Translations under genes and position numbers: made by a program
Shown: positions 1 to 64,000 of the stretch, piece by piece
How the letters are laid out: every line of letters begins with the position of its first letter
How positions within the stretch are numbered: the first letter of the stretch is position 1
The notes under the pieces: generated by a model
Database searches by the model: none
What the model saw: only the letters and a program-made list of their open reading frames with translations
Told to the model about the DNA's origin: nothing
Assembly: GCF_947241125.1 (NCBI RefSeq)
Contig: NZ_OX365700.1
Coordinates: forward strand, 4,250,461 to 4,314,460
Length of the DNA stretch: 64,000 bases
Reading direction: 5' to 3'
Origin: Nitrospira tepida
GTDB lineage: Bacteria; Nitrospirota; Nitrospiria; Nitrospirales; Nitrospiraceae

Positions 1-203
1 AACTTGTGTTCATTCCAGATCTTCCCGGTATCTCCCATCCGAACGAACAGCGCGGCGAATTTCTGTTGGCTTGCAAGCGGCATCTGTTCCAGCCATTCCT
101 CGGCGGGTGCCGTCCCACCGTGAGTAACGTAGAACTCAATGCTGAGCATGGCACCGCGGTAGACGAGCCGAGTGGACGAATGTCTACCGGCCGGATTCGC
201 CAT
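1..203 (-). CDS. HigB/Gp49-like RelE-superfamily toxin, partial (3' end beyond window)
   Basis: The minus-strand frame is open from an ATG at 203 (or a second ATG at 149) to the window edge. From the second ATG it reads MLSIEFYVTHGG, then APAEEWLEQMP, then GDTGKIWNEHK. This order (short beta strand, P-x-EEWL helix, then a G-K-I-W turn) is that of phage-derived Gp49-like / HigB toxins, which are ribosome-dependent mRNA interferases of the RelE superfamily. The catalytic C-terminal half and any XRE-type antitoxin, which usually follows the toxin, would lie left of the window. A perfect 14-bp palindrome sits just upstream and could be the autoregulatory operator. The family call rests on about 60 residues, so it is tentative. 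I start at 203 because the frame is open, but 149 fits the family N-terminus better. Confidence 0.5.
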   Translation of the reverse strand, partial: MANPAGRHSSTRLVYRGAMLSIEFYVTHGGTAPAEEWLEQMPLASQQKFAALFVRMGDTGKIWNEHK

Positions 204-220
204 GCTGTCTGGATACGATA

Positions 221-234
221 TAGCATATATGCTA
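221..234. promoter_or_regulatory. Perfect 14-bp palindrome upstream of the toxin gene
   Basis: TAGCATATATGCTA reads the same on both strands. It lies 18 bp upstream of the ATG at 203, and its AT-rich centre overlaps a -10-like TATGCTAT on the minus strand. In toxin-antitoxin operons the antitoxin or the complex commonly binds such a palindrome over the promoter. Binding is inferred. Confidence 0.4.
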
Positions 235-286
235 CTACACGCTCAAGATGGACAGCCTACGCAAAGACAAATGGGGTTGGGAATCT

Positions 287-342
287 TTGTTTGAAGAGGT
301 TTGCTTGAAGAGGTTTGCTTGAAGAGGTTTGCTTGAAGAGGT
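287..342. repeat. 14-bp tandem repeat, four copies
   Basis: The unit TTGCTTGAAGAGGT occurs three times exactly (301-314, 315-328, 329-342) and once with a single mismatch (287-300). It is a microsatellite-like array in a non-coding stretch between the toxin fragment and the HicB-like gene. A 14-bp unit is not a multiple of three and no gene crosses it. Confidence 0.9.
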
Positions 343-695
343 CTTGTCTCAATCAGTCATTTGACGCAAGCTGGTGACATCGCGGCGGCACTAGCGTTCG
401 CCTGTCAGGGGGCCAGCGTGGTGGCCGCCGGCGTGTCTGGGTTCCAATAGTGGTCTTGCAATAACACATGCCGAGATTACCCTCGGACCCTGTGAGTCAG
501 TGGCCAACTGGGTTCTGTTCATTCTGAGCGCGCGCCGCTGATTTCGTGTTGCATTCGTTGTGACAATCGGCACAATTCATGATCAAGTAACTCGGTGAGT
601 GGGCGGGCAAAGAGAGGGACGTGCGATTGCAAGACCCTCATTTTGATGAAGTAAGTGGCACTGGCAGAGACCCACAGGTCGATACTGTGCAGAAG
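343..695. other. 353-bp stretch without a supported gene
   Basis: Only short open frames occur here (for example 391-573, minus), without a Shine-Dalgarno sequence or a recognisable motif. The stretch may be decayed accessory DNA between two toxin-antitoxin relics. Confidence 0.4.
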
Positions 696-956
696 TCAGA
701 ATCCTACAAGAAGTTCAGAAGCAGTCTGGTAGATCGCAGGGCGGTCGCGCGGCTTGGGGATGGGTTTCCGTTCCGCCTTGGCACTCTGTAGCCAGAGCCG
801 CTTTGCTAACTGAACTTGCTTCAGTGCCTCAGCAGGAGTCTTGCCAAATGCGGAACCGGCTTGGAGGTCCGGGATGTCGGCAACGTAGCCGCCATCTGCC
901 TCACTGTAAAAAATGTTGATGTGGTAGTCCTTCCTGTTCACTCTGCGTCGTGCCAT
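696..956 (-). CDS. HicB-like antitoxin domain protein (orphan)
   Basis: 86 residues from the ATG at 956. After a basic N-terminus comes DYHINIFYSEADGGYVADIP, then LQAGSAFGKTPAEALKQV and a C-terminal PIPKPR. This is the HicB pattern (partially RNase H-like fold): the strand ahead of GGY-V-A-x-I-P-D-L, the TPAEAL helix and the PIP motif. HicB proteins normally neutralise the HicA mRNA interferase, which is encoded just upstream. Here only 117 bp separate the start from the neighbouring gene, so no HicA fits, and no C-terminal DNA-binding domain is visible. It is best read as an orphan HicB. A longer in-frame start at 1028 exists, but the extra 24 residues look unrelated to the family, and 956 follows a -10-like element directly. 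Confidence 0.72.
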   Translation of the reverse strand: MARRRVNRKDYHINIFYSEADGGYVADIPDLQAGSAFGKTPAEALKQVQLAKRLWLQSAKAERKPIPKPRDRPAIYQTASELLVGF

Positions 957-961
957 TCTAG

Positions 962-967
962 ACCATA
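962..967 (-). promoter_or_regulatory. Extended -10-like element, 5 nt before the HicB-like ATG
   Basis: On the minus strand TGC-TATGGT is followed by CTAGA and the ATG at 956. The TGn extension plus a 4/6 match to TATAAT suggests a promoter whose transcript would begin at or next to the start codon. No good -35 box is visible. Confidence 0.35.
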
Positions 968-1073
968 GCAGTAAAGCGGAGGTTTTTTGATCCTGCCAAC
1001 GCCTTCGCGAGCAGCTTGGTTTGTTCATATCCTCCGATTTGTACGTCTTTTCTCCAGATGAACCGCCTGCTCT

Positions 1074-2027
1074 TCAGGGCACGTTCTGCGACACAGGAGA
1101 CGCGGCGGCGCTCTGCTCGGCCGGCACGTCCCGCGCGCAGCGGAAGCCGAGCCAGTTCATGGAGGTCTTGGGGTCGGTCCCGTTCCGCTGGGCCACGCGC
1201 ACCGTCGGCGTGCTGTCGATCCAGCCCCCGCCGCGAAAGGCCTTATGCGTGCCGGTTTCCGGTCCCTTGGGATTCCGGTCCGGCCCGGTTTTGTAATAGT
1301 CCTTGTCGTACCAGTCCGCAACCCATTCCGCCACGTTGCCGACCATCTGGAACAGGCCGTAGGGACTCACGGCGTTGTCGTACTTGTCCACGGAGATGAT
1401 CGGCGGATAGAGCAGCAGCCGCTCCGGGCGGTCGCGGACCGGGCCGGAGAGCCCCGTTCGCCCGAAGTTCGCCCGCGTCAGCCCGGCCGGTTGATTGCCC
1501 CAGGGATAGATCCGCCCGTCCGCGCCGCGCGCCGCCTTTTCCCATTCAGCCTCGGTCGGGAGGCGCTTCCCCGCCCACTTGCAGTAGGCATCGGCTTCGA
1601 ACCAGGTGACGTGCATGATCGGATGGTTGACCATGGTCTCCTGGAAGTTCCCGCCGTCGAATTTCCAATCAACCTGTGGATCCAAATTATTGGCCAACAC
1701 GTACTTCAAATATTGGACGGTGGTCACTTCATACTTGTCGATTTCGTAGGCGTCGAGATAGATCGTTCGCTGCGGCATCTCCGCCTGGTAGGCCAGCCTA
1801 TCGACTTTCTTGTTGCTCCCCATCAGGAACTCGCCGGCCGGAATCACCACCATCTCGTCATGAGCCGGAAGCTTGATCCGTTCCGCCGCGAGCTTCTTGC
1901 CTTCCGGCGTCCACTCCTGTTTCACGTCGCCGACATCGAGGGCCCACACCAGCCCCGCCGCCGAGAGCCCCAGCCCGCACAGTCCCACCGCCACACCCGC
2001 CAGATGCGTTACATGGTTCTTCTTCAT
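1074..2027 (-). CDS. FGE/SUMF1-domain (formylglycine-generating enzyme-like) exported protein
   Basis: 317 residues. A hydrophobic segment at about 9-31 is probably an uncleaved signal or anchor. The rest is one FGE-sulfatase domain: VVIPAGEFLMGS (about 60-72), DAYEIDKYEVTT, HPIMHVTWFEADAYCKWAGK, LPTEAEWEKAARGADGR (about 155-170), PYGLFQMVGNVAEWVADWYD, and the C-terminal GFRCARD. True formylglycine-generating enzymes use two copper-binding cysteines near the C-terminus. Only the terminal GFRC cysteine is evident, so sulfatase maturation is doubtful, and a paralogue of the EgtB/PvdO/NirV type is more likely. It lies 29 bp downstream of the 2057-2665 gene on the same strand, probably in one transcript. 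Location is likely periplasmic. Confidence 0.8.
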   Translation of the reverse strand: MKKNHVTHLAGVAVGLCGLGLSAAGLVWALDVGDVKQEWTPEGKKLAAERIKLPAHDEMVVIPAGEFLMGSNKKVDRLAYQAEMPQRTIYLDAYEIDKYEVTTVQYLKYVLANNLDPQVDWKFDGGNFQETMVNHPIMHVTWFEADAYCKWAGKRLPTEAEWEKAARGADGRIYPWGNQPAGLTRANFGRTGLSGPVRDRPERLLLYPPIISVDKYDNAVSPYGLFQMVGNVAEWVADWYDKDYYKTGPDRNPKGPETGTHKAFRGGGWIDSTPTVRVAQRNGTDPKTSMNWLGFRCARDVPAEQSAAASPVSQNVP

Positions 2028-2056
2028 GGCCGCTGCGCCCTCTCCTGTTGACTCGG

Positions 2057-2665
2057 TTACATCCTCGGCTTGGATTCGAGTTGCTGTTCCGGTTTAGATT
2101 CTGCTGGTTGCTGATCGTAGGATTCCAACGGCTGGAAATTCACCGGCAGTTGAAACAAATAATCCGAGACCGCCCGCATTTTCAAGTGTCGATACTCTAT
2201 GATCCAACTAGCGTCCTTTTTGGCCAACTTCACGGGAAACCGAATGTCCGTAGCCAGCCATTGATAGTACTGCTCCGTGCCCTCGGCCGTCTGCGTGGTC
2301 ACCTCGTAGAGTATGGTGGGATGCCCGTCGAACACTTCCGTCCCGATCTCCTCCCGGCCCGTTTCGCCTTCCAGTTTCTCCGCGATCTTGGGCGCCATGG
2401 CCGGATCGTAGGGCACGGTCTTGAAATGTTTCATGCGCGACAGCAACAGCCACATGAGTTGCTTGTCTTTGCGAACGATGGTGACGTTCACCGGCCCCAG
2501 GTCATGGTGCTCAAGCCGCCACATATCATCACGGTAGTACATCACCGTCTTTCTTGTCCGGCCGTTGCTCTTGACGATCTGGTCGGCGGTGAATTCCAGC
2601 GCCAAGGCCGGCTCGGCCATCCAGCACAGGGCGAGCAACCCGATGACCACCTGTTTTGGATTCAT
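2057..2665 (-). CDS. Exported protein, DUF4412-like / outer-membrane-type, unknown function
   Basis: 202 residues from the ATG at 2665, which has a strong AGGGGAGG Shine-Dalgarno a few bases upstream. An ATG 27 bp further up lacks one. The N-terminus MNPKQVVIGLLALCWMAEPA is a signal peptide, probably cut near ALA-LEF. The body has alternating strands (KTVMYYRDDMWRLEHHDLGP, QLMWLLLSRMKHFKTVPYDP, ETGREEIGTEVFDGHPTILY) of the DUF4412/LolA-like kind, where an exported half-barrel binds a lipid or small ligand. The C-terminal tail is rich in Gln, Glu, Ser, Lys and Pro. I do not recognise a specific function. Its position between the alcohol dehydrogenase and the FGE-like gene suggests an envelope operon. 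Confidence 0.65.
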   Translation of the reverse strand: MNPKQVVIGLLALCWMAEPALALEFTADQIVKSNGRTRKTVMYYRDDMWRLEHHDLGPVNVTIVRKDKQLMWLLLSRMKHFKTVPYDPAMAPKIAEKLEGETGREEIGTEVFDGHPTILYEVTTQTAEGTEQYYQWLATDIRFPVKLAKKDASWIIEYRHLKMRAVSDYLFQLPVNFQPLESYDQQPAESKPEQQLESKPRM

Positions 2666-2752
2666 GCTTCCTCCCCTGCCGCATCCTACCATAGCCGGCC
2701 CCGCGCCGCCTGCGGACGCCGAAACGCCTCGTCCGGCCCGAGAGCGCTTCGT

Positions 2753-3754
2753 TCACGGCATCACGAGGACGCCGGAGCCGTTGATCGTGCCAGCCTTGAG
2801 GGATTGGAGCGCCCGGTTGGCTTCGTCGAGTCGAAAGCTGGTGGTGCGGGGCCGGATAGGAATCTCGGCCGCGACGCGGAGAAAATCCACCCCGTCCTGC
2901 TTGGTATTGGCCGTGACGCTGCGAATGACCCGCTCCCCGAACACCTCCCTGTCGTAATCGAGCGAAGGGATCGCGCTCATATGAATCCCGGCGAGGGCGA
3001 GCGTGCCCCCCTGCTCCAACGCGCGCAAGGCCGGCGGCACCAGTTCGCCCGCCGGCGCAAAGATGATCGAAGCGTGGAGTTTCTTGGGCGGCATGGCCAC
3101 CGCCTCCCCTGCCCATCTCGCCCCCATCTCACGAGCCATCGCCTGGTGCTCCGCCTTGAGCGAACAGACATAGACTTCGCAGCCCCAATGCCGGGCCACT
3201 TGAATGGCCAGGTGCGCCGCGGCCCCGAATCCATAGAGGCCAAGCCGCTGTCCCGGCTGGATGCCGCTCAAGCGCAGCGCGCGGAACCCGATGATCCCCG
3301 CGCAGAGGAGCGGCGCGGCCTCCTCGTCGGCAAAGGTCGCAGGGATCGGATAGGCGAAGGAGGCCGGCACGACAGCCGCCGTCGCAAACCCTCCGTCTTC
3401 ATGGTAGCCCGTGAACCGGGCGGAGGGGCACAGGTTCTCGCGGCCCGTCCGACAGAAATCACAAGTCCCGCAGGTGCGCCTGAGCCAGGCGATTCCAACA
3501 CGATCGCCCGAACGGAACGACCGCACGTTGGTTCCGACCGCCTCCACCGACCCGACGATCTGGTGCCCGGGGATCACGGGGGATTTTTGGGGAGGCAACT
3601 CTGCCTCGATGACATGCAGATCCGTTCGGCAAATGCCGCAGACCGAGACTCGGATCAGGATCTCATCGGGACCCGGCGCGGGCGCGGGAACCTCCTCGAA
3701 GATCAACGGCGAGGACCGGATATCCGCCGGCCTGTGCAACACCATGGCCTGCAT
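2753..3754 (-). CDS. Zinc-dependent alcohol dehydrogenase family protein
   Basis: 333 residues, normal for the medium-chain dehydrogenase/reductase family. It has the catalytic zinc site C39 in [10 protein letters not shown] and the GH of VIPGHQIVG (about 61-69), the structural-zinc cluster [15 protein letters not shown] (about 94-108), and a dinucleotide fold with [14 protein letters not shown] (about 175-188). It should oxidise an alcohol or reduce an aldehyde with NAD(P). Close relatives are the AdhP/AdhA group often labelled 'zinc-binding alcohol dehydrogenase family'. The substrate cannot be read from the sequence. It lies downstream of the YceI gene (107 bp) and upstream of the DUF4412-like gene (87 bp), all on the minus strand. 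Confidence 0.88.
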
Positions 3755-3861
3755 GACGCAATGCCTGAAGACGGATCAGGGGAGGAACTTGCAGCGGGGC
3801 CTGGCAGGAGGCATCGCCACGTGGCGCCTCGGCACCCAGCCGCCGAAGATCAGAAAGCCGA

Positions 3862-4476
3862 TCAACCGCCCTTCGCCTTGATAACCTCAACCTCCAACCG
3901 GATATCAACGTCGTCGCCGACGATCAACCCGCCGCTATCCAAGGTCTTGTTCCAATTCATGCCGAAGTCCTTCCGGTTCAGCTTCCCTTTTCCGGTGAAG
4001 CCCGCGCGGGTGTTGCCCCACGGGTCTTTGGTCACCCCGTTGAAGGCGCCGATCAACGTGATTTCTTTGGTGACCCCGCGCATCGTCAGGTCCCCGACAG
4101 CGGTGTACTCGTCACCTGTTTTCTTGACCTGCTTGAGTTTGAACGTAATCGCGGGATACTTCTCGACATCGAAAAAGTCCGGGCTCCGAAGATGTGTGTC
4201 GCGCTTTTCGTGGTTGGTGTTCAGTGACGCGGCCTTGATCGTGGCTTCGATGGTCTTGAATTGCCCCGCCTCCGGGTCCATCTCGACGAACCCGCTGTAA
4301 TCCATGAACCGTCCGGTCGTCTTGGAGATCACCATGTGCTTGACTTGGAACTCGATGATGGAGTGGTCCAGGTCCACATCGTACCGGGCCATCTCGCCCC
4401 ACGCCATCCCGCCGACCATCACGGTACTTGCCAACAGGCCGGCCACCCACATGCTTCGCATCACGGCGCTCCGCAT
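3862..4476 (-). CDS. YceI family periplasmic protein
   Basis: 204 residues. An N-terminal signal peptide (MWVAGLLASTVMVGGMAWG, about 8-26) is followed by a YceI lipocalin-like beta-barrel: YDVDLDHSIIEFQVKHMVIS, FMDYSGFVEMDPEAGQ, NTNHEKRDTHLRSPDFFDVE, YTAVGDLTMRGVTKEITL, NRKDFGMNWN and the closing VGDDVDIRLEVEVIKA. YceI proteins bind polyisoprenoid-like or other hydrophobic ligands in the periplasm and are often induced by base or stress. Length and motif order are typical. A GATGAGGTG stretch precedes the ATG. The 44 bp to the upstream TonB-C gene suggests cotranscription. Confidence 0.93.
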   Translation of the reverse strand: MRSAVMRSMWVAGLLASTVMVGGMAWGEMARYDVDLDHSIIEFQVKHMVISKTTGRFMDYSGFVEMDPEAGQFKTIEATIKAASLNTNHEKRDTHLRSPDFFDVEKYPAITFKLKQVKKTGDEYTAVGDLTMRGVTKEITLIGAFNGVTKDPWGNTRAGFTGKGKLNRKDFGMNWNKTLDSGGLIVGDDVDIRLEVEVIKAKGG

Positions 4477-4520
4477 CGCTTCACCTCATCCTGATTGTGA
4501 ACAGATAGTCAGACGGTCGG

Positions 4521-5618
4521 TCACTTCGTCGCCGGCTTCGGCGCCACCGGCTTGGACTCTTTTGATTCGACCGTAGTGGTCTCTGCGGCCTTCTGGTCCC
4601 CCTTTGGGTCAGGCACGGGCGCTGGTCCAGCCGTGACCGAAGAGGTCGCTCCCGCCAGCGCAGGCTGGTTCTGTTGCACCGCCGCGGCCGGCCTGGCTCC
4701 GGTCCGCATGCGGACATGGACATCGACATAGTCCTCATTGGTGCCACCCGGAATCGGGGGGAAGGGATGGGCCTGTACGATCGCCAACAGGCCGGCCTCA
4801 TCGACCTCGCGGACACCCGAACTCCGTTCGAGCTGGATGAGCTGCGCGTTCCCGTTGGCATGCATGCGAAACCGCACCCGCACCGTTTCCCGCGCGCCGT
4901 TGACCCCCCTCGCAAACCGCATCCGGTGGCTCCAGCTCCGGCTGATCAGGCGCGTGATTTCCTTCCAGTACAGCCGTTCTTGCTTGGTCTCCGGCAATGG
5001 CCTGAGGTCTTCCTCCGCAATCAGCACATTGGCCACCGGCGGCACATCCGGTTGCACTTCGTCGAGCGGCATCTCGTTGGCAGGCGACTCCAGGGCTTCG
5101 TCCTCGCTCTCTTTCTCCTGCGGCTTGGCCGGCTCGTGCACCATGGTCAGATAGACGGTGCGGGCAAGGATTCGCTTGAGCGTATTGTCTCGCACGCGCG
5201 ACACCGTCACCCGCAGGCGGACGGCCTTCGGCCTCACGGACGTATAACCCACCGGCTTCGGTTGGATCGTGATCGCCGCTTTCCACTCGCCCGGGGTTTC
5301 CGTCTGCTCCATCGGCACCATGGCCTTGTCGAACGCGAGGCTCTCGACCGCGGTGACCAGCGAGGCATTGCTCTTCGGCCCGTTGGCGAGCGTCACGGTA
5401 AGCGGCAGTTCCTCCCCGAACTGCACGACGCCGGTCTCCAGCGCATTCTCCAGGATCACGTTCAGAGAGGGCTTGGGAGCGGGAGGTTTGACGGCGGGGC
5501 TCTGGGTTTCAGCCGCGTCGCTTTTGAGCGGGGCCACCGATGAACAGAGCAGCAACGCGGGCAGGAGCAGGACGCGCGTCAGAACCGGACACCGTTGTTG
5601 ATCCGCCGCAGGCGACAT
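4521..5618 (-). CDS. TonB/TolA C-terminal-domain exported protein
   Basis: 365 residues. A signal peptide or anchor (RVLLLPALLLCSSVAPL, about 15-31) is followed by a Pro-rich linker, a beta-rich middle region with charged stretches, and a TonB-C-like module at about 215-305: ERLYWKEITRLISRSWSH, then ARETVRVRFRMHANGN, ERSSGVREVDEAGL and HPFPPIPGG. That module usually contacts outer-membrane receptors or the Tol system. The tail is again Pro/Glu/Lys-rich. It is not a classical TonB, because the domain is followed by 60 further residues and no ExbBD genes are adjacent. It could be a TolA-type spacer protein. It is transcribed divergently from tdh, and a TTGCAT-N17-TAGGAT promoter ends 6 nt before the ATG. 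Confidence 0.75.
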   Translation of the reverse strand: MSPAADQQRCPVLTRVLLLPALLLCSSVAPLKSDAAETQSPAVKPPAPKPSLNVILENALETGVVQFGEELPLTVTLANGPKSNASLVTAVESLAFDKAMVPMEQTETPGEWKAAITIQPKPVGYTSVRPKAVRLRVTVSRVRDNTLKRILARTVYLTMVHEPAKPQEKESEDEALESPANEMPLDEVQPDVPPVANVLIAEEDLRPLPETKQERLYWKEITRLISRSWSHRMRFARGVNGARETVRVRFRMHANGNAQLIQLERSSGVREVDEAGLLAIVQAHPFPPIPGGTNEDYVDVHVRMRTGARPAAAVQQNQPALAGATSSVTAGPAPVPDPKGDQKAAETTTVESKESKPVAPKPATK

Positions 5619-5624
5619 GGCTGC

Positions 5625-5653
5625 ATCCTACCGTTCCCGAAAAAGTGATGCAA
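5625..5653 (-). promoter_or_regulatory. Promoter of the TonB-C gene, leaderless candidate
   Basis: On the minus strand TTGCAT (5648-5653) is separated by 17 bp from TAGGAT (5625-5630), which is followed by GCAGCC and the ATG at 5618. Spacing is ideal for sigma-70. Initiation 7 nt downstream would coincide with the start codon. Confidence 0.5.
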
Positions 5654-5679
5654 CCGCCGCGATCGCAAACGGCCTTTTC

Positions 5680-5708
5680 TTCGCATCCGGTCCAGCTTGT
5701 GGGATAAT
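5680..5708 (+). promoter_or_regulatory. Promoter of tdh, leaderless candidate
   Basis: TTCGCA (5680-5685), a 17-bp spacer and GATAAT (5703-5708) are followed by ACGGCC and the ATG at 5715. The -10 box is 6 nt from the start codon and there is no Shine-Dalgarno sequence, so the transcript would be leaderless. Confidence 0.5.
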
Positions 5709-5714
5709 ACGGCC

Positions 5715-6749
5715 ATGCATGCCGTACGCAAGCTGGCTCCCGGCCCCGGGTTGATCTTCACCGAACAGCCGGACCCGCGTCCCGGACCTCACGACGTGGT
5801 CGTGCGCGTGAAGGCCACGTCGATCTGCGGGACCGACGCACATATCTACAATTGGGACCCCTGGGCAGAAAGCCGCATCCATCTGCCCCTCACCGTCGGC
5901 CATGAACTATGCGGAGAGGTCGTGGAAGTCGGATCGGCCGTGACCTTGGTGAGCCTCGGCGAGTACGTTGCCGCCGAATCCCACCTTACCTGCGGACGCT
6001 GCTTTCAATGCCGGACCGGGCAGGCGCACGTCTGCCGGAGCTATCGCATTCTCGGCGTCGATCTGGACGGGTCCTACGCTGAATATGTGGCCCTGCCGGA
6101 AGCCGTGCTGTGGAAAACGGCGCCCGACATTCCCCCGCACCTCGCCTGCATTCAGGAGCCGCTCGGCAACGCCGTGGACGCGGCCTTGGCGGAAGACGTG
6201 ACGGGCCAGACCCTCTTGATCACCGGCTGCGGCCCCACCGGCCTGTTCGCCGCCGCCGTCGCTCGGACCGCGGGGGCCGCGACGATCATCGCGTCGGACG
6301 TGAGCGACTACCGACTGGGCCTGGCCAAGCAGCTCGGCGTCGATCACACCTTGAATGTCAAGGCCGATACGCCCGAGGCCATCGCGTCGGCCATCCGAGA
6401 CATCACGGAGGGCGAAGGGGTGGATGCGTCGCTGGAGATGTCGGGCGACCCGACCGCGCTGCATCAGGCCTTCCAGGCGGTCAAGAACGGAGGGCGCGTG
6501 ACGCTGTTCGGTATTCCCAAAGGTCCGATCTGCTTCGACCTGCCGAACGAGATCATCTTCAAAGGCATTCGCGTGTACGGGGTGACCGGACGGCGTCTGT
6601 TCGAGACCTGGTATCGCATTGCCGGGTTGTTCAAGGCAGGGCTCGATGTTCGCCCCGTCGTGACCCATACGTTTCCGCTGGCGGAGTTTGAGCAGGGTTT
6701 TGCGCTCCTCAATTCGGGCCAGTGCGGGAAGGTGGTGCTATTTCCGTGA
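5715..6749 (+). CDS. tdh: L-threonine 3-dehydrogenase
   Basis: 344 residues. The zinc-dependent enzyme oxidises L-threonine with NAD to 2-amino-3-ketobutyrate, which the next gene (kbl) cleaves. Evidence is the Tdh signature ICGTDAHIYNWDPWA (catalytic Cys about 38), VGHELCGEVVEVG, the structural-zinc cluster CGRCFQCRTGQAHVC, and the NAD fold TGCGPTGLFAAAVARTAGA. Length matches the family (about 340). The C-terminus GVTGRRLFETWYRIAGL is also Tdh-like. The ATG at 5715 gives the normal N-terminus MHAVRKL. A TTG 18 bp upstream is possible but would lie within the -10 region. It forms a two-gene unit with kbl, although 102 bp with an inverted repeat separate them. Confidence 0.93.
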   Translation: MHAVRKLAPGPGLIFTEQPDPRPGPHDVVVRVKATSICGTDAHIYNWDPWAESRIHLPLTVGHELCGEVVEVGSAVTLVSLGEYVAAESHLTCGRCFQCRTGQAHVCRSYRILGVDLDGSYAEYVALPEAVLWKTAPDIPPHLACIQEPLGNAVDAALAEDVTGQTLLITGCGPTGLFAAAVARTAGAATIIASDVSDYRLGLAKQLGVDHTLNVKADTPEAIASAIRDITEGEGVDASLEMSGDPTALHQAFQAVKNGGRVTLFGIPKGPICFDLPNEIIFKGIRVYGVTGRRLFETWYRIAGLFKAGLDVRPVVTHTFPLAEFEQGFALLNSGQCGKVVLFP

Positions 6750-6755
6750 AACGAG

Positions 6756-6828
6756 GTGCTGGGTGCTCAATGCTGAGTGCTCAGCACCATCAAGGAGTGC
6801 TAACCATTCCTTCCTCAGCACCCAGCAC
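6756..6828. repeat. Inverted repeat between tdh and kbl (AGCAC-type intergenic repeat)
   Basis: GTGCTGGGTGCT (6756-6767) is the exact reverse complement of AGCACCCAGCAC (6817-6828). Between them a smaller hairpin TGCTGA/TCAGCA (6771-6786, loop GTGC) can form. The stretch consists largely of GTGCT/AGCAC words. It could form a hairpin in the tdh-kbl message or be a dispersed intergenic repeat. Confidence 0.75.
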
Positions 6829-6851
6829 TCGGTACTAAGGACTGAGGCGAC

Positions 6852-8054
6852 ATGGCCTACACGTCGTTGAAGAAAGCGGTCGAACGTCAACTGGCCGAGA
6901 TCCGCAGCGCCGGCCTGTACAAGACCGAGCGGCAACTGATCGGTCCGCAGGCGGCCGAGATCCAAGTGGCCCACGGCCAAGGCCAACGAGCCGCGCTGAA
7001 CTTCTGCGCCAACAACTATCTCGGGCTGGCCAACCATCCCGAGATCCGCAAGGCCGCGAAGGACGGGTTGGATCAACACGGCTACGGCATGGCCTCCGTG
7101 CGGTTCATCTGCGGGACGCAGGATCTGCATAAGCGCCTTGAACGGGCGCTGACCACTTTCCTCGGGACCGGGGACACGATCCTCTACAGTTCCTGTTTCG
7201 ATGCGAACGGCGGCTTGTTCGAAACGCTCTTAGGCGAAGAGGACGCGGTCATCAGCGACGCGCTCAACCATGCAAGCCTGATCGACGGGATTCGCCTCTG
7301 CAAAGCCAAACGGTTTCGTTATGCCCACGCGGATATGGGCGAGTTGGAAACGGCGCTGAAGGATGCCGCGTCCTGCCGCCTCCGGCTGATCGCCACCGAC
7401 GGGGTCTTTTCCATGGACGGCGATCTGGCGCCGCTCGATCGCGTCGCGGACCTGGCCGACCGGTACGATGCCGCCGTGGTCGTGGATGACAGCCATGCCA
7501 CCGGGGTGCTGGGGCGCCAAGGGCGGGGCACGCCCGATCACTTCGGGGTCGCGGACCGCGTTGATTTGATCACCAGCACCCTCGGCAAAGCGTTGGGCGG
7601 CGCGGCCGGCGGGTTCACAACCGGACGGGCGGAAATCATCGAGCTGCTTCGCCAACGATCCCGTCCCTATCTTTTCTCCAATTCCCTTCCGCCGGTGATT
7701 GCCGCAGCGGCGCTCCAGGCCGTGAAGCTGGTGGCGCAGGGGGATACGCTTCGAGCCGCCCTTCAGGCGAACAGCCTGTTTTTCCGCACGGAAATGACTC
7801 GACTCGGGTTTCGCCTCCTGCCCGGCACCCACCCGATTGTGCCCATCATGCTGGGCGACGCGGCGTTGGCGACGAAAATGGCGGACCGGCTCCTGCAGGA
7901 AGGAATCTATGTGGTGGGGTTCAGCTATCCCGTGGTCCCGAAAGGCCAAGCCCGCATTCGCGTGCAACTGTCCGCTGCCCATACAAGAGAACAACTGGAA
8001 CGGGCGGTGCACGCCTTTGCCAAGGTCGGGCGAGAACTCGGCGTGATCGCCTGA
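6852..8054 (+). CDS. kbl: Glycine C-acetyltransferase (2-amino-3-ketobutyrate CoA ligase)
   Basis: 400 residues, a pyridoxal-phosphate enzyme of the alpha-oxoamine synthase family. It converts 2-amino-3-ketobutyrate plus CoA to glycine and acetyl-CoA. Hallmarks are [16 protein letters not shown] (about 54-69), [19 protein letters not shown], the cofactor aspartate and histidine in [13 protein letters not shown], and the Schiff-base lysine in [16 protein letters not shown] (about 238-253). The tail [18 protein letters not shown] is also typical. AONS/BioF is the main alternative, but length, these motifs and the tdh neighbour favour Kbl. A GACTGAGGCGAC stretch precedes the ATG as a weak Shine-Dalgarno. 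Confidence 0.95.
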
Positions 8055-8055
8055 C

Positions 8056-8085
8056 GACGCCCCCGCTCGTCAAGCGGGGTGCGTC
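8056..8085 (+). terminator. Terminator-like hairpin after kbl
   Basis: GACGCCCCCGCT pairs with AGCGGGGTGCGTC around a CGTCA loop, with one bulged base. It begins next to the kbl stop codon. There is no U-tract, so it may slow or end transcription with help from Rho, or protect the 3' end. Confidence 0.45.
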
Positions 8086-8204
8086 AACCGTCATTGGTCA
8101 TTCGTCAGCCGCCAACCGGTCTAAAGTTCCCACCGTCCATCTCCTCTGCTCCCAGAGGAGATGCTTCTCTCGAATGACGAATGACCCTTGACGAGTGACG
8201 CCTG
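8081..8204. repeat. Intergenic element with about 27-bp imperfect terminal inverted repeats
   Basis: The left arm 8081-8107 and right arm 8175-8204 are near-perfect reverse complements. Their inner 12 bp, GGTCATTCGTCA and TGACGAATGACC, match exactly. Between them lies a perfect 11-bp stem with a 4-nt loop (8138-8163, CATCTCCTCTG / CAGAGGAGATG). It fills the gap between the convergent genes kbl and mlaA. Related GACGCATGAC/GACGAGTGAC words recur at 18010-18034, which suggests a dispersed repeat family. Confidence 0.7.
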
Positions 8205-8208
8205 TATC

Positions 8209-9210
8209 TTATTCCCGAACCAGCTTCGCGCGCTTCTGCAGATAGGCGTTGCGGACGGCGCTGTACAGGTCGATCGTGGACTCCTCGACCCCCTCGAACG
8301 TTTCCAGATTACGCGACCGCTCGTTGACGATGAAGGTGGCGCGTGAGCCCAATTGCACGATCGTGGTGGTCATACGGTTTTTGTGGGCGACCAGCGAAGG
8401 GACGTTCTCGATCTCGATGATCGGGAATACCAGCCAGTTGATCGGATCGAGCGCCAGATCCATGAGGTATCCGGTGAAGTCGCGGACCGTGAACGGCGGG
8501 AACAGCGGCAACACAAGATAGGGTCCCTGCTGCACGTTGTAGTAGCCCAGCGTCTGGCCAAAATCCTCATCCGGCGTGTCGATCTCCATGTGCTTGGCCA
8601 CGTCGAAGAACCCGCCCAGCCCGAAGGTGGTGTTGAGCGCAAACCGGCCCAACTCGATCCCGGCGCCCCGCAACTTGCCTTGAAAGAGGTTATTGAACAG
8701 TCGCGGCCCTGTCCGAATGTTATGGAAAAAATTCTGCACGCCCCGTTGCACATCATCCGGCAGAACGGCGTTATAGGCCTTGGCGATCGGCTTGAGGGCA
8801 TATTTGTCGATCTTCCGGTTCACCTCGAACATAAAGACGTTGAACGGCTCCCAGGGATCGTATTCCTCGACGACATCCTGCGGACTGGCAAAGGGATCAT
8901 AGGGCTCATCCGCGTCATGTTCGTCAACCTGGTCGGTCTTGCCTGCCTTGGGAGACTCCGGCGAAGCGGGAGCCTGCTGCGCGGCTGCCGTGACAGGATG
9001 AGCCGCCGACGTCATCAAGAGGATCGCTCCATCCCACTCCCTCGCCGGCAAGCCCGAGGACGGATGAAATGGCGATGCGGCGTCGGTTCGTAGCAGTGCC
9101 CCGTGATCGGCGCAGCCGCTCAAACTTGCGAGGACGAGCCAGAGCAGCACCTCTCCCCATCCTCGACCTCGTTTTACAGACAGATCCCGGCCATATCCAT
9201 GATTGCTCAT
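8209..9210 (-). CDS. mlaA: MlaA/VacJ family lipoprotein
   Basis: 333 residues from the ATG at 9210. A longer start at 9264 would put an odd stretch before the signal peptide. The lipoprotein signal is LLWLVLASLSGCADHG, with the lipobox LSGC. After a low-complexity linker comes the MlaA domain: DPWEPFNVFMFEVNRKID, then NFFHNIRTGPRLFNNLFQGK, GRFALNTTFGLGGFFDVA, EDFGQTLGYYNVQQGPYLVL and PLFPPFTVRDFTGYLMD. MlaA sits in the outer membrane and removes mislocalised phospholipids from the outer leaflet, passing them to MlaC. No mlaBCDEF genes are in the window. The extended N-terminal linker of about 75 residues is longer than in E. coli MlaA. Confidence 0.92.
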   Translation of the reverse strand: MSNHGYGRDLSVKRGRGWGEVLLWLVLASLSGCADHGALLRTDAASPFHPSSGLPAREWDGAILLMTSAAHPVTAAAQQAPASPESPKAGKTDQVDEHDADEPYDPFASPQDVVEEYDPWEPFNVFMFEVNRKIDKYALKPIAKAYNAVLPDDVQRGVQNFFHNIRTGPRLFNNLFQGKLRGAGIELGRFALNTTFGLGGFFDVAKHMEIDTPDEDFGQTLGYYNVQQGPYLVLPLFPPFTVRDFTGYLMDLALDPINWLVFPIIEIENVPSLVAHKNRMTTTIVQLGSRATFIVNERSRNLETFEGVEESTIDLYSAVRNAYLQKRAKLVRE

Positions 9211-9429
9211 CGTATTGAACTCGTCTGGATTGTATGAACTGCGTAGAAGAATGAACTTTAGCAAATAGAGGTCGAAAGCTCAAAGTTTCTCCGAGAGTAC
9301 GCGGGCACAGGGTCGCACGGTCGGTCTTGCCTCTTGTGCATGCGCGAGCGCGTCTTACGGCCACAGGATGGGGAGCCGTGAAGGGACGAGGAAGAAGGAG
9401 CGCCGGTTGGGTGATGGAGGGAGGAAGAC

Positions 9430-9936
9430 TCAGCGCCTGGCCCGTTGGAGCGCCGAGACGAGGTCACGAACCTGCCGATGGGTAGTCTCGGGAAGATTGA
9501 CAAACTGGACTTCCATCCCAGGCAAAAAGAGATGGCGTTCCGGCTTGTGCCGAACCCACACGACTCTAGCTTTGGACATGTGCCGCTGGTGAGGCTGGTC
9601 AGGCAGGGAAAATTCGACCGTCAGCTCGGTTCCGACAGGCAGCGGAGTGCCGGTCTCAAGAAAAAACCCACCCCCTCCGAATTCCGCCGTGAGCCCCTCG
9701 CCGGATAGGGCTCCCGCCGCATGGTAATGCACCTTCAGCGCCAGGGGAACCATGCTCTGGACCACCTCCCGATCATCACTCTGCTGCCGGCTTTGAACCA
9801 ACTCGATCACGGAGGCCCAACTGACCGTCCCCAGGACCTCTCCACCCGGAGAGATCACGGACAATAGTTCCCTGGTATTGTCGAAGACCAGGGTAGAACC
9901 TTCATAACCTGTCGTTGTTTTGACTGGCAATCTCAT
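9430..9936 (-). CDS. PilZ-like domain protein (degenerate c-di-GMP site)
   Basis: 168 residues. The second half, about 60-160, has the beta-barrel layout of PilZ-type proteins: MVPLALKVHYHA, LTAEFGGGGFFLETGTPLPV, GTELTVEFSLPDQP, ARVVWVRHKPE and PGMEVQFVNL. In canonical PilZ domains an RxxxR motif and (D/N)xSxxG bind cyclic di-GMP. Here the first strand has no arginine pair and the second motif reads EFGGGG, so ligand binding is doubtful. The first 55 residues form a separate small beta-rich unit. It is probably cytoplasmic, as I see no signal peptide. A TACAAT box lies 11 nt before the ATG. Confidence 0.6.
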   Translation of the reverse strand: MRLPVKTTTGYEGSTLVFDNTRELLSVISPGGEVLGTVSWASVIELVQSRQQSDDREVVQSMVPLALKVHYHAAGALSGEGLTAEFGGGGFFLETGTPLPVGTELTVEFSLPDQPHQRHMSKARVVWVRHKPERHLFLPGMEVQFVNLPETTHRQVRDLVSALQRARR

Positions 9937-9947
9937 AAGTGTTCCAG

Positions 9948-9976
9948 ATTGTACACTGTCTACCTAAGCATTTGAA
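9948..9976 (-). promoter_or_regulatory. Promoter of the PilZ-like gene
   Basis: On the minus strand TTCAAA (9971-9976), a 17-bp spacer and TG-extended TACAAT (9948-9953) are followed by 11 nt and the ATG at 9936. The expected 5' untranslated region is only a few bases. Confidence 0.5.
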
Positions 9977-10124
9977 TGCTAAGGGCACCAAATAATCATC
10001 TGCACGATTGGATCGCTAGGGATGCAAGACTCGGTCCATACAGACCTATCGATATCGGGGATACTGGTCCAGCGAACGATTCGCTAACAATGGTGCTCCA
10101 CAGGGCAGCCGAGAAGGACGCGGT

Positions 10125-10880
10125 TTAGCCGCGAACAACTGATTCGACAAATGTGCGGAGGCGGGTGAAATAGGCCGCTCCTCCCTGGAACGGCAGGTTG
10201 TTATGGTCGGCCCCAGGGACCAAGTAAAAGGATTTTGGGTCTTTGAGCGCGTCGAAGACGGCTTTGCCCAAGGCCGGCGGGATGAGATCGTCCCGATCGC
10301 CATGGATCACCAGAGAAGGCAGCGCCAGATGTGGCAATCGGTCGATCAAACGAAAGTCGGCTCCGATCAGCCAATGGGCCGGCAGCCCCCAATAATGGAA
10401 TCTGGCGACCGCCTCAACGGACGGAAAGCTGGATTCCAGAATCAATCCCGCCGCCGGGCGTCGCAGCGCCACCTCGCCCGCCACGGCCCCGCCGAGCGAC
10501 CGCCCGAACAGCACCACCCGCTCCGGGCTCACGCGCTCCTTCGCCCTCAAATAATCATGGGCGGCAATAGCATCCCGGTAGAGACCCTGCTCCGACGGCC
10601 GCCCTTCGCTGCGTCCATAGCCCCGATAGTCGAACAGCAACACTGAGAGTCCGGTTCGGTACAGTGCACGAAGATTTTCCAGCCGGTGAATGATGTTGCC
10701 CGCATTGCCGTGGCACCACAGCAGGACGGCGGGCGAATGCGGTGCCCGCACATACCACCCGAACAGGTGCGGCCCATCCTCCGCCCGAAACCTCGCCTCC
10801 TCCAGCGGCAGGCCGCTGAGCCTGGCCCAGTCGCGATCCTCCCAGGGCGCCGGATGATAGAGAAACAGCCGATCGAGCAT
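10125..10880 (-). CDS. Alpha/beta hydrolase (ABHD17/BEM46-like)
   Basis: 251 residues from the ATG at 10880, which has GGAGG at good distance and lies 22 bp after the upstream gene. The fold is visible: LLWCHGNAGNI (oxyanion-hole region, about 75-85), LLFDYRGYGRSEG, the nucleophile elbow FGRSLGG (Ser about 148), SLVIHGDRDDLIPP (acid) and PGADHNNLP (His). These are the Ser-Asp-His triad and motif order of BEM46/ABHD17-type serine hydrolases, which act on esters or thioesters. The N-terminus has one hydrophobic patch (LDRLFLYHP) but no clear signal peptide. The substrate is unknown. It appears to form a transcription unit with the upstream DUF4105 gene. Confidence 0.85.
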   Translation of the reverse strand: MLDRLFLYHPAPWEDRDWARLSGLPLEEARFRAEDGPHLFGWYVRAPHSPAVLLWCHGNAGNIIHRLENLRALYRTGLSVLLFDYRGYGRSEGRPSEQGLYRDAIAAHDYLRAKERVSPERVVLFGRSLGGAVAGEVALRRPAAGLILESSFPSVEAVARFHYWGLPAHWLIGADFRLIDRLPHLALPSLVIHGDRDDLIPPALGKAVFDALKDPKSFYLVPGADHNNLPFQGGAAYFTRLRTFVESVVRG

Positions 10881-10902
10881 GGGCCCTCCGATCGGTCGCC
10901 GA

Positions 10903-12903
10903 TCAAAAATAGGCGTGCAGCAAGAACTGCACGTCGTTGTCATGGTCGCGATGGTGGTACTCAAGACGAAGGGCCAGGTTCTGGCTCAATGTATACCGTT
11001 GTCCGATCGACCATCGCCAATCGTCCGACCGGTCCCCGATCGGATATTTCAGATAGGTCGACGAGGCCATGATCTTCCACCGTTCCGTCAGATCCGCCAG
11101 CACGCCGACCGTGCCGCCTCCCCCGATCCGGTGCCGTTCATCATAAGCCCGGCTGTAGTTCGCCTCCACTTCGGCAAACCCAAAGTAGACTTCGCGCCGG
11201 AACCATCTGGTCTCGAAGGCCGCGCCGATGCCTCCGCCGGCGACTCCGTTGCTGCACAGATCGCAAGCCTTGTGCTTGATGGTATTCATGCCCAGATTCA
11301 GCTTCCATGACGGGGCCAGGAACAGGCTGTCCATCGGAGACAATGACACCATGTTCAACAGGCCGAATCGCTCCAATCTGGTCTGGTCGCGATGGTGGTA
11401 GTGCCTGAGCCCCACGGAAATCGCCTCGATCTGCGCATCCGGCGTATAGCCGGGCTCCGGGTCCAGGAGATCATGATACACTCCGCGGAAGGCCAGTTCC
11501 TCGTAGGCGTCGTTGTTGCGCCATCCGCCTCCCACCCCGACGCGAGCCGTGCCGTGACCGCGATCAGGCCGATCGGTAAACGGCACGATGGTCAGATCCT
11601 CCGGAGGAACCTTCAGCCGACTCCGCGCTCGCAGGATCGTCCGGTTGCGATCCTTGAACTCGGATGAACTCTGGGGCGCGCCTCCGCCCCGCATGAGGAG
11701 ATAGTCGGAGGCCGTATCCATGATGAACGCCTGCCGCTCAGGTGACTGAGCCGTAAACCCGCCCGTCTGCAACACCTGTGGATCGCCGACGAGCTTCCCC
11801 AGCCACGTTTGTTCTTCCGGCGACATCGCCCGCCGCTTTTGATCGACCACCGTGCGTCGGGAGGGTCGGTACACGACGTCCTTGACCAGTCCCGGTTGCG
11901 CCATCACCCGGCGAACGGTGTCGCTCGGCAAGGTATAGAAGGGAAATCCATCGGTGAGATGAAACGACGGATCCGCCGCGTCGAGCAGAGAGAGGATATG
12001 GTAGGCGCAGTTCTCGTCGAAGAAAAAGTAGTCGAACGTGGCGTTGCCCATTTCCCACGCATGCATGAGCAGCCGCCGGATCTGTTCATTTGACAGATCC
12101 AGCCGGTATTCCCAGATGTCGCGGTTTTCGATGTCGCGGTATTCCAACACCTTGAGGTAGTAGGGAATGGTGGAAAACCGGCCCGGATACCCTCCGAAAA
12201 TCCCCTTGAACGCGTATTCCGGTCCGGCATCGGGCGGCACCTCCGCCGCGTAGTTGATCGTATAAGCCAGAATCCTCGTTTGCTCGGTCTGGCCTCGTTG
12301 ATCGACGCGCAGAAAGGTATGGCCGAACATCGAGGAGGGGTTGTTCATGAAGCCGGCGGGGAAAATCAAGCTGATCCCCTCGGCATTGAGTTCCTTGAAC
12401 CAGGTTTCGAACCGCTCGCAGCGTTGCGGGGGCAGGCGCTGCTCATCGAAGGATAACTGTTCCTTCAGCCAGGTGTACCGCGCGATGAACGCGCATTGCG
12501 CCGGCTGTTTGGAGCGCCCAACGAGATCGTCCTTGAAGAAGGCGGCCAGAGTGGCTTCCAGTTCGGCTTGGGGATTGGTCTTCCCGTCGGAGTCGAGAAA
12601 GAATCCCGGGTCATCTTGCTGACTCTTCACGCCGCCCAATAGCTTCGGGTAATAATGGAGGAGTTGCCGCCATTCCCGACGATCGGCCAGCGCCTGTCTG
12701 TTCGCGCGCTGAATCAGTTCGCTCAGGTAAGCGGATGGATCATCGGCCGCGAAGGCGCCGGAGTAGGACGGGATGAGAAGGGCGACGAAGAAGCAACGCC
12801 AGGCGACTGCCGCACAAAATGCCGGCAGCCGTTTGGCAACCGAACGGAAGCAGGAGTGAAACACTCGATCGCCCCCCGATTCTTGGCCAAGCGGGAACCG
12901 CAA
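10903..12903 (-). CDS. DUF4105 (Lnb-type N-terminal) protein with C-terminal beta-barrel
   Basis: About 666 residues. An N-terminal signal peptide (about 27-52) is followed by the DUF4105 region: the cysteine pair in QCAFIARYTWLKEQ / PPQRCERFETW, then SLIFPAGFMNNPSSMFGHT, LAYTINYAAEVP and YFFFDENCAYHILSLLD. These Cys/His-bearing segments resemble the catalytic core of papain-like (NlpC/P60-type) peptidases or acyltransferases. Residues from about 420 alternate in amphipathic strands and end in QFLLHAYF, consistent with an outer-membrane barrel. The function is not established. The frame starts at a TTG (12903), 5 bp after the DUF3015 stop. A GTG at 12864 is an alternative start. Confidence 0.75.
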   Translation of the reverse strand: MRFPLGQESGGDRVFHSCFRSVAKRLPAFCAAVAWRCFFVALLIPSYSGAFAADDPSAYLSELIQRANRQALADRREWRQLLHYYPKLLGGVKSQQDDPGFFLDSDGKTNPQAELEATLAAFFKDDLVGRSKQPAQCAFIARYTWLKEQLSFDEQRLPPQRCERFETWFKELNAEGISLIFPAGFMNNPSSMFGHTFLRVDQRGQTEQTRILAYTINYAAEVPPDAGPEYAFKGIFGGYPGRFSTIPYYLKVLEYRDIENRDIWEYRLDLSNEQIRRLLMHAWEMGNATFDYFFFDENCAYHILSLLDAADPSFHLTDGFPFYTLPSDTVRRVMAQPGLVKDVVYRPSRRTVVDQKRRAMSPEEQTWLGKLVGDPQVLQTGGFTAQSPERQAFIMDTASDYLLMRGGGAPQSSSEFKDRNRTILRARSRLKVPPEDLTIVPFTDRPDRGHGTARVGVGGGWRNNDAYEELAFRGVYHDLLDPEPGYTPDAQIEAISVGLRHYHHRDQTRLERFGLLNMVSLSPMDSLFLAPSWKLNLGMNTIKHKACDLCSNGVAGGGIGAAFETRWFRREVYFGFAEVEANYSRAYDERHRIGGGGTVGVLADLTERWKIMASSTYLKYPIGDRSDDWRWSIGQRYTLSQNLALRLEYHHRDHDNDVQFLLHAYF

Positions 12904-12908
12904 GGCCT

Positions 12909-13421
12909 TCAGCGGGTCGCGGTCGCCTTCGCAAGGAGTGGATGACCGGCGATTGCGTCATTCAATGCCTTGATCAAGGCTACGGGGGAAGACTCGCCGC
13001 CCCGGATCAGGCTGGTATATCGATCTTGCGTCATCGCAAAGAACAAGGCCTGATGCTCGGCAGGCACGCCCATCAGCGCGGCCAGGGAGGACAGATGCTG
13101 GCCTTCCCCTTGAGCCATCTCTTGAGCCAGATTCTCGAAATTGAGGCTCGCAAAGGTCGTGACCTTGTGTTCAGCCCAGACTTGCCCGTCGTTCGTGCAA
13201 CCGGAGGTGCCGCTGCTGATGCCGAAGGTGCCACTCCCAAAGGAGCCGTTGGTCGTCGCCATGAAGGCCTGTGGCAGAATGTTCTTTTGGTTCTTGAAAT
13301 CGGCCCAGAGCACTTTCCCCGCCCCGCAGCCTGGTCCCGTGTCAGGATTCGTCGCGAGCGCTATCCCACCCTGCATGATACACAAACCCAACACGAGATG
13401 AAGTCTGATCATTCCCTTCAT
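12909..13421 (-). CDS. DUF3015 family exported protein
   Basis: 170 residues from the ATG at 13421, preceded by AGGAGGGCGGG, an excellent Shine-Dalgarno. The signal peptide MIRLHLVLGLCIMQGGIALA is followed by PGCGAGKVLWAD, then QAFMATTNGSFGSGTFGISS, SGCTND, FASLNFENLAQEMAQGEGQH and LAALMGVP. The CGxG start, the GT-FGISSGTSGC block and a conserved Asn/Glu-rich helix are DUF3015 features. These are periplasmic proteins of unknown role, often encoded with envelope genes. Two conserved cysteines could form a disulfide. It ends 5 bp before the DUF4105 start, so the two are probably coupled. Confidence 0.85.
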   Translation of the reverse strand: MKGMIRLHLVLGLCIMQGGIALATNPDTGPGCGAGKVLWADFKNQKNILPQAFMATTNGSFGSGTFGISSGTSGCTNDGQVWAEHKVTTFASLNFENLAQEMAQGEGQHLSSLAALMGVPAEHQALFFAMTQDRYTSLIRGGESSPVALIKALNDAIAGHPLLAKATATR

Positions 13422-13543
13422 CCCGCCCTCCTTTCTGATCGTAGAACTGTGATGATGCAGAGTGCAGGCATGACGGACCGCCCGAATTATAACAAATGGT
13501 ACGCGCCAGACAATGAGAAGCACAGTCTGGAGGACACTCGGAC

Positions 13544-14209
13544 TCAAAATCTGAAACCCAAGCCTCCAGCTACATAATTTGCACGAAGATCCAAGGCCAT
13601 TCCGTCCCAATGAAAGTCAGCGGCCAAACGCTTGTATTCCAGGAACAGAAATGTTCGCTCTGTCAGATCGCCTTGGAATCCGAGCAAAAACTGATAGGCA
13701 AACGAGGCCGTCGAGTCAAAGTCCTTCGTATGTCCTCCCGGTATTGCTGCATTGTGAAGCATCCCAGAAGAATATCCAATTCCAAATCCGACATATGGAT
13801 GAAAAGGGCCATTTGGGTGTCGCACCACAAGATTCGCCATGCTATTGAGGACTGCTAGTCCTGAGTTCCCCTCAGCAACACCGCCGTTACTCGGAATCAG
13901 GAATGAGAATCTGCCGTCAGTTCCGAAATATTCAAGCTCAAATCCTACGACGCGGCTGGTGAATCCCGGAAAAACGCCGACTCGAAGTCCTGCTCCGACT
14001 CCATTGCGGACGTTCGTGCTCGCGCTTTGCACACCTGCGACGCTGACAGGTCGGTCTTGAAAAAACCCGCCCACCATATAGGCCTTGATGTAGACATCAG
14101 CGGTATCTGTGGCCCACGCGGTCGGCGGGATCAACAGCATCCCGGTCACAAACCATATGTAAAGAAACGTCTGCCACCGCCGATACCTTCTCTCTAAGAT
14201 CAACAGCAT
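13544..14209 (-). CDS. Outer-membrane beta-barrel protein, small OmpA/OmpW-like
   Basis: 221 residues from the ATG at 14209. An ATG 33 bp upstream is possible. The signal peptide ends near PTAWA-TD. The mature part alternates strand and turn (GFFQDRPVSVAGVQ, GAGLRVGVFPGF, GFELEYFGTDGRFSF, PFHPYVGFGIGYSSGM, FAYQFLLGFQGDL, FLFLEYKRLAADF) and ends GGLGFRF, with the C-terminal phenylalanine that marks proteins for BAM insertion. Eight strands fit the size. The specific role is unknown. The DUF3015 start is 122 bp downstream. Confidence 0.8.
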   Translation of the reverse strand: MLLILERRYRRWQTFLYIWFVTGMLLIPPTAWATDTADVYIKAYMVGGFFQDRPVSVAGVQSASTNVRNGVGAGLRVGVFPGFTSRVVGFELEYFGTDGRFSFLIPSNGGVAEGNSGLAVLNSMANLVVRHPNGPFHPYVGFGIGYSSGMLHNAAIPGGHTKDFDSTASFAYQFLLGFQGDLTERTFLFLEYKRLAADFHWDGMALDLRANYVAGGLGFRF

Positions 14210-14314
14210 GGGTTGGAAACAACAGTTTACACCTTCCCGCATCCGGAAGAATGGGAAAGCTTCGTCAACAAGCGCTGGAGCAAAGGGGGGTAGGGGGAGA
14301 CTCGACGAGCATCA

Positions 14315-14347
14315 GAGTGGGGACGGTCTCAAAGACCGTCCCCACTC
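14315..14347. repeat. Perfect 15-bp-stem hairpin (REP-like)
   Basis: GAGTGGGGACGGTCT (14315-14329), loop CAA, AGACCGTCCCCACTC (14333-14347). It lies between the TRL-like gene (ending at 14386) and the barrel gene, both on the minus strand. There is no U-tract on either side. The GGGGACGGTCT stem resembles extragenic palindromes mobilised by RAYT transposases. It may also end transcription from the TRL gene. Confidence 0.8.
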
Positions 14348-14385
14348 CTCTACAGACTTCAATCCAATGACTCTACAGACTCTAC

Positions 14386-14730
14386 CTAGTTACCTTTCGC
14401 GATAGTGCACACTTCAACGTACAGTCCCCAGAGAATTGACTTGATGGACTGCTCAGTAAACACAGCTTTTTTGATGCCACCATTGTTCATAGCTGCCTCG
14501 ACAGTAGTGTCACCGGTCGCCACGATGCCGAGGATGCCAGTTCCACAGGCCTTACCAGTCTTGGTGGGAGTTGCACCATTGTCATGCAAGATACCGCCGG
14601 AGGTTGTTTCCATGTAGATTCCTGCGGATGGAAAGAGCCCGGACGGCTGGTAGTAACCCCCAATGCCGCTGCACCCATAGAGAGAAGTCGCGAACACGAT
14701 CACCCCTAAGGACATCAGGACTCTCTTCAT
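14386..14730 (-). CDS. TRL-like family lipoprotein
   Basis: 114 residues. The lipoprotein signal VLMSLGVIVFATSLYGCSG has the lipobox LYGC. The mature domain, GIYMETTSGGILHDNGATPT then KTGKACGTGILGIVATGD, ending VFTEQSIKSILWGLYVEVCT, matches the TRL-like family (named after a tRNA-associated locus and not itself RNA-related). The CGTGILGIV..GD motif and the closing strand are typical. The function is unknown. A GGGAGGC Shine-Dalgarno lies before the ATG. It appears monocistronic, with a hairpin beyond its 3' end. Confidence 0.85.
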   Translation of the reverse strand: MKRVLMSLGVIVFATSLYGCSGIGGYYQPSGLFPSAGIYMETTSGGILHDNGATPTKTGKACGTGILGIVATGDTTVEAAMNNGGIKKAVFTEQSIKSILWGLYVEVCTIAKGN

Positions 14731-14954
14731 GAGATAGCCTCCCTTTGTAGTTTGGTTTGAATTGAACTTAAGAGATGCCGCAGCGGCCGCGAGAGAATGT
14801 GCAACTCCCCTTAGACACCACTGCTCAAGACGGCGTCACTATATGGACGATGAACGGAAATGTCAATGATTTCCTTGCAAAAGGATCGTGACCTTTGGCG
14901 GGTTCGCCGGACGGGGGTGGATTGAATCGGAACCAATTCATAACGACGGCCACG

Positions 14955-15182
14955 CAAGCACGATGCGCGGCGGCGTCACGGGATCGGGCTCGATTGGCGG
15001 GGAGACCAACGGCCCTGGGCAGATGGAATCGTTTGGGCCCGGCGGAGCCAGGGTTAAGTAGCAGGCCATTCACGCACCATTCGGCCAGCGGGCGATACGT
15101 ATGGTTGAGGAGCGGATGTCGGCTTGTGCTCGTTCAGGAAAGGTACGAGTGGGTTTCGTCACCGCCTGAACCGTTGTTCATA
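14955..15182 (-). pseudogene. Frameshifted fragment of a YfcE-like metallophosphoesterase
   Basis: The DNA aligns base-for-base with part of the intact gene at 16183-16797. Translated pieces read HTYRPLAEW then LLLNPGSAGPKRFHLPRAVG, against HTHRPLAEW and FLFNPGSAGPKRFTLPRALG in the intact copy. In the segment coding DIxxxGHTH the fragment has one base fewer (GACATCCGCTCCTCAACC), which shifts the frame. The N-terminal metal-binding half is absent, and the 3' part diverges after PRAVG. It is a decayed second copy, not a functional gene. Confidence 0.8.
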
Positions 15183-15216
15183 CTGTGTCGGCCTGCGCTC
15201 CGCAATGCACAATTCC

Positions 15217-15705
15217 TCAGGATGACTGCTCCTCGCCTTCTTCGAGCAGCGCTTCCAGCTCTGCCACCACCTCGAGATCGCGCGGCCTTCCCGCCGCCCG
15301 CTTCACTTCGATCAGGCGCTTAAGCCCGAGACAGCGACAGGTGGCTCCGAACAGGGTGATGGTGATCGTGTGAGGAAGCAGGTCCTCGTACCGCCCCCCC
15401 TCGGGAATCTCTCCGAATAGGTCAAGAGATCCGAGTTCGGTTGTGAGCGTGAAATTCAGACCACGTTGGATCGTCTTGGCATCAAATTGAAAGGGTAATC
15501 CTGGGGGAGCTCCACGGAGGTAGGGCTTGTAGGGCGCCAGGCAGGCTGCCAGCTTGGCAATGTTCTCAGACGTACGGCCGTAGACGACGTCGAGGTCCTC
15601 GGTCAGCCGCGCCGAACCGTGCGTGGTCGCGGCAGCCCCCCCGATAATAATGAACTCGATCCCATGCTTGACCAGGAGTCGGATCAGGGCTGCGAAATCC
15701 GTCAT
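15217..15705 (-). CDS. Nucleotidyltransferase-fold protein (AbiEii/DUF6036-like)
   Basis: 162 residues. The nucleotidyltransferase signature is at the N-terminus: FIIIGGAAATTHGSARLTED then LDVVY (about 19-43), with the GG and the D-x-D metal pair of polymerase-beta-like enzymes. SLDLFGEIPEGGRYEDLL supplies the third acidic strand. The C-terminus is a helix with LKRLIEVKRAAGRPRD then LEVVAELEALL, common in the DUF6036/AbiEii group. Such proteins transfer nucleotides to RNA, tRNA or a partner, and many work as toxins or toxin partners. The usual small partner gene is found at 15939-16160, but 233 bp away because a TIR-bounded insert separates them. Function beyond the fold is inferred. Confidence 0.75.
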   Translation of the reverse strand: MTDFAALIRLLVKHGIEFIIIGGAAATTHGSARLTEDLDVVYGRTSENIAKLAACLAPYKPYLRGAPPGLPFQFDAKTIQRGLNFTLTTELGSLDLFGEIPEGGRYEDLLPHTITITLFGATCRCLGLKRLIEVKRAAGRPRDLEVVAELEALLEEGEEQSS

Positions 15706-15713
15706 GAGGCACT

Positions 15714-15956
15714 AGCCCACATCATTCATGAGTGCTTCTGCTGCAATCGCGTCTTCGCCGTTGCGACAAGCCTGGCCGTACAAGATGGATGGCCAGGCGG
15801 GCGGGCTCGCCGCTCAGTCGGTCAACGTACTGTTTCAAGTACGCTTCTCTCCTTCCCGGCTCCACGCGGGGGTACCCGTAGCTCTTCTCCGTGCAGTGGG
15901 TCCAACACTTGGCGAATTCGCAATTTCGCGACGAATCATCATGAATAATGTGGGCT
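15714..15956. mobile_element. MITE-like insert with 18-bp terminal inverted repeats
   Basis: AGCCCACATCATTCATGA (15714-15731) and TCATGAATAATGTGGGCT (15939-15956) are reverse complements at 17 of 18 positions and bound 243 bp. The insert lies exactly between the nucleotidyltransferase gene and its expected partner, and the right repeat supplies the last codons and stop of that partner. Internally the minus strand stays open for about 70 codons, but I recognise no transposase. There is no clear target-site duplication. It is a non-autonomous element or the scar of an inversion. Confidence 0.55.
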
Positions 15957-16160
15957 GGCCGTCCGAGCCTTTCGCAGCTCAGAAGCCAGCCGTTGCAGTT
16001 CGCATAGCTTGAGGAAGCGCTGCTCGACCGTGAGCTTCAAGTTTTCGCGGAGCAGCGTACGGTCAATATCCCGTTTGTACGATTCGATCACGGGGTCAGG
16101 TTCGAGTAGCACAGCGCCGCCGCGCCGCTTCCTTTCTTCACGATCGGACTTCATTGTCAT
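15939..16160 (-). CDS. Small partner protein of the nucleotidyltransferase (antitoxin-like)
   Basis: 73 residues from the ATG at 16160 (another ATG at 16154). The core reads DPVIESYKRDIDRTLLRENL then KLTVEQRFLKLCELQRLASE, a charged, helical protein of a family often encoded immediately before AbiEii/DUF6036-type nucleotidyltransferases, and so probably a partner or antitoxin. Normal relatives end shortly after the ELRRA helix. Here the last residues SPHYS are encoded by the inverted repeat of the inserted element, so the C-terminus has been replaced. No clear Shine-Dalgarno is present. Confidence 0.6.
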   Translation of the reverse strand: MTMKSDREERKRRGGAVLLEPDPVIESYKRDIDRTLLRENLKLTVEQRFLKLCELQRLASELRKARTASPHYS

Positions 16161-16182
16161 GTTGGGTTCTCGCCAAGAAAGT

Positions 16183-16797
16183 CTAGCACTTTCTTCCACG
16201 CCGCCTCAATGAACGTTCGGCTCCAGCATCTTGGCGTCCATCGGCACGTCCCTTCCCAAGAGGCGTGAAGAGCGGGCTATCGGGACCAGGTTCGCCCGCA
16301 CGGTCGGCGAGAGCAATATGGCGCCCGTTCACCTCGCCTCGATCGATCAGGATGATGCCCAACGCGCGCGGGAGCGTGAACCGTTTCGGCCCTGCCGATC
16401 CGGGGTTGAACAGGAATGTCCGCCCGAGCCATTCGGCCAGGGGGCGGTGCGTATGGCCGAAGATGCAGATGTCGGGCTGCTCTCGTTCGAGAAAGGCCAG
16501 CCCATTCTGGGTGAGCATTCCTCGTTCATAGAGGATGTGGCAAACGGCGATACGACGCCCGCTCAGCTCGACGATCCGCTCGGACGGAAACCCACTCCTC
16601 CCGAATCCGTCCACATTCCCCGACACGACCGTCACCGGCGCGATGGCCTCCAATTGCCGGAGGACCGAACGTCCCCCGATGTCGCCGGCGTGGATGATGT
16701 GATCGATGCCATCGAAGCAGCGCGGAATGGCCGGGTCGAACAGCCCATGGGTATCGGCGATCACGCCCAGACGGAACGGCCGTTGCGCTCGCCTCAT
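16183..16797 (-). CDS. YfcE/MJ0936-type metallophosphoesterase
   Basis: 204 residues from the ATG at 16797. It carries the full calcineurin-like set: GVIADTHG (D-x-H), HIIHAGDIGG, VVSGNVDGFG (GN-x-D), a central AVCHI (usually GH in relatives) and FGHTHRPL (GHTH), then the family-specific FNPGSAGPKRFTLPRALGI. YfcE-type enzymes are binuclear-metal phosphodiesterases with broad activity in vitro. The C-terminal 30 residues are basic and look extraneous. The gene lies next to the M48 peptidase gene and the nucleotidyltransferase partner gene. A decayed copy of its 3' half lies at 14955-15182. Confidence 0.9.
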   Translation of the reverse strand: MRRAQRPFRLGVIADTHGLFDPAIPRCFDGIDHIIHAGDIGGRSVLRQLEAIAPVTVVSGNVDGFGRSGFPSERIVELSGRRIAVCHILYERGMLTQNGLAFLEREQPDICIFGHTHRPLAEWLGRTFLFNPGSAGPKRFTLPRALGIILIDRGEVNGRHIALADRAGEPGPDSPLFTPLGKGRADGRQDAGAERSLRRRGRKC

Positions 16798-16833
16798 GGT
16801 CGCGTTGGGGAATTTTGCCGTCGCACGCACTGG

Positions 16834-17949
16834 CTACCTCACCGCACCCTGCACCGCTTGCCAGTCGATACCGAACGGCTCGGGAGTCATACGAGGCAGC
16901 GTCGCCGCTGCCGTCCTCAGCCGCTCGGCGCGCGCCTCGCTCATCGGATGGGTCGAGAGGAGTGCCACCATCCGCCCTTCCGACTCGGCGAGACGCTGAA
17001 AAAAGGTGATCATGCCATCCGGAGAGACCCTTGCTCGATGCAGGAGCCGGAGCCCTTCGAGATCCGCCTCCAGTTCCTGTTCGCGCCCGAATTTGAGCGT
17101 GACCAGCTCGATGCCGAGCTCCTTCATCACACCGGCGAGGCCCTGCTGATTGCCGGTCAGCACGGTGATCACCGCAACCAGTCCCATATTCTTGACGATT
17201 CGTTCCATGGCATGCCGGAGGAGCACATGGTTCATCTCGTGGCCCAGCACGCCCGCCACTTCATCCGGACCATTCGCCTGCTTGAGCAGACCGCTGAACA
17301 CCACGATATACCCGCCGGGAAGCGCGAAGGCGTTGATTGCGTGATTCTCCACTACCGTCACCTGAAACCGGTACGGACTCTCGACAAGATGGGCCGTCAA
17401 CCGATCGGCCATCGCCTGCACCGCTTGCACCGCCGGCCCCTCTTTCACGACCGTCTGGCCCGACAGGAATTGCCGATAGGCCGATTCCCCCAGCGACTCC
17501 TCCCACGAAAGCGGGATGCGCGACACGATCAGGTCGACCACCATATCCGAGCCGTACCAGAGCCAGGTCAGTCCGCCGACGAGCACCGCGACCGACGCGC
17601 CCCAGGCAAGCCGACGGATCGCGCGTCGCCAGCGAACCTGGGCGGTGGCGTGCCCAAGGGCCTCGGTCAGCTCCGCTGGAGCCTTCGCCCGAAGCGCTTG
17701 GATGAGTTCAGGGTCTCGGCTGTGGAGCGCGAAGGTACGCCCACGATCAGTCCACTTCAGCACGAGTTGGTCATGATCGAAGCCGCCAGCTCCCACGGCC
17801 AGCGCCGAGAACGGAACGGTGTGCGCCTCCTCGCCTCGGTCCGAAAGAAAGATGAGTATCAAGCCGTTCGGGGAAATGCTGGCGAAACAGGTGGCGCCGG
17901 AAGCCGGCAATTCAGATCCGAAACAGAGGGCGTTCGGCGTAGGAGCCAT
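16834..17949 (-). CDS. M48 family membrane metallopeptidase
   Basis: 371 residues from the ATG at 17949. A TTG 18 bp upstream is possible. Residues 1-130 form a soluble N-domain, followed by one transmembrane helix (LAWGASVAVLVGGLTWLWYG, about 137-156). The peptidase domain has FQVTVVENHAINAFALPGGY, the zinc motif HEMNH (about 236-240) inside GVLGHEMNHVLLRHAMERI, and the third ligand in EQELEADLEGLRLL. These are the M48 (HtpX/Oma1/BepA-like) hallmarks, so it should degrade or process envelope proteins. The catalytic domain probably faces the periplasm, judged from a single anchor. The gene ends 36 bp before the phosphoesterase start. Confidence 0.9.
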   Translation of the reverse strand: MAPTPNALCFGSELPASGATCFASISPNGLILIFLSDRGEEAHTVPFSALAVGAGGFDHDQLVLKWTDRGRTFALHSRDPELIQALRAKAPAELTEALGHATAQVRWRRAIRRLAWGASVAVLVGGLTWLWYGSDMVVDLIVSRIPLSWEESLGESAYRQFLSGQTVVKEGPAVQAVQAMADRLTAHLVESPYRFQVTVVENHAINAFALPGGYIVVFSGLLKQANGPDEVAGVLGHEMNHVLLRHAMERIVKNMGLVAVITVLTGNQQGLAGVMKELGIELVTLKFGREQELEADLEGLRLLHRARVSPDGMITFFQRLAESEGRMVALLSTHPMSEARAERLRTAAATLPRMTPEPFGIDWQAVQGAVR

Positions 17950-18006
17950 GAACACGTCAATGGTCAATCGTCACACGCCATTCGAGATGAAGATTCAGAA
18001 CTTCTG

Positions 18007-18034
18007 TCATGTGACGCATGACGAGTGACGCATG
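18007..18034. repeat. GACGCATGAC/GACGAGTGAC repeat at the AIM24 3' end
   Basis: Alternating TGACGCATGACGAGTGACGC and TGACGA words lie directly before the 3' end of the AIM24-like gene. They match the arms of the inverted-repeat element between kbl and mlaA, so they are probably another member of that dispersed family. Confidence 0.6.
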
Positions 18035-18038
18035 ACGA

Positions 18039-18722
18039 TCATTCCGACACCGGAATGAATTGCCTGATCCAGTTTCCGAACCCGCCGGGATTGCGGCTTT
18101 GGATGAAGACTACGCCCGGACCGCGAAAGCGACAGACAAATCCCTCGCCCGATGTGAAGCTCGATACCCATCCGCTCGAAGCCCGCTCGATGCTATAGGA
18201 CGTCGTTGCCGACCAGGCAACCAGGTGCGCGTTGTCCACGATGTACTCCTCATCGGGTCTCAGCTCAATCTTGTGGATGGCGCCGAAGCTGTTGAGAATG
18301 AGTTGCCCCTGCCCGCTGATCCGCAAAATAAAGAACCCCTCGCCGCCCAGCAGGCCTCGGCTCAGGCTCTGCATCTTGCTTTCGATTCTGATGCTCTCGG
18401 CTCCCGCCAAGAATCCATCTTTCTGAACCAAATACTCGTTGACGCCGTCAAGCTCAAACAAGACGATTTCGCCGGGGACTGTGGGGGCCAACAGGACCTC
18501 CCCGGCTCCCCGCGCGGCCCGTAGCGTCTGAAAGAAGAATTTTTCTCCGGTGAGCAGCTTGCGGGACAGCGCGCCCAATAACCCGCCTTCCATTTTGCTC
18601 TCGACGTCGATCGTCGGGGAGGCCCCGACCATCGCGCCCGACTCAGCCTTGATGCTCTCGCCGGCAGCCAGGAACACCCGCACCATCGGAAACGCCCCCG
18701 GATACAAAATCTCACTCTTCAT
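18039..18722 (-). CDS. AIM24 / TIGR00266 family protein
   Basis: 227 residues with AAGGAG before the ATG. The protein is three successive double-psi beta modules: PMVRVFLAAGESIKAESGAM, TGEKFFFQTLRAARGAGEVL and LAGAESIRIESKMQ, then GGEGFFILRISGQGQLIL, EYIVDNAHLVAW and GEGFVCRFRGPGVVFIQSRN. These G-x-x-hydrophobic repeats and the terminal QSRNP are the TIGR00266 signature. The family has tryptophan-RNA-binding-attenuator-like folds. Its role is undefined in bacteria, and yeast AIM24 supports inner-membrane organisation. No signal peptide is seen. It appears monocistronic. Confidence 0.9.
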   Translation of the reverse strand: MKSEILYPGAFPMVRVFLAAGESIKAESGAMVGASPTIDVESKMEGGLLGALSRKLLTGEKFFFQTLRAARGAGEVLLAPTVPGEIVLFELDGVNEYLVQKDGFLAGAESIRIESKMQSLSRGLLGGEGFFILRISGQGQLILNSFGAIHKIELRPDEEYIVDNAHLVAWSATTSYSIERASSGWVSSFTSGEGFVCRFRGPGVVFIQSRNPGGFGNWIRQFIPVSE

Positions 18723-18941
18723 TCATCGCTCCTTTGATCCGGCTTCTCATGATTTCACCGTTCCTTCCAGGAAATCTGGTGCCCCCACGGCTGCGGCGCC
18801 GCCTCGTCGGCGAGTTGGGAGGCGGGCCGGAGGGAAAGCGGAAACTGACCGAGTCTTCGAGGGAATTTCCGAAGGCTTCCGCCGTCCGCCGACCAACTGT
18901 CTTCGCCGATGCAGCGGGGCCGAGCCGTGGGGCACCAGGCC

Positions 18942-20429
18942 TCACCCCGCCACCCATCCGTACCACCGATGGCTCGGCAGCGGACCTTCTTCACGATAGG
19001 CCATGCGAATCTTGCCCAGGTAGTCGGCGGGCACCTGCTTGCGCGTGGCCGCGACATCGATCCCGAACAGCTTGGCCGCGTTGAGGCCGAATATGTGTTC
19101 CTTCACCGATCGAGTGAGCGGCGGGTAGCCGTGTTTCTCGACCAGCGGCTCCGGAATCTCGAATCGGCGAAAGGCGTCGATCTGCCATTGCGGCGTTCCA
19201 TACCAGATCGAGTCGGTTCCCCAGAGCACATGGTCCATTCCGAACGCCTGAATGAGCTGGCCGAGGAGATGCGCGCAGATCACCGGATGCGTCACGACCA
19301 GTTGGGCAAAGGTCGATCCCAGTTCCATGTAAATGTTCGTGAGCCCCGGTTCCGCCTGTTTCATCCGACAGAATTCCGTGGTCCAGGGAATGGCGCCGGT
19401 CTTCCTGAAGGTGTCCTCGATCCCCGAAGACGTGAGCAAGCCGGAATGGTAGACCAGGAAATCCAGGTCGGAGAAATCCTTCGCGGCCTGGATGAGATCC
19501 TTGGGATGGTTGTAGTCCGGCACCGGTCCCAGTGGAAGGCCCTTGTGAACGCAGATACGAGGGACCTTGAGGGCACGGGCCTTTTCGAGCATGGGATAGG
19601 CGATGCGCTCGTCGTTCATCCACCACCCGCGGTCGAATCCTTTCGGGCAGGACCCCGTATAACATTTCCATGCATCGATCTTGAGCGACGAGGCCTGCAT
19701 CTCCATGAAGTCCAGGTCCGCGGCGCCGAGCTGCGGCGTCGCCAACCCGTGAGCCAGCATCCGCTGCGACCCAGCCACGCGGTTGACCTCATCCCTGATA
19801 TGCGCCATCTCCTTGGGCGGAACGACGGCTTCCTGCGGGTAGGGACCAGGCGGGGTGCTGATAAGTCCGATCGTCGTGTCACTGTCCAGGAAGACCTCCT
19901 TGATAAACGTCTCCCACGACAAGTCCTTCAGCGTATCCGTATCCTTAGCCAGCGCCGGATTCCATCCCGCCTCGCGAATTCGCCGGCGCAACGCCAGCAG
20001 CCGATCCTTCGCGACCGCCCCTTCCCGTTTCGATTCGGCATTGGTCGGATCATAGTGGGTGCTGACGTAGTGGGTCTGTACGTCGAAGATAAAGAAGGGC
20101 TCACCGCCTCGCTCCGCGGCCGCCGCCGCATCGACCAACTCCACATCCCGCACGTCGAAGACCTTCCCGAACACGGAGTTCATGGCAAGGAAGACCGCCG
20201 CCATTCCCCCGGAACGGCGAAGAAAATCCCGGCGGGTCACGTTCAACCTGGCGGCGGCCGCTTCGGCCAGACGAAGGGCCACCGTTTCGACCTGCGCTTG
20301 TCGGATGGTTTGCGGAGACGGGAGAAATTCCTCGTTTGAGACGACCTGCGTGGGGAGCGGAAGCGGCGAAACCGTCTCTCTCGTCAGGGACGAACCGGAT
20401 CTTCGTCTCGTTCGTCGGGGCAGCATCAT
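18942..20429 (-). CDS. Tat-exported amidohydrolase-2 family protein
   Basis: 495 residues from the ATG at 20429, with GAGAGGAC upstream. A twin-arginine motif, TRRDFLRRSGGMAAVFLAMN, lies at 65-84, after an N-terminal extension; that arrangement is common in this family. The TIM-barrel amidohydrolase part has the metal-binding start FIFDVQTHYVSTHYDP, a central KVPRICVHKGLPLGP with His, FLVYHSGL, and GMDHVLWGTDSIWYG with the catalytic Asp. It should hydrolyse or decarboxylate a small amide or ring compound in the periplasm. The substrate is unknown. A TatA gene is at 58996, but no TatC lies in the window. The divergent gene at 20712 starts 282 bp away. Confidence 0.85.
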   Translation of the reverse strand: MMLPRRTRRRSGSSLTRETVSPLPLPTQVVSNEEFLPSPQTIRQAQVETVALRLAEAAAARLNVTRRDFLRRSGGMAAVFLAMNSVFGKVFDVRDVELVDAAAAAERGGEPFFIFDVQTHYVSTHYDPTNAESKREGAVAKDRLLALRRRIREAGWNPALAKDTDTLKDLSWETFIKEVFLDSDTTIGLISTPPGPYPQEAVVPPKEMAHIRDEVNRVAGSQRMLAHGLATPQLGAADLDFMEMQASSLKIDAWKCYTGSCPKGFDRGWWMNDERIAYPMLEKARALKVPRICVHKGLPLGPVPDYNHPKDLIQAAKDFSDLDFLVYHSGLLTSSGIEDTFRKTGAIPWTTEFCRMKQAEPGLTNIYMELGSTFAQLVVTHPVICAHLLGQLIQAFGMDHVLWGTDSIWYGTPQWQIDAFRRFEIPEPLVEKHGYPPLTRSVKEHIFGLNAAKLFGIDVAATRKQVPADYLGKIRMAYREEGPLPSHRWYGWVAG

Positions 20430-20711
20430 CGTCCTCTCTCTGGGGCACCACAGTCTGTGCGATTCTGTGTATTTGACCAAAGCCTGTCAAGTCGAGCATC
20501 GACCAGTTGATTACGTAAACGGTCCAGCTTGCGCAGGCTTCCGGCGAGGAGCAGCATACAGGGTACGTCTTGATGCCTCGGAGGATGTGATGAGCCCGGG
20601 GTAGCCCGCCCATTCACCTCAACGCCGTTACCACCGTTCGCGATACCCACCTCCCGCCCTCCGCGAGGAGTCCTCGCGGAAGGCGCGGGTGTTTTCGGGA
20701 AGGAGGGCGCC
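20430..20711. other. 282-bp divergent intergenic region
   Basis: It holds upstream signals for the amidohydrolase (minus) and the small secreted protein (plus). TTGACC at 20474 is a -35-like match but lacks a partner -10 box. The clearest structure is the 21-bp palindrome at 20660-20680. Confidence 0.5.
20660..20680. promoter_or_regulatory. Perfect 21-bp palindrome upstream of the small secreted protein
   Basis: TCCGCGAGGA, a central G, and TCCTCGCGGA form an exact dyad that ends 31 nt before the ATG at 20712. It could be a repressor operator or a 5'-leader hairpin. A Shine-Dalgarno (GGAAGGAGGGC) lies between it and the start codon. Confidence 0.55.
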
Positions 20712-21077
20712 ATGCGATACACTTTCGCGTTTTTGTTTGTCGTTCTGGGCGCGCTGGCTTTCGTCACACTTGCATTCGCCAACCCCGCCATGTTGCCACA
20801 ACATCCCGGCTATCCGATGGGGAAGGCCGTTGATCCGGTCACAGGCAAGCCCCTTGCCAATGACCCTGGGCAGGCCAACGCCACGGGAAATAAGGCTCTC
20901 CAGCAAGCGGCGGCGTTTGATGACGCCCACGTGAAGCAAGATCTCTCGATCAACCAAAATGATCAACGGATCATGGAGAAGCCCGGAGCGGGGATTCTTC
21001 CGAAGGTCCAAGGCCCTCAAATCAAGATCGAGCCCCCGGTCAAGGAGGCCACGCGCGTTCAAGCGGCTCCGCAATAG
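20712..21077 (+). CDS. Small secreted protein of unknown function (Nitrospira-type)
   Basis: 121 residues with a strong AAGGAGG before the ATG. The signal peptide is YTFAFLFVVLGALAFVTLAF, cut near AFA-NP. The mature part has no cysteines, is Pro/Gln/Asn/Asp-rich and hydrophilic (GYPMGKAVDPVTGKPLAND, AAFDDAHVKQDLSINQNDQR, GPQIKIEPPVKE). I recall similar proteins only from Nitrospira-like genomes. No catalytic motif is visible. A structural or binding role in the periplasm is a guess. It converges on the TPR gene. Confidence 0.7.
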   Translation: MRYTFAFLFVVLGALAFVTLAFANPAMLPQHPGYPMGKAVDPVTGKPLANDPGQANATGNKALQQAAAFDDAHVKQDLSINQNDQRIMEKPGAGILPKVQGPQIKIEPPVKEATRVQAAPQ

Positions 21078-21188
21078 AGAATAAAGATGAACGGCGGCAT
21101 CGAGATTACCAGCGCGGTTGGCAGGAAGAACCCAGGCTGGTCTTGTTGACGGGACGGAGCGGCAGTCGGGACGGAAAGGCGGAGAAGG

Positions 21189-24100
21189 CTATCTTGACGA
21201 GGTCGTGGGCGCCGATCCGGCGTTGAGACTGGGAGATGCGCCCACGGCCGGGAGGCGGACACTGACGTCCTTCTGAGGGTCGGCGTCGTCGTCTTTGCCG
21301 TTGGCCCCCACGCTGTACAGACGATTGTTGGCCGGATTGATCAGCATGGGATAGCCCGTAAAGGGATCATAGAAATTCTGCCCTGCCTTGGCCACCCGGG
21401 TCTTGACGTCGCCATCGGCCGCTCCTTTTCGAATCCAGACCTGAAGACTGGTCAGCCGCAGCAGTGCATCGGTTTCTCGTATCCGACCGACCGGCTGTTC
21501 CCAAGCAGGTCCGGGAGACACCTCCACGATGTTGTTGACAGGGTTCATGAGATAATCCAGCACCCCGGCCGCCGGCGTGCGGACGTGTACATAGGAACTG
21601 GGCAACGTCGGCATCGTCCGAGCCGTTTCAACGGACTTGATCAGGTCCTCATAGTAGTCGGCGTAGTTGTTGAGGATACGTTGGTCGGGAAGTGGCATCA
21701 GCGCAACCCCTGCCAGGTACCAAGGCCGGGCGGGCTGACGGTCGGTCCGAAGAGCCATGTCGATCCGTTTCTTTTCGAGAAGAAACTCGTGCTGCATGGG
21801 CCAGCGCAAGGACTGTTCGACACTGTCCATCGGCGGCACGAGCTTCGCCAACTTGGGCAGGTAACGTGCATCCAGTTCCGGCATCGTCAACAACCCTGAA
21901 ACAACGCGAGCATCGTCGGTGACGGCCGCAACGGCAAGCAATTTTGTCCCCAATGTCTTGGCCTTCCGCAGCAGGCCTCGCCACATGGTTATATCGGTTT
22001 CGATTCGCTCAACCCCCTGATCGAGGCCCTGGGCAAAACCCTCCGCGACAAAGAGCCGGTGCGTGTCGAGAATCAGCCGACAATCAGGAGTCGCGGCCTG
22101 GCCATAGCCCGTATCGTCAAATGGAAGCGTCAGCCACTTCTGATAGCGCGCCAGCGAGACGGCTCCGCTCCTGGTCCAATCCTTGATCATTGTCGCCTTG
22201 TCACGGAACGGGATGGACGGAATATCCTCGCGATACCACTTTGCCAGGGCGGAAGCGGAGACTTGATCGGACTGGGAGACTCCCGGGTCGTCCAAGGTCA
22301 GGCAACCGTTCGCCTCGATGAGATCAGCCCGCTCATTTTGGATGGCGAGTCCAGCCTGGATTGGATCCTTGGATTCCGGCGCGGCAAACCCCAAGAGAAA
22401 GAGCGCCCCGTTGCGGCTCGCATCTTCGGTGAACTGAGGCCGCGCCCCCATCAAGTCCTGAAAGGCCGAGTTGGGCTTTTCTTCCAAGCCTAACCAGACA
22501 AGCCCCAGTCCGCCGACCAGAAGAATGGCGCATCCCACGAAAAAGATCGTCAGGCTGACCAGGGTCACCACGACAGCATGGGCGGTCGCAAAACAAGACC
22601 GGATGAACAGCGCGATTCGAAAGAAGAGCCGGGACAGCATCGCCGTGACAGGCCGAGACGCCGTTCGAACGGCCGATTCGTTGAGGCCCACGGTCGATAT
22701 GGGTTTCCGTGGTTCTGCGATCTGGACGCGGGAGTCCTTCAGGCTAGCCGTCGAATCCATTGCAAGCTCAACCGTCGCAGCAGAGCCCTTGGATGCGTCC
22801 ACGACAGAAGCCGAAACCGCCGGCAACGGCTCATCGCAGTGCGCTGCGACTTTTGCGGTGGTTTCTGACGAAGCAGAAGAACTTGCGGGTTCTCCCGGCT
22901 CCGATCGGGGACTGAGCGGTTCATGCCAGGACTGTGCGACCTGAGGTTCTTCGCACCGTTCTCCGCCGTCGAACGGTGGGGCCAATCTATGTGGAGAAAC
23001 CGGCGGCTCTAAAGCCCGTTCTTCAAAAATGGGAGGAGCTTCCGAAGGCCGCTCACTCGGCTCAACCGATTGCCTCTGTTCCCATACACCTGGCTGACTG
23101 TTCTCGCGGTCGGAGTGTCCAACAGAGCGCTCACCCCAATCAGTGGATGCTGCCGTCCCCTCCTCGTCCAAGATCAGGGAATTGGCCGCTTCTACAACCT
23201 CGGGTTCCGAGTATCCGGCAGGATCTTCATCCGAGCCGGGAACCGCCTGAGGCGCCGATCCGATCTGGAATCCGCCGATGGACTCGCGGGCGATGATCGC
23301 CCCTTGGACTGGCAGCCCCGTGTTATTTGAAGGAGATTCTTGGATATCAGGAAAGACGAGATCGCCTGCCGAGCTCACCTCATCGGGCCGTGCCGGGTCT
23401 GAACGTGATTCAAAGGCGTGAGGCTCTTCCAATGCAGGACGCAAGGACGATGAATCCGGAGGGTCCTCCTCTTTCACGCGCGGCTCTTGAGTCTCAACGA
23501 GAGGAGAGGTTTCAGCCTCTGCGAAAAATGCAGGGTCGGCACCGATCTCCCGTGACACCGCAAGTCTCAGTTCAACATCGGGTAATCCGCTCTGTTGAGT
23601 GACGGGTGGTATCGTCTCGGCCGGCTGTTCGGGAGGATTGCCTATGGCGGCTGAGGAGATGACGCCTTTCTCCGGTTCAGATGGCGGCGCTTCGTACGGC
23701 GTCATTATCGCCGCGGATACCTCCGGCGCGCCATCAGGGCGCGGAGACAATTCGACCTGCGACAGGAGACGGGCCGCGTCATCATCGCTCTTGCCCGTCG
23801 AGACCGGTGGCGGAGCATCCAAGGCAGGTTCAGGCTCCAGCAACAGAACAGGCTGTGGCGCATGGGAATGGTCAGGCAACTCTTGGATCGTGGTCCCCGC
23901 CGGTTCGCCCGCAAGTTTCTCTCGCAAATCGATCTGTTGCAGGATGCCGGTGATGAGATTTTCGTTGACCTCCTCGACAACTAACCGGCTCTCTGTTCCC
24001 ACCGGCGTAGCTTCCGGACGACTCTCTTCGACTTGCTCCCAGGGCATGGGAGGGGGAACGGTTGCGATCGATCGTTCCGATTCGGAGTCCTCCGAACGCG

Positions 24101-25409
24101 CGGGGATTTCAATCGAAGGGGATTCCTCCGTGGCCGTCAACCCGCCGCCCGTTGGAGCTGAATCTGGCTTGTTGGCAGGTAAAGGGTCTTCGTTATCCAG
24201 TCCCTCCCCGGACCCCATCTCGGCAAAGGCCAGAGACTCTTCACTGATTCCCGCCGGCGCTGAGAGACTCTCAAGTTGCACCACTGATTGCTCGAACGCG
24301 ACGTTCGATTGGTCGAGGAAACTTCCTGCAGCCTCCCTGTCTCCAGCCGGAGGAACCTCCTCGTGGACAACGGTCGTCACGCTCTGATCGGCCGGGTGGT
24401 CGGCGGAGGGAGCTGAATCCGATCTCGAAAGCGCGGACCACTCTGGTAGATCCCCCTCCGCCCTCGCCACTGACGAGGCGTGCTCTGCAAGTTGATCGGT
24501 GGGCTGGTCCGCCGGTATGGGACTCGTCGTCGCAATCTGGATCTCATGCGAGACCGGCGGCGCGTCAAGCTCCGCCGCCTGCGAATGCTGTTCCGCAACA
24601 TTCCGGTTCGGCATTGCCGGTTCGGTCTCCTGACCAGCCGTCGGCTGTTGAGGAACCAGGATATCTTCAGCTTCCTCCTCCCAAGGCAAGCGAGCGCGCC
24701 CGGGATCGGAGACCGCATCCGCGGGTGGAATTCGAAACTCGACGTCCGTCACCGGTTGATCGAGACCCGACATGGCCGGAGCGAAGCGTGGCAGACCACT
24801 GTCTTCTTCTGCGGGGGCCGCTTCACGCGGACGTTCTTTCGCACGCTGCAGGAGGGAGTCAAGGTGAAGCAGAACGGGATTCCGCGGAGAAAGTTGGGTG
24901 ATTTTGTTCACCAACTGCGCTGCAAGGTCAGGCTGCTCTGAATCGGGATCCTCAACCAAAATCTCGACCGCCTTGGCGTACTCTTCAATGGCGGCATCCA
25001 CATCCCCTTTGAGCTCGAAGACCGAACCGAGTTTCTCCACGAAGGGCACACAACGGGGTCCAGCCACCAAATATTCCCGAAGCAATGACTCGGCCAGCCA
25101 ATAGTCCTGCCGTTCCAGCGCTTCGTCCGTCAACGCCTGAAAGGCATTTCTGGCGGTCACCAGACTTCCCAAGCGAAGTTGGAGCGTGGCAAAGAGGCGT
25201 TTGGCCTCCGGATTGGCTGGATCGAGCGCGAGCAATTCCTTGAGGACGGATGAAGACCGGCCATACCGGCCGGCATTCATATGTGTGATGGCTTCTTCGA
25301 GCAGGGCGGATTTTTTCGAATGCGCAGCGCCAGTCCCCTGACTGCGCTTGTGAGCGCGGGCCGGAGCCTTCTTGTCGGCACGAGCTGGGGACCGTCGATC
25401 GCCACGCAC
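21189..25409 (-). CDS. Giant TPR/disordered/transmembrane protein, unknown function
   Basis: 1406 residues from a GTG at 25409, the only possible start after an in-frame stop. A basic N-terminus is followed by TPR-like helices at about 35-200 (for example GRYGRSSSVLKELLALDPAN, then AKRLFATLQLRLGSLVTARN). Residues about 200-930 are low complexity, rich in Glu, Pro, Ser and Ala, and predicted disordered. One long hydrophobic segment at about 940-975 (AVVVTLVSLTIFFVGCAILL) anchors it. The remaining 430 residues form an unknown, probably extracytoplasmic domain with Trp- and Asp-rich helices and a strand-rich end (RVAKAGQNFYDPFTGYPMLI). The architecture suggests a scaffold linking cytoplasmic TPR contacts to the periplasm. 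No neighbour indicates a partner. Confidence 0.75.
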   Translation of the reverse strand: MRGDRRSPARADKKAPARAHKRSQGTGAAHSKKSALLEEAITHMNAGRYGRSSSVLKELLALDPANPEAKRLFATLQLRLGSLVTARNAFQALTDEALERQDYWLAESLLREYLVAGPRCVPFVEKLGSVFELKGDVDAAIEEYAKAVEILVEDPDSEQPDLAAQLVNKITQLSPRNPVLLHLDSLLQRAKERPREAAPAEEDSGLPRFAPAMSGLDQPVTDVEFRIPPADAVSDPGRARLPWEEEAEDILVPQQPTAGQETEPAMPNRNVAEQHSQAAELDAPPVSHEIQIATTSPIPADQPTDQLAEHASSVARAEGDLPEWSALSRSDSAPSADHPADQSVTTVVHEEVPPAGDREAAGSFLDQSNVAFEQSVVQLESLSAPAGISEESLAFAEMGSGEGLDNEDPLPANKPDSAPTGGGLTATEESPSIEIPARSEDSESERSIATVPPPMPWEQVEESRPEATPVGTESRLVVEEVNENLITGILQQIDLREKLAGEPAGTTIQELPDHSHAPQPVLLLEPEPALDAPPPVSTGKSDDDAARLLSQVELSPRPDGAPEVSAAIMTPYEAPPSEPEKGVISSAAIGNPPEQPAETIPPVTQQSGLPDVELRLAVSREIGADPAFFAEAETSPLVETQEPRVKEEDPPDSSSLRPALEEPHAFESRSDPARPDEVSSAGDLVFPDIQESPSNNTGLPVQGAIIARESIGGFQIGSAPQAVPGSDEDPAGYSEPEVVEAANSLILDEEGTAASTDWGERSVGHSDRENSQPGVWEQRQSVEPSERPSEAPPIFEERALEPPVSPHRLAPPFDGGERCEEPQVAQSWHEPLSPRSEPGEPASSSASSETTAKVAAHCDEPLPAVSASVVDASKGSAATVELAMDSTASLKDSRVQIAEPRKPISTVGLNESAVRTASRPVTAMLSRLFFRIALFIRSCFATAHAVVVTLVSLTIFFVGCAILLVGGLGLVWLGLEEKPNSAFQDLMGARPQFTEDASRNGALFLLGFAAPESKDPIQAGLAIQNERADLIEANGCLTLDDPGVSQSDQVSASALAKWYREDIPSIPFRDKATMIKDWTRSGAVSLARYQKWLTLPFDDTGYGQAATPDCRLILDTHRLFVAEGFAQGLDQGVERIETDITMWRGLLRKAKTLGTKLLAVAAVTDDARVVSGLLTMPELDARYLPKLAKLVPPMDSVEQSLRWPMQHEFLLEKKRIDMALRTDRQPARPWYLAGVALMPLPDQRILNNYADYYEDLIKSVETARTMPTLPSSYVHVRTPAAGVLDYLMNPVNNIVEVSPGPAWEQPVGRIRETDALLRLTSLQVWIRKGAADGDVKTRVAKAGQNFYDPFTGYPMLINPANNRLYSVGANGKDDDADPQKDVSVRLPAVGASPSLNAGSAPTTSSR

Positions 25410-25711
25410 TGTACAACCTTACCAGAGAGCCATAAGCACGACGCCTGTTTGCGGCTACCCGACCTGTGGGCCCTGGCTGTCTTTGTTTTCAGAAGTGAGG
25501 GGCCGAAAGGGAAACCCTAGGTTCATGCAAGGGAGATGCCCTCTCTTTTCGGAGTATCAGGCGGACAAGAAAAGGAAAGACAATGGCTTAGACCTCATCA
25601 ACCATATGTTCCAGGCGATGACTGTGCCATTTTGATCGTGATGGGCCGGTCTGTGATCACAAAGTTGGAATGAAGGGAACTCTGAGCGGGCTCTCTCCGT
25701 CAGAGAAATGG
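25410..25711. other. 302-bp intergenic stretch
   Basis: It lies between the TPR gene start and the end of the 25712 gene, both on the minus strand. A TG-extended TACAGT overlaps the GTG start at 25409 and is probably too close to be its promoter. I considered a riboswitch but found no matching core. No gene is supported here. Confidence 0.4.
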
Positions 25712-26143
25712 CTAGGCGGGCAGAATGTCCTTGCAGGATCGGAACTCTGCAACATCCTCGACACGATAGTGACTGCCGATCTGATAGACGTACCCGGCGG
25801 GAAGACCGCCAGCCCTGTGCTGTCCATCGCGGACCAGCACCTTTCCGCATCGAATGCAGTGCTGAATCCCTTCCCACGAGAGATCGCCCGCCAGGTGTTG
25901 AATCGGCAGATCCTCTTCGCAAGGTTGGACCATGACCGGAGCGGCAGCCGGCATCAGGATCCGGCGAACCTCGGAGATCAGGCGTTTCACCAAGTTCACA
26001 TCTTGGGTCTCGATGCCATCCAGCACAAGCACGAGGAGGCCCAAGGCGCGAATGGGGTCTCCTTTGGCCTCCACCAGAAGCCGCTGTGCAAAGGCCTGGA
26101 CCTTGGTCTGAATGTCCTGTTGATCCATCGATAATATGCCCAT
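25712..26143 (-). CDS. Hypothetical protein with CxxC
   Basis: 143 residues from the ATG at 26143, which follows TGC-TACACT by 5 nt (ATG 26128 is an alternative). The N-terminal half is helical (DIQTKVQAFAQRLLVEAKGD, IRALGLLVLVLDGIETQDVN, LVKRLISEVRRIL). The second half is a small beta unit with HCIRCGKVLVRDGQHRAGGL and YVYQIGSHYRVEDVAEF. A single CxxC could join a metal site in a dimer. I do not recognise the family. It is likely cytoplasmic and lies 159 bp downstream of the nuclease-like gene, with its own promoter-like element. Confidence 0.6.
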   Translation of the reverse strand: MGILSMDQQDIQTKVQAFAQRLLVEAKGDPIRALGLLVLVLDGIETQDVNLVKRLISEVRRILMPAAAPVMVQPCEEDLPIQHLAGDLSWEGIQHCIRCGKVLVRDGQHRAGGLPAGYVYQIGSHYRVEDVAEFRSCKDILPA

Positions 26144-26148
26144 GACCA

Positions 26149-26157
26149 AGTGTAGCA
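26149..26157 (-). promoter_or_regulatory. Extended -10 element, 5 nt before ATG 26143
   Basis: On the minus strand TGC-TACACT-TGGTC-ATG. The 11-mer GCTACACTTGG is identical to that before the upstream gene at 26803. No good -35 box is present, as is common with TGn-extended promoters. Confidence 0.45.
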
Positions 26158-26302
26158 CAGGCTGCGATCAGTCCGGCCCAACCGCACGGCACCTCGGCGG
26201 GACGGCGAACAGCCTTTTCGTTCTTACAGGCCTTGGGATAAAGGAGAAGAGACGCAGTCAGCGGAGGGGTGAGCCAACCACAGTGGAAAGCCGACCAATC
26301 GT

Positions 26303-26803
26303 TCAGCGGCGCTTTCGAACCTGAGCGGCCCGAAATTTCCAGGGAGGAGTCGGATTGGGATCGGCCCACAGGCCTCGCTTGGCATAACGGGCCTCCCCCT
26401 CTCCATCGCCACCGGATGAATCCGTAGTCGCGACCTTCCAGGCGAGACCTTCTTCAAGCAGGATCTGGCTGAGTCGCCGCCCGTTCTGCAGGAACACATC
26501 GGCACGGAGCGCGCCGTCATGGCTTCGTCCATAGGTTTTAAGGGTCACCGGCGATCCGATTACCAGCGCCATTACAGCCCGTTTGGCCTCTTTCCCGTAT
26601 GGTTGCTTGAGTTCGGGACAATCAATCCCCTCGACACGGATTCGCTCCGACCGCCCATGATGACGGACTTCGAGGGTGTCCCCGTCGATCACCCGGAACA
26701 CGTCCGCGCGGAATTCCGCCGCGTACACCACGCCGGGTATCATAACGGTCAGAAACCCCAGCCCCAATGTCAGGCGATTGAAACCCGTTCCCAAGATCGT
26801 CAT
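26303..26803 (-). CDS. Thermonuclease (SNase-like) family exported protein
   Basis: 166 residues from the ATG at 26803. The signal peptide (RLTLGLGFLTVMIPGVVYAA) is followed by the staphylococcal-nuclease fold: DVFRVIDGDTLEVRHHGRSE, RIRVEGIDCPELKQPYGKEA, SPVTLKTYGRSHDGALRADV and ILLEEGLAWKVATTD. The catalytic pattern of Snc-type nucleases is partly kept: Asp of IDGDT, Arg of RIRVEGID with its Asp, and an acidic/basic pair at E-L-K; the usual later Arg is in GRSHDGALRADV. It probably cleaves DNA or RNA in the periplasm. The start is chosen because a TACACT box lies 6 nt before it. A longer frame upstream lacks a signal peptide. Confidence 0.88.
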   Translation of the reverse strand: MTILGTGFNRLTLGLGFLTVMIPGVVYAAEFRADVFRVIDGDTLEVRHHGRSERIRVEGIDCPELKQPYGKEAKRAVMALVIGSPVTLKTYGRSHDGALRADVFLQNGRRLSQILLEEGLAWKVATTDSSGGDGEGEARYAKRGLWADPNPTPPWKFRAAQVRKRR

Positions 26804-26809
26804 GGGCCA

Positions 26810-26818
26810 AGTGTAGCA
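26810..26818 (-). promoter_or_regulatory. Extended -10 element, 6 nt before ATG 26803
   Basis: On the minus strand TGC-TACACT-TGGCCC-ATG. It has the same 11-mer GCTACACTTGG as the next gene downstream. Leaderless initiation is expected if the box is used. Confidence 0.45.
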
Positions 26819-27086
26819 TGCAGAAGAGGCTGGCTCCGAGCCGACCAGAGACCGATCGAGGGCGCCATCTGAACGTAGCGTTTTGCCCCAGCATCGATTC
26901 GGAAACGGTGGCAGAACTTCTCTTGCATACGGACCATCATCTGATAATTCAGCACTTTGTTTCGGCATACGAGTTGCTGATCTTCAGGTGAGAATCACAC
27001 GAGAAATAGTGGAGTTTTCAACCAGACTTCCGCACTGATCGTAGGCTGCGCCTCCGGAAAGTGAGGGACACATCGAATGCCCTGAC

Positions 27087-28346
27087 ATGACCGTCACCCA
27101 TTCTCAACATCCGCGCCCTTGGATACCCGGTTCCAATCCGAAGCGGATTCCGTCGGGCTTGCCGGGAGGGCAAGGTTGCCGATGGTCCCTCGCGGCTATC
27201 TTTTGCGCTGTCATCTCGGCGACGGCCTGCGACGGCACCCCACAAGAAGTCTCCGGCGGCAAAACACGGACTTCCGATCCCCCAACCAATCTCCTTCGAT
27301 TGACGCCCGAAACCGAAGCCAAGGCCGCGCTGCGAATCGCGCCGGCCACCACTGGCGACTTTCGCATCTTCCGCGAATTTCCTGCGACGATCCAGGCCGA
27401 TGCCAACCGGTTGGCGGAGATCACGACCCTGGTGCGCGGCAGGGCCGATGAGGTTCTCGTCGACTTCGGCCAGGACGTCGAGGCCGGGGCACTGCTGGCC
27501 ACTTTGCAAAGCGGCGAGTTGGGACTGTCCCAGGCAGGCTTCCTTCGAGCCCATGCCAAGTTGACGGTGGCCGAGCGCGCCTTTCAACGCGCCAAGGCGT
27601 TGCTGGAGGAGAAGGTAATCGGGCAGGCCGAGTATCAGCGGCGCGAAGGAGAGTTGCTGACCGCCCGATCGGAAATGCGGGAGGCCCACGACCGGCTGCG
27701 GCTCCTGGGCATGGCGGAACCTGAAATCGCCCGCCTGCGTCGCGATGAAACCATCCGTTCGACCGTCTTCATCCGCGCGCCGTTCGCCGGGCGGATCATC
27801 GCGCGGAACATCGTCCGCGGCGAAGTCGTCGAGATGACCGACCAGCTTTTTACGATTGCCGACCTCTCCGATGTCTGGGTGATCGCCCATATCCCGGAGA
27901 AGGACATCGCCTTCGTGCAAGCGGACCAGAAGGTCGAGGTGGAGGTCACGGCCTACCCCGGTGAATCGTTCGAAGGGCGCATCGGCTATATCAGCGACGT
28001 GCTGGACCCGGCCACGCGCACCATTCGGCTCCGGGTGGTAGTCGCGAACCCACACAAGCGACTCAGGCCGGAAATGTTCGCCAAAGTCCGGCTCTGGACG
28101 AAGCCGGAGCCGGGCGTCCTTACGATCCCGGCCACCGCCGTCGTGCACGACCGCGGGGAGAACATCGTCTTTGTCCAGGTCGAGGACCATGCCTTCGAGC
28201 GGCGTCCGGTCGCCCTCGGGGAAGAAACCAATGGACAGGTGAAGGTGCTCGCCGGGCTGCGCGCGGGAGACCCGGTCGTGGTGGACGGCGCCTTTCGCCT
28301 CAAATCGGAATTGGCGGCCCGCCAACATCCCATGGCTATACAGTGA
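27087..28346 (+). CDS. RND efflux periplasmic adaptor (CusB/CzcB-type lipoprotein)
   Basis: 419 residues. The lipobox SATAC (Cys about 48) follows a hydrophobic stretch, so the adaptor is probably lipid-anchored. The domain order is typical: barrel-sandwich half ITTLVRGRADEVLVDFGQDV, hairpin helices (FQRAKALLEEKVIGQAEYQR), second half PFAGRIIARNIVRGEVV, beta-barrel FTIADLSDVWVIAHIPEKDI, and a C-terminal membrane-proximal domain (VLTIPATAVVHDRGENIVFV). It joins the inner-membrane pump encoded directly downstream to an outer-membrane channel. No Met/Cys/His-rich metal-binding N-terminus is visible, so the metal cannot be assigned. Its stop overlaps the pump start by 4 nt (GTGA). Confidence 0.9.
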   Translation: MTVTHSQHPRPWIPGSNPKRIPSGLPGGQGCRWSLAAIFCAVISATACDGTPQEVSGGKTRTSDPPTNLLRLTPETEAKAALRIAPATTGDFRIFREFPATIQADANRLAEITTLVRGRADEVLVDFGQDVEAGALLATLQSGELGLSQAGFLRAHAKLTVAERAFQRAKALLEEKVIGQAEYQRREGELLTARSEMREAHDRLRLLGMAEPEIARLRRDETIRSTVFIRAPFAGRIIARNIVRGEVVEMTDQLFTIADLSDVWVIAHIPEKDIAFVQADQKVEVEVTAYPGESFEGRIGYISDVLDPATRTIRLRVVVANPHKRLRPEMFAKVRLWTKPEPGVLTIPATAVVHDRGENIVFVQVEDHAFERRPVALGEETNGQVKVLAGLRAGDPVVVDGAFRLKSELAARQHPMAIQ

Positions 28347-31300
28347 TCGCCGCGATCCTCACATTTTCGCTTCGTCAGCGCCTGCTGATCATCGGGCTCG
28401 CCTGTTTTCTCGCGGTCTTGGGGCTCCACGCGTTTCAAAAAATCCCAATCGATGCCTTCCCCGATGTGACCACCGTGCAGGTGCAGGTGGCCGTGCAGGT
28501 CCCGGGACAATCGCCCGCGGACGTCGAGCGGTTCGTCACCATCCCGATCGAAATCCAGCTCACCGGACTCCCGGGCCTCGTGGAGATCCGCTCGATGTCC
28601 AAGTTCGGACTGGCCCAACTGACAGTGGTTTTCCGAGACGACATCGACGTCTATTTCGCCCGCCAGGTGGTCTTGGAGCGTTTGATCGAGGTGAAGGGCC
28701 GGCTCCCGGCCGGCATCGAACCGATCATGGTGCCCGTCACCACAGGGCTCGGCGAAGTCTACCAGTACTATCTCGACGGCCCCGCCCCCGGCGGCCGTCC
28801 CGAGGCGCGCGCGGAACAACTGATGGCGATGCGGACGGTGCAGGACTGGGTGATCCGTCCCCTGCTCAAGGGCCAGCCCGGCGTGATCGAGATCAATTCC
28901 CTCGGCGGGTTCGTGAAACAATACCAGGTGATCGTAGACCCCGATCGGCTCAGAAAATACAACCTTGCCTTGGAGGACATTTTCGAGGCCGTCGCCAGGA
29001 ACAACCAGAACACGGGTGGCAACATCCTGGAACGGCACGAGGAGAAGTTCATCGTGCGGGGCATCGGGCTGATCCGCACGCTCGCGGACCTCGAGACGAT
29101 CGTCGTCAAGGAAGCACACGGGACCCCCGTGCTGGTCCGCGACATTGCGGACGTGCAGATCGGGCATGCGGTCCGGCACGGCGCCGCGCTCGTCAACGGC
29201 CAGGAGGTGGTCGCCGGCATCGTCCTCATGTTGCGGGGATCCAACGCTCGCGACGTGGTCACCGCCGTCAAGGAGAAGGTGGACGAGATCCACCAGAAAG
29301 GCTTGCTCCCGGACGGTATTCGGATCATCCCGTTTTACGATCGGATCGACCTGATCACCGCAGCTCTTCGAACCGTCTATGATGCGCTCATAGAAGGCAT
29401 CGGGCTCCTCCTGCTCATGTCGATCCCGTTTCTCGGCAACTTCCGAGCCGCCTTCATCGTGACCTGCATTCTCTTTCTCACCCCGCTCGTCAGCTTCATC
29501 GTGATGGATCGGGTCGGCTTGAGCGCCAATCTCATGACGCTGGGCGGGATGGCCATCGCCATCGGAGAAATCGCGGACGGCTCCATCGTCGTGGTCGAAA
29601 ACGCACACCGGTACCTGACCGAACGAACCGTGTCAGTGCGAGATCGCCTGGTTATCGTCTTCGAGGCGGCCCAGGAAGTCGCGCGTCCCATCGCCTTCAG
29701 CATCCTCATCTTGCTCGTCGTGTTCCTGCCGCTCCTGACCCTCCACGGCATGGAGGGCAAGATGTTCCAGCCGCTGGCCTATACAATGGTCATCGCGCTG
29801 CTCGTCTCGCTGGTCTTGTCACTGACTCTGACCCCAGTCCTCTGCTCGCTGATCCTCAAGAGCGGCTTTCAGGAGGACATGGCCGTGCTTCGATGGCTCA
29901 AAGCCCGCTACTTGCCCGTCTTGCGGTGGGCGTTGTCGCGGCGGACGCAGGTTTTGACCATCGCCCTGACGCTCTTTCTCGTCACGCTGGGCTTGGTCCC
30001 TTTTCTCGGACGGGAGTTTGTCCCCATCCTCTTCGAGGGCGCGCTGACCCCGCAGATCATCCGGCACCCCAGCGTTTCCCTCCCCCACTCCATCGAGCTC
30101 GAACGGCAGGTTCATGAGGCGCTCCTCACATTCCCCGAGGTCCAGAGCATCGTGAGCAAGATCGGACGGTCAGAGATCGCCACCACCCCCGAAGAGCCGA
30201 ACGAAAGCGATCCGGTGGTCAGTTTGGCGCCACAGTCCGCCTGGACCTCGGCCGCCACCAAGGATGGACTGGTCGAGCTCATGCGCCGGCGGCTGGCTGA
30301 CATTCCCGGCATCGCCATCCTGATGAGCCAGCCGATTCAGGAGCGTGTGGACGAGCTGATCTCCGGCATCCGGACGGAGGTCGCCGTCAAGATCTTCGGC
30401 GAGGACCTCTCTCTGCTGAAGGACAAGGCCGAACAGGTCGTCGCGATCCTGAAGACGATCGACGGGGTCAAGGACGTGAAAATGGAGCAACTGTTCGGTC
30501 AATCGTACCTCACGGTCTCCATCGACCGATCGAAGATCGCCCGGCATGGCATCAACGTCGCCGACGTGCAGGCGCTCATCGCGACGGCCGTCGGCGGCAT
30601 GCCGGCCACGCAGGTCTATGAGGGGGAGCGGCGATTCGATCTGGTCCTGCGGTTTCCTCCCGGAGCCCGATCGACCCCGGCGGCCATCGGCAACATTCTG
30701 GTGCGGGACCCGACAGGAGTCCCAATCCCGTTGAGCGACCTGGCGGCGATTGAAATGAAGGAAGGTCCGGCGCTCATCAGCCGGGAGGACCTGCGGCGCC
30801 GGATTGCGATCGGGTTCAACATCATGGATCGCGACGTCGCAAGCGTCGTCGCGGAGGCGCAGCGGAAGATCGCCGCGGACGTCGATCTCCCGAACGGGTA
30901 TCGGGTCACCTGGGGCGGGGCCTTTGAAAACATGCAACGCGCCATGGACCGCCTGCTGATCGTCGTGCCCGTCACGATCGCGCTGATCTTTCTCCTGCTC
31001 TTCTCGTCGCTCACGTCGCTCCGTTACGCCGCGCTGATCATCCTGAACGTCCCGCTCGCGTTGATCGGCGGAGTCCTCGCCCTGTGGGTGACGGGCGAAT
31101 ATATCAGCGTGCCGGCTTCGTTGGGTTTCATCGACCTCTTCGGCGTGGCGGTGGGCAACGGGATCGTGCTCCTCTCCCACATCCATGAACTCCGGCAGCA
31201 GGGGCTGCCCCACGAAGAAGCCGTGACCACCGGCTGTCTGCACCGGCTCCGGCCCGTGATCATGACCGCGCTGACGACGCTCTTGGGCCTGCTCCCGCTG

Positions 31301-31516
31301 GCCTTTGCGCAAGGCATCGGGGCGGAAGTGCAGCGGCCGCTGGCCGTCGTGGTGATCGGCGGCGTGCTCAGCTCGACGCTCCTCACCCTGATCGTGCTTC
31401 CGGCCCTGTTCCGCTGGTTTGAGGAGCCGGGCTTGAGCGCAACGCCCGCCGTCCCTCCTTCTCCCGAGCGCACTCGACCCGAAACCAGCGAAGAGATCAC
31501 CGCTTCCTCGCGCTAG
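28343..31516 (+). CDS. Heavy-metal-efflux RND pump (CusA/CzcA family)
   Basis: 1057 residues from a GTG overlapping the adaptor stop. The family start is SLRQRLLIIGLACFLAVLG then FQKIPIDAFPDVTT. Transmembrane blocks at about 340-540 and 870-1030 flank two periplasmic porter domains, as expected for 12 helices. The proton-relay helix TM4 reads MAIAIGEIADGSIVVVENAH: the conserved Asp and Glu of HME-RND proteins are present, with an additional Glu one turn earlier. It should export monovalent or divalent metal ions from periplasm or cytoplasm by proton exchange. No TolC gene is adjacent, so the channel from the 39-kb operon may be shared. Identity to the second pump (34852-38019) appears about half or higher by eye. 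Confidence 0.93.
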   Translation: MIAAILTFSLRQRLLIIGLACFLAVLGLHAFQKIPIDAFPDVTTVQVQVAVQVPGQSPADVERFVTIPIEIQLTGLPGLVEIRSMSKFGLAQLTVVFRDDIDVYFARQVVLERLIEVKGRLPAGIEPIMVPVTTGLGEVYQYYLDGPAPGGRPEARAEQLMAMRTVQDWVIRPLLKGQPGVIEINSLGGFVKQYQVIVDPDRLRKYNLALEDIFEAVARNNQNTGGNILERHEEKFIVRGIGLIRTLADLETIVVKEAHGTPVLVRDIADVQIGHAVRHGAALVNGQEVVAGIVLMLRGSNARDVVTAVKEKVDEIHQKGLLPDGIRIIPFYDRIDLITAALRTVYDALIEGIGLLLLMSIPFLGNFRAAFIVTCILFLTPLVSFIVMDRVGLSANLMTLGGMAIAIGEIADGSIVVVENAHRYLTERTVSVRDRLVIVFEAAQEVARPIAFSILILLVVFLPLLTLHGMEGKMFQPLAYTMVIALLVSLVLSLTLTPVLCSLILKSGFQEDMAVLRWLKARYLPVLRWALSRRTQVLTIALTLFLVTLGLVPFLGREFVPILFEGALTPQIIRHPSVSLPHSIELERQVHEALLTFPEVQSIVSKIGRSEIATTPEEPNESDPVVSLAPQSAWTSAATKDGLVELMRRRLADIPGIAILMSQPIQERVDELISGIRTEVAVKIFGEDLSLLKDKAEQVVAILKTIDGVKDVKMEQLFGQSYLTVSIDRSKIARHGINVADVQALIATAVGGMPATQVYEGERRFDLVLRFPPGARSTPAAIGNILVRDPTGVPIPLSDLAAIEMKEGPALISREDLRRRIAIGFNIMDRDVASVVAEAQRKIAADVDLPNGYRVTWGGAFENMQRAMDRLLIVVPVTIALIFLLLFSSLTSLRYAALIILNVPLALIGGVLALWVTGEYISVPASLGFIDLFGVAVGNGIVLLSHIHELRQQGLPHEEAVTTGCLHRLRPVIMTALTTLLGLLPLAFAQGIGAEVQRPLAVVVIGGVLSSTLLTLIVLPALFRWFEEPGLSATPAVPPSPERTRPETSEEITASSR

Positions 31517-31569
31517 GTTTTGCGCCGGACTTGCGGTGAGCGGACGCTTTCAGTAACGTAGTTGCCAGG

Positions 31570-32463
31570 ATGAGCCCCTCGACCGATCCTTCGCCTCCTG
31601 TCGTCATCTTCACCGACCTGGACGGGTGCCTGCTCGACGGGATCACCTACTCGTGGGAACCGGCCCGCGAGGCCCTTGCAGTGCTGCGGGCGCGCCGGAT
31701 CCCCCTGGTGCTGGTCTCCAGCAAGACCAGGGCCGAACTGGAAGCCATTCGGTCGCAGTTGCAGCTCGACCATCCGTTCGTGAGCGAAAACGGCGGAGCC
31801 GTCTTTTCCCCGGATGGCTACTTCTCGACCTCTCCCGAGGAGGCCGTCCGTCGCGACGACTACGAAGTCATCGAATTGGGGGCTCCGTACCCCGCATTGC
31901 GCCAAGCCCTGCGCGAATTGGAACAGGCAGTCGGCGTACGGCTCAGGGGGTTCGGCGACATGTCGGTGGAAGAAATCGCCGAGCGGACGGGACTCACTGA
32001 AGCGGATGTGCATCTCGCCCGGCAGCGGGAATACGACGAACCGTTCCTGATCGAAGGACCGGCCAGTTTGGTGACGGAACTCCAGCGGGAAGCCCGGGAT
32101 CGCGGCTTGACAGTGACGCATGGAGGCCGGTTCCATCACCTGATGGGGGACAGCGACAAAGGGCGCGCATGCCTGCATTTGATCGAACGATACCGCCGTC
32201 AATGGCAGGGAACGGCACAGGGGATCATGTCGGTCGCGCTGGGCGACAGCGTGAACGACCTGCCGATGTTGCGGGTCGTCGATCATCCGGTGCTGATCCC
32301 GCGGCCGGACGGTTCCTATGATCCCGGCATTCAACTGTCGAACCTCATCCGCGCCAAAGGCATCGGGCCGGTCGGCTGGGATCATGCCGTGCTTTCCCTT
32401 GTCGAGCGGGACCAATCCGGTCTTGCACCAGCCTCCGCCCCCAAGAAGCGCCGCCGCCGCTGA
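31570..32463 (+). CDS. HAD-IIB phosphatase, mannosyl-3-phosphoglycerate phosphatase-like
   Basis: 297 residues. HAD motif I is FTDLDGCLLDG (Asp about 15 and 17), motif II is VLVSSKTRAELE, and motif IV is MSVALGDSVNDLPML. The cap carries FVSENGGAVFSPDGYF, PFLIEGPASL and THGGRFHHLMGDSDKGRA, which match MpgP/YedP-type phosphatases. These remove phosphate from mannosyl- or glucosyl-3-phosphoglycerate, giving compatible solutes. No synthase is adjacent; a GT81-like candidate is at 48344-49621. The next gene is an MscS channel, which fits an osmotic role. An alternative is a general sugar phosphatase of the same class. Confidence 0.85.
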   Translation: MSPSTDPSPPVVIFTDLDGCLLDGITYSWEPAREALAVLRARRIPLVLVSSKTRAELEAIRSQLQLDHPFVSENGGAVFSPDGYFSTSPEEAVRRDDYEVIELGAPYPALRQALRELEQAVGVRLRGFGDMSVEEIAERTGLTEADVHLARQREYDEPFLIEGPASLVTELQREARDRGLTVTHGGRFHHLMGDSDKGRACLHLIERYRRQWQGTAQGIMSVALGDSVNDLPMLRVVDHPVLIPRPDGSYDPGIQLSNLIRAKGIGPVGWDHAVLSLVERDQSGLAPASAPKKRRRR

Positions 32464-32561
32464 CTTCAGTCGACGTTTGTCGCCTCCCGGCCGCCTATGG
32501 ATCACCGCCCGCGGATCGGTTATATAGAACCGGACCAGGACAGGAAGACGGCAGCAAGCGG

Positions 32562-34292
32562 ATGAACTGCCGGCGAGGCTTGACCATCGTGATGCAGTGG
32601 ACCCTGAGACAAACCCTGATCCTTCTCGCGGCTGCCTGGCTGTGCTCGATCGCCTCGACGGCCCACGCACAGACTCCGTCCCCGTCAACCGAGTCTCGCG
32701 ACAGCGCCCCGAGCCAGGGCGCACCGGTCATCTGGAATGGGTCGCGACTGTTCGTGATTCCCGCCCCATTAGGGTCTTTGACGGCGGAAGATCGCGCCGG
32801 AGCCGTCGCGGAACGATTGGCGCGCCTGGCGCAGGATCCGCTCTCCGCCTCGGCCGGGGTGGCCGTCAATCACGGCGAGCACTTCTCGGAAATCGTCGCC
32901 GGCACGACCATTATCGCGACCGTGACCGACGCCGACGCGCAGGCCCTGGGCCGGCCTCGCGTCCAACTTGCCGCACACTATGCGGAGATCGTCCGCGGAG
33001 CCGTCGGATCGTTGCCGGGCGGATTCGATCTGCATACGATCCTCGTCGACACCGGGTACGTCCTCTCCGCCACGGCCGTGTTTGTCGCGCTGCTGCTGGC
33101 GCTCGGCAGGCTGTTCCCGAAGGTGTACGAGCGCATCAGAGCCTGGAAAGGAGTCTACATCCGCTCGATCCGCATCCAGCGAGTCGAAGTCCTGTCGGCG
33201 GATAAATTGGTCGAACAGGTCGTGATGGCCGCGCGCGTCCTCCGGGGCCTGCTCACCCTGGTGCTGACCTACCTGTACCTCACCACGGTTCTCGGGGTCT
33301 TCGACCTCACCAGAGGACTGGCCGAGAAGCTCGTCGCCGCGGTCTTGGCCACGCTCCACGTGATCGGGACGGCGTTCATCGGCTACATCCCCGACCTGGT
33401 CTCCATCGCTGTGATCGTCTTCGTGACGCGGTATCTCATCAAGCTGATCCACCTGGTGTTCAACGGCATCGAGCGCGGCGCGATCCGGTTCCCCGGCTTC
33501 TATCGGGAATGGGCGCAGCCCACCTATCAGATCGTGCGGTTCCTGGTCATCGCCTTCGCGACCATCGCCATCTTTCCCTACATCCCGGGGTCGCGGTCCG
33601 AAGCGTTTCGCGGCGTGTCGGTCTTCCTCGGGATCTTGTTCTCTCTGAGTTCGGCGGGGGCCATCAGCAACGTGGTCGCGGGCGTGATCCTGACCTACAT
33701 GCGGCCGTTCCAGTTGGGCGATCGCGTCAAAATCGCCGATACCGTCGGCGACATCATCGAAAAGACGCTGTTGGTCACCAGAGTCCGGACCATCAAGAAC
33801 GTCGACATCACGATTCCGAATTCGCTCATCCTCGGAGCCCACATCATCAATTTCAGCTCGTCTTCGTTCAATCCGCCTCCGTTGATCCTCCACACGAGCG
33901 TCACCATCGGCTATGACGCGCCCTGGCGAACGGTGCATGAGCTGCTCAAGAAGGCGGCGGCCGCGACGCCGCATATTCTGAAGACACCCGAGCCCTTCGT
34001 GCTGCAAACCGCGCTCAACGACTTTTATGTCAGCTATGAGATCAACGCCTATACGGACGAACCCAACCTGATGGCGACCATCTATTCGGACCTGCATCAA
34101 CAGATTCAGGATACGTTCAACGAGGCAGGCCTCGAAATCATGTCGCCCCATTACACGCAGGTGCGCGACGGCAACAAGACCACCATCCCGGAAGAGTACC
34201 TGCCCAAGTCCTACCAGGCCCCCGCCTTCCGCATCCTGCCGTTCGATTTCCTGAAGACTCCGCCGGGAGCCTCTCGGGATCAGGCCCCATGA
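32562..34292 (+). CDS. MscS-family mechanosensitive channel
   Basis: 576 residues, with a signal peptide (TLILLAAAWLCSIASTAHAQ, about 16-35), an N-terminal periplasmic region to about 160, several membrane helices (about 165-370) and the MscS core. The pore helix and beta-domain read SSAGAISNVVAGVILTYMRP, then FQLGDRVKIADTVGDIIEKT, NVDITIPNSLILGAHIINFS and a C-terminal alpha/beta domain. The channel opens under membrane tension and releases solutes after hypo-osmotic shock. The large N-terminal extension is of the MscM/YbiO type. A TTATATA -10-like stretch lies about 40 bp before the ATG. ATG at 32592 is an alternative start. Confidence 0.9.
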   Translation: MNCRRGLTIVMQWTLRQTLILLAAAWLCSIASTAHAQTPSPSTESRDSAPSQGAPVIWNGSRLFVIPAPLGSLTAEDRAGAVAERLARLAQDPLSASAGVAVNHGEHFSEIVAGTTIIATVTDADAQALGRPRVQLAAHYAEIVRGAVGSLPGGFDLHTILVDTGYVLSATAVFVALLLALGRLFPKVYERIRAWKGVYIRSIRIQRVEVLSADKLVEQVVMAARVLRGLLTLVLTYLYLTTVLGVFDLTRGLAEKLVAAVLATLHVIGTAFIGYIPDLVSIAVIVFVTRYLIKLIHLVFNGIERGAIRFPGFYREWAQPTYQIVRFLVIAFATIAIFPYIPGSRSEAFRGVSVFLGILFSLSSAGAISNVVAGVILTYMRPFQLGDRVKIADTVGDIIEKTLLVTRVRTIKNVDITIPNSLILGAHIINFSSSSFNPPPLILHTSVTIGYDAPWRTVHELLKKAAAATPHILKTPEPFVLQTALNDFYVSYEINAYTDEPNLMATIYSDLHQQIQDTFNEAGLEIMSPHYTQVRDGNKTTIPEEYLPKSYQAPAFRILPFDFLKTPPGASRDQAP

Positions 34293-34479
34293 GAACCCAT
34301 CATCGGCACAACAGCCACGGAGCCGACGTGAGGCTGCTTCGTCGTCGTTCGTCATGCGGGGCGGGCATGGGGCCGGCGCCGGAACCCTCTTATGATGACC
34401 TTTGCCAGTCCGCTCGCATCGAAATTCAAGACTCCGTGCCCAATCCCCATCGGTCCGGCAGAGAGATAGGACGCCACCC

Positions 34480-34812
34480 ATGCCTTCCCTCGTCATCGCC
34501 CTGATCTTGCTCCTGGTCGCCGCGGCCTTCGCGCTCCAGAATACGGAAGTCGTGACGGTGCAATTTCTCCTGTGGGACTATCAAGCGTCCCTCGTCCTGA
34601 TCATCCTGGGAGCGACGCTGCTGGGGACGCTGCTCGCCTTTCTGGCCTCCATCGGCCCCCGCCTCCGGCGAGCCAAAGAGCTTCGGCGGCTCGAATCGCT
34701 CACGAAGAACCAGGAAGCCCGCATCCGGGAATTGGAAGCGCACCTGCAGCGGACGGCGCCCTCCGCGCAGCAGGCCGATTCGGGCGGTCGAGCCATGGAC
34801 GAGCGGGAATAG
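34480..34812 (+). CDS. LapA-domain (DUF1049) small membrane protein
   Basis: 110 residues from the ATG at 34480. Two transmembrane helices, VIALILLLVAAAFALQNTEV and SLVLIILGATLLGTLLAFLA, with the conserved QNTE and VTVQFLLW between them, define the LapA family. A cytoplasmic coiled tail follows (LRRAKELRRLESLTKNQEAR, about 70-100). E. coli LapA works with LapB to regulate lipopolysaccharide synthesis. No lapB is adjacent here. The gene lies 187 bp after the MscS gene and is convergent with the second pump. Confidence 0.87.
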   Translation: MPSLVIALILLLVAAAFALQNTEVVTVQFLLWDYQASLVLIILGATLLGTLLAFLASIGPRLRRAKELRRLESLTKNQEARIRELEAHLQRTAPSAQQADSGGRAMDERE

Positions 34813-34851
34813 CCTTTTGACGCGAGGAGGCTGTGATCGCCGGGCAGCCGG

Positions 34852-37800
34852 TCAGGAGGCGTGCGAATCCGCGACCGGCGCCGGCGGGGTTGACCGGCGT
34901 GTGGCATCCCGGGGTCGGCCGTTGCCCATCTCCTCGACCCAGCGGTAGAGCACCGGCAGGACGATCAGCGTCAGCAAGGTCGAGCTGACCAATCCGCCGA
35001 TTACGACCGTGGCCAACGGCCGCTGCACTTCCGAGCCGATGCCGGTGGCAAACGCCAAGGGAAGCAATCCTAACAGCGCGACGAGCGCGGTCATGAGGAC
35101 CGGACGGAGGCGCAGGAGGCAGCCGTTGATCACCGCCTCCTGGACATCGAGGCCGTCCTCCCGGAGCTTGTTCATATAGGAGACGAGCACGATCCCGTTG
35201 AGCACCGCCACGCCGAACAAATTGATGAAGCCGACAGAGGCCGGCACGCTCAGATATTCCCCGGTGGCCCAGAGGGCGACGATCCCTCCGATCATGGCAA
35301 AGGGCAGGTTCATGATGATCAGCGCCGCGTACCGCACCGAGTTGAACGAGGCAAACAAGAGCACGAAGATGATGCCGATCGTGATCGGCACGATGACCCT
35401 CAACCGGGCCATCGCCCGCTGCATGTTCTCGAACGACCCGCCCCACGTGATCTGGTAGCCCGGCGGCAGCTTGATCTCCCGGTCGATCTTGGCCTGCGCC
35501 TCCGCCACGATGCCCTCGATATCGCGGCCCAAGGTGTTGAATCCGATGTAGATCCGCCGTTGGAGTCCTTCCCGGCTGATCAGCGCCGGCCCTTCCGTCA
35601 GTTCGACACGGGCGAGGTCGCCCAGCGGGATCAAGGCGCCGGACGCGCTCGTGAGCAGGATGTTGCTGATATCCTCCACGCTGTCCCGGTACTGCTCCGG
35701 ATAGCGCAGGATCAAATCGAACCGGCGTTGCCCCTCATAGACTCTCGTCGCCGGCTCGGCGCCGATCGCCGTCGTGATGATCTCCCGGATGTGGGCGACG
35801 TTGATGCCGTGGCGCGCGATCTTCCCGCGATCAATGTCGATGGTCAGATAGGCCTGCCCGAACAACTGCTCTACCCTCACGTCCTGAACGCCCTTCACGG
35901 ACTTCATGATCTCTTGGATCCGATCGGCCGTGCTGCGCAGCACGGTCAAATCCTCGCCCAGGACCTTGACGGTGGCCTCGGACCGCACCCCCGAGAGCAG
36001 TTCGTCCACCCGCTGTTGGATGGGCTGGCTCATGAGGAAGTTGGCGCCCGGCACCCGCTCCAGCCGCTTGCGGATCGCGTCGTCCAGCTCCGGCTTGGTC
36101 TTCGCGGTCACCCACTCGTCCATCGGCTTCAACGTGACGACAGGGTCGCTGGCATTCGGCTCCTGGGGATCGTTCCCCAACTCGGACCGTCCGATCTTGG
36201 AGACGACCTTCCGCACTTCCGGGAACTCCAGCACCGCCTTCTGCATGTCCTTCTCGATCTCGATGGATTTCTGGAGCGAAATGCTGGGCAGCCGGATCGT
36301 CTGGGGCGTCAGGGCCGCTTCGTTGAGGATCGGGATGAACTCGCCTCCCAGGAACGGAAACAGAAGCAGGCTGGCGGCCAGCAGCCCGATCGCGATGGCC
36401 AGGACCGCCACCCGGTGCCCCAAGGCCCAGTACAGCGTCGGCAGGTAGAGGCGTTTGGTCCACCTGATCAAGAACGTGTCTTCTTCGCTGCCTTGCTTCA
36501 TGACCATCGAGCACAACACGGGGGAGAGCGTGAGCGACAGGATCAACGACACCAACAGCGCGATCATGATCGTGTAGGCCAGCGGGTGAAACATCTTCCC
36601 CTCCATCCCTTCCAGGGATAGAATGGGTAGAAACACGATAATGATGATGAGAATGCCGAAGATCACCGGCTGGCCGACTTCCTTCACGGCTTGGATGACG
36701 AGCGCCCTCCGGTCCAGATGGTCACCCTTGTGCTCCGACATGAGACGATAGACATTCTCGACGACCACGACCGACCCGTCCACCATCATCCCGATCGCGA
36801 TGACCAGCCCGCCCAGCGACATCAAATTGGCGGTCAATCCCACCTGACCCATCACGATGAAGGTGACCAGCGGCGTGACGATCAAGGTCGCGGTGACGAT
36901 CAGGGCGCTGCGCACATTCCCCAGGAACAGAAAGAGGATCACGACGACCAGGACGATGCCTTCCAACAGGGCCTTGTAGACCGTCTTTAGCGCGGCGGTG
37001 ATCAACTCGATGCGGTCGTAAAACGGCACGATGCGCAGCCCGTTGGGGAGGAGATTCGCCTTGTGAATGGCGTCCACCTTCGCCTTGACGTCCTGCACCA
37101 CTTCACGGGCGTTGCCGCCCCTCAGCATCAGCACGATGCCCGTCACCACTTCCCGGTCCCCGTTGAGAACGGCGGCGCCGTGCCGGACCGCATGGCCGAC
37201 ACGGACCTGCGCCACATCCCGCACGTACACCGGGGTCCCGCGGACCTCCTTGACGACGATGTTCTCGATGTCCGCAAGGGCCTTGATCAGCCCGACTCCC
37301 CGGACGATGTATTTTTCCGCATCCTTTTCGAGGATGTTCCCTCCGGCGTTTGCGTTGTTCTTGGCGACGGCATCGAACACGTCATGCAGCGCCAAGTCGT
37401 ATTTTCGCAACAGGCCCGGCTCCACCATGACCTGATACTGTTTGACGAACCCGCCCAGCGAATTGACTTCCACGACGTCGCGCGTGCCTTTCAAAAGCGG
37501 CCGGACCACCCAATCCTGGAGCGTTCGCCGCTCCATGAGCTCCTGCTCGGTGAGCACGTAGCCTTCGTCGTTGTCCCTCGGGCCTTCCAGGTAGTACTGA
37601 AACACCTCCCCAAGCCCGGTGCTGTTGGGCACGATTTGCGAGACGGACCCGGGGGGCAACAGTTCCTGCACTTCGAGGATTCGTTCGAGGACGACCTGCC
37701 TGGCCAGATAGATATCAACGCGGTCTTCGAAGATGACATCGATCAGCGAGACGCCGACCTTGGAGAGGGAGCGGATTTCGACCAGACCCGGCGCCCCCGT

Positions 37801-38019
37801 CAACTGAAGTTCGAGCGGAAACGTCACGAACCGCTCGATCTCCGCCGGCGACAGCCCCGGCGCTTTGGTCACGACCTGCACCCAAACATTGGTCACGTCG
37901 GGAAAGGCGTCGATGGCGATGGTGCGGAATGCGTACAGTCCGCCGGCCGTGAGCACGCAGGCCAGGGTGACGACCAGAACCCGCTGACGAAGCGAGAGAT
38001 CTAACAGGGAGGCGAGCAT
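34852..38019 (-). CDS. Heavy-metal-efflux RND pump, second copy (CusA/CzcA family)
   Basis: 1055 residues from the ATG at 38019, 4 bp after the adaptor stop. Family blocks are SLRQRVLVVTLACVLTAGG, AIDAFPDVTNVWVQ, RFVTFPLELQLTGAPGLVEI, and TM4 VIAIGMMVDGSVVVVENVYR with the proton-relay Asp and Glu. Periplasmic porter regions carry FLMSQPIQQRVDELLSGVRS, and the C-terminal helices include FINLFGVAVLNGIVLVSYMN. It is the last gene of a five-gene operon (41441 down to 34852). Unlike the first pump it has no extra acidic residue in TM4, so the two may export different metals. Confidence 0.93.
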   Translation of the reverse strand: MLASLLDLSLRQRVLVVTLACVLTAGGLYAFRTIAIDAFPDVTNVWVQVVTKAPGLSPAEIERFVTFPLELQLTGAPGLVEIRSLSKVGVSLIDVIFEDRVDIYLARQVVLERILEVQELLPPGSVSQIVPNSTGLGEVFQYYLEGPRDNDEGYVLTEQELMERRTLQDWVVRPLLKGTRDVVEVNSLGGFVKQYQVMVEPGLLRKYDLALHDVFDAVAKNNANAGGNILEKDAEKYIVRGVGLIKALADIENIVVKEVRGTPVYVRDVAQVRVGHAVRHGAAVLNGDREVVTGIVLMLRGGNAREVVQDVKAKVDAIHKANLLPNGLRIVPFYDRIELITAALKTVYKALLEGIVLVVVILFLFLGNVRSALIVTATLIVTPLVTFIVMGQVGLTANLMSLGGLVIAIGMMVDGSVVVVENVYRLMSEHKGDHLDRRALVIQAVKEVGQPVIFGILIIIIVFLPILSLEGMEGKMFHPLAYTIMIALLVSLILSLTLSPVLCSMVMKQGSEEDTFLIRWTKRLYLPTLYWALGHRVAVLAIAIGLLAASLLLFPFLGGEFIPILNEAALTPQTIRLPSISLQKSIEIEKDMQKAVLEFPEVRKVVSKIGRSELGNDPQEPNASDPVVTLKPMDEWVTAKTKPELDDAIRKRLERVPGANFLMSQPIQQRVDELLSGVRSEATVKVLGEDLTVLRSTADRIQEIMKSVKGVQDVRVEQLFGQAYLTIDIDRGKIARHGINVAHIREIITTAIGAEPATRVYEGQRRFDLILRYPEQYRDSVEDISNILLTSASGALIPLGDLARVELTEGPALISREGLQRRIYIGFNTLGRDIEGIVAEAQAKIDREIKLPPGYQITWGGSFENMQRAMARLRVIVPITIGIIFVLLFASFNSVRYAALIIMNLPFAMIGGIVALWATGEYLSVPASVGFINLFGVAVLNGIVLVSYMNKLREDGLDVQEAVINGCLLRLRPVLMTALVALLGLLPLAFATGIGSEVQRPLATVVIGGLVSSTLLTLIVLPVLYRWVEEMGNGRPRDATRRSTPPAPVADSHAS

Positions 38020-38023
38020 CTCG

Positions 38024-39226
38024 TTAGATCTGTTCTCCGAGCAGTTCCGACTTAAGAACAAATGCGCCCTTGGTCACCACCGCTTCGCCTTCCAGGAGCC
38101 CGTCCAGGACCTTGACCATCTGCCCGTCGGATTCGCCCAACTTGACCTCTCGCAGCTCGAAGGTGTGGGGATCGCGCTGCACAAACAGGAATTTTCGTTC
38201 CCGGTCCCGCTGAATCGCGCTTTCCGGCACGGCCAGGACGTCCTTCTCCGGCGCAGAATAGACCCGGATCGTCGCATACATTTCCGGCTTGAGCTTCCGC
38301 TCGGGGTTGGGCAGCTCCAGGCGGAGGTTCATCGTGCGGGTCTTGGCGTCGAGCACGTCCCCGACATAGGTGACTTTCCCGTGAAAGACCTCATCCGGAT
38401 AGGCATTGACCAGCACCTCGACCAACTGGCTCGGGCCGGAAGAGCCGCTGGGTTTGATGAATGGAATATCTTTCTCCGGAATGTTGGCCAACACCCACAC
38501 GTCCGACAGGTCGGCCACGGTAAAGAGTTTCTCGGTGACCTCGACCACCTCCCCCTTCGTGAGGTTGCGCGCGATCACCCGTGAATCAAATGGCGCCGTG
38601 ATCGGCACATACGATCGGATCTTCTGCTCACGGTCGAGGTGCTGGATTTCCTCCTCGGTCATGCCGAGCAGCCGCAGCCGATCCTGCGCCTCGCGCTCTT
38701 CCGCACGCAGGCTGATCATCTCCCCTTCGCGGCGCTGGGCTTCGGCCAAGCCGATCACTTTTTCTTCAAGCAGGGTCCGCGCGCGCTGATAGGAACGTTC
38801 GGCCACGTACAGTTTGGCTTTCGCCTTGAGATAGGACGACTGCGCCATGCCGAGCTCCGCGCTGTAGAGAATGGCAAGCAGGGCCCCGGACTTCACCTCC
38901 TGCCCCAGATCGACGTACACGTCCACCACACGCCCGCGCACGAGCGTGGTGATGTTGGCCAAGGCATGCTCGTTCGGCACCACCGTGCCGGGGAAGCTCC
39001 GCACCGTGCGGAACTCGGATCGCACGACCGGTTCCACCTGGATGCCGGCGCTCTGCATCTCTTCGTCGGTGACGCGAATGACGCCCGGCTGCGCCTTCTT
39101 GTCCTCCACCGCCGCGCCGGTGGCCTGATTCGGTCCCTTTGCGTCGCAGCCAGCCAACAGCAGCAGCCCGGAAACCACCGCGGCCCGCAGACTCCACGTT
39201 CGCGCGATCTGATCCATGTTGGTCAT
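38024..39226 (-). CDS. RND efflux periplasmic adaptor, second copy (lipoprotein)
   Basis: 400 residues. The lipobox LLAGC (Cys about 28) follows AAVVSGLLLL. Domain order is as in CusB: TLVRGRVVDVYVDLGQEVKS, hairpin helices (ERSYQRARTLLEEKVIGLAE, about 140-175), ITAPFDSRVIARNLTKGEVV, LFTVADLSDVWVLANIPEKD, and the closing domain with VLAVPESAIQRDRERKFLFV. About half of the residues agree with the first adaptor by eye. It bridges the CusA-type pump encoded downstream and the TolC-type channel encoded upstream, both within 20 bp. Confidence 0.92.
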   Translation of the reverse strand: MTNMDQIARTWSLRAAVVSGLLLLAGCDAKGPNQATGAAVEDKKAQPGVIRVTDEEMQSAGIQVEPVVRSEFRTVRSFPGTVVPNEHALANITTLVRGRVVDVYVDLGQEVKSGALLAILYSAELGMAQSSYLKAKAKLYVAERSYQRARTLLEEKVIGLAEAQRREGEMISLRAEEREAQDRLRLLGMTEEEIQHLDREQKIRSYVPITAPFDSRVIARNLTKGEVVEVTEKLFTVADLSDVWVLANIPEKDIPFIKPSGSSGPSQLVEVLVNAYPDEVFHGKVTYVGDVLDAKTRTMNLRLELPNPERKLKPEMYATIRVYSAPEKDVLAVPESAIQRDRERKFLFVQRDPHTFELREVKLGESDGQMVKVLDGLLEGEAVVTKGAFVLKSELLGEQI

Positions 39227-39243
39227 AGGTGCTCCGTTCGCGC

Positions 39244-40497
39244 TTAGAGCGGCCCGCCGATCGACCGTTCCAAGCGCGTCAGCGAAATGGACAGATCGTA
39301 CCGGGCCTGCGTGTAATCGAAGAGAATCTGCCGCTGGACCCGCTGCGCATCCAGCACTTCGAGCAGGCTCGCCGCGCCCTGCCGGAAGCTGAACTGCGCG
39401 ATGCGCAACGCTTCTTCCGCCTGTTTCAGCAATCCCTCTTCGAAGACGCGAATCAGCTCGGCCGTCGTCTGCACGTCCTGATAATGCAGATTCACCGCCC
39501 GAAGCAGCTCATTGCGCATCCGGAGCAGTTCGGCCTCCTGCTGGCGCCGGACGCCGAGCGCGCTGGCGATCTCGCCCTTGCGCTGATACCAGATCGGCAC
39601 CGGCACGCTGAGGTTCGCGGTCACCGCCTCCCGCCCGATTTCTCGCCAATAGCCTCCGCCGACGGTCACGTTGGGAACCCGAGCCTGCCGCTCGAAGTCA
39701 ACGGTGTAGTCGGCCCGCTCCACGAGCCTGGCCAACCGATTGAGCGAGGGATGGTTCTTCAACATGTTCGCCACCAGGTCCTCGAGGTGGAGTTCGCTCG
39801 GGATCGGCCGAAAGTCCCCCTTGATGGTATACACCCGCCCCAGCGCACCGACAGTCAGAGTGTCCAACGCCACCCTGGTGGCGCGGACGGTATTGCGAGC
39901 CCGCGTGACCACCTGGTTGGCCTTTAAGACTTCCACCTGCGCCTTGATGGCTTCAAACTGCGGCGCCTCGCCGAGCCGCACCCTCGTATTGACGATCCGC
40001 TTGACGTCCTCCACGATGGCCAGGTTCTGCTGAGCGAGCTCGGCCTGTCGCTGGGCGAACAACAACTCGTCGAAGGCGATCCTCACCTCGGCCATGAGGT
40101 TCAACTGCTTCTCCGAAAATCCGGCGCCGGCCCCGGCAAAGCCCGCGTCTGCGGCCCGCTGCCGCGCGGCGCGCTTGGCCGGCCACTCCAATGGCTGTCC
40201 GACGGTCACGGCATATTCGGTCAGCTCCACCCCCAGGCTGGGGTCTCGGATGGCGCCCCGTCCGCTTTGCCCGTACAGGGTCGGATTCGGATAGGCCCCG
40301 GCGGCGATCTGCTGCCCTTGCGATTGATCGATGAGCCCTTGCGCCTCGGTCATGACGGGATTCCGTTCCAGCGCCAGTTGGATGACCGTATCGAGTTCAT
40401 AGGAAGGGATGTCGCCCTCCTTGGCCTGGAGCGACGTCCCGATCATGAGTTGAGCCCCCAAACACAATGCAAGCGCGAGTCTGCTGTGACGAGCCAT
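39244..40497 (-). CDS. TolC-family outer-membrane channel (CusC/CzcC-like)
   Basis: 417 residues from the ATG at 40497, with GAGGAGA upstream. A signal peptide (RLALALCLGAQLMIGTSLQA) is followed by the duplicated TolC helical/strand pattern: LDTVIQLALERNPVMTEAQG, RIAFDELLFAQRQAELAQQN, VRLGEAPQFEAIKAQVEVLK and NLSVPVPIWYQRKGEIASAL, then FRQGAASLLEVLDAQRVQRQ. The NP near the start and the G-A-x-x-(L/F) turns mark the family. It forms the exit duct for the efflux complex. It is the only such channel in the window, so it may also serve the first pump. Confidence 0.93.
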   Translation of the reverse strand: MARHSRLALALCLGAQLMIGTSLQAKEGDIPSYELDTVIQLALERNPVMTEAQGLIDQSQGQQIAAGAYPNPTLYGQSGRGAIRDPSLGVELTEYAVTVGQPLEWPAKRAARQRAADAGFAGAGAGFSEKQLNLMAEVRIAFDELLFAQRQAELAQQNLAIVEDVKRIVNTRVRLGEAPQFEAIKAQVEVLKANQVVTRARNTVRATRVALDTLTVGALGRVYTIKGDFRPIPSELHLEDLVANMLKNHPSLNRLARLVERADYTVDFERQARVPNVTVGGGYWREIGREAVTANLSVPVPIWYQRKGEIASALGVRRQQEAELLRMRNELLRAVNLHYQDVQTTAELIRVFEEGLLKQAEEALRIAQFSFRQGAASLLEVLDAQRVQRQILFDYTQARYDLSISLTRLERSIGGPL

Positions 40498-40541
40498 GTG
40501 TCTTCTCCTCTGCGAGAACCGGATCCCTACCGGACATCGCG

Positions 40542-40976
40542 TCATCCCGGTCCTCCGGAATCGTTGGGTTTCTCCATTACCCGAATCGTCGCCGTCGGGC
40601 TGATCTGTCCTCTGACATCGTCGGCATCCATCCACACGTTGAAACGCAGGGTGCGGGCGCGCGACAAACAGAGGCTCACATAATCCCGCGGCTTGATCGT
40701 GACGAACTCGCGCGGCAGCCCCAGCCAGGAGAACCCCTTCCCGCACCCGGGCGAGGTCCAGTCTTCGTTGCCGAGCAGGCCGATCCGCACCGGTTCCGGC
40801 CGAAGATTCTGCCACCGCACTTCGTCTCCGACCGTCGCGTAGAGCACCAAGGGTTCGACCGTCTCCCGAATCTGGATATACCGCACAGGCCGTTCAGGTT
40901 CAGGCGACCGGCCGGCCGCGCAGCCCCACAGGCTCAGCGCGACCGATCCCGCCGCTATGATTGTTCTGAATCTCAT
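40542..40976 (-). CDS. Cupredoxin-like lipoprotein without metal ligands
   Basis: 144 residues from the ATG at 40976, with GGGGAA upstream. The lipobox is SLWGC. The mature domain has Greek-key strands: VRYIQIRETVEPLVLYATVG, DEVRWQNLRPEPVRIGLLG, GKGFSWLGLPREFVTIKPRD, YVSLCLSRARTLRFNVW. This resembles plastocyanin-like folds. However, the protein contains no histidine, and only two mature cysteines besides the lipidated one, so it cannot form a type 1 copper site. It may hold metal by Cys or act as a structural accessory of the pump. It starts 159 bp after the 41136 gene and ends 44 bp before the channel gene. Confidence 0.6.
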   Translation of the reverse strand: MRFRTIIAAGSVALSLWGCAAGRSPEPERPVRYIQIRETVEPLVLYATVGDEVRWQNLRPEPVRIGLLGNEDWTSPGCGKGFSWLGLPREFVTIKPRDYVSLCLSRARTLRFNVWMDADDVRGQISPTATIRVMEKPNDSGGPG

Positions 40977-41135
40977 CAGACATTCCCCATGCATCACCGT
41001 TGACGTTCGATCGGCATCTCCGTGGCCAGAAGATGGCGGTTGCAAGATACGCCGGCCTCGGAGGCAGGCGGCTCCTCACGATCGACGCCCGCCGCCCATT
41101 AACGGCAGCCCCGCGTCGTCCCGCCAGCTGGTCGA

Positions 41136-41441
41136 TTAGCTGAGCTGTAACGGAGAAGGTGGACGGAACAGGGAATGGTCGAGCAGCAGGAGGGGAATTG
41201 TCCCCATGTCCTGGACACGCAAGCGCGCCATGGGACCCGCATCCACGACGTCGCGGGGAGAGCCCAACACATCCTCGAACAACGATTCCGATGAATCGTA
41301 ATCCGGCTCCAAGTCCCAAAACGCGATCGGCATCCCGAGGGTCTGTGCGGCGGCGCCCAGACAGAGGATCCCGATGCAAAACAACGCCGTGGCGGCGAGC
41401 AGGCTCCGAGATCGGTAGTGATGCTGTAACAGGGAGATCAT
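41136..41441 (-). CDS. Small exported protein leading the metal-efflux operon
   Basis: 101 residues. The N-terminus RSRSLLAATALFCIGILCLG ending in AAAQT is a signal peptide. The mature protein of about 65 residues is acidic (FWDLEPDYDSSESLFEDVLG) and ends in the hydrophobic LLLLDHSLFRPPSPLQLS. No known family is recognised. Being the first gene behind a good sigma-70-type promoter, 7-8 nt from the predicted transcript start, it could be a small metal-binding or sensing component, although only Asp/Glu and one mature His are available as ligands. Confidence 0.6.
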   Translation of the reverse strand: MISLLQHHYRSRSLLAATALFCIGILCLGAAAQTLGMPIAFWDLEPDYDSSESLFEDVLGSPRDVVDAGPMARLRVQDMGTIPLLLLDHSLFRPPSPLQLS

Positions 41442-41455
41442 GCGATTCGGGCCTC

Positions 41456-41485
41456 ATAGTACGTGCTCCGCGGGAGAACTGTCAA
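41456..41485 (-). promoter_or_regulatory. Promoter of the five-gene metal-efflux operon
   Basis: On the minus strand TTGACA (41480-41485), an 18-bp spacer, and TACTAT (41456-41461). The spacer contains an interrupted dyad, CTCC-N3-GGAG. A slightly long spacer with a dyad between the boxes recalls MerR-type (CueR/ZntR) metal-regulated promoters, although those have 19-20 bp. The start codon at 41441 is 14 nt from the -10 box. Confidence 0.6.
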
Positions 41486-41773
41486 TTTCCCGAGCCGAAC
41501 TGCGCCGTCCGCACTGTTTCTCCCCTCAATGCCGCCGTCTCCGATGAGCAAACACGGTGCCAACCGAGTACCGCAGCGCCAATCAACCGTCACGTTTCAA
41601 TGGACTGCAAGGATGGCTCACAGCGCGCCGCCGCACAGACCGGCCCGGAAAGACCTTCTGCCGATGGAGAGGGCTCCTTCGATCGAACAGGGCCGAAACC
41701 GTGAATCATAACGGTGCGCCACGATCATTCACGGGATGCGAGGCCGGCGGCACCGAACGGACCAGCCTCGGCC
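41486..41773. other. Intergenic region between the efflux operon and GlgB
   Basis: No convincing gene. On the GlgB side, CCGTGAAT (41699-41706) and ATTCACGG (41727-41734) form an 8-bp inverted repeat with a 20-nt loop, downstream of the glgB stop. It is a weak terminator candidate without a U-run. Confidence 0.4.
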
Positions 41774-43702
41774 CTATCCGCTCTTGAGAAAGAGCGCCGA
41801 CAGGGCCGGCAAGGTCAAGGTCAGCGAATGGGAGCGGCCGTGCAGCGGGACCGGCACCGCGTCCACGGCCCCCTGGTTGCCCCAGCCCGATCCGCCGTAG
41901 ATCCGCGCATCGCTGTTCAGGATCTCCCGCCACCGGCCTCCGCGCGGCACGCCGATCCGGTAATTCAACCGCGGCACCGGCGTAAAATTACACACCACGA
42001 CCACGAGATCGTCCGTGGACTTGCCCTTTCGGAGCAGGCTGATGACGCTCGCCTCCGCATCGTGGCAATCGATCCATTCAAAGCCGGCCGGGTCGAGATC
42101 CCGCTCGTGAAGGGCCGGTTCGGCGCCATAGGCGCGATTCAAGTCGGCAACCCATTGCCGCAAGCCCGCATGCGGAGCTTCCTTGAGAAGTTGCCACTCC
42201 AACTCCCCGTCATGCGCCCATTCGCTCCATTGCCCAAACTCGCCGCCCATAAACAGGAGCTTTTTGGCCGGCTGGGCGAACATGTAGCCGAACAGGAGCC
42301 GCAGGTTGGCGAACTTTTGCCAGTCGTCGCCGGGCATCTTTCCCAGGAGCGACCCTTTCCCATAGACGACTTCGTCATGGGACAGGGGCAGGACGAAATT
42401 TTCATGGAACGCGTACAACAGCCGGAAGGTCAGGTTACTGTGATGAAACTTCCGGTAAATCGGGTCCAGTTGCATGTATTCGAGCGTGTCGTGCATCCAG
42501 CCCATGTCCCATTTCATGCCGAACCCGAGGCCGCCCATGTAAGTCGGGCGCGACACCATCGGCCAGGCCGTGGATTCCTCGGCGAAGGTCTGCACATCGG
42601 GATGGCGCTGATAGATTTCCTCATTCAACCGCCGAAGGAATCCGATCGCATCCAGGTTCTCCCGCCCTCCGTACTGATTCGGAATCCATTCGCCTTCTTT
42701 CCGCGAATAGTCCAGGTACAGCATCGACGCGACCGCGTCCACCCGCAGGCCGTCGGCATGGTAAGCCTCCAGCCAGAACAGCGCGCTGCTGATCAGGAAG
42801 CTCCGGACCTCGTTCCGGCCGTAGTTGAAGACGAAGGTGTTCCAATCCGGATGGTACCCCTGGTGCGGATGGGCATGTTCGTAGAGGTGCGTGCCGTCGA
42901 AGAACCCAAGCCCGTGCTCGTCGGTCGGGAAGTGGGAGGGCACCCAGTCCAGGATCACCCCAATCCCGTGCTGGTGCAGCACGTCGATCAGAAACATCAG
43001 GTCCTGCGGCGTGCCGTAAAAGCCGGAGGGCGCAAAGTATCCGGTCGTCTGATACCCCCAGGATCCGAAGAACGGATGGTCCATCAGCGGGAGAAATTCC
43101 ACATGGGTGAACCCGGCGTCCCGCACATACTCGGCCAAGGGAACCGCCAGCTCCCGATAACCCAGCGACCGGTTGCCTTCCGCGAGGACCCGCCGCCACG
43201 ATCCCAGATGCACCTCGTAAATCGAGAGCGGAGCCTCCAGCGCGTTATGCTTGCGGCGGCCGGCCATCCACGCGCCGTCTTGCCAGTCATAATTCAAGTC
43301 CCAGACGATCGACGCCGTCTTCGGCGGGATTTCATTGAAGAAGGAGAAGGGATCGGTCTTGTCGACCCGATACCCGTTGTGGCGCGAGCGGATATGGTAC
43401 TTATAGAGCGTGCCTTTCCCGACTCCCGGCACCACGCCGGCCCAGATCCCCGAGCTTCCGGAAGGCTGGAGCATATGACGACTGGCATCCCACCCGTTGA
43501 AATCCCCGACCACCGACACGGACTCCGCGTTGGGAGCCCAGACCGAGAAGTGGGTGCCGATGCCTCCGTTCACCTCGATCGGATGCGCGCCCAGCTTGTC
43601 GAACAGCCGGAAATGCGTGCCTTCATTGAACAGGTGCAGATCATCCTCGCTGAAGCGGCGGCTCTCCGCGATCGTCATGTCTTGCCCGTAATGCATGGTC
43701 AT
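41774..43702 (-). CDS. glgB: 1,4-alpha-glucan branching enzyme
   Basis: 642 residues. An N-terminal CBM48 ([20 protein letters not shown], about 50-70) is followed by a GH13 barrel. Catalytic residues are the nucleophile Asp in [20 protein letters not shown] (about 320), the acid/base Glu in [10 protein letters not shown] (about 375) and the third Asp in [14 protein letters not shown]. It cuts an alpha-1,4 chain and re-attaches it in alpha-1,6 linkage, here acting on the glucan made by GlgE. It is the last gene of the cluster, 70 bp after the maltokinase stop. The N-terminus is of the short type lacking the extra N1 domain. Confidence 0.97.
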
Positions 43703-43772
43703 ATCTCAGTCCCCTTCCCGTCTCTTATGATGACAGGGAGCAGGCAGGCTCTCCTCCACTCCGGCATGCCCC

Positions 43773-45455
43773 TCACCGACGCGTCAATTCCAGCGTCTTC
43801 AGAATGCCCTTCAACGGAATCCCGACCCAGCCGGGACGGTTGTTAAGCTCATAGGCCAGTTCATAGACCGCCTTCTCCAGGAGATGCGAGACCAGGAGGA
43901 GTTTGGCTTCCTCCTGCTCGGCGGGCCAGAGGTCTTGTCGAGCGACGCCGGACACGTAGGCCTTCAAAAACCGGGTACTGGCCCAACCCGACCAACATTC
44001 AGCCCAAGCCTCTCTGTCCTCCGGCGGATCCGATTCCGAAGCGCCCGGCAGGGTACGCATCCGATCCAGGCAGGCAAAGGGAACGTAATGCAAGGACCGC
44101 AGCAGGCCCGCCACATCGACCATGGCGGGATGTTTGGTCCGCCGTTCGGCCAACGAACGGGCCGGCTCCCCTTCGAAATCGATGATGATGAAGTCTCCAT
44201 CGGAACATAAGACCTGCCCAAGATGGTAGTCGCCGTGACAGCGGATGCGCCAGGCCGCCGGATCGCGCTCCATCACGTCCCTGAACTGCGCGAGGATCAC
44301 CGATTCCAGGTTCGCGACGCAGGCCGCTTCTTCTCGAACAGCCGCCGGCAACCGATGACTCTGGGCGCGAAGCAATGCCAAGGCGCGCTCGGTCAGCCTC
44401 GCCTGCGACTCGTATCGCATCGTCCAGTACTCGTGTGTCGCGGGCTCCGGCGCGAAATTCACATTGGCGGAGGCCTGGGCCAGCGCGACATGCAGCTCGG
44501 CGGTTCTGGCGCCCAACCGTTCCGCGGAGCCCAGATAGGACCCGATCAGTTCGCGGACCAGGTCGGGACAGTCCTCGTCGGACCAGTCCAGAGGCGAGGG
44601 ACCGGCAAACTGAGCCGGACATCGCGACAGGCCGCGCGCGGCCACCCGGCTGAAAAATTCCTGCGCCGCGCCGAGACTGAACCGCCAGGCGTCTCCTTGG
44701 TTTCTGACAAACCGTTGCACGATGGCCAACGTGACCGGCTCCCGGTCGGGACGGCCATACTCCATTGAGCCGAGCAGGGCCGGCGAATGGGGAAACCGCA
44801 TGGTCGTCAGCACGCGGCCGATTTCCAACTCCGGATTGATCCCTTCGCCAAGTTGGCGGTAGAGCTTGAGCATGCGCTGCCCGCCCACCACGACCGAGCT
44901 GTTGCTCTGTTCCGCGGCCATGACGGAGCAGTTCGGCCGCTTTCCCGAGGAGGCCGCGCCGATCCCCCCTCCCCTCTCTGCTCTCCCTTCCATCCTGTCG
45001 GGACGGGACCCGGCGATCCAACCTCCATGGGCCGCAATCCGGCCGCTCGATTCGATCAGATCCAGCAGCGCCCAGACAAATCCTTCATCCCACAGCGCAT
45101 CGTACAGGAAGCCTGATGACGGCACCGGCCCGTCCTCGATCTCCACCGGCACCACCAACGACGGCCCTTTCCCCTGATCCGATCCCGGGAGCCGGTCCGG
45201 CGAAAACGACCAGGGAAGCACATAGGTTTTGGCGTCCCCGTCCGTGAACCTGACTTCGATCAAGGTCAGATACGAGAGGGTCGTCCCATGGGCGAAGGGG
45301 ACAGCCTCTTGGACGGTCGCGGAACGGACTTCCCTCGCCTTGTCGGCAAACCATCGGACCGATGGCAACGCCGACGGCAACACCCGTTCGAGCTCGGCCC
45401 GCCCGCCAAGCCCGAATACATCCGACCAATGTTCCTGCACCCGCAGACGTTCCAC
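43773..45455 (-). CDS. mak: Maltokinase (maltose-1-phosphate forming)
   Basis: 560 residues from a GTG at 45455 with GGGAGAGA before it, 34 bp after GlgE. It phosphorylates maltose with ATP to maltose 1-phosphate, the GlgE donor. The N-terminal cap is RWFADKAREVRSATVQEAVP. The kinase core has the phosphotransfer-like WRIRCHGDYHLGQVLCSDGD (HGD loop, about 400-410) and FIIIDFEGEPARSLAERRTK (metal-binding Asp). In many bacteria this is fused to the C-terminus of TreS; here the two are separate genes. One loop (about 180-215) is Ser/Gly-rich and longer than usual. Confidence 0.93.
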   Translation of the reverse strand: MERLRVQEHWSDVFGLGGRAELERVLPSALPSVRWFADKAREVRSATVQEAVPFAHGTTLSYLTLIEVRFTDGDAKTYVLPWSFSPDRLPGSDQGKGPSLVVPVEIEDGPVPSSGFLYDALWDEGFVWALLDLIESSGRIAAHGGWIAGSRPDRMEGRAERGGGIGAASSGKRPNCSVMAAEQSNSSVVVGGQRMLKLYRQLGEGINPELEIGRVLTTMRFPHSPALLGSMEYGRPDREPVTLAIVQRFVRNQGDAWRFSLGAAQEFFSRVAARGLSRCPAQFAGPSPLDWSDEDCPDLVRELIGSYLGSAERLGARTAELHVALAQASANVNFAPEPATHEYWTMRYESQARLTERALALLRAQSHRLPAAVREEAACVANLESVILAQFRDVMERDPAAWRIRCHGDYHLGQVLCSDGDFIIIDFEGEPARSLAERRTKHPAMVDVAGLLRSLHYVPFACLDRMRTLPGASESDPPEDREAWAECWSGWASTRFLKAYVSGVARQDLWPAEQEEAKLLLVSHLLEKAVYELAYELNNRPGWVGIPLKGILKTLELTRR

Positions 45456-45489
45456 CGATCTCTCCCCGTTCCGCCCGGGCGAATCTTTA

Positions 45490-47583
45490 TTATAAGTAAT
45501 AGTCGAAATCCTGCTCCGTCCGGAGGCGCGACCGGACCGCAAAGACCTGAGCCGGCGCCGACTGCGGATCGACCACGACATAGTTTCTCGACCCGGCCCA
45601 GAGATAGTAGGCGTTCGTCAACAGATCGTGGACCTGAAACGGCTGATCCGGCTTCAGTCCCAACACGTCCAGGTCGAGGTCGATCCAGCCGGCATGCACA
45701 TGATGCGGGCTGAGGTTCACGACCACGAGGATGACGTTGGACCGGTCCTCCGTGTGCTTGCTGTAGACGATTAAGTACTCGTTATCGACGCGGTGGAAAT
45801 GCAGGCTGTCGTCGCATTGCAACGCGGGGTTGCCCCGGCGCGCCCGATTGACGAGGCCGATGAACTCGCGCAGGCTGTCGGGCCGGTCGATCGGCCAGTG
45901 ACGGATCTCATATTTCTCGGAATCCAGATACTCCTCGCTGCCCGGCCGGATTGCGCGATGCTCGCAGAGCTCATAGGCAGGTCCATAGATGCCGTAGCTC
46001 GCGCCCAAGGTCGCCGCCAGCACGAGGCGGGACATGAAGGTCGCCCGTCCTCCGTGCTGAAGCTGTTCCGTCAGAATGTCCGGGGTATTGGGCCAGAAAT
46101 TCGGGCGGAAATATTCCCGCACCTCCGTCCTGGTCAGCTCCGTCAGGTACTCGGTCAGCTCGGCCTTGGACGTGCGCCAGGCAAAGTAGGTGTAGGATTG
46201 CGTAAAACCCAGCTTGGCCAGCCGGTACATGACCTTCGGCCTCGTGAACGCTTCCGACAGGAACAGCACGTCCGGATGGTCGCGCTTGACCTCGCCGATC
46301 AACCATTCCCAGAAACAGAAGGCTTTCGTGTGGGGGTTATCCACCCGAAAAATCCGGACTCCCTGTTCCACCCAATAGACCACGACGCGCTTGAGCTCGG
46401 CCCAGAGCGTCTCCCACTGTTCGGTCTCGAAATCGATCGGATAGATGTCCTGGTATTTTTTCGGAGGATTCTCCGCATATTGAATCGTCCCGTCCGGCCG
46501 CTTCTTGAACCATTCGGGATGGTCCTTCACGTAGGGATGATCCGGTGAACATTGAAACGCCAGGTCCAGCGCGACTTCCAAGCCGTAGTCCCCCGCCTTG
46601 CGTATGAGACGGCGAAAGTCCTCGATCGTCCCCAACTCGGGATGGATGGCCTTGTGCCCACCCTCGTGCGAGCCGATCGCCCAGGGGCTCCCGACCGAAT
46701 CAGGCCCGCCGTTCGGGTCGTTATTCTTCCCCTTTCTGAACGTCCGCCCGATCGGGTGAATGGGCGGCAGGTACAGGACGTCGAACCCCATGTCGGCGAT
46801 GTAGGGAAGCCGCGACTCGCAATCCGTGAACGTGCCGTGCCGGCCCGGCTCCGGCGCGCAGGAGCGGGGAAATAGTTCGTACCAGGCGCTGAAGCGGGCC
46901 CGTTCGCGATCGACGGTCACCGACAGTTCCTTCCCATAGGTCGTGGCGAACCTCCGGTCGGCATAGATCGCCATCAACCGGCCGATCTCCTCTCCCAACG
47001 CGGCTGCGAGCTGCTCCGCCGAAGGCCGTGGCTCCTTCCGCAACTGTTCTGCGACCCGCCGCAGCCGATCCGCGTCGGTGCCCTGCGCGCGGGACGCGCT
47101 CTCGTCGAGCAGGCGCGCGCCGACGAGCAGATCGATCGACGACACCTGGTCCGCCGCCACCCGCTTCTTCATGTCGCGCTGCCAGGACCCGAACCGGTCG
47201 ATCCAGGCTCGAATCGCATAATGGTAGACACCGATCCTATTTAAGGGGAACGAGGCGCGCCAGCGGTCGTTGGTCACGAATTGAAACCTCGTCTCCTGCC
47301 ATTCCCGGCTACTATCATGCCGGTACAGCAGGACGCCGGAGAGGGCGTCATGCCCGTCGGCAAAGAGATCGGCTTCCACCACCACGGTCTCCCCCACCAC
47401 CCGCTTGATGGGAAACCGCCCTCCGTCGATCTCCGGCTTCACCCCCTCGATCACCACCCGTTGCCGGCCGTCCTGATCCGGCCGGCTCGCGCGGGTTTCG
47501 CCGCCGCCTCCCGGCGGCTGATCCGCCTTCGTCCGGTCATGCGATGGAGCGCGCTGTTTCAGGTCCTTGCTCTGCCGAGCCAT
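45490..47583 (-). CDS. glgE: Alpha-1,4-glucan:maltose-1-phosphate maltosyltransferase
   Basis: 697 residues, GH13 subfamily 3. It elongates alpha-1,4-glucan with maltosyl units from maltose 1-phosphate. After a hydrophilic tail (1-40) come the N-domain, an S-domain (about 150-225) and the barrel. Key parts are GFDVLYLPPIHPIGRTFRKG, the nucleophile in VRIFRVDNPHTKAF (about 420), the acid/base Glu in LFLSEAFTRPKVM, and the maltose-phosphate-binding YTYFAWRTSK. The terminal beta domain ends VFAVRSRLRTEQDFDYYL. This is the defining enzyme of the GlgE pathway. It overlaps no neighbour but lies 60 bp after the MscS-like gene. Confidence 0.97.
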   Translation of the reverse strand: MARQSKDLKQRAPSHDRTKADQPPGGGGETRASRPDQDGRQRVVIEGVKPEIDGGRFPIKRVVGETVVVEADLFADGHDALSGVLLYRHDSSREWQETRFQFVTNDRWRASFPLNRIGVYHYAIRAWIDRFGSWQRDMKKRVAADQVSSIDLLVGARLLDESASRAQGTDADRLRRVAEQLRKEPRPSAEQLAAALGEEIGRLMAIYADRRFATTYGKELSVTVDRERARFSAWYELFPRSCAPEPGRHGTFTDCESRLPYIADMGFDVLYLPPIHPIGRTFRKGKNNDPNGGPDSVGSPWAIGSHEGGHKAIHPELGTIEDFRRLIRKAGDYGLEVALDLAFQCSPDHPYVKDHPEWFKKRPDGTIQYAENPPKKYQDIYPIDFETEQWETLWAELKRVVVYWVEQGVRIFRVDNPHTKAFCFWEWLIGEVKRDHPDVLFLSEAFTRPKVMYRLAKLGFTQSYTYFAWRTSKAELTEYLTELTRTEVREYFRPNFWPNTPDILTEQLQHGGRATFMSRLVLAATLGASYGIYGPAYELCEHRAIRPGSEEYLDSEKYEIRHWPIDRPDSLREFIGLVNRARRGNPALQCDDSLHFHRVDNEYLIVYSKHTEDRSNVILVVVNLSPHHVHAGWIDLDLDVLGLKPDQPFQVHDLLTNAYYLWAGSRNYVVVDPQSAPAQVFAVRSRLRTEQDFDYYL

Positions 47584-47643
47584 CCGGATCTCTCCCCATC
47601 CACTCGGAAAATCCTCCGCCCGTTGGGCGGACCGCCGACGGAA

Positions 47644-48351
47644 TCAAATGTGCGACAATTCGTCCACGTCATCGTGTTCAGGCTTACCACCCCAACGGCG
47701 CTCGATCGCGCGGCGCGCCACATTTCTCGATCCCAGTCCGACCGCGATGGCCAAGGCCAGCACCACGCCGCCGAACGTGATGGAGAACGCCGCCACCACG
47801 ATCTCGTTGGCAATGCCCAGTTGCGTCAGCACCATCGCGAACGTGAACAGCAGAATTCCCCAGCGCACCAGGGTCGCCGCGAGCCGCGCCTCATGGATGT
47901 GCGCGTTGACCGCGGCGATCAGCACCGCCTCTGAAAAGAAATTCGAGGCCAGGACCCCGACCAGCAGCAGCAGCGCCGCGGCCAGGACGCGCGGCAGGAA
48001 ACTCATCATCTGGCTGATCAAGGTGGCCGTCGCCGGCAAATCCACCGCATCGACTCCCATGAAGGTGAACAACAGAAAGACCGTCCAAAACAGCAGGCGG
48101 CCGGCCACCTGGGACACGGATCGCCTCACGCCGGCCTTCGAGAGGGCCGCGCTCAGGCCGAAGCGCTCGCACAACGCATCGAAGCGAAACGCGGCGAGCA
48201 CGCGCACCGTCAGCATCTTCACCAGCCAGGCCGCCACGATGCCCAACAAGATGAACGTGAGCAACGCCAACAGCTTCGGGAGCACCAGCATGATTTGAAC
48301 CATGGTGTCACGAAAGGCGGCGACCATCGTGTCGCGCCAGATGTCACTCAT
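47644..48351 (-). CDS. MscS-like conserved-TM-helix channel protein
   Basis: 235 residues from the ATG at 48351, which lies inside the 3' end of the upstream gene (8-nt overlap). Four or five helices are visible: KLLALLTFILLGIVAAWLVK, LLFWTVFLLFTFMGVDAVDL, VLAAALLLLVGVLASNFFSE, LVRWGILLFTFAMVLTQLGI and FSITFGGVVLALAIAVGLGS. The FGGVVLALAIAVGLGSRNVA motif resembles the MscS pore helix, but the cytoplasmic beta-domain is missing. This is the 'conserved TM helix' type of small MscS relatives. Its place inside a trehalose/glucan operon suggests solute release under osmotic change. Confidence 0.8.
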   Translation of the reverse strand: MSDIWRDTMVAAFRDTMVQIMLVLPKLLALLTFILLGIVAAWLVKMLTVRVLAAFRFDALCERFGLSAALSKAGVRRSVSQVAGRLLFWTVFLLFTFMGVDAVDLPATATLISQMMSFLPRVLAAALLLLVGVLASNFFSEAVLIAAVNAHIHEARLAATLVRWGILLFTFAMVLTQLGIANEIVVAAFSITFGGVVLALAIAVGLGSRNVARRAIERRWGGKPEHDDVDELSHI

Positions 48352-49621
48352 TGCGCCACCTCCATCGTTCAAGCAGGTACGGTTTCAGCCGTTCGAATGT
48401 GTCGCCGATCGAGTCCACCGCGGCCTCCACGTCCGACGGCGGGCCGTCCTTGGTCTCCAGGACGAAGGACGCCGTCCGTCCGAGGTAGAGCGGCGTCAGC
48501 GACTTCAACAGGTGGTCCCGGTGCAGGACCTGATCGTGATAGGCCAGCGCAAAGTCATAGACGACCTGCACCCAGAGCTCGACCGGAAAGCGGAATTCGT
48601 CGGGGTCGAGCATGCCGAGCGGCAGGATCTGATCCAGGGTCTCAGGCGGGAGGATCAAGTCCCAGAGGGGGAGCAGGTCGCGCAGCCCTTGCTTGAACCC
48701 TCCCACCATGCGGGCGACCTGAACCGGTTCGCTCGCACCGGCATGTTCGACCTTCCCATACAAGGGAACCTCCGCGGAGTCCTTGACCGCTTCCCACCGC
48801 GACTCGTACTCCTCCATGGCATGGAAGATACAGCCCACCGTCTGGGACAGAACGGTCGCCAAATCGGCCGGGCCAAACGGTCCGTCCTGCGCCTTCGTTC
48901 CCACATAGGCGTGCCAGACCTGCGCGTCGCCGGTGAGCGCGAGCGTGGTCAGCGTGCCGTCCAACCCGCAGCCCAGGACAGCCCGTTCCCGGTCCAGCCT
49001 CGCGAGCACTTCCTTGACGAACGCCCCGGACAAGGCCCGGGCCCCTCCGCTGGGGTACCGCAGCCGCTTCCCATAGAGGGCACGCAACAGCGGAGAGAGG
49101 AGATTGTGGGCGAGCGTCCCGTCGTAGCGATGCCGCTGATAGAGCGGGATGACGAAGTCCGCGCCGCGTTCCTGCACCGGCCTCCCCAGCAGATCCATCC
49201 ACTCGGGCGTGAGTGAACGAAGGTTCCCGTCCAGGATCAGACAGGCCGTCGCCTGTGCCTGCTCCACGATCGCGCAGAGGTCCCTCAGGCCCTGCTCTCC
49301 TCCCGGCATGCCGGACTCGGTCGCCAGGGTCGGCAAGGTCGAATAGCCCCCGAGGGAGGCTCCGCCCATGAGATGGACGGGGTACTCGCCGGCCAGGCCC
49401 TCGATCATCGACGGCGTCCCGTCCTGCGATCCGCCGTCGCAATTGACGATAAGGCCCGGCGACCCGGGAAAATACTGCCGGAGTCCGGTCACGATTCCCT
49501 TCACCAACGGCTCGATCGTGCGGGCATTGTTGAAGGTCTGCACGGCGACGATGACCGCCGCCGTCCGAACCCGCTGGACGACCTCCCCTGGAGGTTCAGG
49601 CAGCGCCGCCTGCTCGCTCAT
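48344..49621 (-). CDS. GT81-like glycosyltransferase (glucosyl/mannosyl-phosphoglycerate synthase type)
   Basis: 425 residues from the ATG at 49621, with GAGAGGG before it. The GT-A fold has AVIVAVQTFNNARTIEPLVK, then IVNCDGGSQDGT, ACLILDGNLRSLTPEWMDLL (the D-x-N variant of DxD) and DFVIPLYQRHRYDGTLAHNL, then YPSGGARALSGAFVKEVL. The substrate loop and Gly-rich acceptor motif resemble GT81 glucosyl-3-phosphoglycerate synthases and GT78 mannosylglycerate synthase. The product would be a glycosylated glycerate compatible solute, and the phosphatase at 31570-32463 could complete the pathway. Another sugar transferase function is possible. The last codons overlap the MscS-like start. Confidence 0.75.
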   Translation of the reverse strand: MSEQAALPEPPGEVVQRVRTAAVIVAVQTFNNARTIEPLVKGIVTGLRQYFPGSPGLIVNCDGGSQDGTPSMIEGLAGEYPVHLMGGASLGGYSTLPTLATESGMPGGEQGLRDLCAIVEQAQATACLILDGNLRSLTPEWMDLLGRPVQERGADFVIPLYQRHRYDGTLAHNLLSPLLRALYGKRLRYPSGGARALSGAFVKEVLARLDRERAVLGCGLDGTLTTLALTGDAQVWHAYVGTKAQDGPFGPADLATVLSQTVGCIFHAMEEYESRWEAVKDSAEVPLYGKVEHAGASEPVQVARMVGGFKQGLRDLLPLWDLILPPETLDQILPLGMLDPDEFRFPVELWVQVVYDFALAYHDQVLHRDHLLKSLTPLYLGRTASFVLETKDGPPSDVEAAVDSIGDTFERLKPYLLERWRWRNE

Positions 49622-49699
49622 GCCCTCTCTCCATTCCAGCACGTCAGGCATGCCAAATCTGCCGGCGTTCGGCGCAGGGCCGGAGGCCATCGACAGGGC

Positions 49700-50956
49700 T
49701 CACCGGCACACCAGCACATTCAGCAGCGTGAGATAGTCGCTGAGATGCCTCGTGATGAGAAAATTGCGGCGGACGTGCTCCCGCGCCGCCGCCCCCATCC
49801 GATGGATCACCCCCGGATTGTTCAACAGGTATCGGATCCGGAAGGCCGCGCCTTCGGCGGATCGCACGACATATCCGGTCACCTCGTCCATGATCTGGAC
49901 GGAGATTCCCCCCGCCGCGCTACCGATCACCGGCTTGCCCTTCCACATCGCCTCCGACACCGTCACGCCGAATCCCTCCTTGATCGGCTTCTGGATGACC
50001 ACCGTCGCAACCCGCTGAAGGGCGTTGATCTCCAGATCGGCCTCCGGGGGCAGTTGGATGAGATGCACGTCGGGATCGCCCTCGGCCGCCTCCCGCAGCT
50101 CGCTCAGCACGGTCTCGCCCTCGGGATCGTGCATCACGCCGGCGCCTGCCAGGACCAACCGGCAATCGTGGTGCTTTTTCACCAGCCGATAGGCCTGCAA
50201 AACTCCGAGCGGGTCCATGAACCGGTCGAACCGCGCCACTTGGAGGAGGATCGGCTTGGTCCGTGGAATGCCCAAGCGATCGACGATCGGACCGATCTCG
50301 CCCCTGGTCATCTCCCGGTTCTTCGGGCTCAACGGATCAATGGACGGTTGGATGAGAAATTTCGGAATCGGCAGGCGCTGCGCGAAACCCGAGAGGGAAA
50401 AGACCGCCGCATCGTACTTCAGCACGTACCGCCGGAGGAACGTCCAGGCGCGGCGCTGCGGTTGGGCCAAATCCAAATGGCAGCGCCAGAGCCAGCAGCC
50501 TCCTGCCCGATGCTCCACGATCCCCGCCGGTTGCGGATCGTGAATCATCACCATGTCCGCATCCAACTTGAGCGCCTTGGCGTTGCGTTCATTGATCTCC
50601 ACATAGGTGTGATACATGTCGGCGGTGATCGGTTCGTCCCGACCCTGGAGCGCGTTGGTCAGCCGCTTGGCGACCGCGGTAAACTCCTGCGTGCCGGCAA
50701 TCACCTCCCATCGCGCCTCGACGCCCAGCGCGTTCATCATCGGCACGAGCCGCCGCAAGACCTCGGCCATCCCGCCCCCATACCGCACCGCCGTCACGTG
50801 GAGAAAGCTCCGGCCCTTCACCAGCTCGCTCATCCGGTACAGGAAATCGACCGTCCCCTTCGGAGCCACTTCCCGATAGTCGTCTAAAACAGGATTCATC
50901 GACGCCGACAGTCCCTCTCCGGCCGCTTTGCGCCGGCCATTCAGATCGCGCTCCAT
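49700..50956 (-). CDS. GT4 glycosyltransferase, TreT-like trehalose synthase
   Basis: 418 residues from the ATG at 50956, overlapping the TreS end by 16 nt. ATG at 50899 is an alternative start. The GT-B fold shows [20 protein letters not shown], the donor site in [39 protein letters not shown], and the family signature [20 protein letters not shown], then [20 protein letters not shown]. This matches TreT-type GT4 enzymes, which make trehalose from NDP-glucose and glucose in one step. It provides a second entry to trehalose beside TreS and TreY. The donor (ADP- or UDP-glucose) is unknown, but ADP-glucose from GlgC of the same cluster is plausible. Confidence 0.87.
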
Positions 50957-52626
50957 TCAAGCCCATACTCGCCCTCCCAGGACCGGGCCGGAGGGAGACT
51001 GAACCAATAGGAGCCGTAGGGCCCCAGACTCAAGAGATAGGGCAGGTCGCCGATGGGCGGAAACCGCGATTCTCCGAAGAGTTCCACGGGGGACCGGCCC
51101 TTGAACCGCCGCAGATCAAGCTCGACCGGCTGCGCGGAGCCGGCCAGATTGTGGACGAGCAGGACGGCCTCGCCGTCGTACAGCCGCAGATAGGCCAGGA
51201 TCTTGTCGTTCGACGGGGCGAGAAATTCCAACGTCCCCCGGCCGAAGACCTTGTGCTGCTTACGGATGGCGATCATGCGCCGCATCCAATGGAGCAGCGA
51301 ATGCGGAGCCTGCCGCTGCGCCTCCACGTTGATCGACTGGTAGCCGTACACGGAATCGGCCACCAGCGGCAGAAAGAGTTGGCTTGGGTCGGCCCTGGAG
51401 AACCCCGCGTTGCGGTCCGGCGTCCACTGCATGGGCGTCCGGACGCCATTGCGATCCCCCAGATGGATGTTGTCGCCCATGCCGATCTCGTCGCCGTAAT
51501 AGATGATGGGGCTTCCCGGCAGGGTGAAGACGATGCTGTTGAGCAGCTCGATCTTTCGCCGGTCGTTGTCCAGCAGGGGCGCCAACCGCCTCGCGATCCC
51601 GATGTTGCGCCGCATCTGCGGATCGCGGGCGTAGGCATAGTACATGTAGTCCCGCTCTTCTCCGGTGCACATCTCCAGCGTCAGCTCGTCGTGGTTGCGG
51701 AGAAACAGGCACCACTGGCACCCGGCCGGAATCGGCGGCGTGTGCTTGAACATGTCGATGATCGGCCCGCGGTCCTCGCTCCGGAGCCCCATGAAGAGGC
51801 GCGGCATCAGGGGAAAGTGGAAGGCCATGTGGAACTCGTCGCCCTCGCCGAAGTAGGGCCGCACGTCGCTCGGCCATTGATTCGCCTCCGCCAGCAGAAT
51901 CCGGCCCTCGTAGCGTTCGTCGATCTGCCGGCGGATATCCTTGAGATAGGCGTGAGTCTCCGGCAGGTTCTCGCAGAGGGTGCCTTCGCGTTCAAAGAGA
52001 TAGGGCACGGCGTCGCAGCGAAAGCCGTCGAGGCCTTGATCGAGCCAGAACGACATCACTTCCAGCATCGCCTGCCTCACGGCGGGATTGTCATAGTTGA
52101 GATCCGGCTGGTGGCTGAAGAATCGGTGCCAATAGTAGGCCTGCGCCTCCGGGTCCCAGGTCCAGTTGGACTTTTCCGTGTCGATGAAGATGATCCGCGC
52201 CTTGGTATATTTCTGGTCCGTGTCGCTCCAGACATAGTAGTGCCGGGTCGGCGCCTGCGGAGACCGCCGGGCGGATTGGAACCAGGCATGTTGATCGGAC
52301 GTGTGGTTGAGCACCAGGTCGGCGATCACCCGCATGCCGCGCCGGTGCGCTTCATCCAACAGCCGGCGGAAATCCTCCGTCGAGCCGTAGGACGGGGCGA
52401 TGCTGAGGAAGTCGGACACGTCGTACCCGTCGTCGCGCAGCGGCGAGGGATAAAAGGGCAGGAGCCAAAGGCAATCCACCCCTAGCCACTCCAGATAATC
52501 GAGCTTCTGGGCGAGCCCGGCGAAATCGCCGATGCCGTCGTCGTTGCCGTCGTAAAACGCCCTGACATGCAGCTCGTAAAAGACGGCGTCTTGGTACCAT
52601 TGCGGATCCTGTGCCGGCACCGACAT
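50941..52626 (-). CDS. treS: Trehalose synthase (maltose alpha-D-glucosyltransferase), stand-alone
   Basis: 561 residues, GH13 subfamily 16. It interconverts trehalose and maltose. Evidence: [37 protein letters not shown], the nucleophile in [20 protein letters not shown] (about 205), the acid/base Glu in [20 protein letters not shown], and [12 protein letters not shown] (third Asp). [18 protein letters not shown] is typical of TreS. No maltokinase domain follows; that activity is encoded separately at 43773-45455. It starts 18 bp after the DUF5752 gene. Confidence 0.96.
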
Positions 52627-52644
52627 GCTCCTCTCCTGTTTCCT

Positions 52645-53310
52645 TCACCCTCGTGCTACGTAGCCGTCGCAGGCGGTCAATAGGCTGGACCGCAGCCGCT
52701 CCAGGCTGCCCAGATACGGATTGATCGCGCGAATGCGGTCCGCCAGGTCCGGCAGCCCCAGCCCGGTGCGAATCCAGGCGGAAAAATCGCTTTCCTCTCG
52801 GTGGAGGCGGAAATGCGCCTCGAACATATGAAAGTAAATCGCGCTCACGTCGATCTCCGAGACGGCCCGCCGAAACTCCCCCAATGTGCGGGCTTCCACT
52901 CCGGTCGGCACCTCCAGGATGCGCGAGCGATGGAAGTAAAAGGGCCGACCAAAGACGACCCGCGGGACGATGGGCGTCCGGGACAGATGGTCGTCGATGA
53001 TCGAGATGATCTCCTCACGGAGGTCTTCCATATTGGGATAGTCGAACGGATCGACCACCGCCAGTTTTTCCCCCAGGATGTGGTCCCCCACCTGCGTCAC
53101 GACCCACTGCGCGAAATCGTTCGGGTAGACCCGTTCGATGAATCGATGCCGCAGAAAGTAGCTGTGCGTGTGGAAGTGCACGGAATCCAGCGGGACCTCT
53201 TCGAGCATCTCGGCCAGCTCCTTCTCGTCGTCCGCCTGCTGCCCGAGGCTCTCCTGCAGCTCGCTGCAGCCGATGAAGGTGAACGGAGAAACCGCTGTCG
53301 GTTCCATCAT
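52645..53310 (-). CDS. DUF5752 family protein
   Basis: 221 residues from the ATG at 53310. A second ATG follows directly. The signature is DSVHFHTHSYFLRHRFIERV (H-x-H-x-H, about 44-57), then NDFAQWVVTQVGDHILGEKL, AVVDPFDYPNMEDLREEIIS and IYFHMFEAHFRLHREESDFS. The His pattern could hold metal, but this is unproven. DUF5752 genes tend to lie with trehalose synthase and sugar-transferase genes, so an accessory or regulatory role in alpha-glucan metabolism is inferred. Its ATG overlaps the stop of the small membrane-protein gene (ATGATG). Confidence 0.8.
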   Translation of the reverse strand: MMEPTAVSPFTFIGCSELQESLGQQADDEKELAEMLEEVPLDSVHFHTHSYFLRHRFIERVYPNDFAQWVVTQVGDHILGEKLAVVDPFDYPNMEDLREEIISIIDDHLSRTPIVPRVVFGRPFYFHRSRILEVPTGVEARTLGEFRRAVSEIDVSAIYFHMFEAHFRLHREESDFSAWIRTGLGLPDLADRIRAINPYLGSLERLRSSLLTACDGYVARG

Positions 53311-53597
53311 GATCCCTTGCCCTGATGGCGTGGGCGCGAGTCCACGGCCCCGCGCCCCCATCCGATCGCCATTCCCACGAGGCAGCCGATTGCCACCCCC
53401 GCGGCAAACATCCCGCTGAGCACCAGCTTCCACCGGCGCCGGCTGATCCGCTTGGGTTCCGGCCTTGGAGACCAGCCCGGCTGCGACCGCACGCCCGCCT
53501 CGGCGCCCAACCACGAGTCGCGATGGTCCAGCAGGGCCGGCCCGGAGCGGATGCCGCTCGAAACGTCGTTCTGATAGGCGGGCGGCCGGCCGGTCAT
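53307..53597 (-). CDS. Small single-span membrane protein in the trehalose operon
   Basis: 96 residues from the ATG at 53597 (ATGA overlap with the TreY stop). The first 55 residues are polar, then RRRWKLVLSGMFAAGVAIGC (about 59-78) and LVGMAIGWGRG form one Gly-rich membrane span. The C-terminus is basic. No family is recognised. Overlapping on both sides with TreY and DUF5752, it is translationally coupled to them and may anchor the enzymes at the membrane. Confidence 0.65.
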   Translation of the reverse strand: MTGRPPAYQNDVSSGIRSGPALLDHRDSWLGAEAGVRSQPGWSPRPEPKRISRRRWKLVLSGMFAAGVAIGCLVGMAIGWGRGAVDSRPRHQGKGS

Positions 53598-56491
53598 GTG
53601 AGCCTCTCCAGCACCGCGACGGGCAACTCTCGGAAGACATCCCCGAGCCTCAACACGTGGCGTCCCTCCGCCAAGGACGGAGCGAGATTCTCGCCCGTCA
53701 GCAGATTGCGGTAGTGCGTCCTGGCGTTCCAGGAGGGCACCGTCATCCAGGACTCGCCCCAGATCTCCGGTCCGATCGGAGGTCGGTTGGCGTCGGCGCA
53801 AAGCCGAGTCACCAGCCGGGGCACCGCGACCACGACGGCCTGATCCTGTTCCAGACGCGCAAACGCGCAGGCCTGGTCCTTTCGCTCCCCGACGATGCCC
53901 AGCGGCACGTAGGTGCCGTTGGAGAACAGCTCCGGCCGGGACCGGCGATAGGTCAGCAACGAGAACAGCGCGTAGAATTTCAGCCGGCCGTCCGTCCGAT
54001 GCTCGAGCAGGTGCCGCACCAACGCCGTGCGTTCCGGCGACGAAGCGCAGGCCTGTTGCAGCTCCTCCAGCAACCGCCGGCGCGCCGAAAAATCCACCGG
54101 CCGGCGGTTGTCAGGATCGACGAGGCTGAAATTCCACAGCTCGGTGCCTTGGTAGAAGTCCGGCACGCCGGGAGCCGTCAACTTTAGCACCAGTTGAGCC
54201 AAGGAGTTCCAGAGGCCGTAGGCGGCGATCCGCCGCTGGAAGGGGAGAAAATTCTGGAGAAACGGATTGGCCCTCGACTGATCCAAAATCCGGTCGATGA
54301 AGTTCGCAACCGCCTCCTCATAGGCCGGGTTCGGGTTCACCCAACTGGTGTGGACCTTGGCTTCCTTGAGCGCCTTGGCCAGATATTGTTGAATGCGCGC
54401 TTGGAAAGAGCGGAACCCCATGGCGTCCAGCTCTTCAAACGGCCAGGCTCCGATCAAGGTCTGATACAACAGATATTCCTCGTTCCGGTCCGGCGCTTCG
54501 TCTCCCTCCACCTCCGTCTTGAACCGTTTGTTCAACTTCGCCCAGTGGAGAATGTGGGACCGCCATTCCTGGGGCAGCTCGGACAGCACGTTGATGCGGG
54601 CCCGCACGTCCTCGCTCCGCTTGGTATCGTGCGTCGAGGTGGCCGAGAGCGCCAACGGCCAGCGGGCCTGCCGTTCCTGCATGGCGCGATGAAACGCCTC
54701 CACGGACAGGCCGAATTGCTCGGGATCGCCGCCGACCTCGTTCAGCGACACCAGCCGGTTGTATATGTAAAACGCCGTATCCTCCACCCCCTTCGCCGTG
54801 ACGGGGCTGGTGATCTGCTGAAACTTCATGACGAACTGCTGCTGGAGCCGCTCGTCCTCTTCGGTGCGGGCGTCCCGCTGCTTCAGCAGCAGATCCCTGA
54901 CGAAATCAAAGACCAGCCCGCTCAGCGCCGGGTTCCGCCGCTTCGCCCTCGCCACGGCCAGCCGGATGAAGGCCCGGTCCCGGTCCAACACCCCGCCGGC
55001 TCCCGCCGTCACATAGGTCCGGTACACGGGAAAGCAGGCGACGATCTCCCGGATCGCATGGGTCAGGCTGTTCAGGGTGAAATCGCGGGATCGCCGGTCC
55101 CGTTCCGACAGCCGGTTGAGGTAATGGCCGAGCACGTTGAGCTCGCTCGACATCGCGGCCTGCATGATCAGCTTCTTCGATTCATACACGACATCCTGAT
55201 AGACGAGCCGTTTATGGATGAACCGGGCATAGAGGTCCGTCATCCGCCGCTCGCTCGATTGGTCCACGAACAGGCCGTTGACCAGGTTCATAAAATCGTA
55301 CCCGCTAGTGCCGTACACCGGCCAGGTCTCGGGCAGCGGCTCGTCCTTGCCGAGAATCTTTTCCACGATCAGATACAGCGGCCGGTCCTTCTCCTCTGAG
55401 GGCGCCATTTCACGGCGGGCCCAGGCCTGCAACTGGGTGAGATACTCGCTGGGACTGTAAAGGCCGTCCACGTGGTCGATCCGCAAGCCGGTCACCGCCC
55501 CTTCTTTGAGCAGCCGGAATACCAGCCGATGGACTTCCTGAAACACCACCGGATCTTCGACCCGGATCGCCGCCAGCTCGTTGACGTCGAAAAACCGCCG
55601 GTAGTTGATTTCCTCCGACGCCACGCGCCAGTAGGCCAACCTGTAGACCTGGGCGTCCAGAAGATCATCAAGCAGATCGAAGCTGCGGGGATCACCCTTG
55701 GTCCCGTTGAACAGCGCCACATTGTCCGTGATGAAGGCGCCGACGACCGCGCTGTCCCGGACCACCGCCGCCAGCCGCTTCCGCAGAATGGCTTTTTCGC
55801 GGTACCGCTCCTCCACCCTGGCGGGATCACGCTCGTGGCGGGGCGGGAGGTGTCCGAGTCCGGTAATAATGCTTTGTAGCTCCTCGATCGGAGCATGACC
55901 GCGCCCCACGCATTGGATCAGCCGGTCGAGCCGGTAGGCCAGGACCTTGGCGCCGGACCGGGGCGACAGCGGCAGGCGGTGATCGTAGTAGCGCACGAAG
56001 AAGGCCCCCTCCTCGTACTCGAGCGTGATCTCCTGGTTTTCGAGGACATGCCCATAGAGGTCCCCCAAGATCGGGAGCAGCACCTTGTCGTGCAGCTCGC
56101 GTTTGACGGGATCCCAATCGATGTCGAAAAAGATGGAATAGGGGGAACTGGGGCCGTTTTCCAGGACGTCGGCCCACCAGGTATTCACCATCCGCCCGAT
56201 CCCCATGTGATTGGGCACGACGTCGAGGAGCTGCCCCATGCCGGAGGCCTGCAGGGCCTTCACGAACGCCTCGTACTCCTCAGGGGTCCCGACTTCGGGG
56301 TTCAGCGCCGTGGGATCGACGACGTCGTACCCGTGCGGGCTGCCCGGCACGGCCTTGAAGTAGGGAGACGAGTAGCAATCCGTGATGCCCAACCCATGCC
56401 AATAGGGGATGAGCTTCGTCGCCTCGACGAAGGGAAAGGCGGTGTTGAACTGGACGCGATAGGTGGAAAGCGGAAATCTTGCCGGTGCCAC
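53594..56491 (-). CDS. treY: Malto-oligosyltrehalose synthase
   Basis: 965 residues from a GTG at 56491. Another GTG at 56497 is closer to the GGGAGGGG Shine-Dalgarno. It turns the reducing end of a maltodextrin into a trehalosyl end. GH13_26 features: STYRVQFNTAFPFVEATKLI, QLLDVVPNHMGIGRMVNTWW, TGLRIDHVDGLYSPSEYLTQ (nucleophile Asp), VEKILGKDEPLPETWPVYGT (acid/base Glu), and LSATSTHDTKRSEDVRARIN (third Asp). The C-terminal domain ends in a beta module. The partner hydrolase TreZ is not in the window. Length is slightly above the usual 700-940. Confidence 0.96.
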   Translation of the reverse strand: MAPARFPLSTYRVQFNTAFPFVEATKLIPYWHGLGITDCYSSPYFKAVPGSPHGYDVVDPTALNPEVGTPEEYEAFVKALQASGMGQLLDVVPNHMGIGRMVNTWWADVLENGPSSPYSIFFDIDWDPVKRELHDKVLLPILGDLYGHVLENQEITLEYEEGAFFVRYYDHRLPLSPRSGAKVLAYRLDRLIQCVGRGHAPIEELQSIITGLGHLPPRHERDPARVEERYREKAILRKRLAAVVRDSAVVGAFITDNVALFNGTKGDPRSFDLLDDLLDAQVYRLAYWRVASEEINYRRFFDVNELAAIRVEDPVVFQEVHRLVFRLLKEGAVTGLRIDHVDGLYSPSEYLTQLQAWARREMAPSEEKDRPLYLIVEKILGKDEPLPETWPVYGTSGYDFMNLVNGLFVDQSSERRMTDLYARFIHKRLVYQDVVYESKKLIMQAAMSSELNVLGHYLNRLSERDRRSRDFTLNSLTHAIREIVACFPVYRTYVTAGAGGVLDRDRAFIRLAVARAKRRNPALSGLVFDFVRDLLLKQRDARTEEDERLQQQFVMKFQQITSPVTAKGVEDTAFYIYNRLVSLNEVGGDPEQFGLSVEAFHRAMQERQARWPLALSATSTHDTKRSEDVRARINVLSELPQEWRSHILHWAKLNKRFKTEVEGDEAPDRNEEYLLYQTLIGAWPFEELDAMGFRSFQARIQQYLAKALKEAKVHTSWVNPNPAYEEAVANFIDRILDQSRANPFLQNFLPFQRRIAAYGLWNSLAQLVLKLTAPGVPDFYQGTELWNFSLVDPDNRRPVDFSARRRLLEELQQACASSPERTALVRHLLEHRTDGRLKFYALFSLLTYRRSRPELFSNGTYVPLGIVGERKDQACAFARLEQDQAVVVAVPRLVTRLCADANRPPIGPEIWGESWMTVPSWNARTHYRNLLTGENLAPSLAEGRHVLRLGDVFRELPVAVLERLT

Positions 56492-56513
56492 AAACACGCC
56501 CCTCCCGTGTGCT

Positions 56514-57764
56514 CTACCGTCCCGTGGGAGCCAAGTCAACGCGGGCCGCCCGGCCCCGAGGAAGCACGACGAGTCCCGACTTGGTGACTTGGTAACGTTG
56601 CCGGTCTTCCCGCGCGTCATCGCCGATCTCCGTGGCGGCGGGAATCACGTTAAACCGGTCGACGATGACGCGGCGCAGCCGCGATTTGGCCCCGATGACC
56701 GTCCCGTCCAGCACGATGCACTCGTCGATGCGGGCCCCCGGCTCGATCCGCACGTTGCGCCCGATCACGGACCGCCGGATCTCCGCGTCGATGACCTGGC
56801 TGCCCTGCCCGACCATCGAATCCTCGATGCGCGCCTTGGCGAAGCTGGCCGTCGGCCCGTCGAAGGTATCGGTCAGGATGGGCCAGTCGCTGTTCCGCAG
56901 GTCGAAGATGGGACATTCGCCCAGAATGTCCATATGGGCCTGCCAATAGGCGTCGAGCGTGCCCACGTCGCGCCAGTAACCCCGTTCTTCGTAGGGCTTG
57001 AGCCCGGGGACTTCGTCGTCCATGAAGTTGTAGGCGACCAGGCTGGTATGCCCGATCAGGGACGGGATAATGTCGCGGCCGAAGTCGTGCGATCCCGTTC
57101 TTGCCGCATCCGCCTGCAACACCCTCAGCAGCACGTCCGCGTTGAAGATGTAATTGCCCATCGACGAGAAGGCCTGCTCGGAATCCTGCGGCATCGGCTT
57201 GGGATTCTTCGGCTTTTCTTCGAAACCACGAATCCGTCCCTCGCGGTCGGCTTCGATGATCCCGAACCCCTTGGCCGCATGGACTGGCACGGGTCTCGCC
57301 GCCACGGTGACCTCGGCGCCCCGTTCCCGATGGAACCGCACCATCCGGCCGATGTCCATGCGATAGATGTGGTCGGCTCCGAACACCGCCACGAGGTCCG
57401 GGGCGAAATCTTCGATCAGGTTCAGATTGTGGAAGACGGCATCGGCCGTCCCCTCGTACCACCCTCCGCCGGCCTTCATCTGCGGCGGGACGACGGTGAT
57501 GAAGTGCTGTTTGATGCGCCCGCCGATCCGCCAGGCCCGGCGCAAATGCTCGATCAACGACTGCGATCGGTATTGCACCAGCACATACATCGACATCACG
57601 CCGGAATTGAGGAAGTTGCTGAGCACGAAATCCACAATGCGGTATTTTCCGCCGAACGGCACCGCCGGCTTGCTGCGCTGCTCGGTCAGCGGCATCAGCC
57701 GCTCGCCTTTGCCGCCCGCCATGATCATCGCCAGCACACGGGTCTGCCGCCCTGGGTGGTTCAT
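56514..57764 (-). CDS. glgC: Glucose-1-phosphate adenylyltransferase
   Basis: 416 residues from the ATG at 57764 with GAGGAT nearby. An in-frame GTG at 57794 overlaps the TetR stop. It makes ADP-glucose from glucose 1-phosphate and ATP. Motifs: MIMAGGKGERLMPLTEQRSK (nucleotide binding, about 13-32), YRIVDFVLSNFLNSG, VAVFGADHIYRMDIGRMVRF and GFEEKPKNPKPM, then the left-handed beta-helix (GARIDECIVLDGTVIGAKSR) with an allosteric C-terminus. No glgA lies here, so ADP-glucose could serve the TreT-like enzyme or a distant GlgA. Confidence 0.96.
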   Translation of the reverse strand: MNHPGRQTRVLAMIMAGGKGERLMPLTEQRSKPAVPFGGKYRIVDFVLSNFLNSGVMSMYVLVQYRSQSLIEHLRRAWRIGGRIKQHFITVVPPQMKAGGGWYEGTADAVFHNLNLIEDFAPDLVAVFGADHIYRMDIGRMVRFHRERGAEVTVAARPVPVHAAKGFGIIEADREGRIRGFEEKPKNPKPMPQDSEQAFSSMGNYIFNADVLLRVLQADAARTGSHDFGRDIIPSLIGHTSLVAYNFMDDEVPGLKPYEERGYWRDVGTLDAYWQAHMDILGECPIFDLRNSDWPILTDTFDGPTASFAKARIEDSMVGQGSQVIDAEIRRSVIGRNVRIEPGARIDECIVLDGTVIGAKSRLRRVIVDRFNVIPAATEIGDDAREDRQRYQVTKSGLVVLPRGRAARVDLAPTGR

Positions 57765-57790
57765 ATCCTCAATTCCTTTCGTCGTCCGAC

Positions 57791-58429
57791 TCACAACAAC
57801 GCCGTCAAGCTCTCTTGGATCTGCGCCGCAAGCTTACTGCCCCGTTGCCTGAACCCGCCTTCCTGGTCGAGCACCAGATGATAGGTGAGCAAGCCCGAGG
57901 TGTAGGCCGCGAGCGCCGTCGCCAACTCGCGCGCCGAACGGCCCCGCTTGTTTTTGCCGTTCAGCGCGGGCAGCAGCACCTCTCCCAATTGATCGATGTG
58001 CGCGCTGTAAATCTCCCGCAGGCGCCGGCTCGCCTGGGTCTTGAGCTGGAGTAAGCCGCGGATCTGGTGCAACAGCAGCAGGTACTCCGGATGGTTGAGA
58101 AAGAATTGCAGCCGGCTCTCTACGATCTTGTGCAGCGTCGCGACACCGGGCTTGGCGCCGGCCGCGGAGTCCTTGGCCTGAGTCAACAGGTGGTCGAGCC
58201 CTTGCTTCAGCAGGGCGGCCAGCAGATCTTCTTTTGTATCGAAGTACTGATAAAAGGTGCCCTTTCCGACGTCGGCCCGCTCGGTGATGTCCTCGATTTT
58301 GGTCCAGTAAATGCCCTTCTCATAGAACAGCGCCAACCCGACTTCCATGAGCACCCGCCTGGTTCGCTCCTTTCGGCGGGCCACTCTCGTCATGGAACCG
58401 GCCATGCCCGCAGTCATTCCCTCCAACAT
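57791..58429 (-). CDS. TetR-family transcriptional regulator
   Basis: 212 residues from the ATG at 58429 (GAGGGGGG upstream). The helix-turn-helix region is at about 20-66: RRVLMEVGLALFYEKGIYWT, KIEDITERADVGKGTFYQYF, DTKEDLLAALLKQG. The ligand-binding part is helical (FFLNHPEYLLLLHQIRGLLQ, ATALAAYTSGLLTYHLVLDQ). Being directly upstream of GlgC and in the same direction, it is the likely local regulator of the alpha-glucan/trehalose genes. I found no clear TetR-type palindrome immediately before this gene. The dyad at 60831-60850 is a distant candidate. Confidence 0.92.
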   Translation of the reverse strand: MLEGMTAGMAGSMTRVARRKERTRRVLMEVGLALFYEKGIYWTKIEDITERADVGKGTFYQYFDTKEDLLAALLKQGLDHLLTQAKDSAAGAKPGVATLHKIVESRLQFFLNHPEYLLLLHQIRGLLQLKTQASRRLREIYSAHIDQLGEVLLPALNGKNKRGRSARELATALAAYTSGLLTYHLVLDQEGGFRQRGSKLAAQIQESLTALL

Positions 58430-58506
58430 ATCCCCCCTCTTTCGCCCTCGTTTACCCTGCGGGCGAGCCTCGCCCCTCTGCCTCCTCCAACCGGATGAGC
58501 CGGTCC

Positions 58507-58833
58507 TTACGGCACTTCGCACACGGAATTGGACGTGCCATGCTCGTTGACGACCTTGTTCGGATTCGCGGCGTCATCCTCCCAGCGATCGCCGTCCACC
58601 ACGAACTTGTATTGGTAGGTTCCCGGCTTGAGCCGAACCGCCACCTGCCACTGGCCGCCCGCCCCCAACTTCATCGGATGTTTGGACGGATCCCACTGAT
58701 TGAAATCTCCGACCAGCGCCACGACGCGGGCCGCCGGCGCAAAATGCTCGAATGAGACGAGTTTGGCGGCGGCCCGCGTTTTCTTCTTGGACGTCGCGCC
58801 GGCTTTACCCGTCCCGTCACTTGCTTTCCCCAT
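58507..58833 (-). CDS. CBM48 glycogen-binding-domain protein
   Basis: 108 residues: a Lys/Ala-rich, charged N-terminus (1-25) and one CBM48/AMPK-beta-type domain: FEHFAPAARVVALVGDFNQW, LGAGGQWQVAVRLKPGTYQY then KFVVDGDRWEDDAANPNKVV. The W-x-P, K-F-x-V-D-G and final N-x-x-V residues typical for alpha-glucan contact are present. With no catalytic domain, it probably docks other proteins to glycogen or senses glucan. It is the first gene of the cluster, 77 bp before the TetR gene. Confidence 0.93.
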   Translation of the reverse strand: MGKASDGTGKAGATSKKKTRAAAKLVSFEHFAPAARVVALVGDFNQWDPSKHPMKLGAGGQWQVAVRLKPGTYQYKFVVDGDRWEDDAANPNKVVNEHGTSNSVCEVP

Positions 58834-58995
58834 ACCCGCACCTCCCTCCTCAACTTTGCGGAACGGGCCTATCGTTCTCCTTCTGAAAACGAGTCCCGAG
58901 ACCTAATCTGCGGAGTCACAGCCTGTCGATTATCCGAGATGCACGCCCCGGACACAATGGTGATTTCCAGCCCGGCCGCAAGACCCACCCTTTCC

Positions 58996-59307
58996 TCACC
59001 CGGCACGTTCCGACCGTGAGGAGGTCTGGCCGGCCTCACGGGCCACATCCAGGCCGTTCCCCGCAACCCCGCCATCTTGTCTCGCGATCTCCGTTCCCGG
59101 CGGCTGGGAGCCGGCCGGCGGCCCCGGCTCATCGGAGGGCCGGTCCGGCGTGACATCCATCGCCTCCGCCTCGTGGACGGATTTCTTAAACCCTTTGATC
59201 GCCTTCCCCAACCCCTCTCCCAACTGGGGGAGCTTGCCGGCACCGAAAATGATCAGGACGATGATCAAGATCAGGAGGAGTTCCATCCAGCCAAACGATC
59301 CGAACAT
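58996..59307 (-). CDS. tatA: Twin-arginine translocase subunit TatA/TatE
   Basis: 103 residues. The short N-terminal helix WMELLLILIIVLIIFGAGKL (about 7-26), the FGAGKLPQLGEGLGKAIKGF hinge with its phenylalanine and glycine, and the amphipathic helix KGFKKSVHEAE are TatA features. The tail is Pro/Glu/Gly-rich. TatA oligomerises to pass folded proteins such as the amidohydrolase at 18942. No tatC is near, which is common when tatA is isolated. An AGGAGAGG Shine-Dalgarno precedes the ATG. Confidence 0.95.
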   Translation of the reverse strand: MFGSFGWMELLLILIIVLIIFGAGKLPQLGEGLGKAIKGFKKSVHEAEAMDVTPDRPSDEPGPPAGSQPPGTEIARQDGGVAGNGLDVAREAGQTSSRSERAG

Positions 59308-59337
59308 GGTTCACCTCTCCTTCTCCGGAATCACGAT

Positions 59338-59580
59338 TTAGGCGGTATCGGCAAACTCTATCCAGGGACTCGTCCGGCTTGGTTGTCCCCACGCCCGCCA
59401 GCGTCGTTCGCTGCGATGGGGTTGTTGAGGCGGCCGCGTTCGATGATGCAAAATGAGGGCATCATAAATCTCACCGCAGTTGATGCACCGCCATCCGTCG
59501 AAGTGACCCTGCCCGGTGTCATCGGAATAATCATAAAACTCGTCGCGCACCATGCATCCCTCGCATCGGGCACATACCAT
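59338..59580 (-). CDS. Small zinc-ribbon protein
   Basis: 80 residues from the ATG at 59580, with GGAGGGGG at proper distance. Two knuckles, MVCARCEGCM and WRCINCGEIYD, form a CxxC...CxxC zinc ribbon. DDTGQGHFDGW lies between them. The C-terminal part is basic (TRPPQQPHRSERRWRAWGQP). A nucleic-acid-binding or adaptor role is possible. It is transcribed away from the hairpin repeat array, whose first unit begins within its leader. Confidence 0.65.
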   Translation of the reverse strand: MVCARCEGCMVRDEFYDYSDDTGQGHFDGWRCINCGEIYDALILHHRTRPPQQPHRSERRWRAWGQPSRTSPWIEFADTA

Positions 59581-59592
59581 GACATCCCCCTC

Positions 59593-60040
59593 CATACCAA
59601 GCTTCGCTTGAACCGCCGGCTCTTCAGGCGCAGCCTCTCTTCCTTGCCGCCGGCGGAGAAACACCGCCCGTGATTCTCCCCGTCTTGCTCCATACCAAGC
59701 TTGCTAGACCCGGCGCCTCTTTATCGTCTTATCGTATCCGTCGGCGCCGGAGAAACACCGCCCGTGATTCTCTTCGTCTTGCTCCATACCAAGCTTCGCT
59801 TGAGCCGGCGGCTCATCGGGCGCAGCCCCTCTTCATTGACGCCGCCGGAGAAACCCCACCAGGGATTTTCTTTTTCTCATACCAAGCTTCGCTTGAACCG
59901 CCGGCTCTTCAGGCGCAGCCTCTCTTCCTTGTCGCCGGCGGAGAAACACCTCCAGTGTTTCTGTCTTCATTCCGGTTGTACCGGCGGCTCATCGGGCGAC
60001 GCCCTTCTTCCTTGATGCCGCCGGAGCGAACTCCTCACGT
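59593..60040. repeat. Tandem array of five about 90-98-bp hairpin units
   Basis: Units begin at 59593, 59691, 59785, 59878 and 59968 (steps 98, 94, 93, 90). Each starts CATACCAAGCTTCGCTTG or a variant, continues with CCGGCTCTTCAGGCGCAGCC and ends at GCCGGCGGAGAAACACC. Within each unit, ACCGCCGGC near the start and GCCGGCGGAG near the end are inverted, so each could fold as a long stem. It occupies the gap between two small zinc-ribbon genes. Units have drifted by substitution, and open frames through it shift, so it is not coding. Confidence 0.88.
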
Positions 60041-60137
60041 CGCCCGGCTCCACACCGCGGATTTTTCATCTTACGCCGCGCCCTTGCATGGAACGGCTAG
60101 GGCTTTCCCTAGCCTGCATTGAATGACCAGCCGCCGC

Positions 60138-60374
60138 TCACACGGTCGCCGCATTGCCTTCCCAAAGCCCGACCGATCGTTCGACGCCGCATTGTGCGCA
60201 GCGGGCGACCAGCCGAGCGGTCCCGGTCGCTGCAGCGGCACGCGCCACGAGCGAATAGCGCCTGGCTCCGCACAGGTCACAGGAGGCCTCGCTGCGCAGG
60301 GTGATCGCATCCTGCAGGGTCTTGACGAGATTGACTCGTCGTACACGACCGAGGATTTTCACAGTCGGCACCAT
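60138..60374 (-). CDS. Small zinc-ribbon-like protein
   Basis: 78 residues, with AAAGGAGGTC before the ATG. Two Cys pairs, SCDLCGARRYSL and ARCAQCGVERSV, probably bind one zinc. The N-terminus is basic (VKILGRVRRVNLVKTLQD). No known family is certain. It lies on the other side of the repeat array from a similar small Cys protein. A role in nucleic-acid binding or regulation is inferred. Confidence 0.65.
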   Translation of the reverse strand: MVPTVKILGRVRRVNLVKTLQDAITLRSEASCDLCGARRYSLVARAAAATGTARLVARCAQCGVERSVGLWEGNAATV

Positions 60375-60449
60375 CTCCCGACCTCCTTTCCATCGCTATC
60401 TCGCGCCGCGTTGCACGCCGGGGTCGTAGAGGGGCTCCTGCTCTCACCG

Positions 60450-60716
60450 TCAGGAGGCCCCCAGCTTCTCCTTGCCCCGCTCCACGAAGGCCTTCCCCTG
60501 GTCGGCCACCCGATGGACCGCTCGTCGCGCCTCGTCACGAAACTCTTCAGCCCGCTCGCCCAGATCCTCCGCTACATCTTCCGCGAAGTTCCTGATGCGT
60601 CGGCGGGTACGGGTTCCTGAATGGGGGGCCAACAACAGACCTGCCGCGGCCCCCACGGCCACTCCGACGAGAAACATGACTCCGCCGACCGCTGCCGTGT
60701 GTGTCCCTTGTGCCAT
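60450..60716 (-). CDS. YtxH-domain small membrane protein
   Basis: 88 residues from the ATG at 60716, with AAAGGAGAGAC before it. The Gly-rich span AAVGGVMFLVGVAVGAAAGL, then LLAPHSGTRTRRRIRNFAED, is the YtxH signature (LLxAPxSGxxTRxxI). A charged amphipathic helix follows (ERAEEFRDEARRAVHRVADQ). YtxH proteins are stress-related and membrane-associated in Firmicutes and others. A 20-bp palindrome lies about 115 bp upstream of the start and could control it. Confidence 0.88.
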   Translation of the reverse strand: MAQGTHTAAVGGVMFLVGVAVGAAAGLLLAPHSGTRTRRRIRNFAEDVAEDLGERAEEFRDEARRAVHRVADQGKAFVERGKEKLGAS

Positions 60717-60830
60717 CTGGGTCTCTCCTTTCTGCGTTCCGCCTGATGAGGTTCGCCGGATGATCAGGCCTCTTCGATCAACCGCGCCGTCGGCATCATC
60801 GAACCTCCGTTTAAATGACTTACCAACCAT

Positions 60831-60850
60831 AATTGACTGACTGGTCAATT
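60831..60850. promoter_or_regulatory. Interrupted palindrome AATTGAC-N6-GTCAATT
   Basis: AATTGACTGACTGGTCAATT lies between the divergent YtxH and potassium-channel genes. The half-site TTGAC(T/C) and total length are like those of TetR-family operators. It also contains -35-like TTGACT/TTGACC on both strands. The regulator is unknown. Confidence 0.45.
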
Positions 60851-60965
60851 TTATAGGTGCGCCGCTATTTTTTGTCAAGTCACATTCTGTACTACACGTC
60901 CACGACCCCGGAGGAAGGCGCGGGCCGCCCGCTCACGGCAGCCATATGCAACGGCGTCTGTCATT

Positions 60966-60994
60966 TTGACTTCGCGCCATCCGCTTGGTACCCT
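60966..60994 (+). promoter_or_regulatory. Promoter of the potassium-channel gene
   Basis: TTGACT (60966-60971), a 17-bp spacer, TGG-extended TACCCT (60989-60994), then 9 nt to the ATG at 61004. The predicted transcript starts 0-3 nt before the start codon. No Shine-Dalgarno is visible. Confidence 0.5.
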
Positions 60995-61003
60995 CGCGCC
61001 CGC

Positions 61004-62056
61004 ATGTTTGCTCCTGCCGCCCATCCGCCCCGCTGGTCGTCGCAAATTCTTTATCTGCCCTCCGACCAGACGCCCGGGCGCACCTTGCTCCTGCGCGCGG
61101 CGATCCTGATCCTATTGTTTTGCGCGGTCCTCGCCCTCTTATGGGTGGACCGCGATGGATTGCGCGATCAGGCCGACGGCGAGATCTCGTTCGTCGATGT
61201 CGTCTACTTCAGCGTGATCACGATTACGACTGTCGGCTACGGCGACATCGTCCCCGTCACCTCCCGCGCCAGGTTGATCGACGCGCTCGTGATCACGCCG
61301 ATCCGCATTTTCGTATGGCTGCTGTTCCTGGGGACCGCCTATCAGTTGATCATCCGGCAATATGTGGAGGGCTATCGCATGGCCATGTTGCAGACGCGCT
61401 TGGACCGCCACATCATCGTGTGCGGGTATGGACACACCGGCTCGGCCGCCGTCAAAGAGCTGTTGGCGAAAGGCGTAGCCGCGTCGCAGATTGTGGTGAT
61501 CGAAGAGCACGAAGAGCGGGTGCGGCTCGCGACCTCGGCCGGTTTGACGGCGTTGTGCGGCGATGCGGCCCAGGAGGCCATGCTGACCCGCGTGGCGCTC
61601 GACAAGGCGAAGGCCGTGATCGTCGCAGCCGGGCGGGACGATACCAACGTGCTGATCGTGCTGACGGCCCGGCACATGAATCCGACGGTCCGTATCCTCG
61701 CGAGCGCCAAGCAGGAGGAGAACGTCAAGCTGCTCCGGCAGGGCGGCGCCAATGCCGTGATCTCCCCCGCCACGGTCGGGGGCTATGCCCTGGCGGCCGC
61801 GGTGGATCAGGAGCATCTGACGGAATATCTCTTGGATCTGTTGACCGCCGGCGGGCGGATCAATTTGATTGAACGGCCGATCGAGCCCGGCGAAGTGGGG
61901 AAACGGGCTTCAGATTTGGCGCCGGATCTGGTGGTGCGGGTGTACCGCGAGGGACGGATCGTTTCGCTCGCCGAGCTTCAGGGGGGCCTGACGTTGAAGG
62001 CGGGCGACCGGCTCATCCTGCTGAAATCGGTGCAGGACCCCGCGACGACCACCTGA
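61004..62056 (+). CDS. TrkA-N potassium channel (Kch-type)
   Basis: 350 residues from the ATG at 61004. Two helices flank the pore: LLRAAILILLFCAVLALLWV (about 25-45), the filter ITITTVGYGDIVPVTS (TVGYGD) and LVITPIRIFVWLLFLGTAYQ. The cytoplasmic RCK-N domain has HIIVCGYGHTGSAAVKELLA (nucleotide-binding GxGxxG, about 131-150), then VVIEEHEERVRLATSAGLTA and CGDAAQEAMLTRV, followed by a TrkA-C domain (EGRIVSLAELQGGLTLKAGD). It conducts potassium under control of a nucleotide or ion. It is preceded by a promoter that overlaps the coding start. Confidence 0.95.
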   Translation: MFAPAAHPPRWSSQILYLPSDQTPGRTLLLRAAILILLFCAVLALLWVDRDGLRDQADGEISFVDVVYFSVITITTVGYGDIVPVTSRARLIDALVITPIRIFVWLLFLGTAYQLIIRQYVEGYRMAMLQTRLDRHIIVCGYGHTGSAAVKELLAKGVAASQIVVIEEHEERVRLATSAGLTALCGDAAQEAMLTRVALDKAKAVIVAAGRDDTNVLIVLTARHMNPTVRILASAKQEENVKLLRQGGANAVISPATVGGYALAAAVDQEHLTEYLLDLLTAGGRINLIERPIEPGEVGKRASDLAPDLVVRVYREGRIVSLAELQGGLTLKAGDRLILLKSVQDPATTT

Positions 62057-62098
62057 TTCCCGGACGCGGGATTGGGGACGCGAAGGAGCCGGAAGTCG

Positions 62099-63148
62099 TC
62101 AAAATGATCCGCTGGCGATTCGATCGGAGAGAATGGCCGCCGGCTTCCAGCGCAGGCCTAGATCCAGAATGCGTTTGATCAAGGCTGGGTAGGCCAGACC
62201 CATGTGCGCCGCCGAGTCGGCCAAATCTTCGCCCTGAGCGATCTGCGGGGTGGGGTTGGCTTCCAGGAGCGATACCTGTCCCGAGGCATCGAGCCGGAAA
62301 TCGATCCTGGCATAGCCGCTGAGTCCCAGCACGTGATAGACGGTTTTGGCGAGACGGCCCACCGTCTCCGTCGTCCCGTCCGGCAGGTCCTTCGCTTCTC
62401 CGGACGTCACCCCGTATTTCTTTTGATATTTGCGGCTCCATTTCACCCGCTGCGTCGCGATCCGCTTCGCGTCCGCCGGGAGCCCGTCGAGATAGAGCTC
62501 CCACACCGGCAGGGTATGGAGGCGCCGATTCCCGAGCACGCCGACATACAGCTCGCGTCCTTCGATATACCGCTCCACAAGGGCCCCCGTCCCCAGGCTT
62601 TGATGAATGAACGCCACCCGTTCCTGCAACTTTCCGTCGTCTTCGACGATGGAGGCCTGCGAAATGCCCAAGGACGCCTCCTCCGAGATCGACTTCACGA
62701 TGAGCGGAAAGGCCAGCTCCTTGGGCCGCTTGACCGTACGGCCCGGCGGGACGGTGAAGAACTCCGGGATGGGTACGGCATGGTAATGGAGAATTTTCTT
62801 GGCCAAGGCCTTGTCGCGCGCGATCATCAACCCCCGCGGGTTGCATCCCGTGTAGGGAACCCGCAACAGTTCCAAATAGGACACCACGTTCTGGTCATAA
62901 ATGGCGACCCCGTTGAACTCCTCCAGCAGGTTGAAGGCGATGTGCGGCTTCCACTCGTCCACGGCCCGCCGGATCACGGCCAGCTCGTCGCTCACGCCGA
63001 GCGGGCGCACCTCGTGCCCCAGCGTCCGCAATGTGCTGACGACATCGTATTCCGTCTTCCACTCCGCGTCGGACAGATCCACCCCCTCAACCGATTCCGG
63101 CGGGACCAGATCGGCATGCACCAGGACCAGCACGCGGAGTTTCTTCAT
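62099..63148 (-). CDS. ATP-grasp ligase, D-alanine--D-alanine ligase family
   Basis: 349 residues from the ATG at 63148, overlapping the upstream stop (ATGA). The N-domain has VLVLVHADLVPPESVEGVDL. The ATP-grasp core includes PYTGCNPRGLMIARDKALAK, FPLIVKSISEEASLGISQAS, ALVERYIEGRELYVGVLGNR and SGYARIDFRLDASGQVSLLE then ANPTPQI. It differs from Ddl by a longer insert around KWSRKYQKKYGVTSGEA. Ligases of this class join carboxylates to amino groups. Coupled to a zinc metallopeptidase gene, it may modify a peptide or amino acid. The substrate is unknown. Confidence 0.88.
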   Translation of the reverse strand: MKKLRVLVLVHADLVPPESVEGVDLSDAEWKTEYDVVSTLRTLGHEVRPLGVSDELAVIRRAVDEWKPHIAFNLLEEFNGVAIYDQNVVSYLELLRVPYTGCNPRGLMIARDKALAKKILHYHAVPIPEFFTVPPGRTVKRPKELAFPLIVKSISEEASLGISQASIVEDDGKLQERVAFIHQSLGTGALVERYIEGRELYVGVLGNRRLHTLPVWELYLDGLPADAKRIATQRVKWSRKYQKKYGVTSGEAKDLPDGTTETVGRLAKTVYHVLGLSGYARIDFRLDASGQVSLLEANPTPQIAQGEDLADSAAHMGLAYPALIKRILDLGLRWKPAAILSDRIASGSF

Positions 63149-64000
63149 AGCGCGACCCGGTGGCGGCCGCTGTGCAGATAGTTCATGGTCTGGACCGTCA
63201 GCAGCACCGCAAAATCCATCTTCGCCTGTTCCTCCGGCGAGGCCAGCCGCAGATTCAGCTCCCGGCATCGCCGGATCATGTCCTCCAGGACCCGGTCGAT
63301 CGTGTAGCGATATTCGCCGGTCCAGCCGGCGACCTTGCGGCAGACTTCCTTGCGCACCTGCGCGAGGAACGTCGCCGCGCTCTTGTTGTTCGCGGCCTCC
63401 GGCGCGTCAGTGAACAGCCGGCGGAGGTCGCGGTCATAGAACGTCGGATGCTCCAGGCCGTACCGGAGGCGCTTGTCCCGATAATGGTCGCGCAGGGTCT
63501 TGCGCAATCGCGGGAGCGGATCGACCTGCAGGCGCGACCGCACGAGCGGCGGTTTGCCGGCCAGGTCCCCCATCACCCCGTCCACATACTCGAGCTTCTT
63601 CAAGGCCGGCCAATCGGCATAGCGCTCGCGCCACATGGAGTCCGGATTGAGCCAGACCGCGAAGGTCTCCGCGAAATCCTCGTCCGGATGGCTTTGGGCG
63701 TACCACATGTCCAAGTGCAACACGAAACTCTTGCTGTAGGGTTTGGGCGTGTAGAACTTCGGATAAGACGTCGAGGATTTGCCGAACAACTGCCGGCGAT
63801 CCCTGCGTCGCCGTAGCCGGTAGGCGTTTTCAATGGCATGGCCGGCCTCGTGCCGGAGAATGCGCATGCAGGATTCCGGCGTGCCGCCCTCGACCTCCAG
63901 CATTTGGTTCAGCTCCAGCTTGGCGAGGCGCGGGTGCGCCAGGTAAAAGGGAATGGCGATGCCCGGGACGCCGTCCGGGCTGAACCACTCGCTGGAGAGC
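63145..64000 (-). CDS. Zinc metallopeptidase (gluzincin-like), N-terminus beyond window
   Basis: About 285 visible residues. The 5' end lies right of the window, as the frame stays open to position 64000 (AIPFYLAHPRLAKLELNQ precedes the first ATG in the frame). The zinc motif is ILRHEAGHAIENAYRLRR (HEAGH), and a third ligand Glu is likely in DEDFAETFAVWLNPDSMWRE. This matches putative zinc-binding peptidases with HExxH plus E. The rest is basic and helical (KTLRDHYRDKRLRYGLEHPT, CRKVAGWTGEYRYTIDRVLE). It overlaps the ATP-grasp gene by 4 nt, so the two are coupled. Confidence 0.82.
   Translation of the reverse strand, partial: LSSEWFSPDGVPGIAIPFYLAHPRLAKLELNQMLEVEGGTPESCMRILRHEAGHAIENAYRLRRRRDRRQLFGKSSTSYPKFYTPKPYSKSFVLHLDMWYAQSHPDEDFAETFAVWLNPDSMWRERYADWPALKKLEYVDGVMGDLAGKPPLVRSRLQVDPLPRLRKTLRDHYRDKRLRYGLEHPTFYDRDLRRLFTDAPEAANNKSAATFLAQVRKEVCRKVAGWTGEYRYTIDRVLEDMIRRCRELNLRLASPEEQAKMDFAVLLTVQTMNYLHSGRHRVAL

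Follow-up and report, generated by a model that had tools for sequence, protein, structure and literature searches.

Divergent promoters predicted to give leaderless or near-leaderless tdh and TonB-C transcripts in a Nitrospira-family chromosome

The locus described here raises the question of how two divergent genes are expressed when the candidate -10 box of each ends just before its start codon. The window, meaning the whole 64,000-nucleotide stretch of DNA analyzed, corresponds to positions 4250461-4314460 of a Nitrospira-family chromosome, the host genome being a single contig of 4.73 Mb. Within it, a 96-bp intergenic region (5619-5714) lies between tdh and a divergent gene for a TonB C-terminal domain protein (TonB-C), as seen in Table 1. 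Relatives of tdh were found in Nitrospira and other Nitrospirota, with the highest identity (78%) in N. moscoviensis, and they align from residue 1 of the protein. The divergent TonB-C neighbor is retained next to tdh in many Nitrospira loci. On the other side of tdh, the stretch before kbl (6750-6850) is made up of repeats of the GCTGAGTGCTCAGCACC / CTCAGCACCCAGCACTC kind.

Table 1. Genes and candidate promoter elements in the window
Feature	Position	Strand	Details
TonB-C gene	4521..5618	-	TonB C-terminal domain protein, ATG 5618; predicted leaderless; Pfam TonB_2, E 8.7e-9
TonB-C candidate -10	5630-5625	-	TAGGAT, 6 nt to ATG 5618
TonB-C -35	5653-5648	-	TTGCAT, 17-bp spacer
tdh -35	5680..5685	+	TTCGCA, 17-bp spacer; consensus scan
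tdh -10	5703..5708	+	GATAAT, 6 nt to ATG 5715; TG before it at 5700-5701
tdh	5715..6749	+	Threonine dehydrogenase-like zinc alcohol dehydrogenase; predicted leaderless; Pfam ADH_N/ADH_zinc_N
kbl-like aminotransferase	6852-8054		Downstream of tdh; Pfam-checked
PilZ gene, candidate short-leader promoter	9948..9953	-	TGTACAAT + 11 nt + ATG 9936; TACAAT
Unnamed gene near 26 kb, candidate leaderless promoter	26149..26154	-	TGCTACACT + 5 nt + ATG 26143; TACACT
SNase-domain gene, candidate leaderless promoter	26810..26815	-	TGCTACACT + 6 nt + ATG 26803; TACACT

An earlier, sequence-only reading had described a -35 box, a 17-bp spacer and a -10 box exactly 6 nt from the ATG at both genes, and this arrangement can be read directly in the sequence. 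The tdh promoter has 9 of 12 consensus matches, which is the threshold of our consensus scan, and it was the sole promoter-like site in 4500-7500 (shuffle mean 0.4). The TonB-C promoter has 7 of 12 matches, counted by eye, and was therefore below the threshold and unlisted by the scan. The earlier description of both starts as lacking a Shine-Dalgarno (SD) sequence was correct for tdh, where none precedes the ATG in the window, but does not strictly apply to TonB-C. There, positions -11 to -8, within TAGGAT, read AGGA, and it is at this distance that SD words are most frequent in the host genome.

Our preferred explanation is that the intergenic region carries two back-to-back promoters of the housekeeping-sigma type. 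Since the -10 boxes end 6 nt before the ATGs, RNA polymerase would start at, or within a few nucleotides of, each A. The products would be leaderless or near-leaderless mRNAs whose translation would need no SD pairing, the 5'-terminal AUG being recognized directly, as in known leaderless mRNAs. Under this explanation, in which we infer the transcription start, the sigma factor and the mode of translation, tdh would be strictly leaderless in most Nitrospira-family lineages and TonB-C would have a leader of 0 to about 4 nt. The pair would belong to a small conserved leaderless set in a family whose starts are otherwise SD-led. We consider it quite likely that the two promoters give such mRNAs as part of such a set, and the comparison with relatives gives good support to leaderless or near-leaderless expression of both genes.

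The sequence-only reading went further and suggested that leaderless transcripts are common in this genome, which in this form our counts do not support. Genes were called in 864 kb with a simple codon-usage caller that is blind to upstream signals, which gave 718 genes and 430 transcription-unit heads. TANNNT was present at -13/-12 in 5 of the 430 heads, compared to 5.0 expected from the -70 to -20 background, in a profile that relies on imperfect start calls and might overlook a class of about 1%. The motif that had been put forward for counting, TGnTAnnnT with the hexamer at -12, occurred before 1 of the 430. With the identical pipeline, plasmid DNA of Deinococcus deserti had TANNNT at -13/-12 in 15/115 versus 1.3, a twelve-fold peak. 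Therefore, leaderless genes are not common here in the Deinococcus sense. SD words were found before 156 of the 430 heads, compared to 73 in a shifted window, and most genes of the host seem to use ordinary leaders. A distance histogram independent of gene calls also showed no TANNNT peak in the host genome; the same restricted distance count gave 7-9 sites at distances 5-7 in D. deserti, versus 2.45. Another genome, G042, had 16 TANNNT sites at distance 7 versus 4.7 in the gene-call-free count. This excess was given no weight because 10 of the 16 precede uncalled ORFs.

The additional elements on which the broader claim had leaned were of uneven quality. The SNase-domain gene and the unnamed gene near 26 kb do have closely spaced boxes, at 6 and 5 nt, but the PilZ box is 11 nt from its ATG and would leave a leader of ~5 nt if transcription started 7 nt after the box. 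At the HicB-like gene, TAGAAT overlaps one candidate ATG and is 13 nt before a GTG, and the potassium-channel gene (TVGYGD) has just a weak TACCCT, located 9 nt upstream of one of its candidate ATGs. The SNase arrangement was seen in 2 of 29 homologues among the matches listed and is not conserved there. The arrangement of the tdh/TonB-C pair is beyond chance because it is conserved in relatives.

For tdh, 73 sequences were compared: the window and 72 relatives, out of 80 tdh loci. This set is without L011, L072 and L074, which have incomplete starts, and L075-L079, which are not Nitrospirota. A strong -10 hexamer was found at -13 to -11 in 51 of the 73 (48 at -12, two at -13, one at -11), and 22 of the 73 have no such near box. 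Twelve sequences have a -10 at -18 or further upstream. An SD-like word precedes 1 of the 51 near-box starts compared to 9 of the 12 far-box starts (Fisher p = 9e-8, relatedness ignored). The start codon is ATG in 50/51 of the near class and 9/12 of the far class. TGGTATA[CG]AAT at -17 to -7 stands out strongly in 37 non-redundant upstream regions, while the sequence further upstream diverges; a weak TTG at -35 to -33 from the ATG gives a 17-bp spacer. In some relatives the box at -12 is TAGAAT, an in-frame TAG stop, so an earlier 5' start is impossible. What the sequences show directly is thus the box geometry, the fact that it is conserved and the presence of an SD once the tdh box is placed further upstream. 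A pyrimidine at -1 was dropped as a start-site signature, since it occurs in the near and far classes alike and does not discriminate between them.

In a tree with L075, L077 and L079 as outgroups, and the partial L073 absent, 21 of the 22 sequences without a near box sit in one clade of 23 (support 95/97). The remaining one, L064, was placed among near-box sequences. Because those without the near box are nearly all in one clade, a switch between leaderless and leadered starts would be rare. Taken together, these data suggest that tdh is very probably leaderless. Many boxes of the tdh loci (L002-L081) and of an unnamed family (L215; loci L299-L327) also carry TG at -17/-16, as in TGGTATACAAT, TGCGCTACAAT and TGTGCGATAAT, and this extended -10 form seems typical of the family.

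Another possible explanation is that the boxes are chance matches near starts and that promoters further upstream give both genes ordinary leaders. The background frequency of TANNNT at -12 in the single genome is in favor of this, but the fixed offset is conserved while the flanks diverge, and it is precisely the starts with a close box that lack an SD. Further evidence against it comes from control families at the tdh locus, with a near -10 in 0 of 145 sequences (kbl 0/73, MlaA-like 0/26, YceI 0/46). We find this explanation very improbable. The control names are presumed from the protein sequences, the kbl-like aminotransferase alone being Pfam-checked; in YceI, an SD was present in 42 of 46. 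The ADH gene at 2753-3754 (15/76) was discarded as a control, since both it and tdh encode zinc alcohol dehydrogenases and its query probably matches tdh too.

At the TonB-C start, TTGC, a 17- or 18-bp spacer, TAGGAT, 6 to 10 nt and an in-frame ATG were found in 45 of 47 loci, our own included. The distance from TAGGAT to the ATG in the 45 is 6 nt in 7 loci, 7 in 21, 8 in 6, 9 in 10 and 10 in 1. N. moscoviensis has TAGGAT 7 nt from the TonB-C ATG, and its tdh has TAGAAT at a distance of 5 nt. Position 7 after the box is a purine in 15 of the 16 loci with an ATG at 8 or 9 nt. In the 21 loci with a distance of 7 nt, this position is a pyrimidine in 17, and the A of the ATG occupies position 8. 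This pattern is what a start at the first purine 7-8 nt past the box predicts, and the predicted TonB-C leaders are 0-3 nt, perhaps 4. Within TAGGAT, both Gs and the T-A...T are invariant in 22 non-redundant sequences, which is partly circular since these were found by requiring TAGGAT. In the two exceptions, L026 and L031, the TTGC...TAGGAT box is kept beside tdh and the TonB-C reading frame starts about 200 bp away. The roughly 200 bp between frame and box in L031 contain an inverted-repeat-like stretch.

An SD role or a dual role for this box is possible because AGGA is at SD distance. In the first case, tdh would be leaderless and TonB-C would be SD-led, with transcription from a more distant upstream promoter and AGGA as the ribosome-binding site. 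The location of AGGA at the genome's SD-word peak fits this idea, as does the box-ATG spacing of 6-10 nt, a variation that an SD tolerates. In addition, TAGGAT shows no general enrichment as a -10 hexamer: upstream of the 430 heads it is present 6 times in sense and 8 times in antisense. Against an SD-led start, the Ts flanking the AGGA are invariant in the 22 sequences (with the circularity noted above), TTGC is at the 17- or 18-bp spacer in 45/45, the purine at position 7 follows the spacing and the box persists in L026 and L031 despite their displaced ORF start. We regard an SD-led TonB-C as unlikely. In the second case, TAGGAT would be both the -10 of a near-leaderless promoter and an SD for longer read-through transcripts. 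This would account for GG and T-A...T being invariant together, as a plain -10 does not need unvarying Gs, but an upstream promoter is not in evidence and the invariance was partly selected by searching for TAGGAT. We give a dual box a low probability. Our preferred reading is that TonB-C is probably near-leaderless, as its spacer and purine pattern suggest.

TAGGAT also occurs before the minus-strand gene 2057-2665, where GGTAGGATGC is close upstream, the box is 17 nt from the ATG and a clear GGGGAGGAAGC SD follows, an arrangement that resembles a TAGGAT -10 followed by a leader of the ordinary kind. An alternative-sigma regulon with GTTGC...TAGGAT was considered and rejected: there were 7 sites in the whole genome compared to 3 for the reversed motif, and the sense and antisense counts of TAGGAT are alike.

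A stricter motif, TANA[AC]T-N6-ATG, has 56 occurrences genome-wide compared to 34 for its reverse; N14 spacing gave 39 sites and its reverse 39. The N6 excess is about 19 sites (Poisson p about 0.006 versus 39). At 10 of 55 N6 sites, the ATG is the start of a called gene, is intergenic and has no SD, versus 1 of 39 N14 sites (Fisher p = 0.02); 55 of the 56 N6 sites were analyzed, L208 (ORF of 53 aa) being outside the position filter. Matches to the -35 at the whole-genome N6 sites did not clearly differ between gene-frame and other sites. One sequence, TAGACTTCAGGCATG, was found three times identically, at host contig positions 505087, 514250 and 3963177, and is probably a repeated element.

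Five families were drawn from the N6 list (HAD, Slp, one unnamed, DSP phosphatase and DUF4112), on which the SNase gene of the window also stands. Conservation was tested in Nitrospira-family relatives with at most 30 loci at a time, own included, out of sets of 55, 58, 57, 31 and 58 matching genomes. In four of the six families, SNase counted, 15-25 of the 29 listed relatives retain a -10 at a distance of 5-9 nt. Among the matches listed, the near -10 is present in 25/29 for the HAD hydrolase (21 by count at the aligned start), 25/29 for the Slp lipoprotein, 15/29 for the family without a Pfam match and 25/29 for the DSP phosphatase, 22 of these at 9 nt and with a well-kept TTGAC -35. DUF4112 keeps it in 3 of 28 among the matches listed, and in 3 of the 5 closest. 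The gene at 2057-2665 scored 3/27 in the same test, and TonB-C scored 0/40 in the automatic version since TAGGAT is outside its hexamer list. The DSP phosphatases (L217 family; L419-L447) have a near-perfect TTGACS -35, a TATACT -10 and an ATG mostly fixed 9 nt downstream, and their predicted leader is 3 nt rather than none.

The conserved near-box families and the controls indicate that SD-led and leaderless genes would coexist stably. The leaderless genes appear to be a conserved minority, of the order of 1% when extrapolated from the strict motif. This set (tdh, TonB-C, HAD, Slp, DSP phosphatase and others) might even be a translational regulon that is favored when SD-dependent initiation is impaired, with TAGGAT as a dual -10/SD, an idea that we consider quite unlikely.

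Leaderless mRNAs in Mycobacterium are reportedly abundant and have been mapped experimentally. There, as proposed here, the mRNA begins at the start codon, although ours are predicted and rare. In Deinococcus-Thermus, TANNNT is located 6-7 bp upstream of the ORF, with TACACT frequent, beside genes of the ribosome-binding-site type in one genome (PMC12340547), and all three features are shared with our host. In contrast, about one third of genes are of this kind in D. radiodurans (PMC12340547), compared to the extrapolated order of 1% here, and our TonB-C and DSP phosphatase families, unlike Deinococcus-Thermus, have a well-kept -35. A survey of bacteria described leaderless "TA-led" genes, which lack an SD and have a TANNNT signal resembling a -10 about 12 bp ahead of the start codon, and also orthologues that change from one type of start, SD-led or TA-led, to the other (Zheng et al. 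2011, PMC3160421). Our tdh family resembles this in all three respects. That survey classes genes per genome, and Nitrospira does not appear in its main text, while here a conserved minority within one family is followed gene by gene. We found no transcription-start study of Nitrospira or Nitrospirota in the open-access full-text literature, although this says little about whether one exists. Leaderless starts marked by a TANNNT some 12 bp ahead of them are already established, and the tdh/TonB-C pair provides new predicted examples.

If transcript mapping agrees, these genes would be an evolutionarily tracked leaderless set in a phylum of nitrite oxidizers. The tdh family would serve as a natural experiment, with the promoter element at the ATG in most lineages, whereas in others it is at least 18 nt upstream and usually accompanied by an SD. 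The annotation of start codons in Nitrospira-family genomes would also improve, if this is true.

Follow-up and report, generated by a model that had tools for sequence, protein, structure and literature searches.

A head-to-tail array of hairpin units in the genome of Nitrospira tepida has likely grown in place, by tandem expansion, from a non-autonomous DNA element of about 90 bp that is dispersed through the genome. This element belongs to Nitrospiraceae-type bacteria, is probably mobile, and resembles PATEs, the palindrome-associated, IS605-related transposable elements of Haloquadratum (PMC3119063; also PMC7290912). The array lies in the window that we analyzed, a stretch of 64,000 nucleotides at 4.25–4.31 Mb of a single-contig genome of 4.73 Mb. 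The units are structured and dispersed, are arranged head to tail, and have a fixed position relative to two host features. We infer that they move by single-strand, hairpin-directed insertion without duplication. An earlier note on this DNA had described the array from the letters of the window; it did not cover the family's dispersal, nor the placement of units at the CCA ends of tRNAs and tmRNA and at Shine-Dalgarno sites.

The tandem array of five hairpin units that the note had reported was recovered with TRF, with direct-repeat families, and with a covariance model. It consists of four units of 88–98 bp and a degenerate fifth, and it spans 59593–60045 (Table 1). In the TRF results no other array in the window scores higher (59590–59957, with a period of 93 bp, 3.9 copies, and a score of 366). 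Ungapped direct-repeat families gave the four unit starts in Table 1 plus one divergent fifth. The covariance model, which was trained on 13 units (the window's own five and eight others), found all five with E ≤ 2.3e-15. The note had placed the array at 59593–60040; the start is right, but the array reaches about 60045. Similarly, the reported unit size of 90–98 bp fits the first three units but not the fourth, and the shared head CATACCAAGCTT is found in the other units but not in the fifth. The arms ACCGCCGGC/GCCGGCGG are present, but units 2, 3, and 5 have other arms, which are complementary to each other.

The array was also said to lie between two zinc-ribbon genes. Both neighbors are indeed small genes with CxxC motifs, but neither matched any Pfam model, so the zinc-ribbon label rests on those motifs. 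The left flank of the array has CCTC at 59589–59592 and a minus-strand ATG at 59580. Because these are a Shine-Dalgarno site and a start codon, the array is directly upstream of the 59338–59580 gene, whose 5' leader would contain it. The product of this gene belongs to an abundant family of uncharacterized small proteins, with matches in all 60 of the family genomes that we searched and up to 17 matches per genome.

Table 1. Features of the array and its surroundings (positions in the window; scores are from the covariance model).
Feature	Position	Strand	Score or remark
Unit 1, 98 bp	59593..59690	+	102.6 bits
Unit 1, head hairpin CAAGC-TTC-GCTTG	59598-59610	+	
Unit 1, arms of GC hairpin	59613-59620 and 59649-59656	+	
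Unit 1, third hairpin	about 59655-59679	+	
Unit 2, 94 bp	59691..59784	+	79.6 bits
Unit 2, GC hairpin with its own complementary arms CCGGCGCC/GGCGCCGG			TTTATCG-type loop
Unit 3, 93 bp, arms CCGGCGGC/GCCGCCGG	59785..59877	+	98.6 bits
Unit 4, about 88-90 bp	59878..59967	+	104.5 bits; right border inexact
Unit 5, degenerate, altered head CATTCCGGTTG	59968..60045	+	56.7 bits; GC hairpin retained
Shine-Dalgarno GGAGG (plus strand CCTCC), abutted by head of unit 1	59589..59593	-	
Gene of 80-aa CxxC (zinc-ribbon-like) protein	59338..59580	-	no Pfam match
Second small CxxC neighbor gene	60138..60374	-	no Pfam match

From 5' to 3', a unit has CATACC, the head hairpin (which begins 5 nt inside the left end), an A, a GC-rich hairpin (stem about 8 bp, loop 19–29 nt), GAGAAA, a weaker hairpin, and a pyrimidine-rich tail. 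There is also a short class of units with an identical head, a smaller GC hairpin, and a TTCGATCA-type loop, which match the model over 63–67 nt. The letters of the GC stem vary between units, but the pairing is retained (CCGCCGGC/GCCGGCGG, CCGGCGCC/GGCGCCGG, and CCGGCGGC/GCCGCCGG). When 129 units from this genome are aligned, pairing holds in 95.2% of helix cells, 10 of the 13 pairs show changes on both sides, and there are 187 double-change cells (versus 48 in shuffles). Covariation scores 0.349, as compared to 0.018–0.033 if the partners are slid; these exact figures lean toward the model because the alignment was fitted to it, and the gap between the real value and the slid controls is large. 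The head and GC hairpins are conserved by strong compensatory variation. On the plus strand, single units are also more stably folded than their dinucleotide shuffles are on average (z = -1.6 to -3.7). The window gave no Rfam match above the gathering score.

As the note had argued, the array is not a microsatellite. Nor is it a CRISPR array: the units are alike over nearly their whole length and there are no unique spacers. The units have no gene cassettes between them, as the sites of an integron attC array would. The note had also seen no coding constraint, and this holds as well. A decayed protein-coding repeat gene might account for a mechanical ORF of 150 amino acids that crosses the array (59670–60122), but the unit lengths (98, 94, 93, and about 88) share no frame and the variation preserves base pairing, so we consider the array to be non-coding. 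Also, units elsewhere lie beside tRNAs and Shine-Dalgarno sites, and we saw no consistent reading frame across units in relatives. We give almost no credence to the decayed gene.

A check that the note had proposed, BLASTN of one unit against its own genome, gave 63 matches, which revealed a dispersed family. Using the covariance model, we found at least 138 units (from the best 150 candidates) in about 68 clusters of 1–7 units each, and none of the 68 clusters has units on both strands. The note had wondered about a hotspot of repeat expansion, which was partly right, as the units are dispersed across the genome and grow in tandem. Its two other suggestions, a protein-binding array and a multi-stem RNA, are at most conceivable as functions. 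We classified the 68 clusters by their left flank: 14 are carried by a miniature element (a MITE), about 6 are nested in another unit, 12 come after the 3' end of a tRNA, and 36 are free-standing.

Most of the genera that we tested within the same family (Nitrospiraceae-type) carry related units. None of five genomes from another family of the same order had units, and when we screened further genomes of the order with BLASTN, a single weak match came up. A scan for exact motifs across 84,980 species genomes found at least 112 stretches, and among the matches listed, nearly all are labelled Nitrospira, Nitrospirae, or Nitrospiraceae. Contigs with other labels, namely a metagenome-assembled genome of Aquabacterium olei (L230) and an uncultured Nitrosospira (L284), also have units or host repeats of the Nitrospira type; these labels are probably binning or naming errors. 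We found no exact unit match in viral contigs and nothing similar to the unit in plasmids, and on these searches we reject a viral or plasmid source. In the literature on Nitrospira repeats and on targeting of Shine-Dalgarno sites or tRNAs, we found no description of this element family; the RepRanger paper merely lists Nitrospira moscoviensis in a table of REPs.

Behind 13 of the 45 tRNA genes of this genome, a unit or a clear remnant starts at the base after CCA, on the same strand. In two congeners, we found units behind about 17 of 43 and 13 of 42 tRNAs when reading by eye (a script pattern alone flagged 16 and 9). The tRNAs for Lys-TTT, Leu-TAG, Leu-CAG, and Ala-CGC are occupied in one congener and free in the other, and Arg-CCT has different units in the two; the flanks are too divergent for exact empty sites to be aligned by eye. 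In other genera, many kinds of tRNA have a unit behind their CCA, and in three genomes of relatives a unit follows the CCA end of tmRNA.

In six further places, an array is preceded by just a 3' fragment of a tRNA, as would be left by an integrated island. Between tRNA-Glu and its displaced array lie 2.9 kb that include a tyrosine integrase. Islands that integrated at tRNAs appear to have displaced the arrays there. Three tyrosine integrases are encoded near arrays, and the best interpretation is that they belong to islands at tRNAs, with tRNA-Glu as the clearest case. Pairs of a tRNA with a downstream tRNA 3' fragment and array, the tRNA-Glu case among them, are at 4000304-4003366 (L106), 646551/668297, 1656297/1649551, and 2789094/2798532 (all G000:C1).

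The second kind of site accounts for 30 of the 36 free-standing clusters, including the window's array: these abut the Shine-Dalgarno GGAGG of a gene on the opposite strand. Read on the strand of the gene, 28 of these 30 have GGTATG directly followed by GAGG-N-ATG, or something near it. Among the other six, the cluster at 2614599 lies at a GGAGG that opens a tRNA-Ser gene. As a control, we used 200 other intergenic CCTCC sites in the stretches around unit matches, of which 53 precede an open frame at Shine-Dalgarno distance. Relative to this rate, 30/36 has a binomial P of 1.6e-12, or 3e-5 if the rate is set to 0.5; the exact P value is soft because the control was built on crude gene calls. 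We scanned ten of the abutted genes, and all ten encode Pfam domains (LeuA-type, DUF520, UDP-sugar dehydrogenase, flagellar rod protein, CDGSH, GYD, SPFH, and others).

We also examined 29 homologs, perhaps including paralogs, of the window's zinc-ribbon-like gene (L350–L378). Most of them retain a GGAGG-like site before the ATG, and the unit is missing at nearly all of them (L360 may have a degenerate one). Because the homologs mostly keep the Shine-Dalgarno site without the unit and the congeners differ in which tRNAs are occupied, the units appear to be gained and lost at sites that are there in any case.

Since the hairpins covary and the units abut functional RNA borders exactly, the units might instead be RNA elements whose positions are fixed by selection. 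They could act as 5' leader structures (for ribosome standby or mRNA stability) and as trailers or terminators of tRNAs. One terminator-like stem is present in the array, on the plus strand, but terminator-like matches are no commoner than in shuffles. Also, the units are in sense orientation at tRNAs and antisense at gene starts, so different strands would be transcribed, which speaks against a common RNA function for both. The abutted genes have many unrelated functions, and MITE-borne and nested copies exist. The use of opposite strands, the lack of a unit before nearly all homologous genes, and tRNA occupancy that differs between congeners all weaken the case for a selected RNA function, which we consider unlikely.

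Other features bear on the mobile element that we favor. The left border of a unit is sharp and falls at CCTC|C at Shine-Dalgarno sites and at CNCC|A at tRNAs. We saw no target duplication of more than 5 nt. The MITE that holds the 14 MITE-borne clusters, each a lone short unit, has inverted ends (TAGCCCGCATTATTCATGA...TCATGAATAATGCGGGCTA). The copies of this MITE match one another up to CCCGCC and then have either a unit or a short loop; here too the left border is clean and the right one ambiguous. The apex is where many copies have a single hairpin unit, and where others have the short loop; examples (G000:C1) are at about 433304-433602 (L071), 1853643-1853869 (L330), and 210395-210683 (L329). 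The nested clusters typically begin after GCCCCTC in the loop of a GC hairpin, and the parent unit resumes behind them.

Relatives have a second palindromic host repeat with the short class of unit at its apex: the unit's CATACC directly follows GCGAGGAGGTA, and GTACGTTGAG lies farther on. This repeat occurs in L217–L328 (for instance, at about 7420-7560 of L263). Because the units in it follow GAGGAGGTA, the target is not absolute. Guide pairing between a GGAG that is 3' of the GC hairpin and the CTCC of the target fits this genome; we keep it only as a lead because relatives often read GGAT at that place.

We propose that a unit would insert on one strand, 3' of a target of 4–5 nt and without target duplication, as is the way of single-strand elements with hairpin ends, for example derivatives of IS200/IS605. 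Fresh units would land beside or within older ones, which could explain both the tandem arrays and the nested copies. The units would be moved, or would once have been moved, by a trans-acting enzyme. The array would be tolerated because the insertion site spares the ribosome-binding site or the tRNA, and any effect on the leader of the zinc-ribbon-like gene would be a by-product. Several observations count against this proposal: we found no mobilizing enzyme in the genomes searched, the genomes compared offered no seamless empty site at strain level, the right border of the unit is ambiguous, and the units show no clear replication-strand bias of the kind that goes with single-strand transposition.

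A stricter version would have a genome-encoded Y1 (HUH) transposase move the units, as in a REP/RAYT or IS200/IS605 system. A hairpin-ended element with a short one-sided target and no target duplication would fit such a system, and this genome has six or so Y1 transposase genes. However, no unit lies beside these genes, and in relatives a unit is near just 1 of 30 Y1 loci. Furthermore, four genomes (G004, G018, G020, and G023) have 71, 55, 9, and 30 units, respectively, and no Y1 match, and one Y1-free genome with 55 units is rated 100% complete. For several genomes, then, we reject Y1 or RAYT as the required mobilizer, and the strict version seems quite improbable overall. Another idea is retro-insertion, in which a reverse transcriptase would copy the units from RNA and be primed at nicked CNCC or CCA ends. 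The targets are RNA borders and a CCA end could be a natural primer, but RVT_1 was found in only 1 of the 12 same-family genomes searched and was not found in the same four genomes. This largely refutes retro-insertion, which would require a divergent reverse transcriptase that the model missed, and we view it as very improbable. We found no recurrent recombinase-like gene beside the units.

At one locus of this genome (L120, about 3240593-3243850 of G000:C1), two identical-looking Y1 ORFs of 322 amino acids lie in tandem, 1.8 kb apart, each along with its flanking ORFs.

Among known elements, the units are most usefully compared to PATEs. Both have a non-coding length, no terminal inverted repeats, near-terminal palindromes, heterogeneous sequences, and no target duplication (PMC3119063), although the right border of the unit is inexact. 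PATEs have a targeting sequence of 4–5 bp at the 5' end; the units resemble them in following CCTC at Shine-Dalgarno sites and CNCC at tRNAs, but they also follow GAGGAGGTA in the second host repeat, and their site preference goes beyond the motif. In contrast to PATEs, the units form tandem arrays, reside precisely at tRNA and tmRNA CCA ends and Shine-Dalgarno sites, and have no IS605-type parent that we could find. No Y1-encoding parent shares their ends in their own genome (and the 1 of 30 loci is all that relatives offer), and Y1 genes are missing from several unit-rich genomes. Because neither a parent element nor a Y1 enzyme is tied to the units, we do not claim that they are PATEs.

Other comparisons are looser. 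The GTAG/CGTC REPs of REP/RAYT systems are also small extragenic hairpin repeats with high copy numbers, and CGTC REPs also lack a dedicated transposase (PMC3733652). The units differ in their length (about 90 bp, with room for two or three hairpins) and in their head-to-tail arrays and specific sites. REPs have a 20–40 bp hairpin with GTAG or CGTC at its foot, and we saw no such tag in the unit sequences that we read, where the head is ATACC plus the CAAGC hairpin. The small mobile repeats (SMRs) of Haloquadratum share the lack of target duplication, a strong target preference, and a mobilization that has been called enigmatic, but they have terminal inverted repeats and mostly hit other mobile elements (PMC3119063). 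The unit itself is not a MITE, as it lacks terminal inverted repeats and target duplication, although some units ride a true MITE. Islands with tyrosine integrases also reside at tRNA 3' ends, but the units have no integrase gene, are about 90 bp, start exactly after CCA, and use Shine-Dalgarno sites too.

The near-exclusive use of two types of sites exceeds what a short target predicts, which also counts against the proposal of a PATE-like element. We raise, tentatively, the possibility that the units represent a new class of small mobile element, one that some enzyme other than a Y1 transposase or a reverse transcriptase steers to borders defined by RNA. If so, such an element would land just outside a functional RNA feature (the CCA end of a tRNA or tmRNA, or a Shine-Dalgarno site).

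The usual picture of small hairpin repeats is that they are scattered, extragenic, and loosely targeted. Here, a family-wide element is placed to the base at two kinds of sites that are linked to translation, and it occupies 30–40% of the tRNA genes in some genomes. This would amount to a bacterial safe-harbor strategy; the tRNA-targeting retroelements of eukaryotes are a similar idea. The units could also be a test system for how short elements recognize tRNA or tmRNA ends and ribosome-binding sites. They matter for the annotation of nitrifying bacteria as well, since the leaders of genes and the trailers of tRNAs contain such arrays.

The window also contains a separate 14-bp tandem repeat at 286–342, with 4.1 copies of TTTGCTTGAAGAGG and 97% matches.
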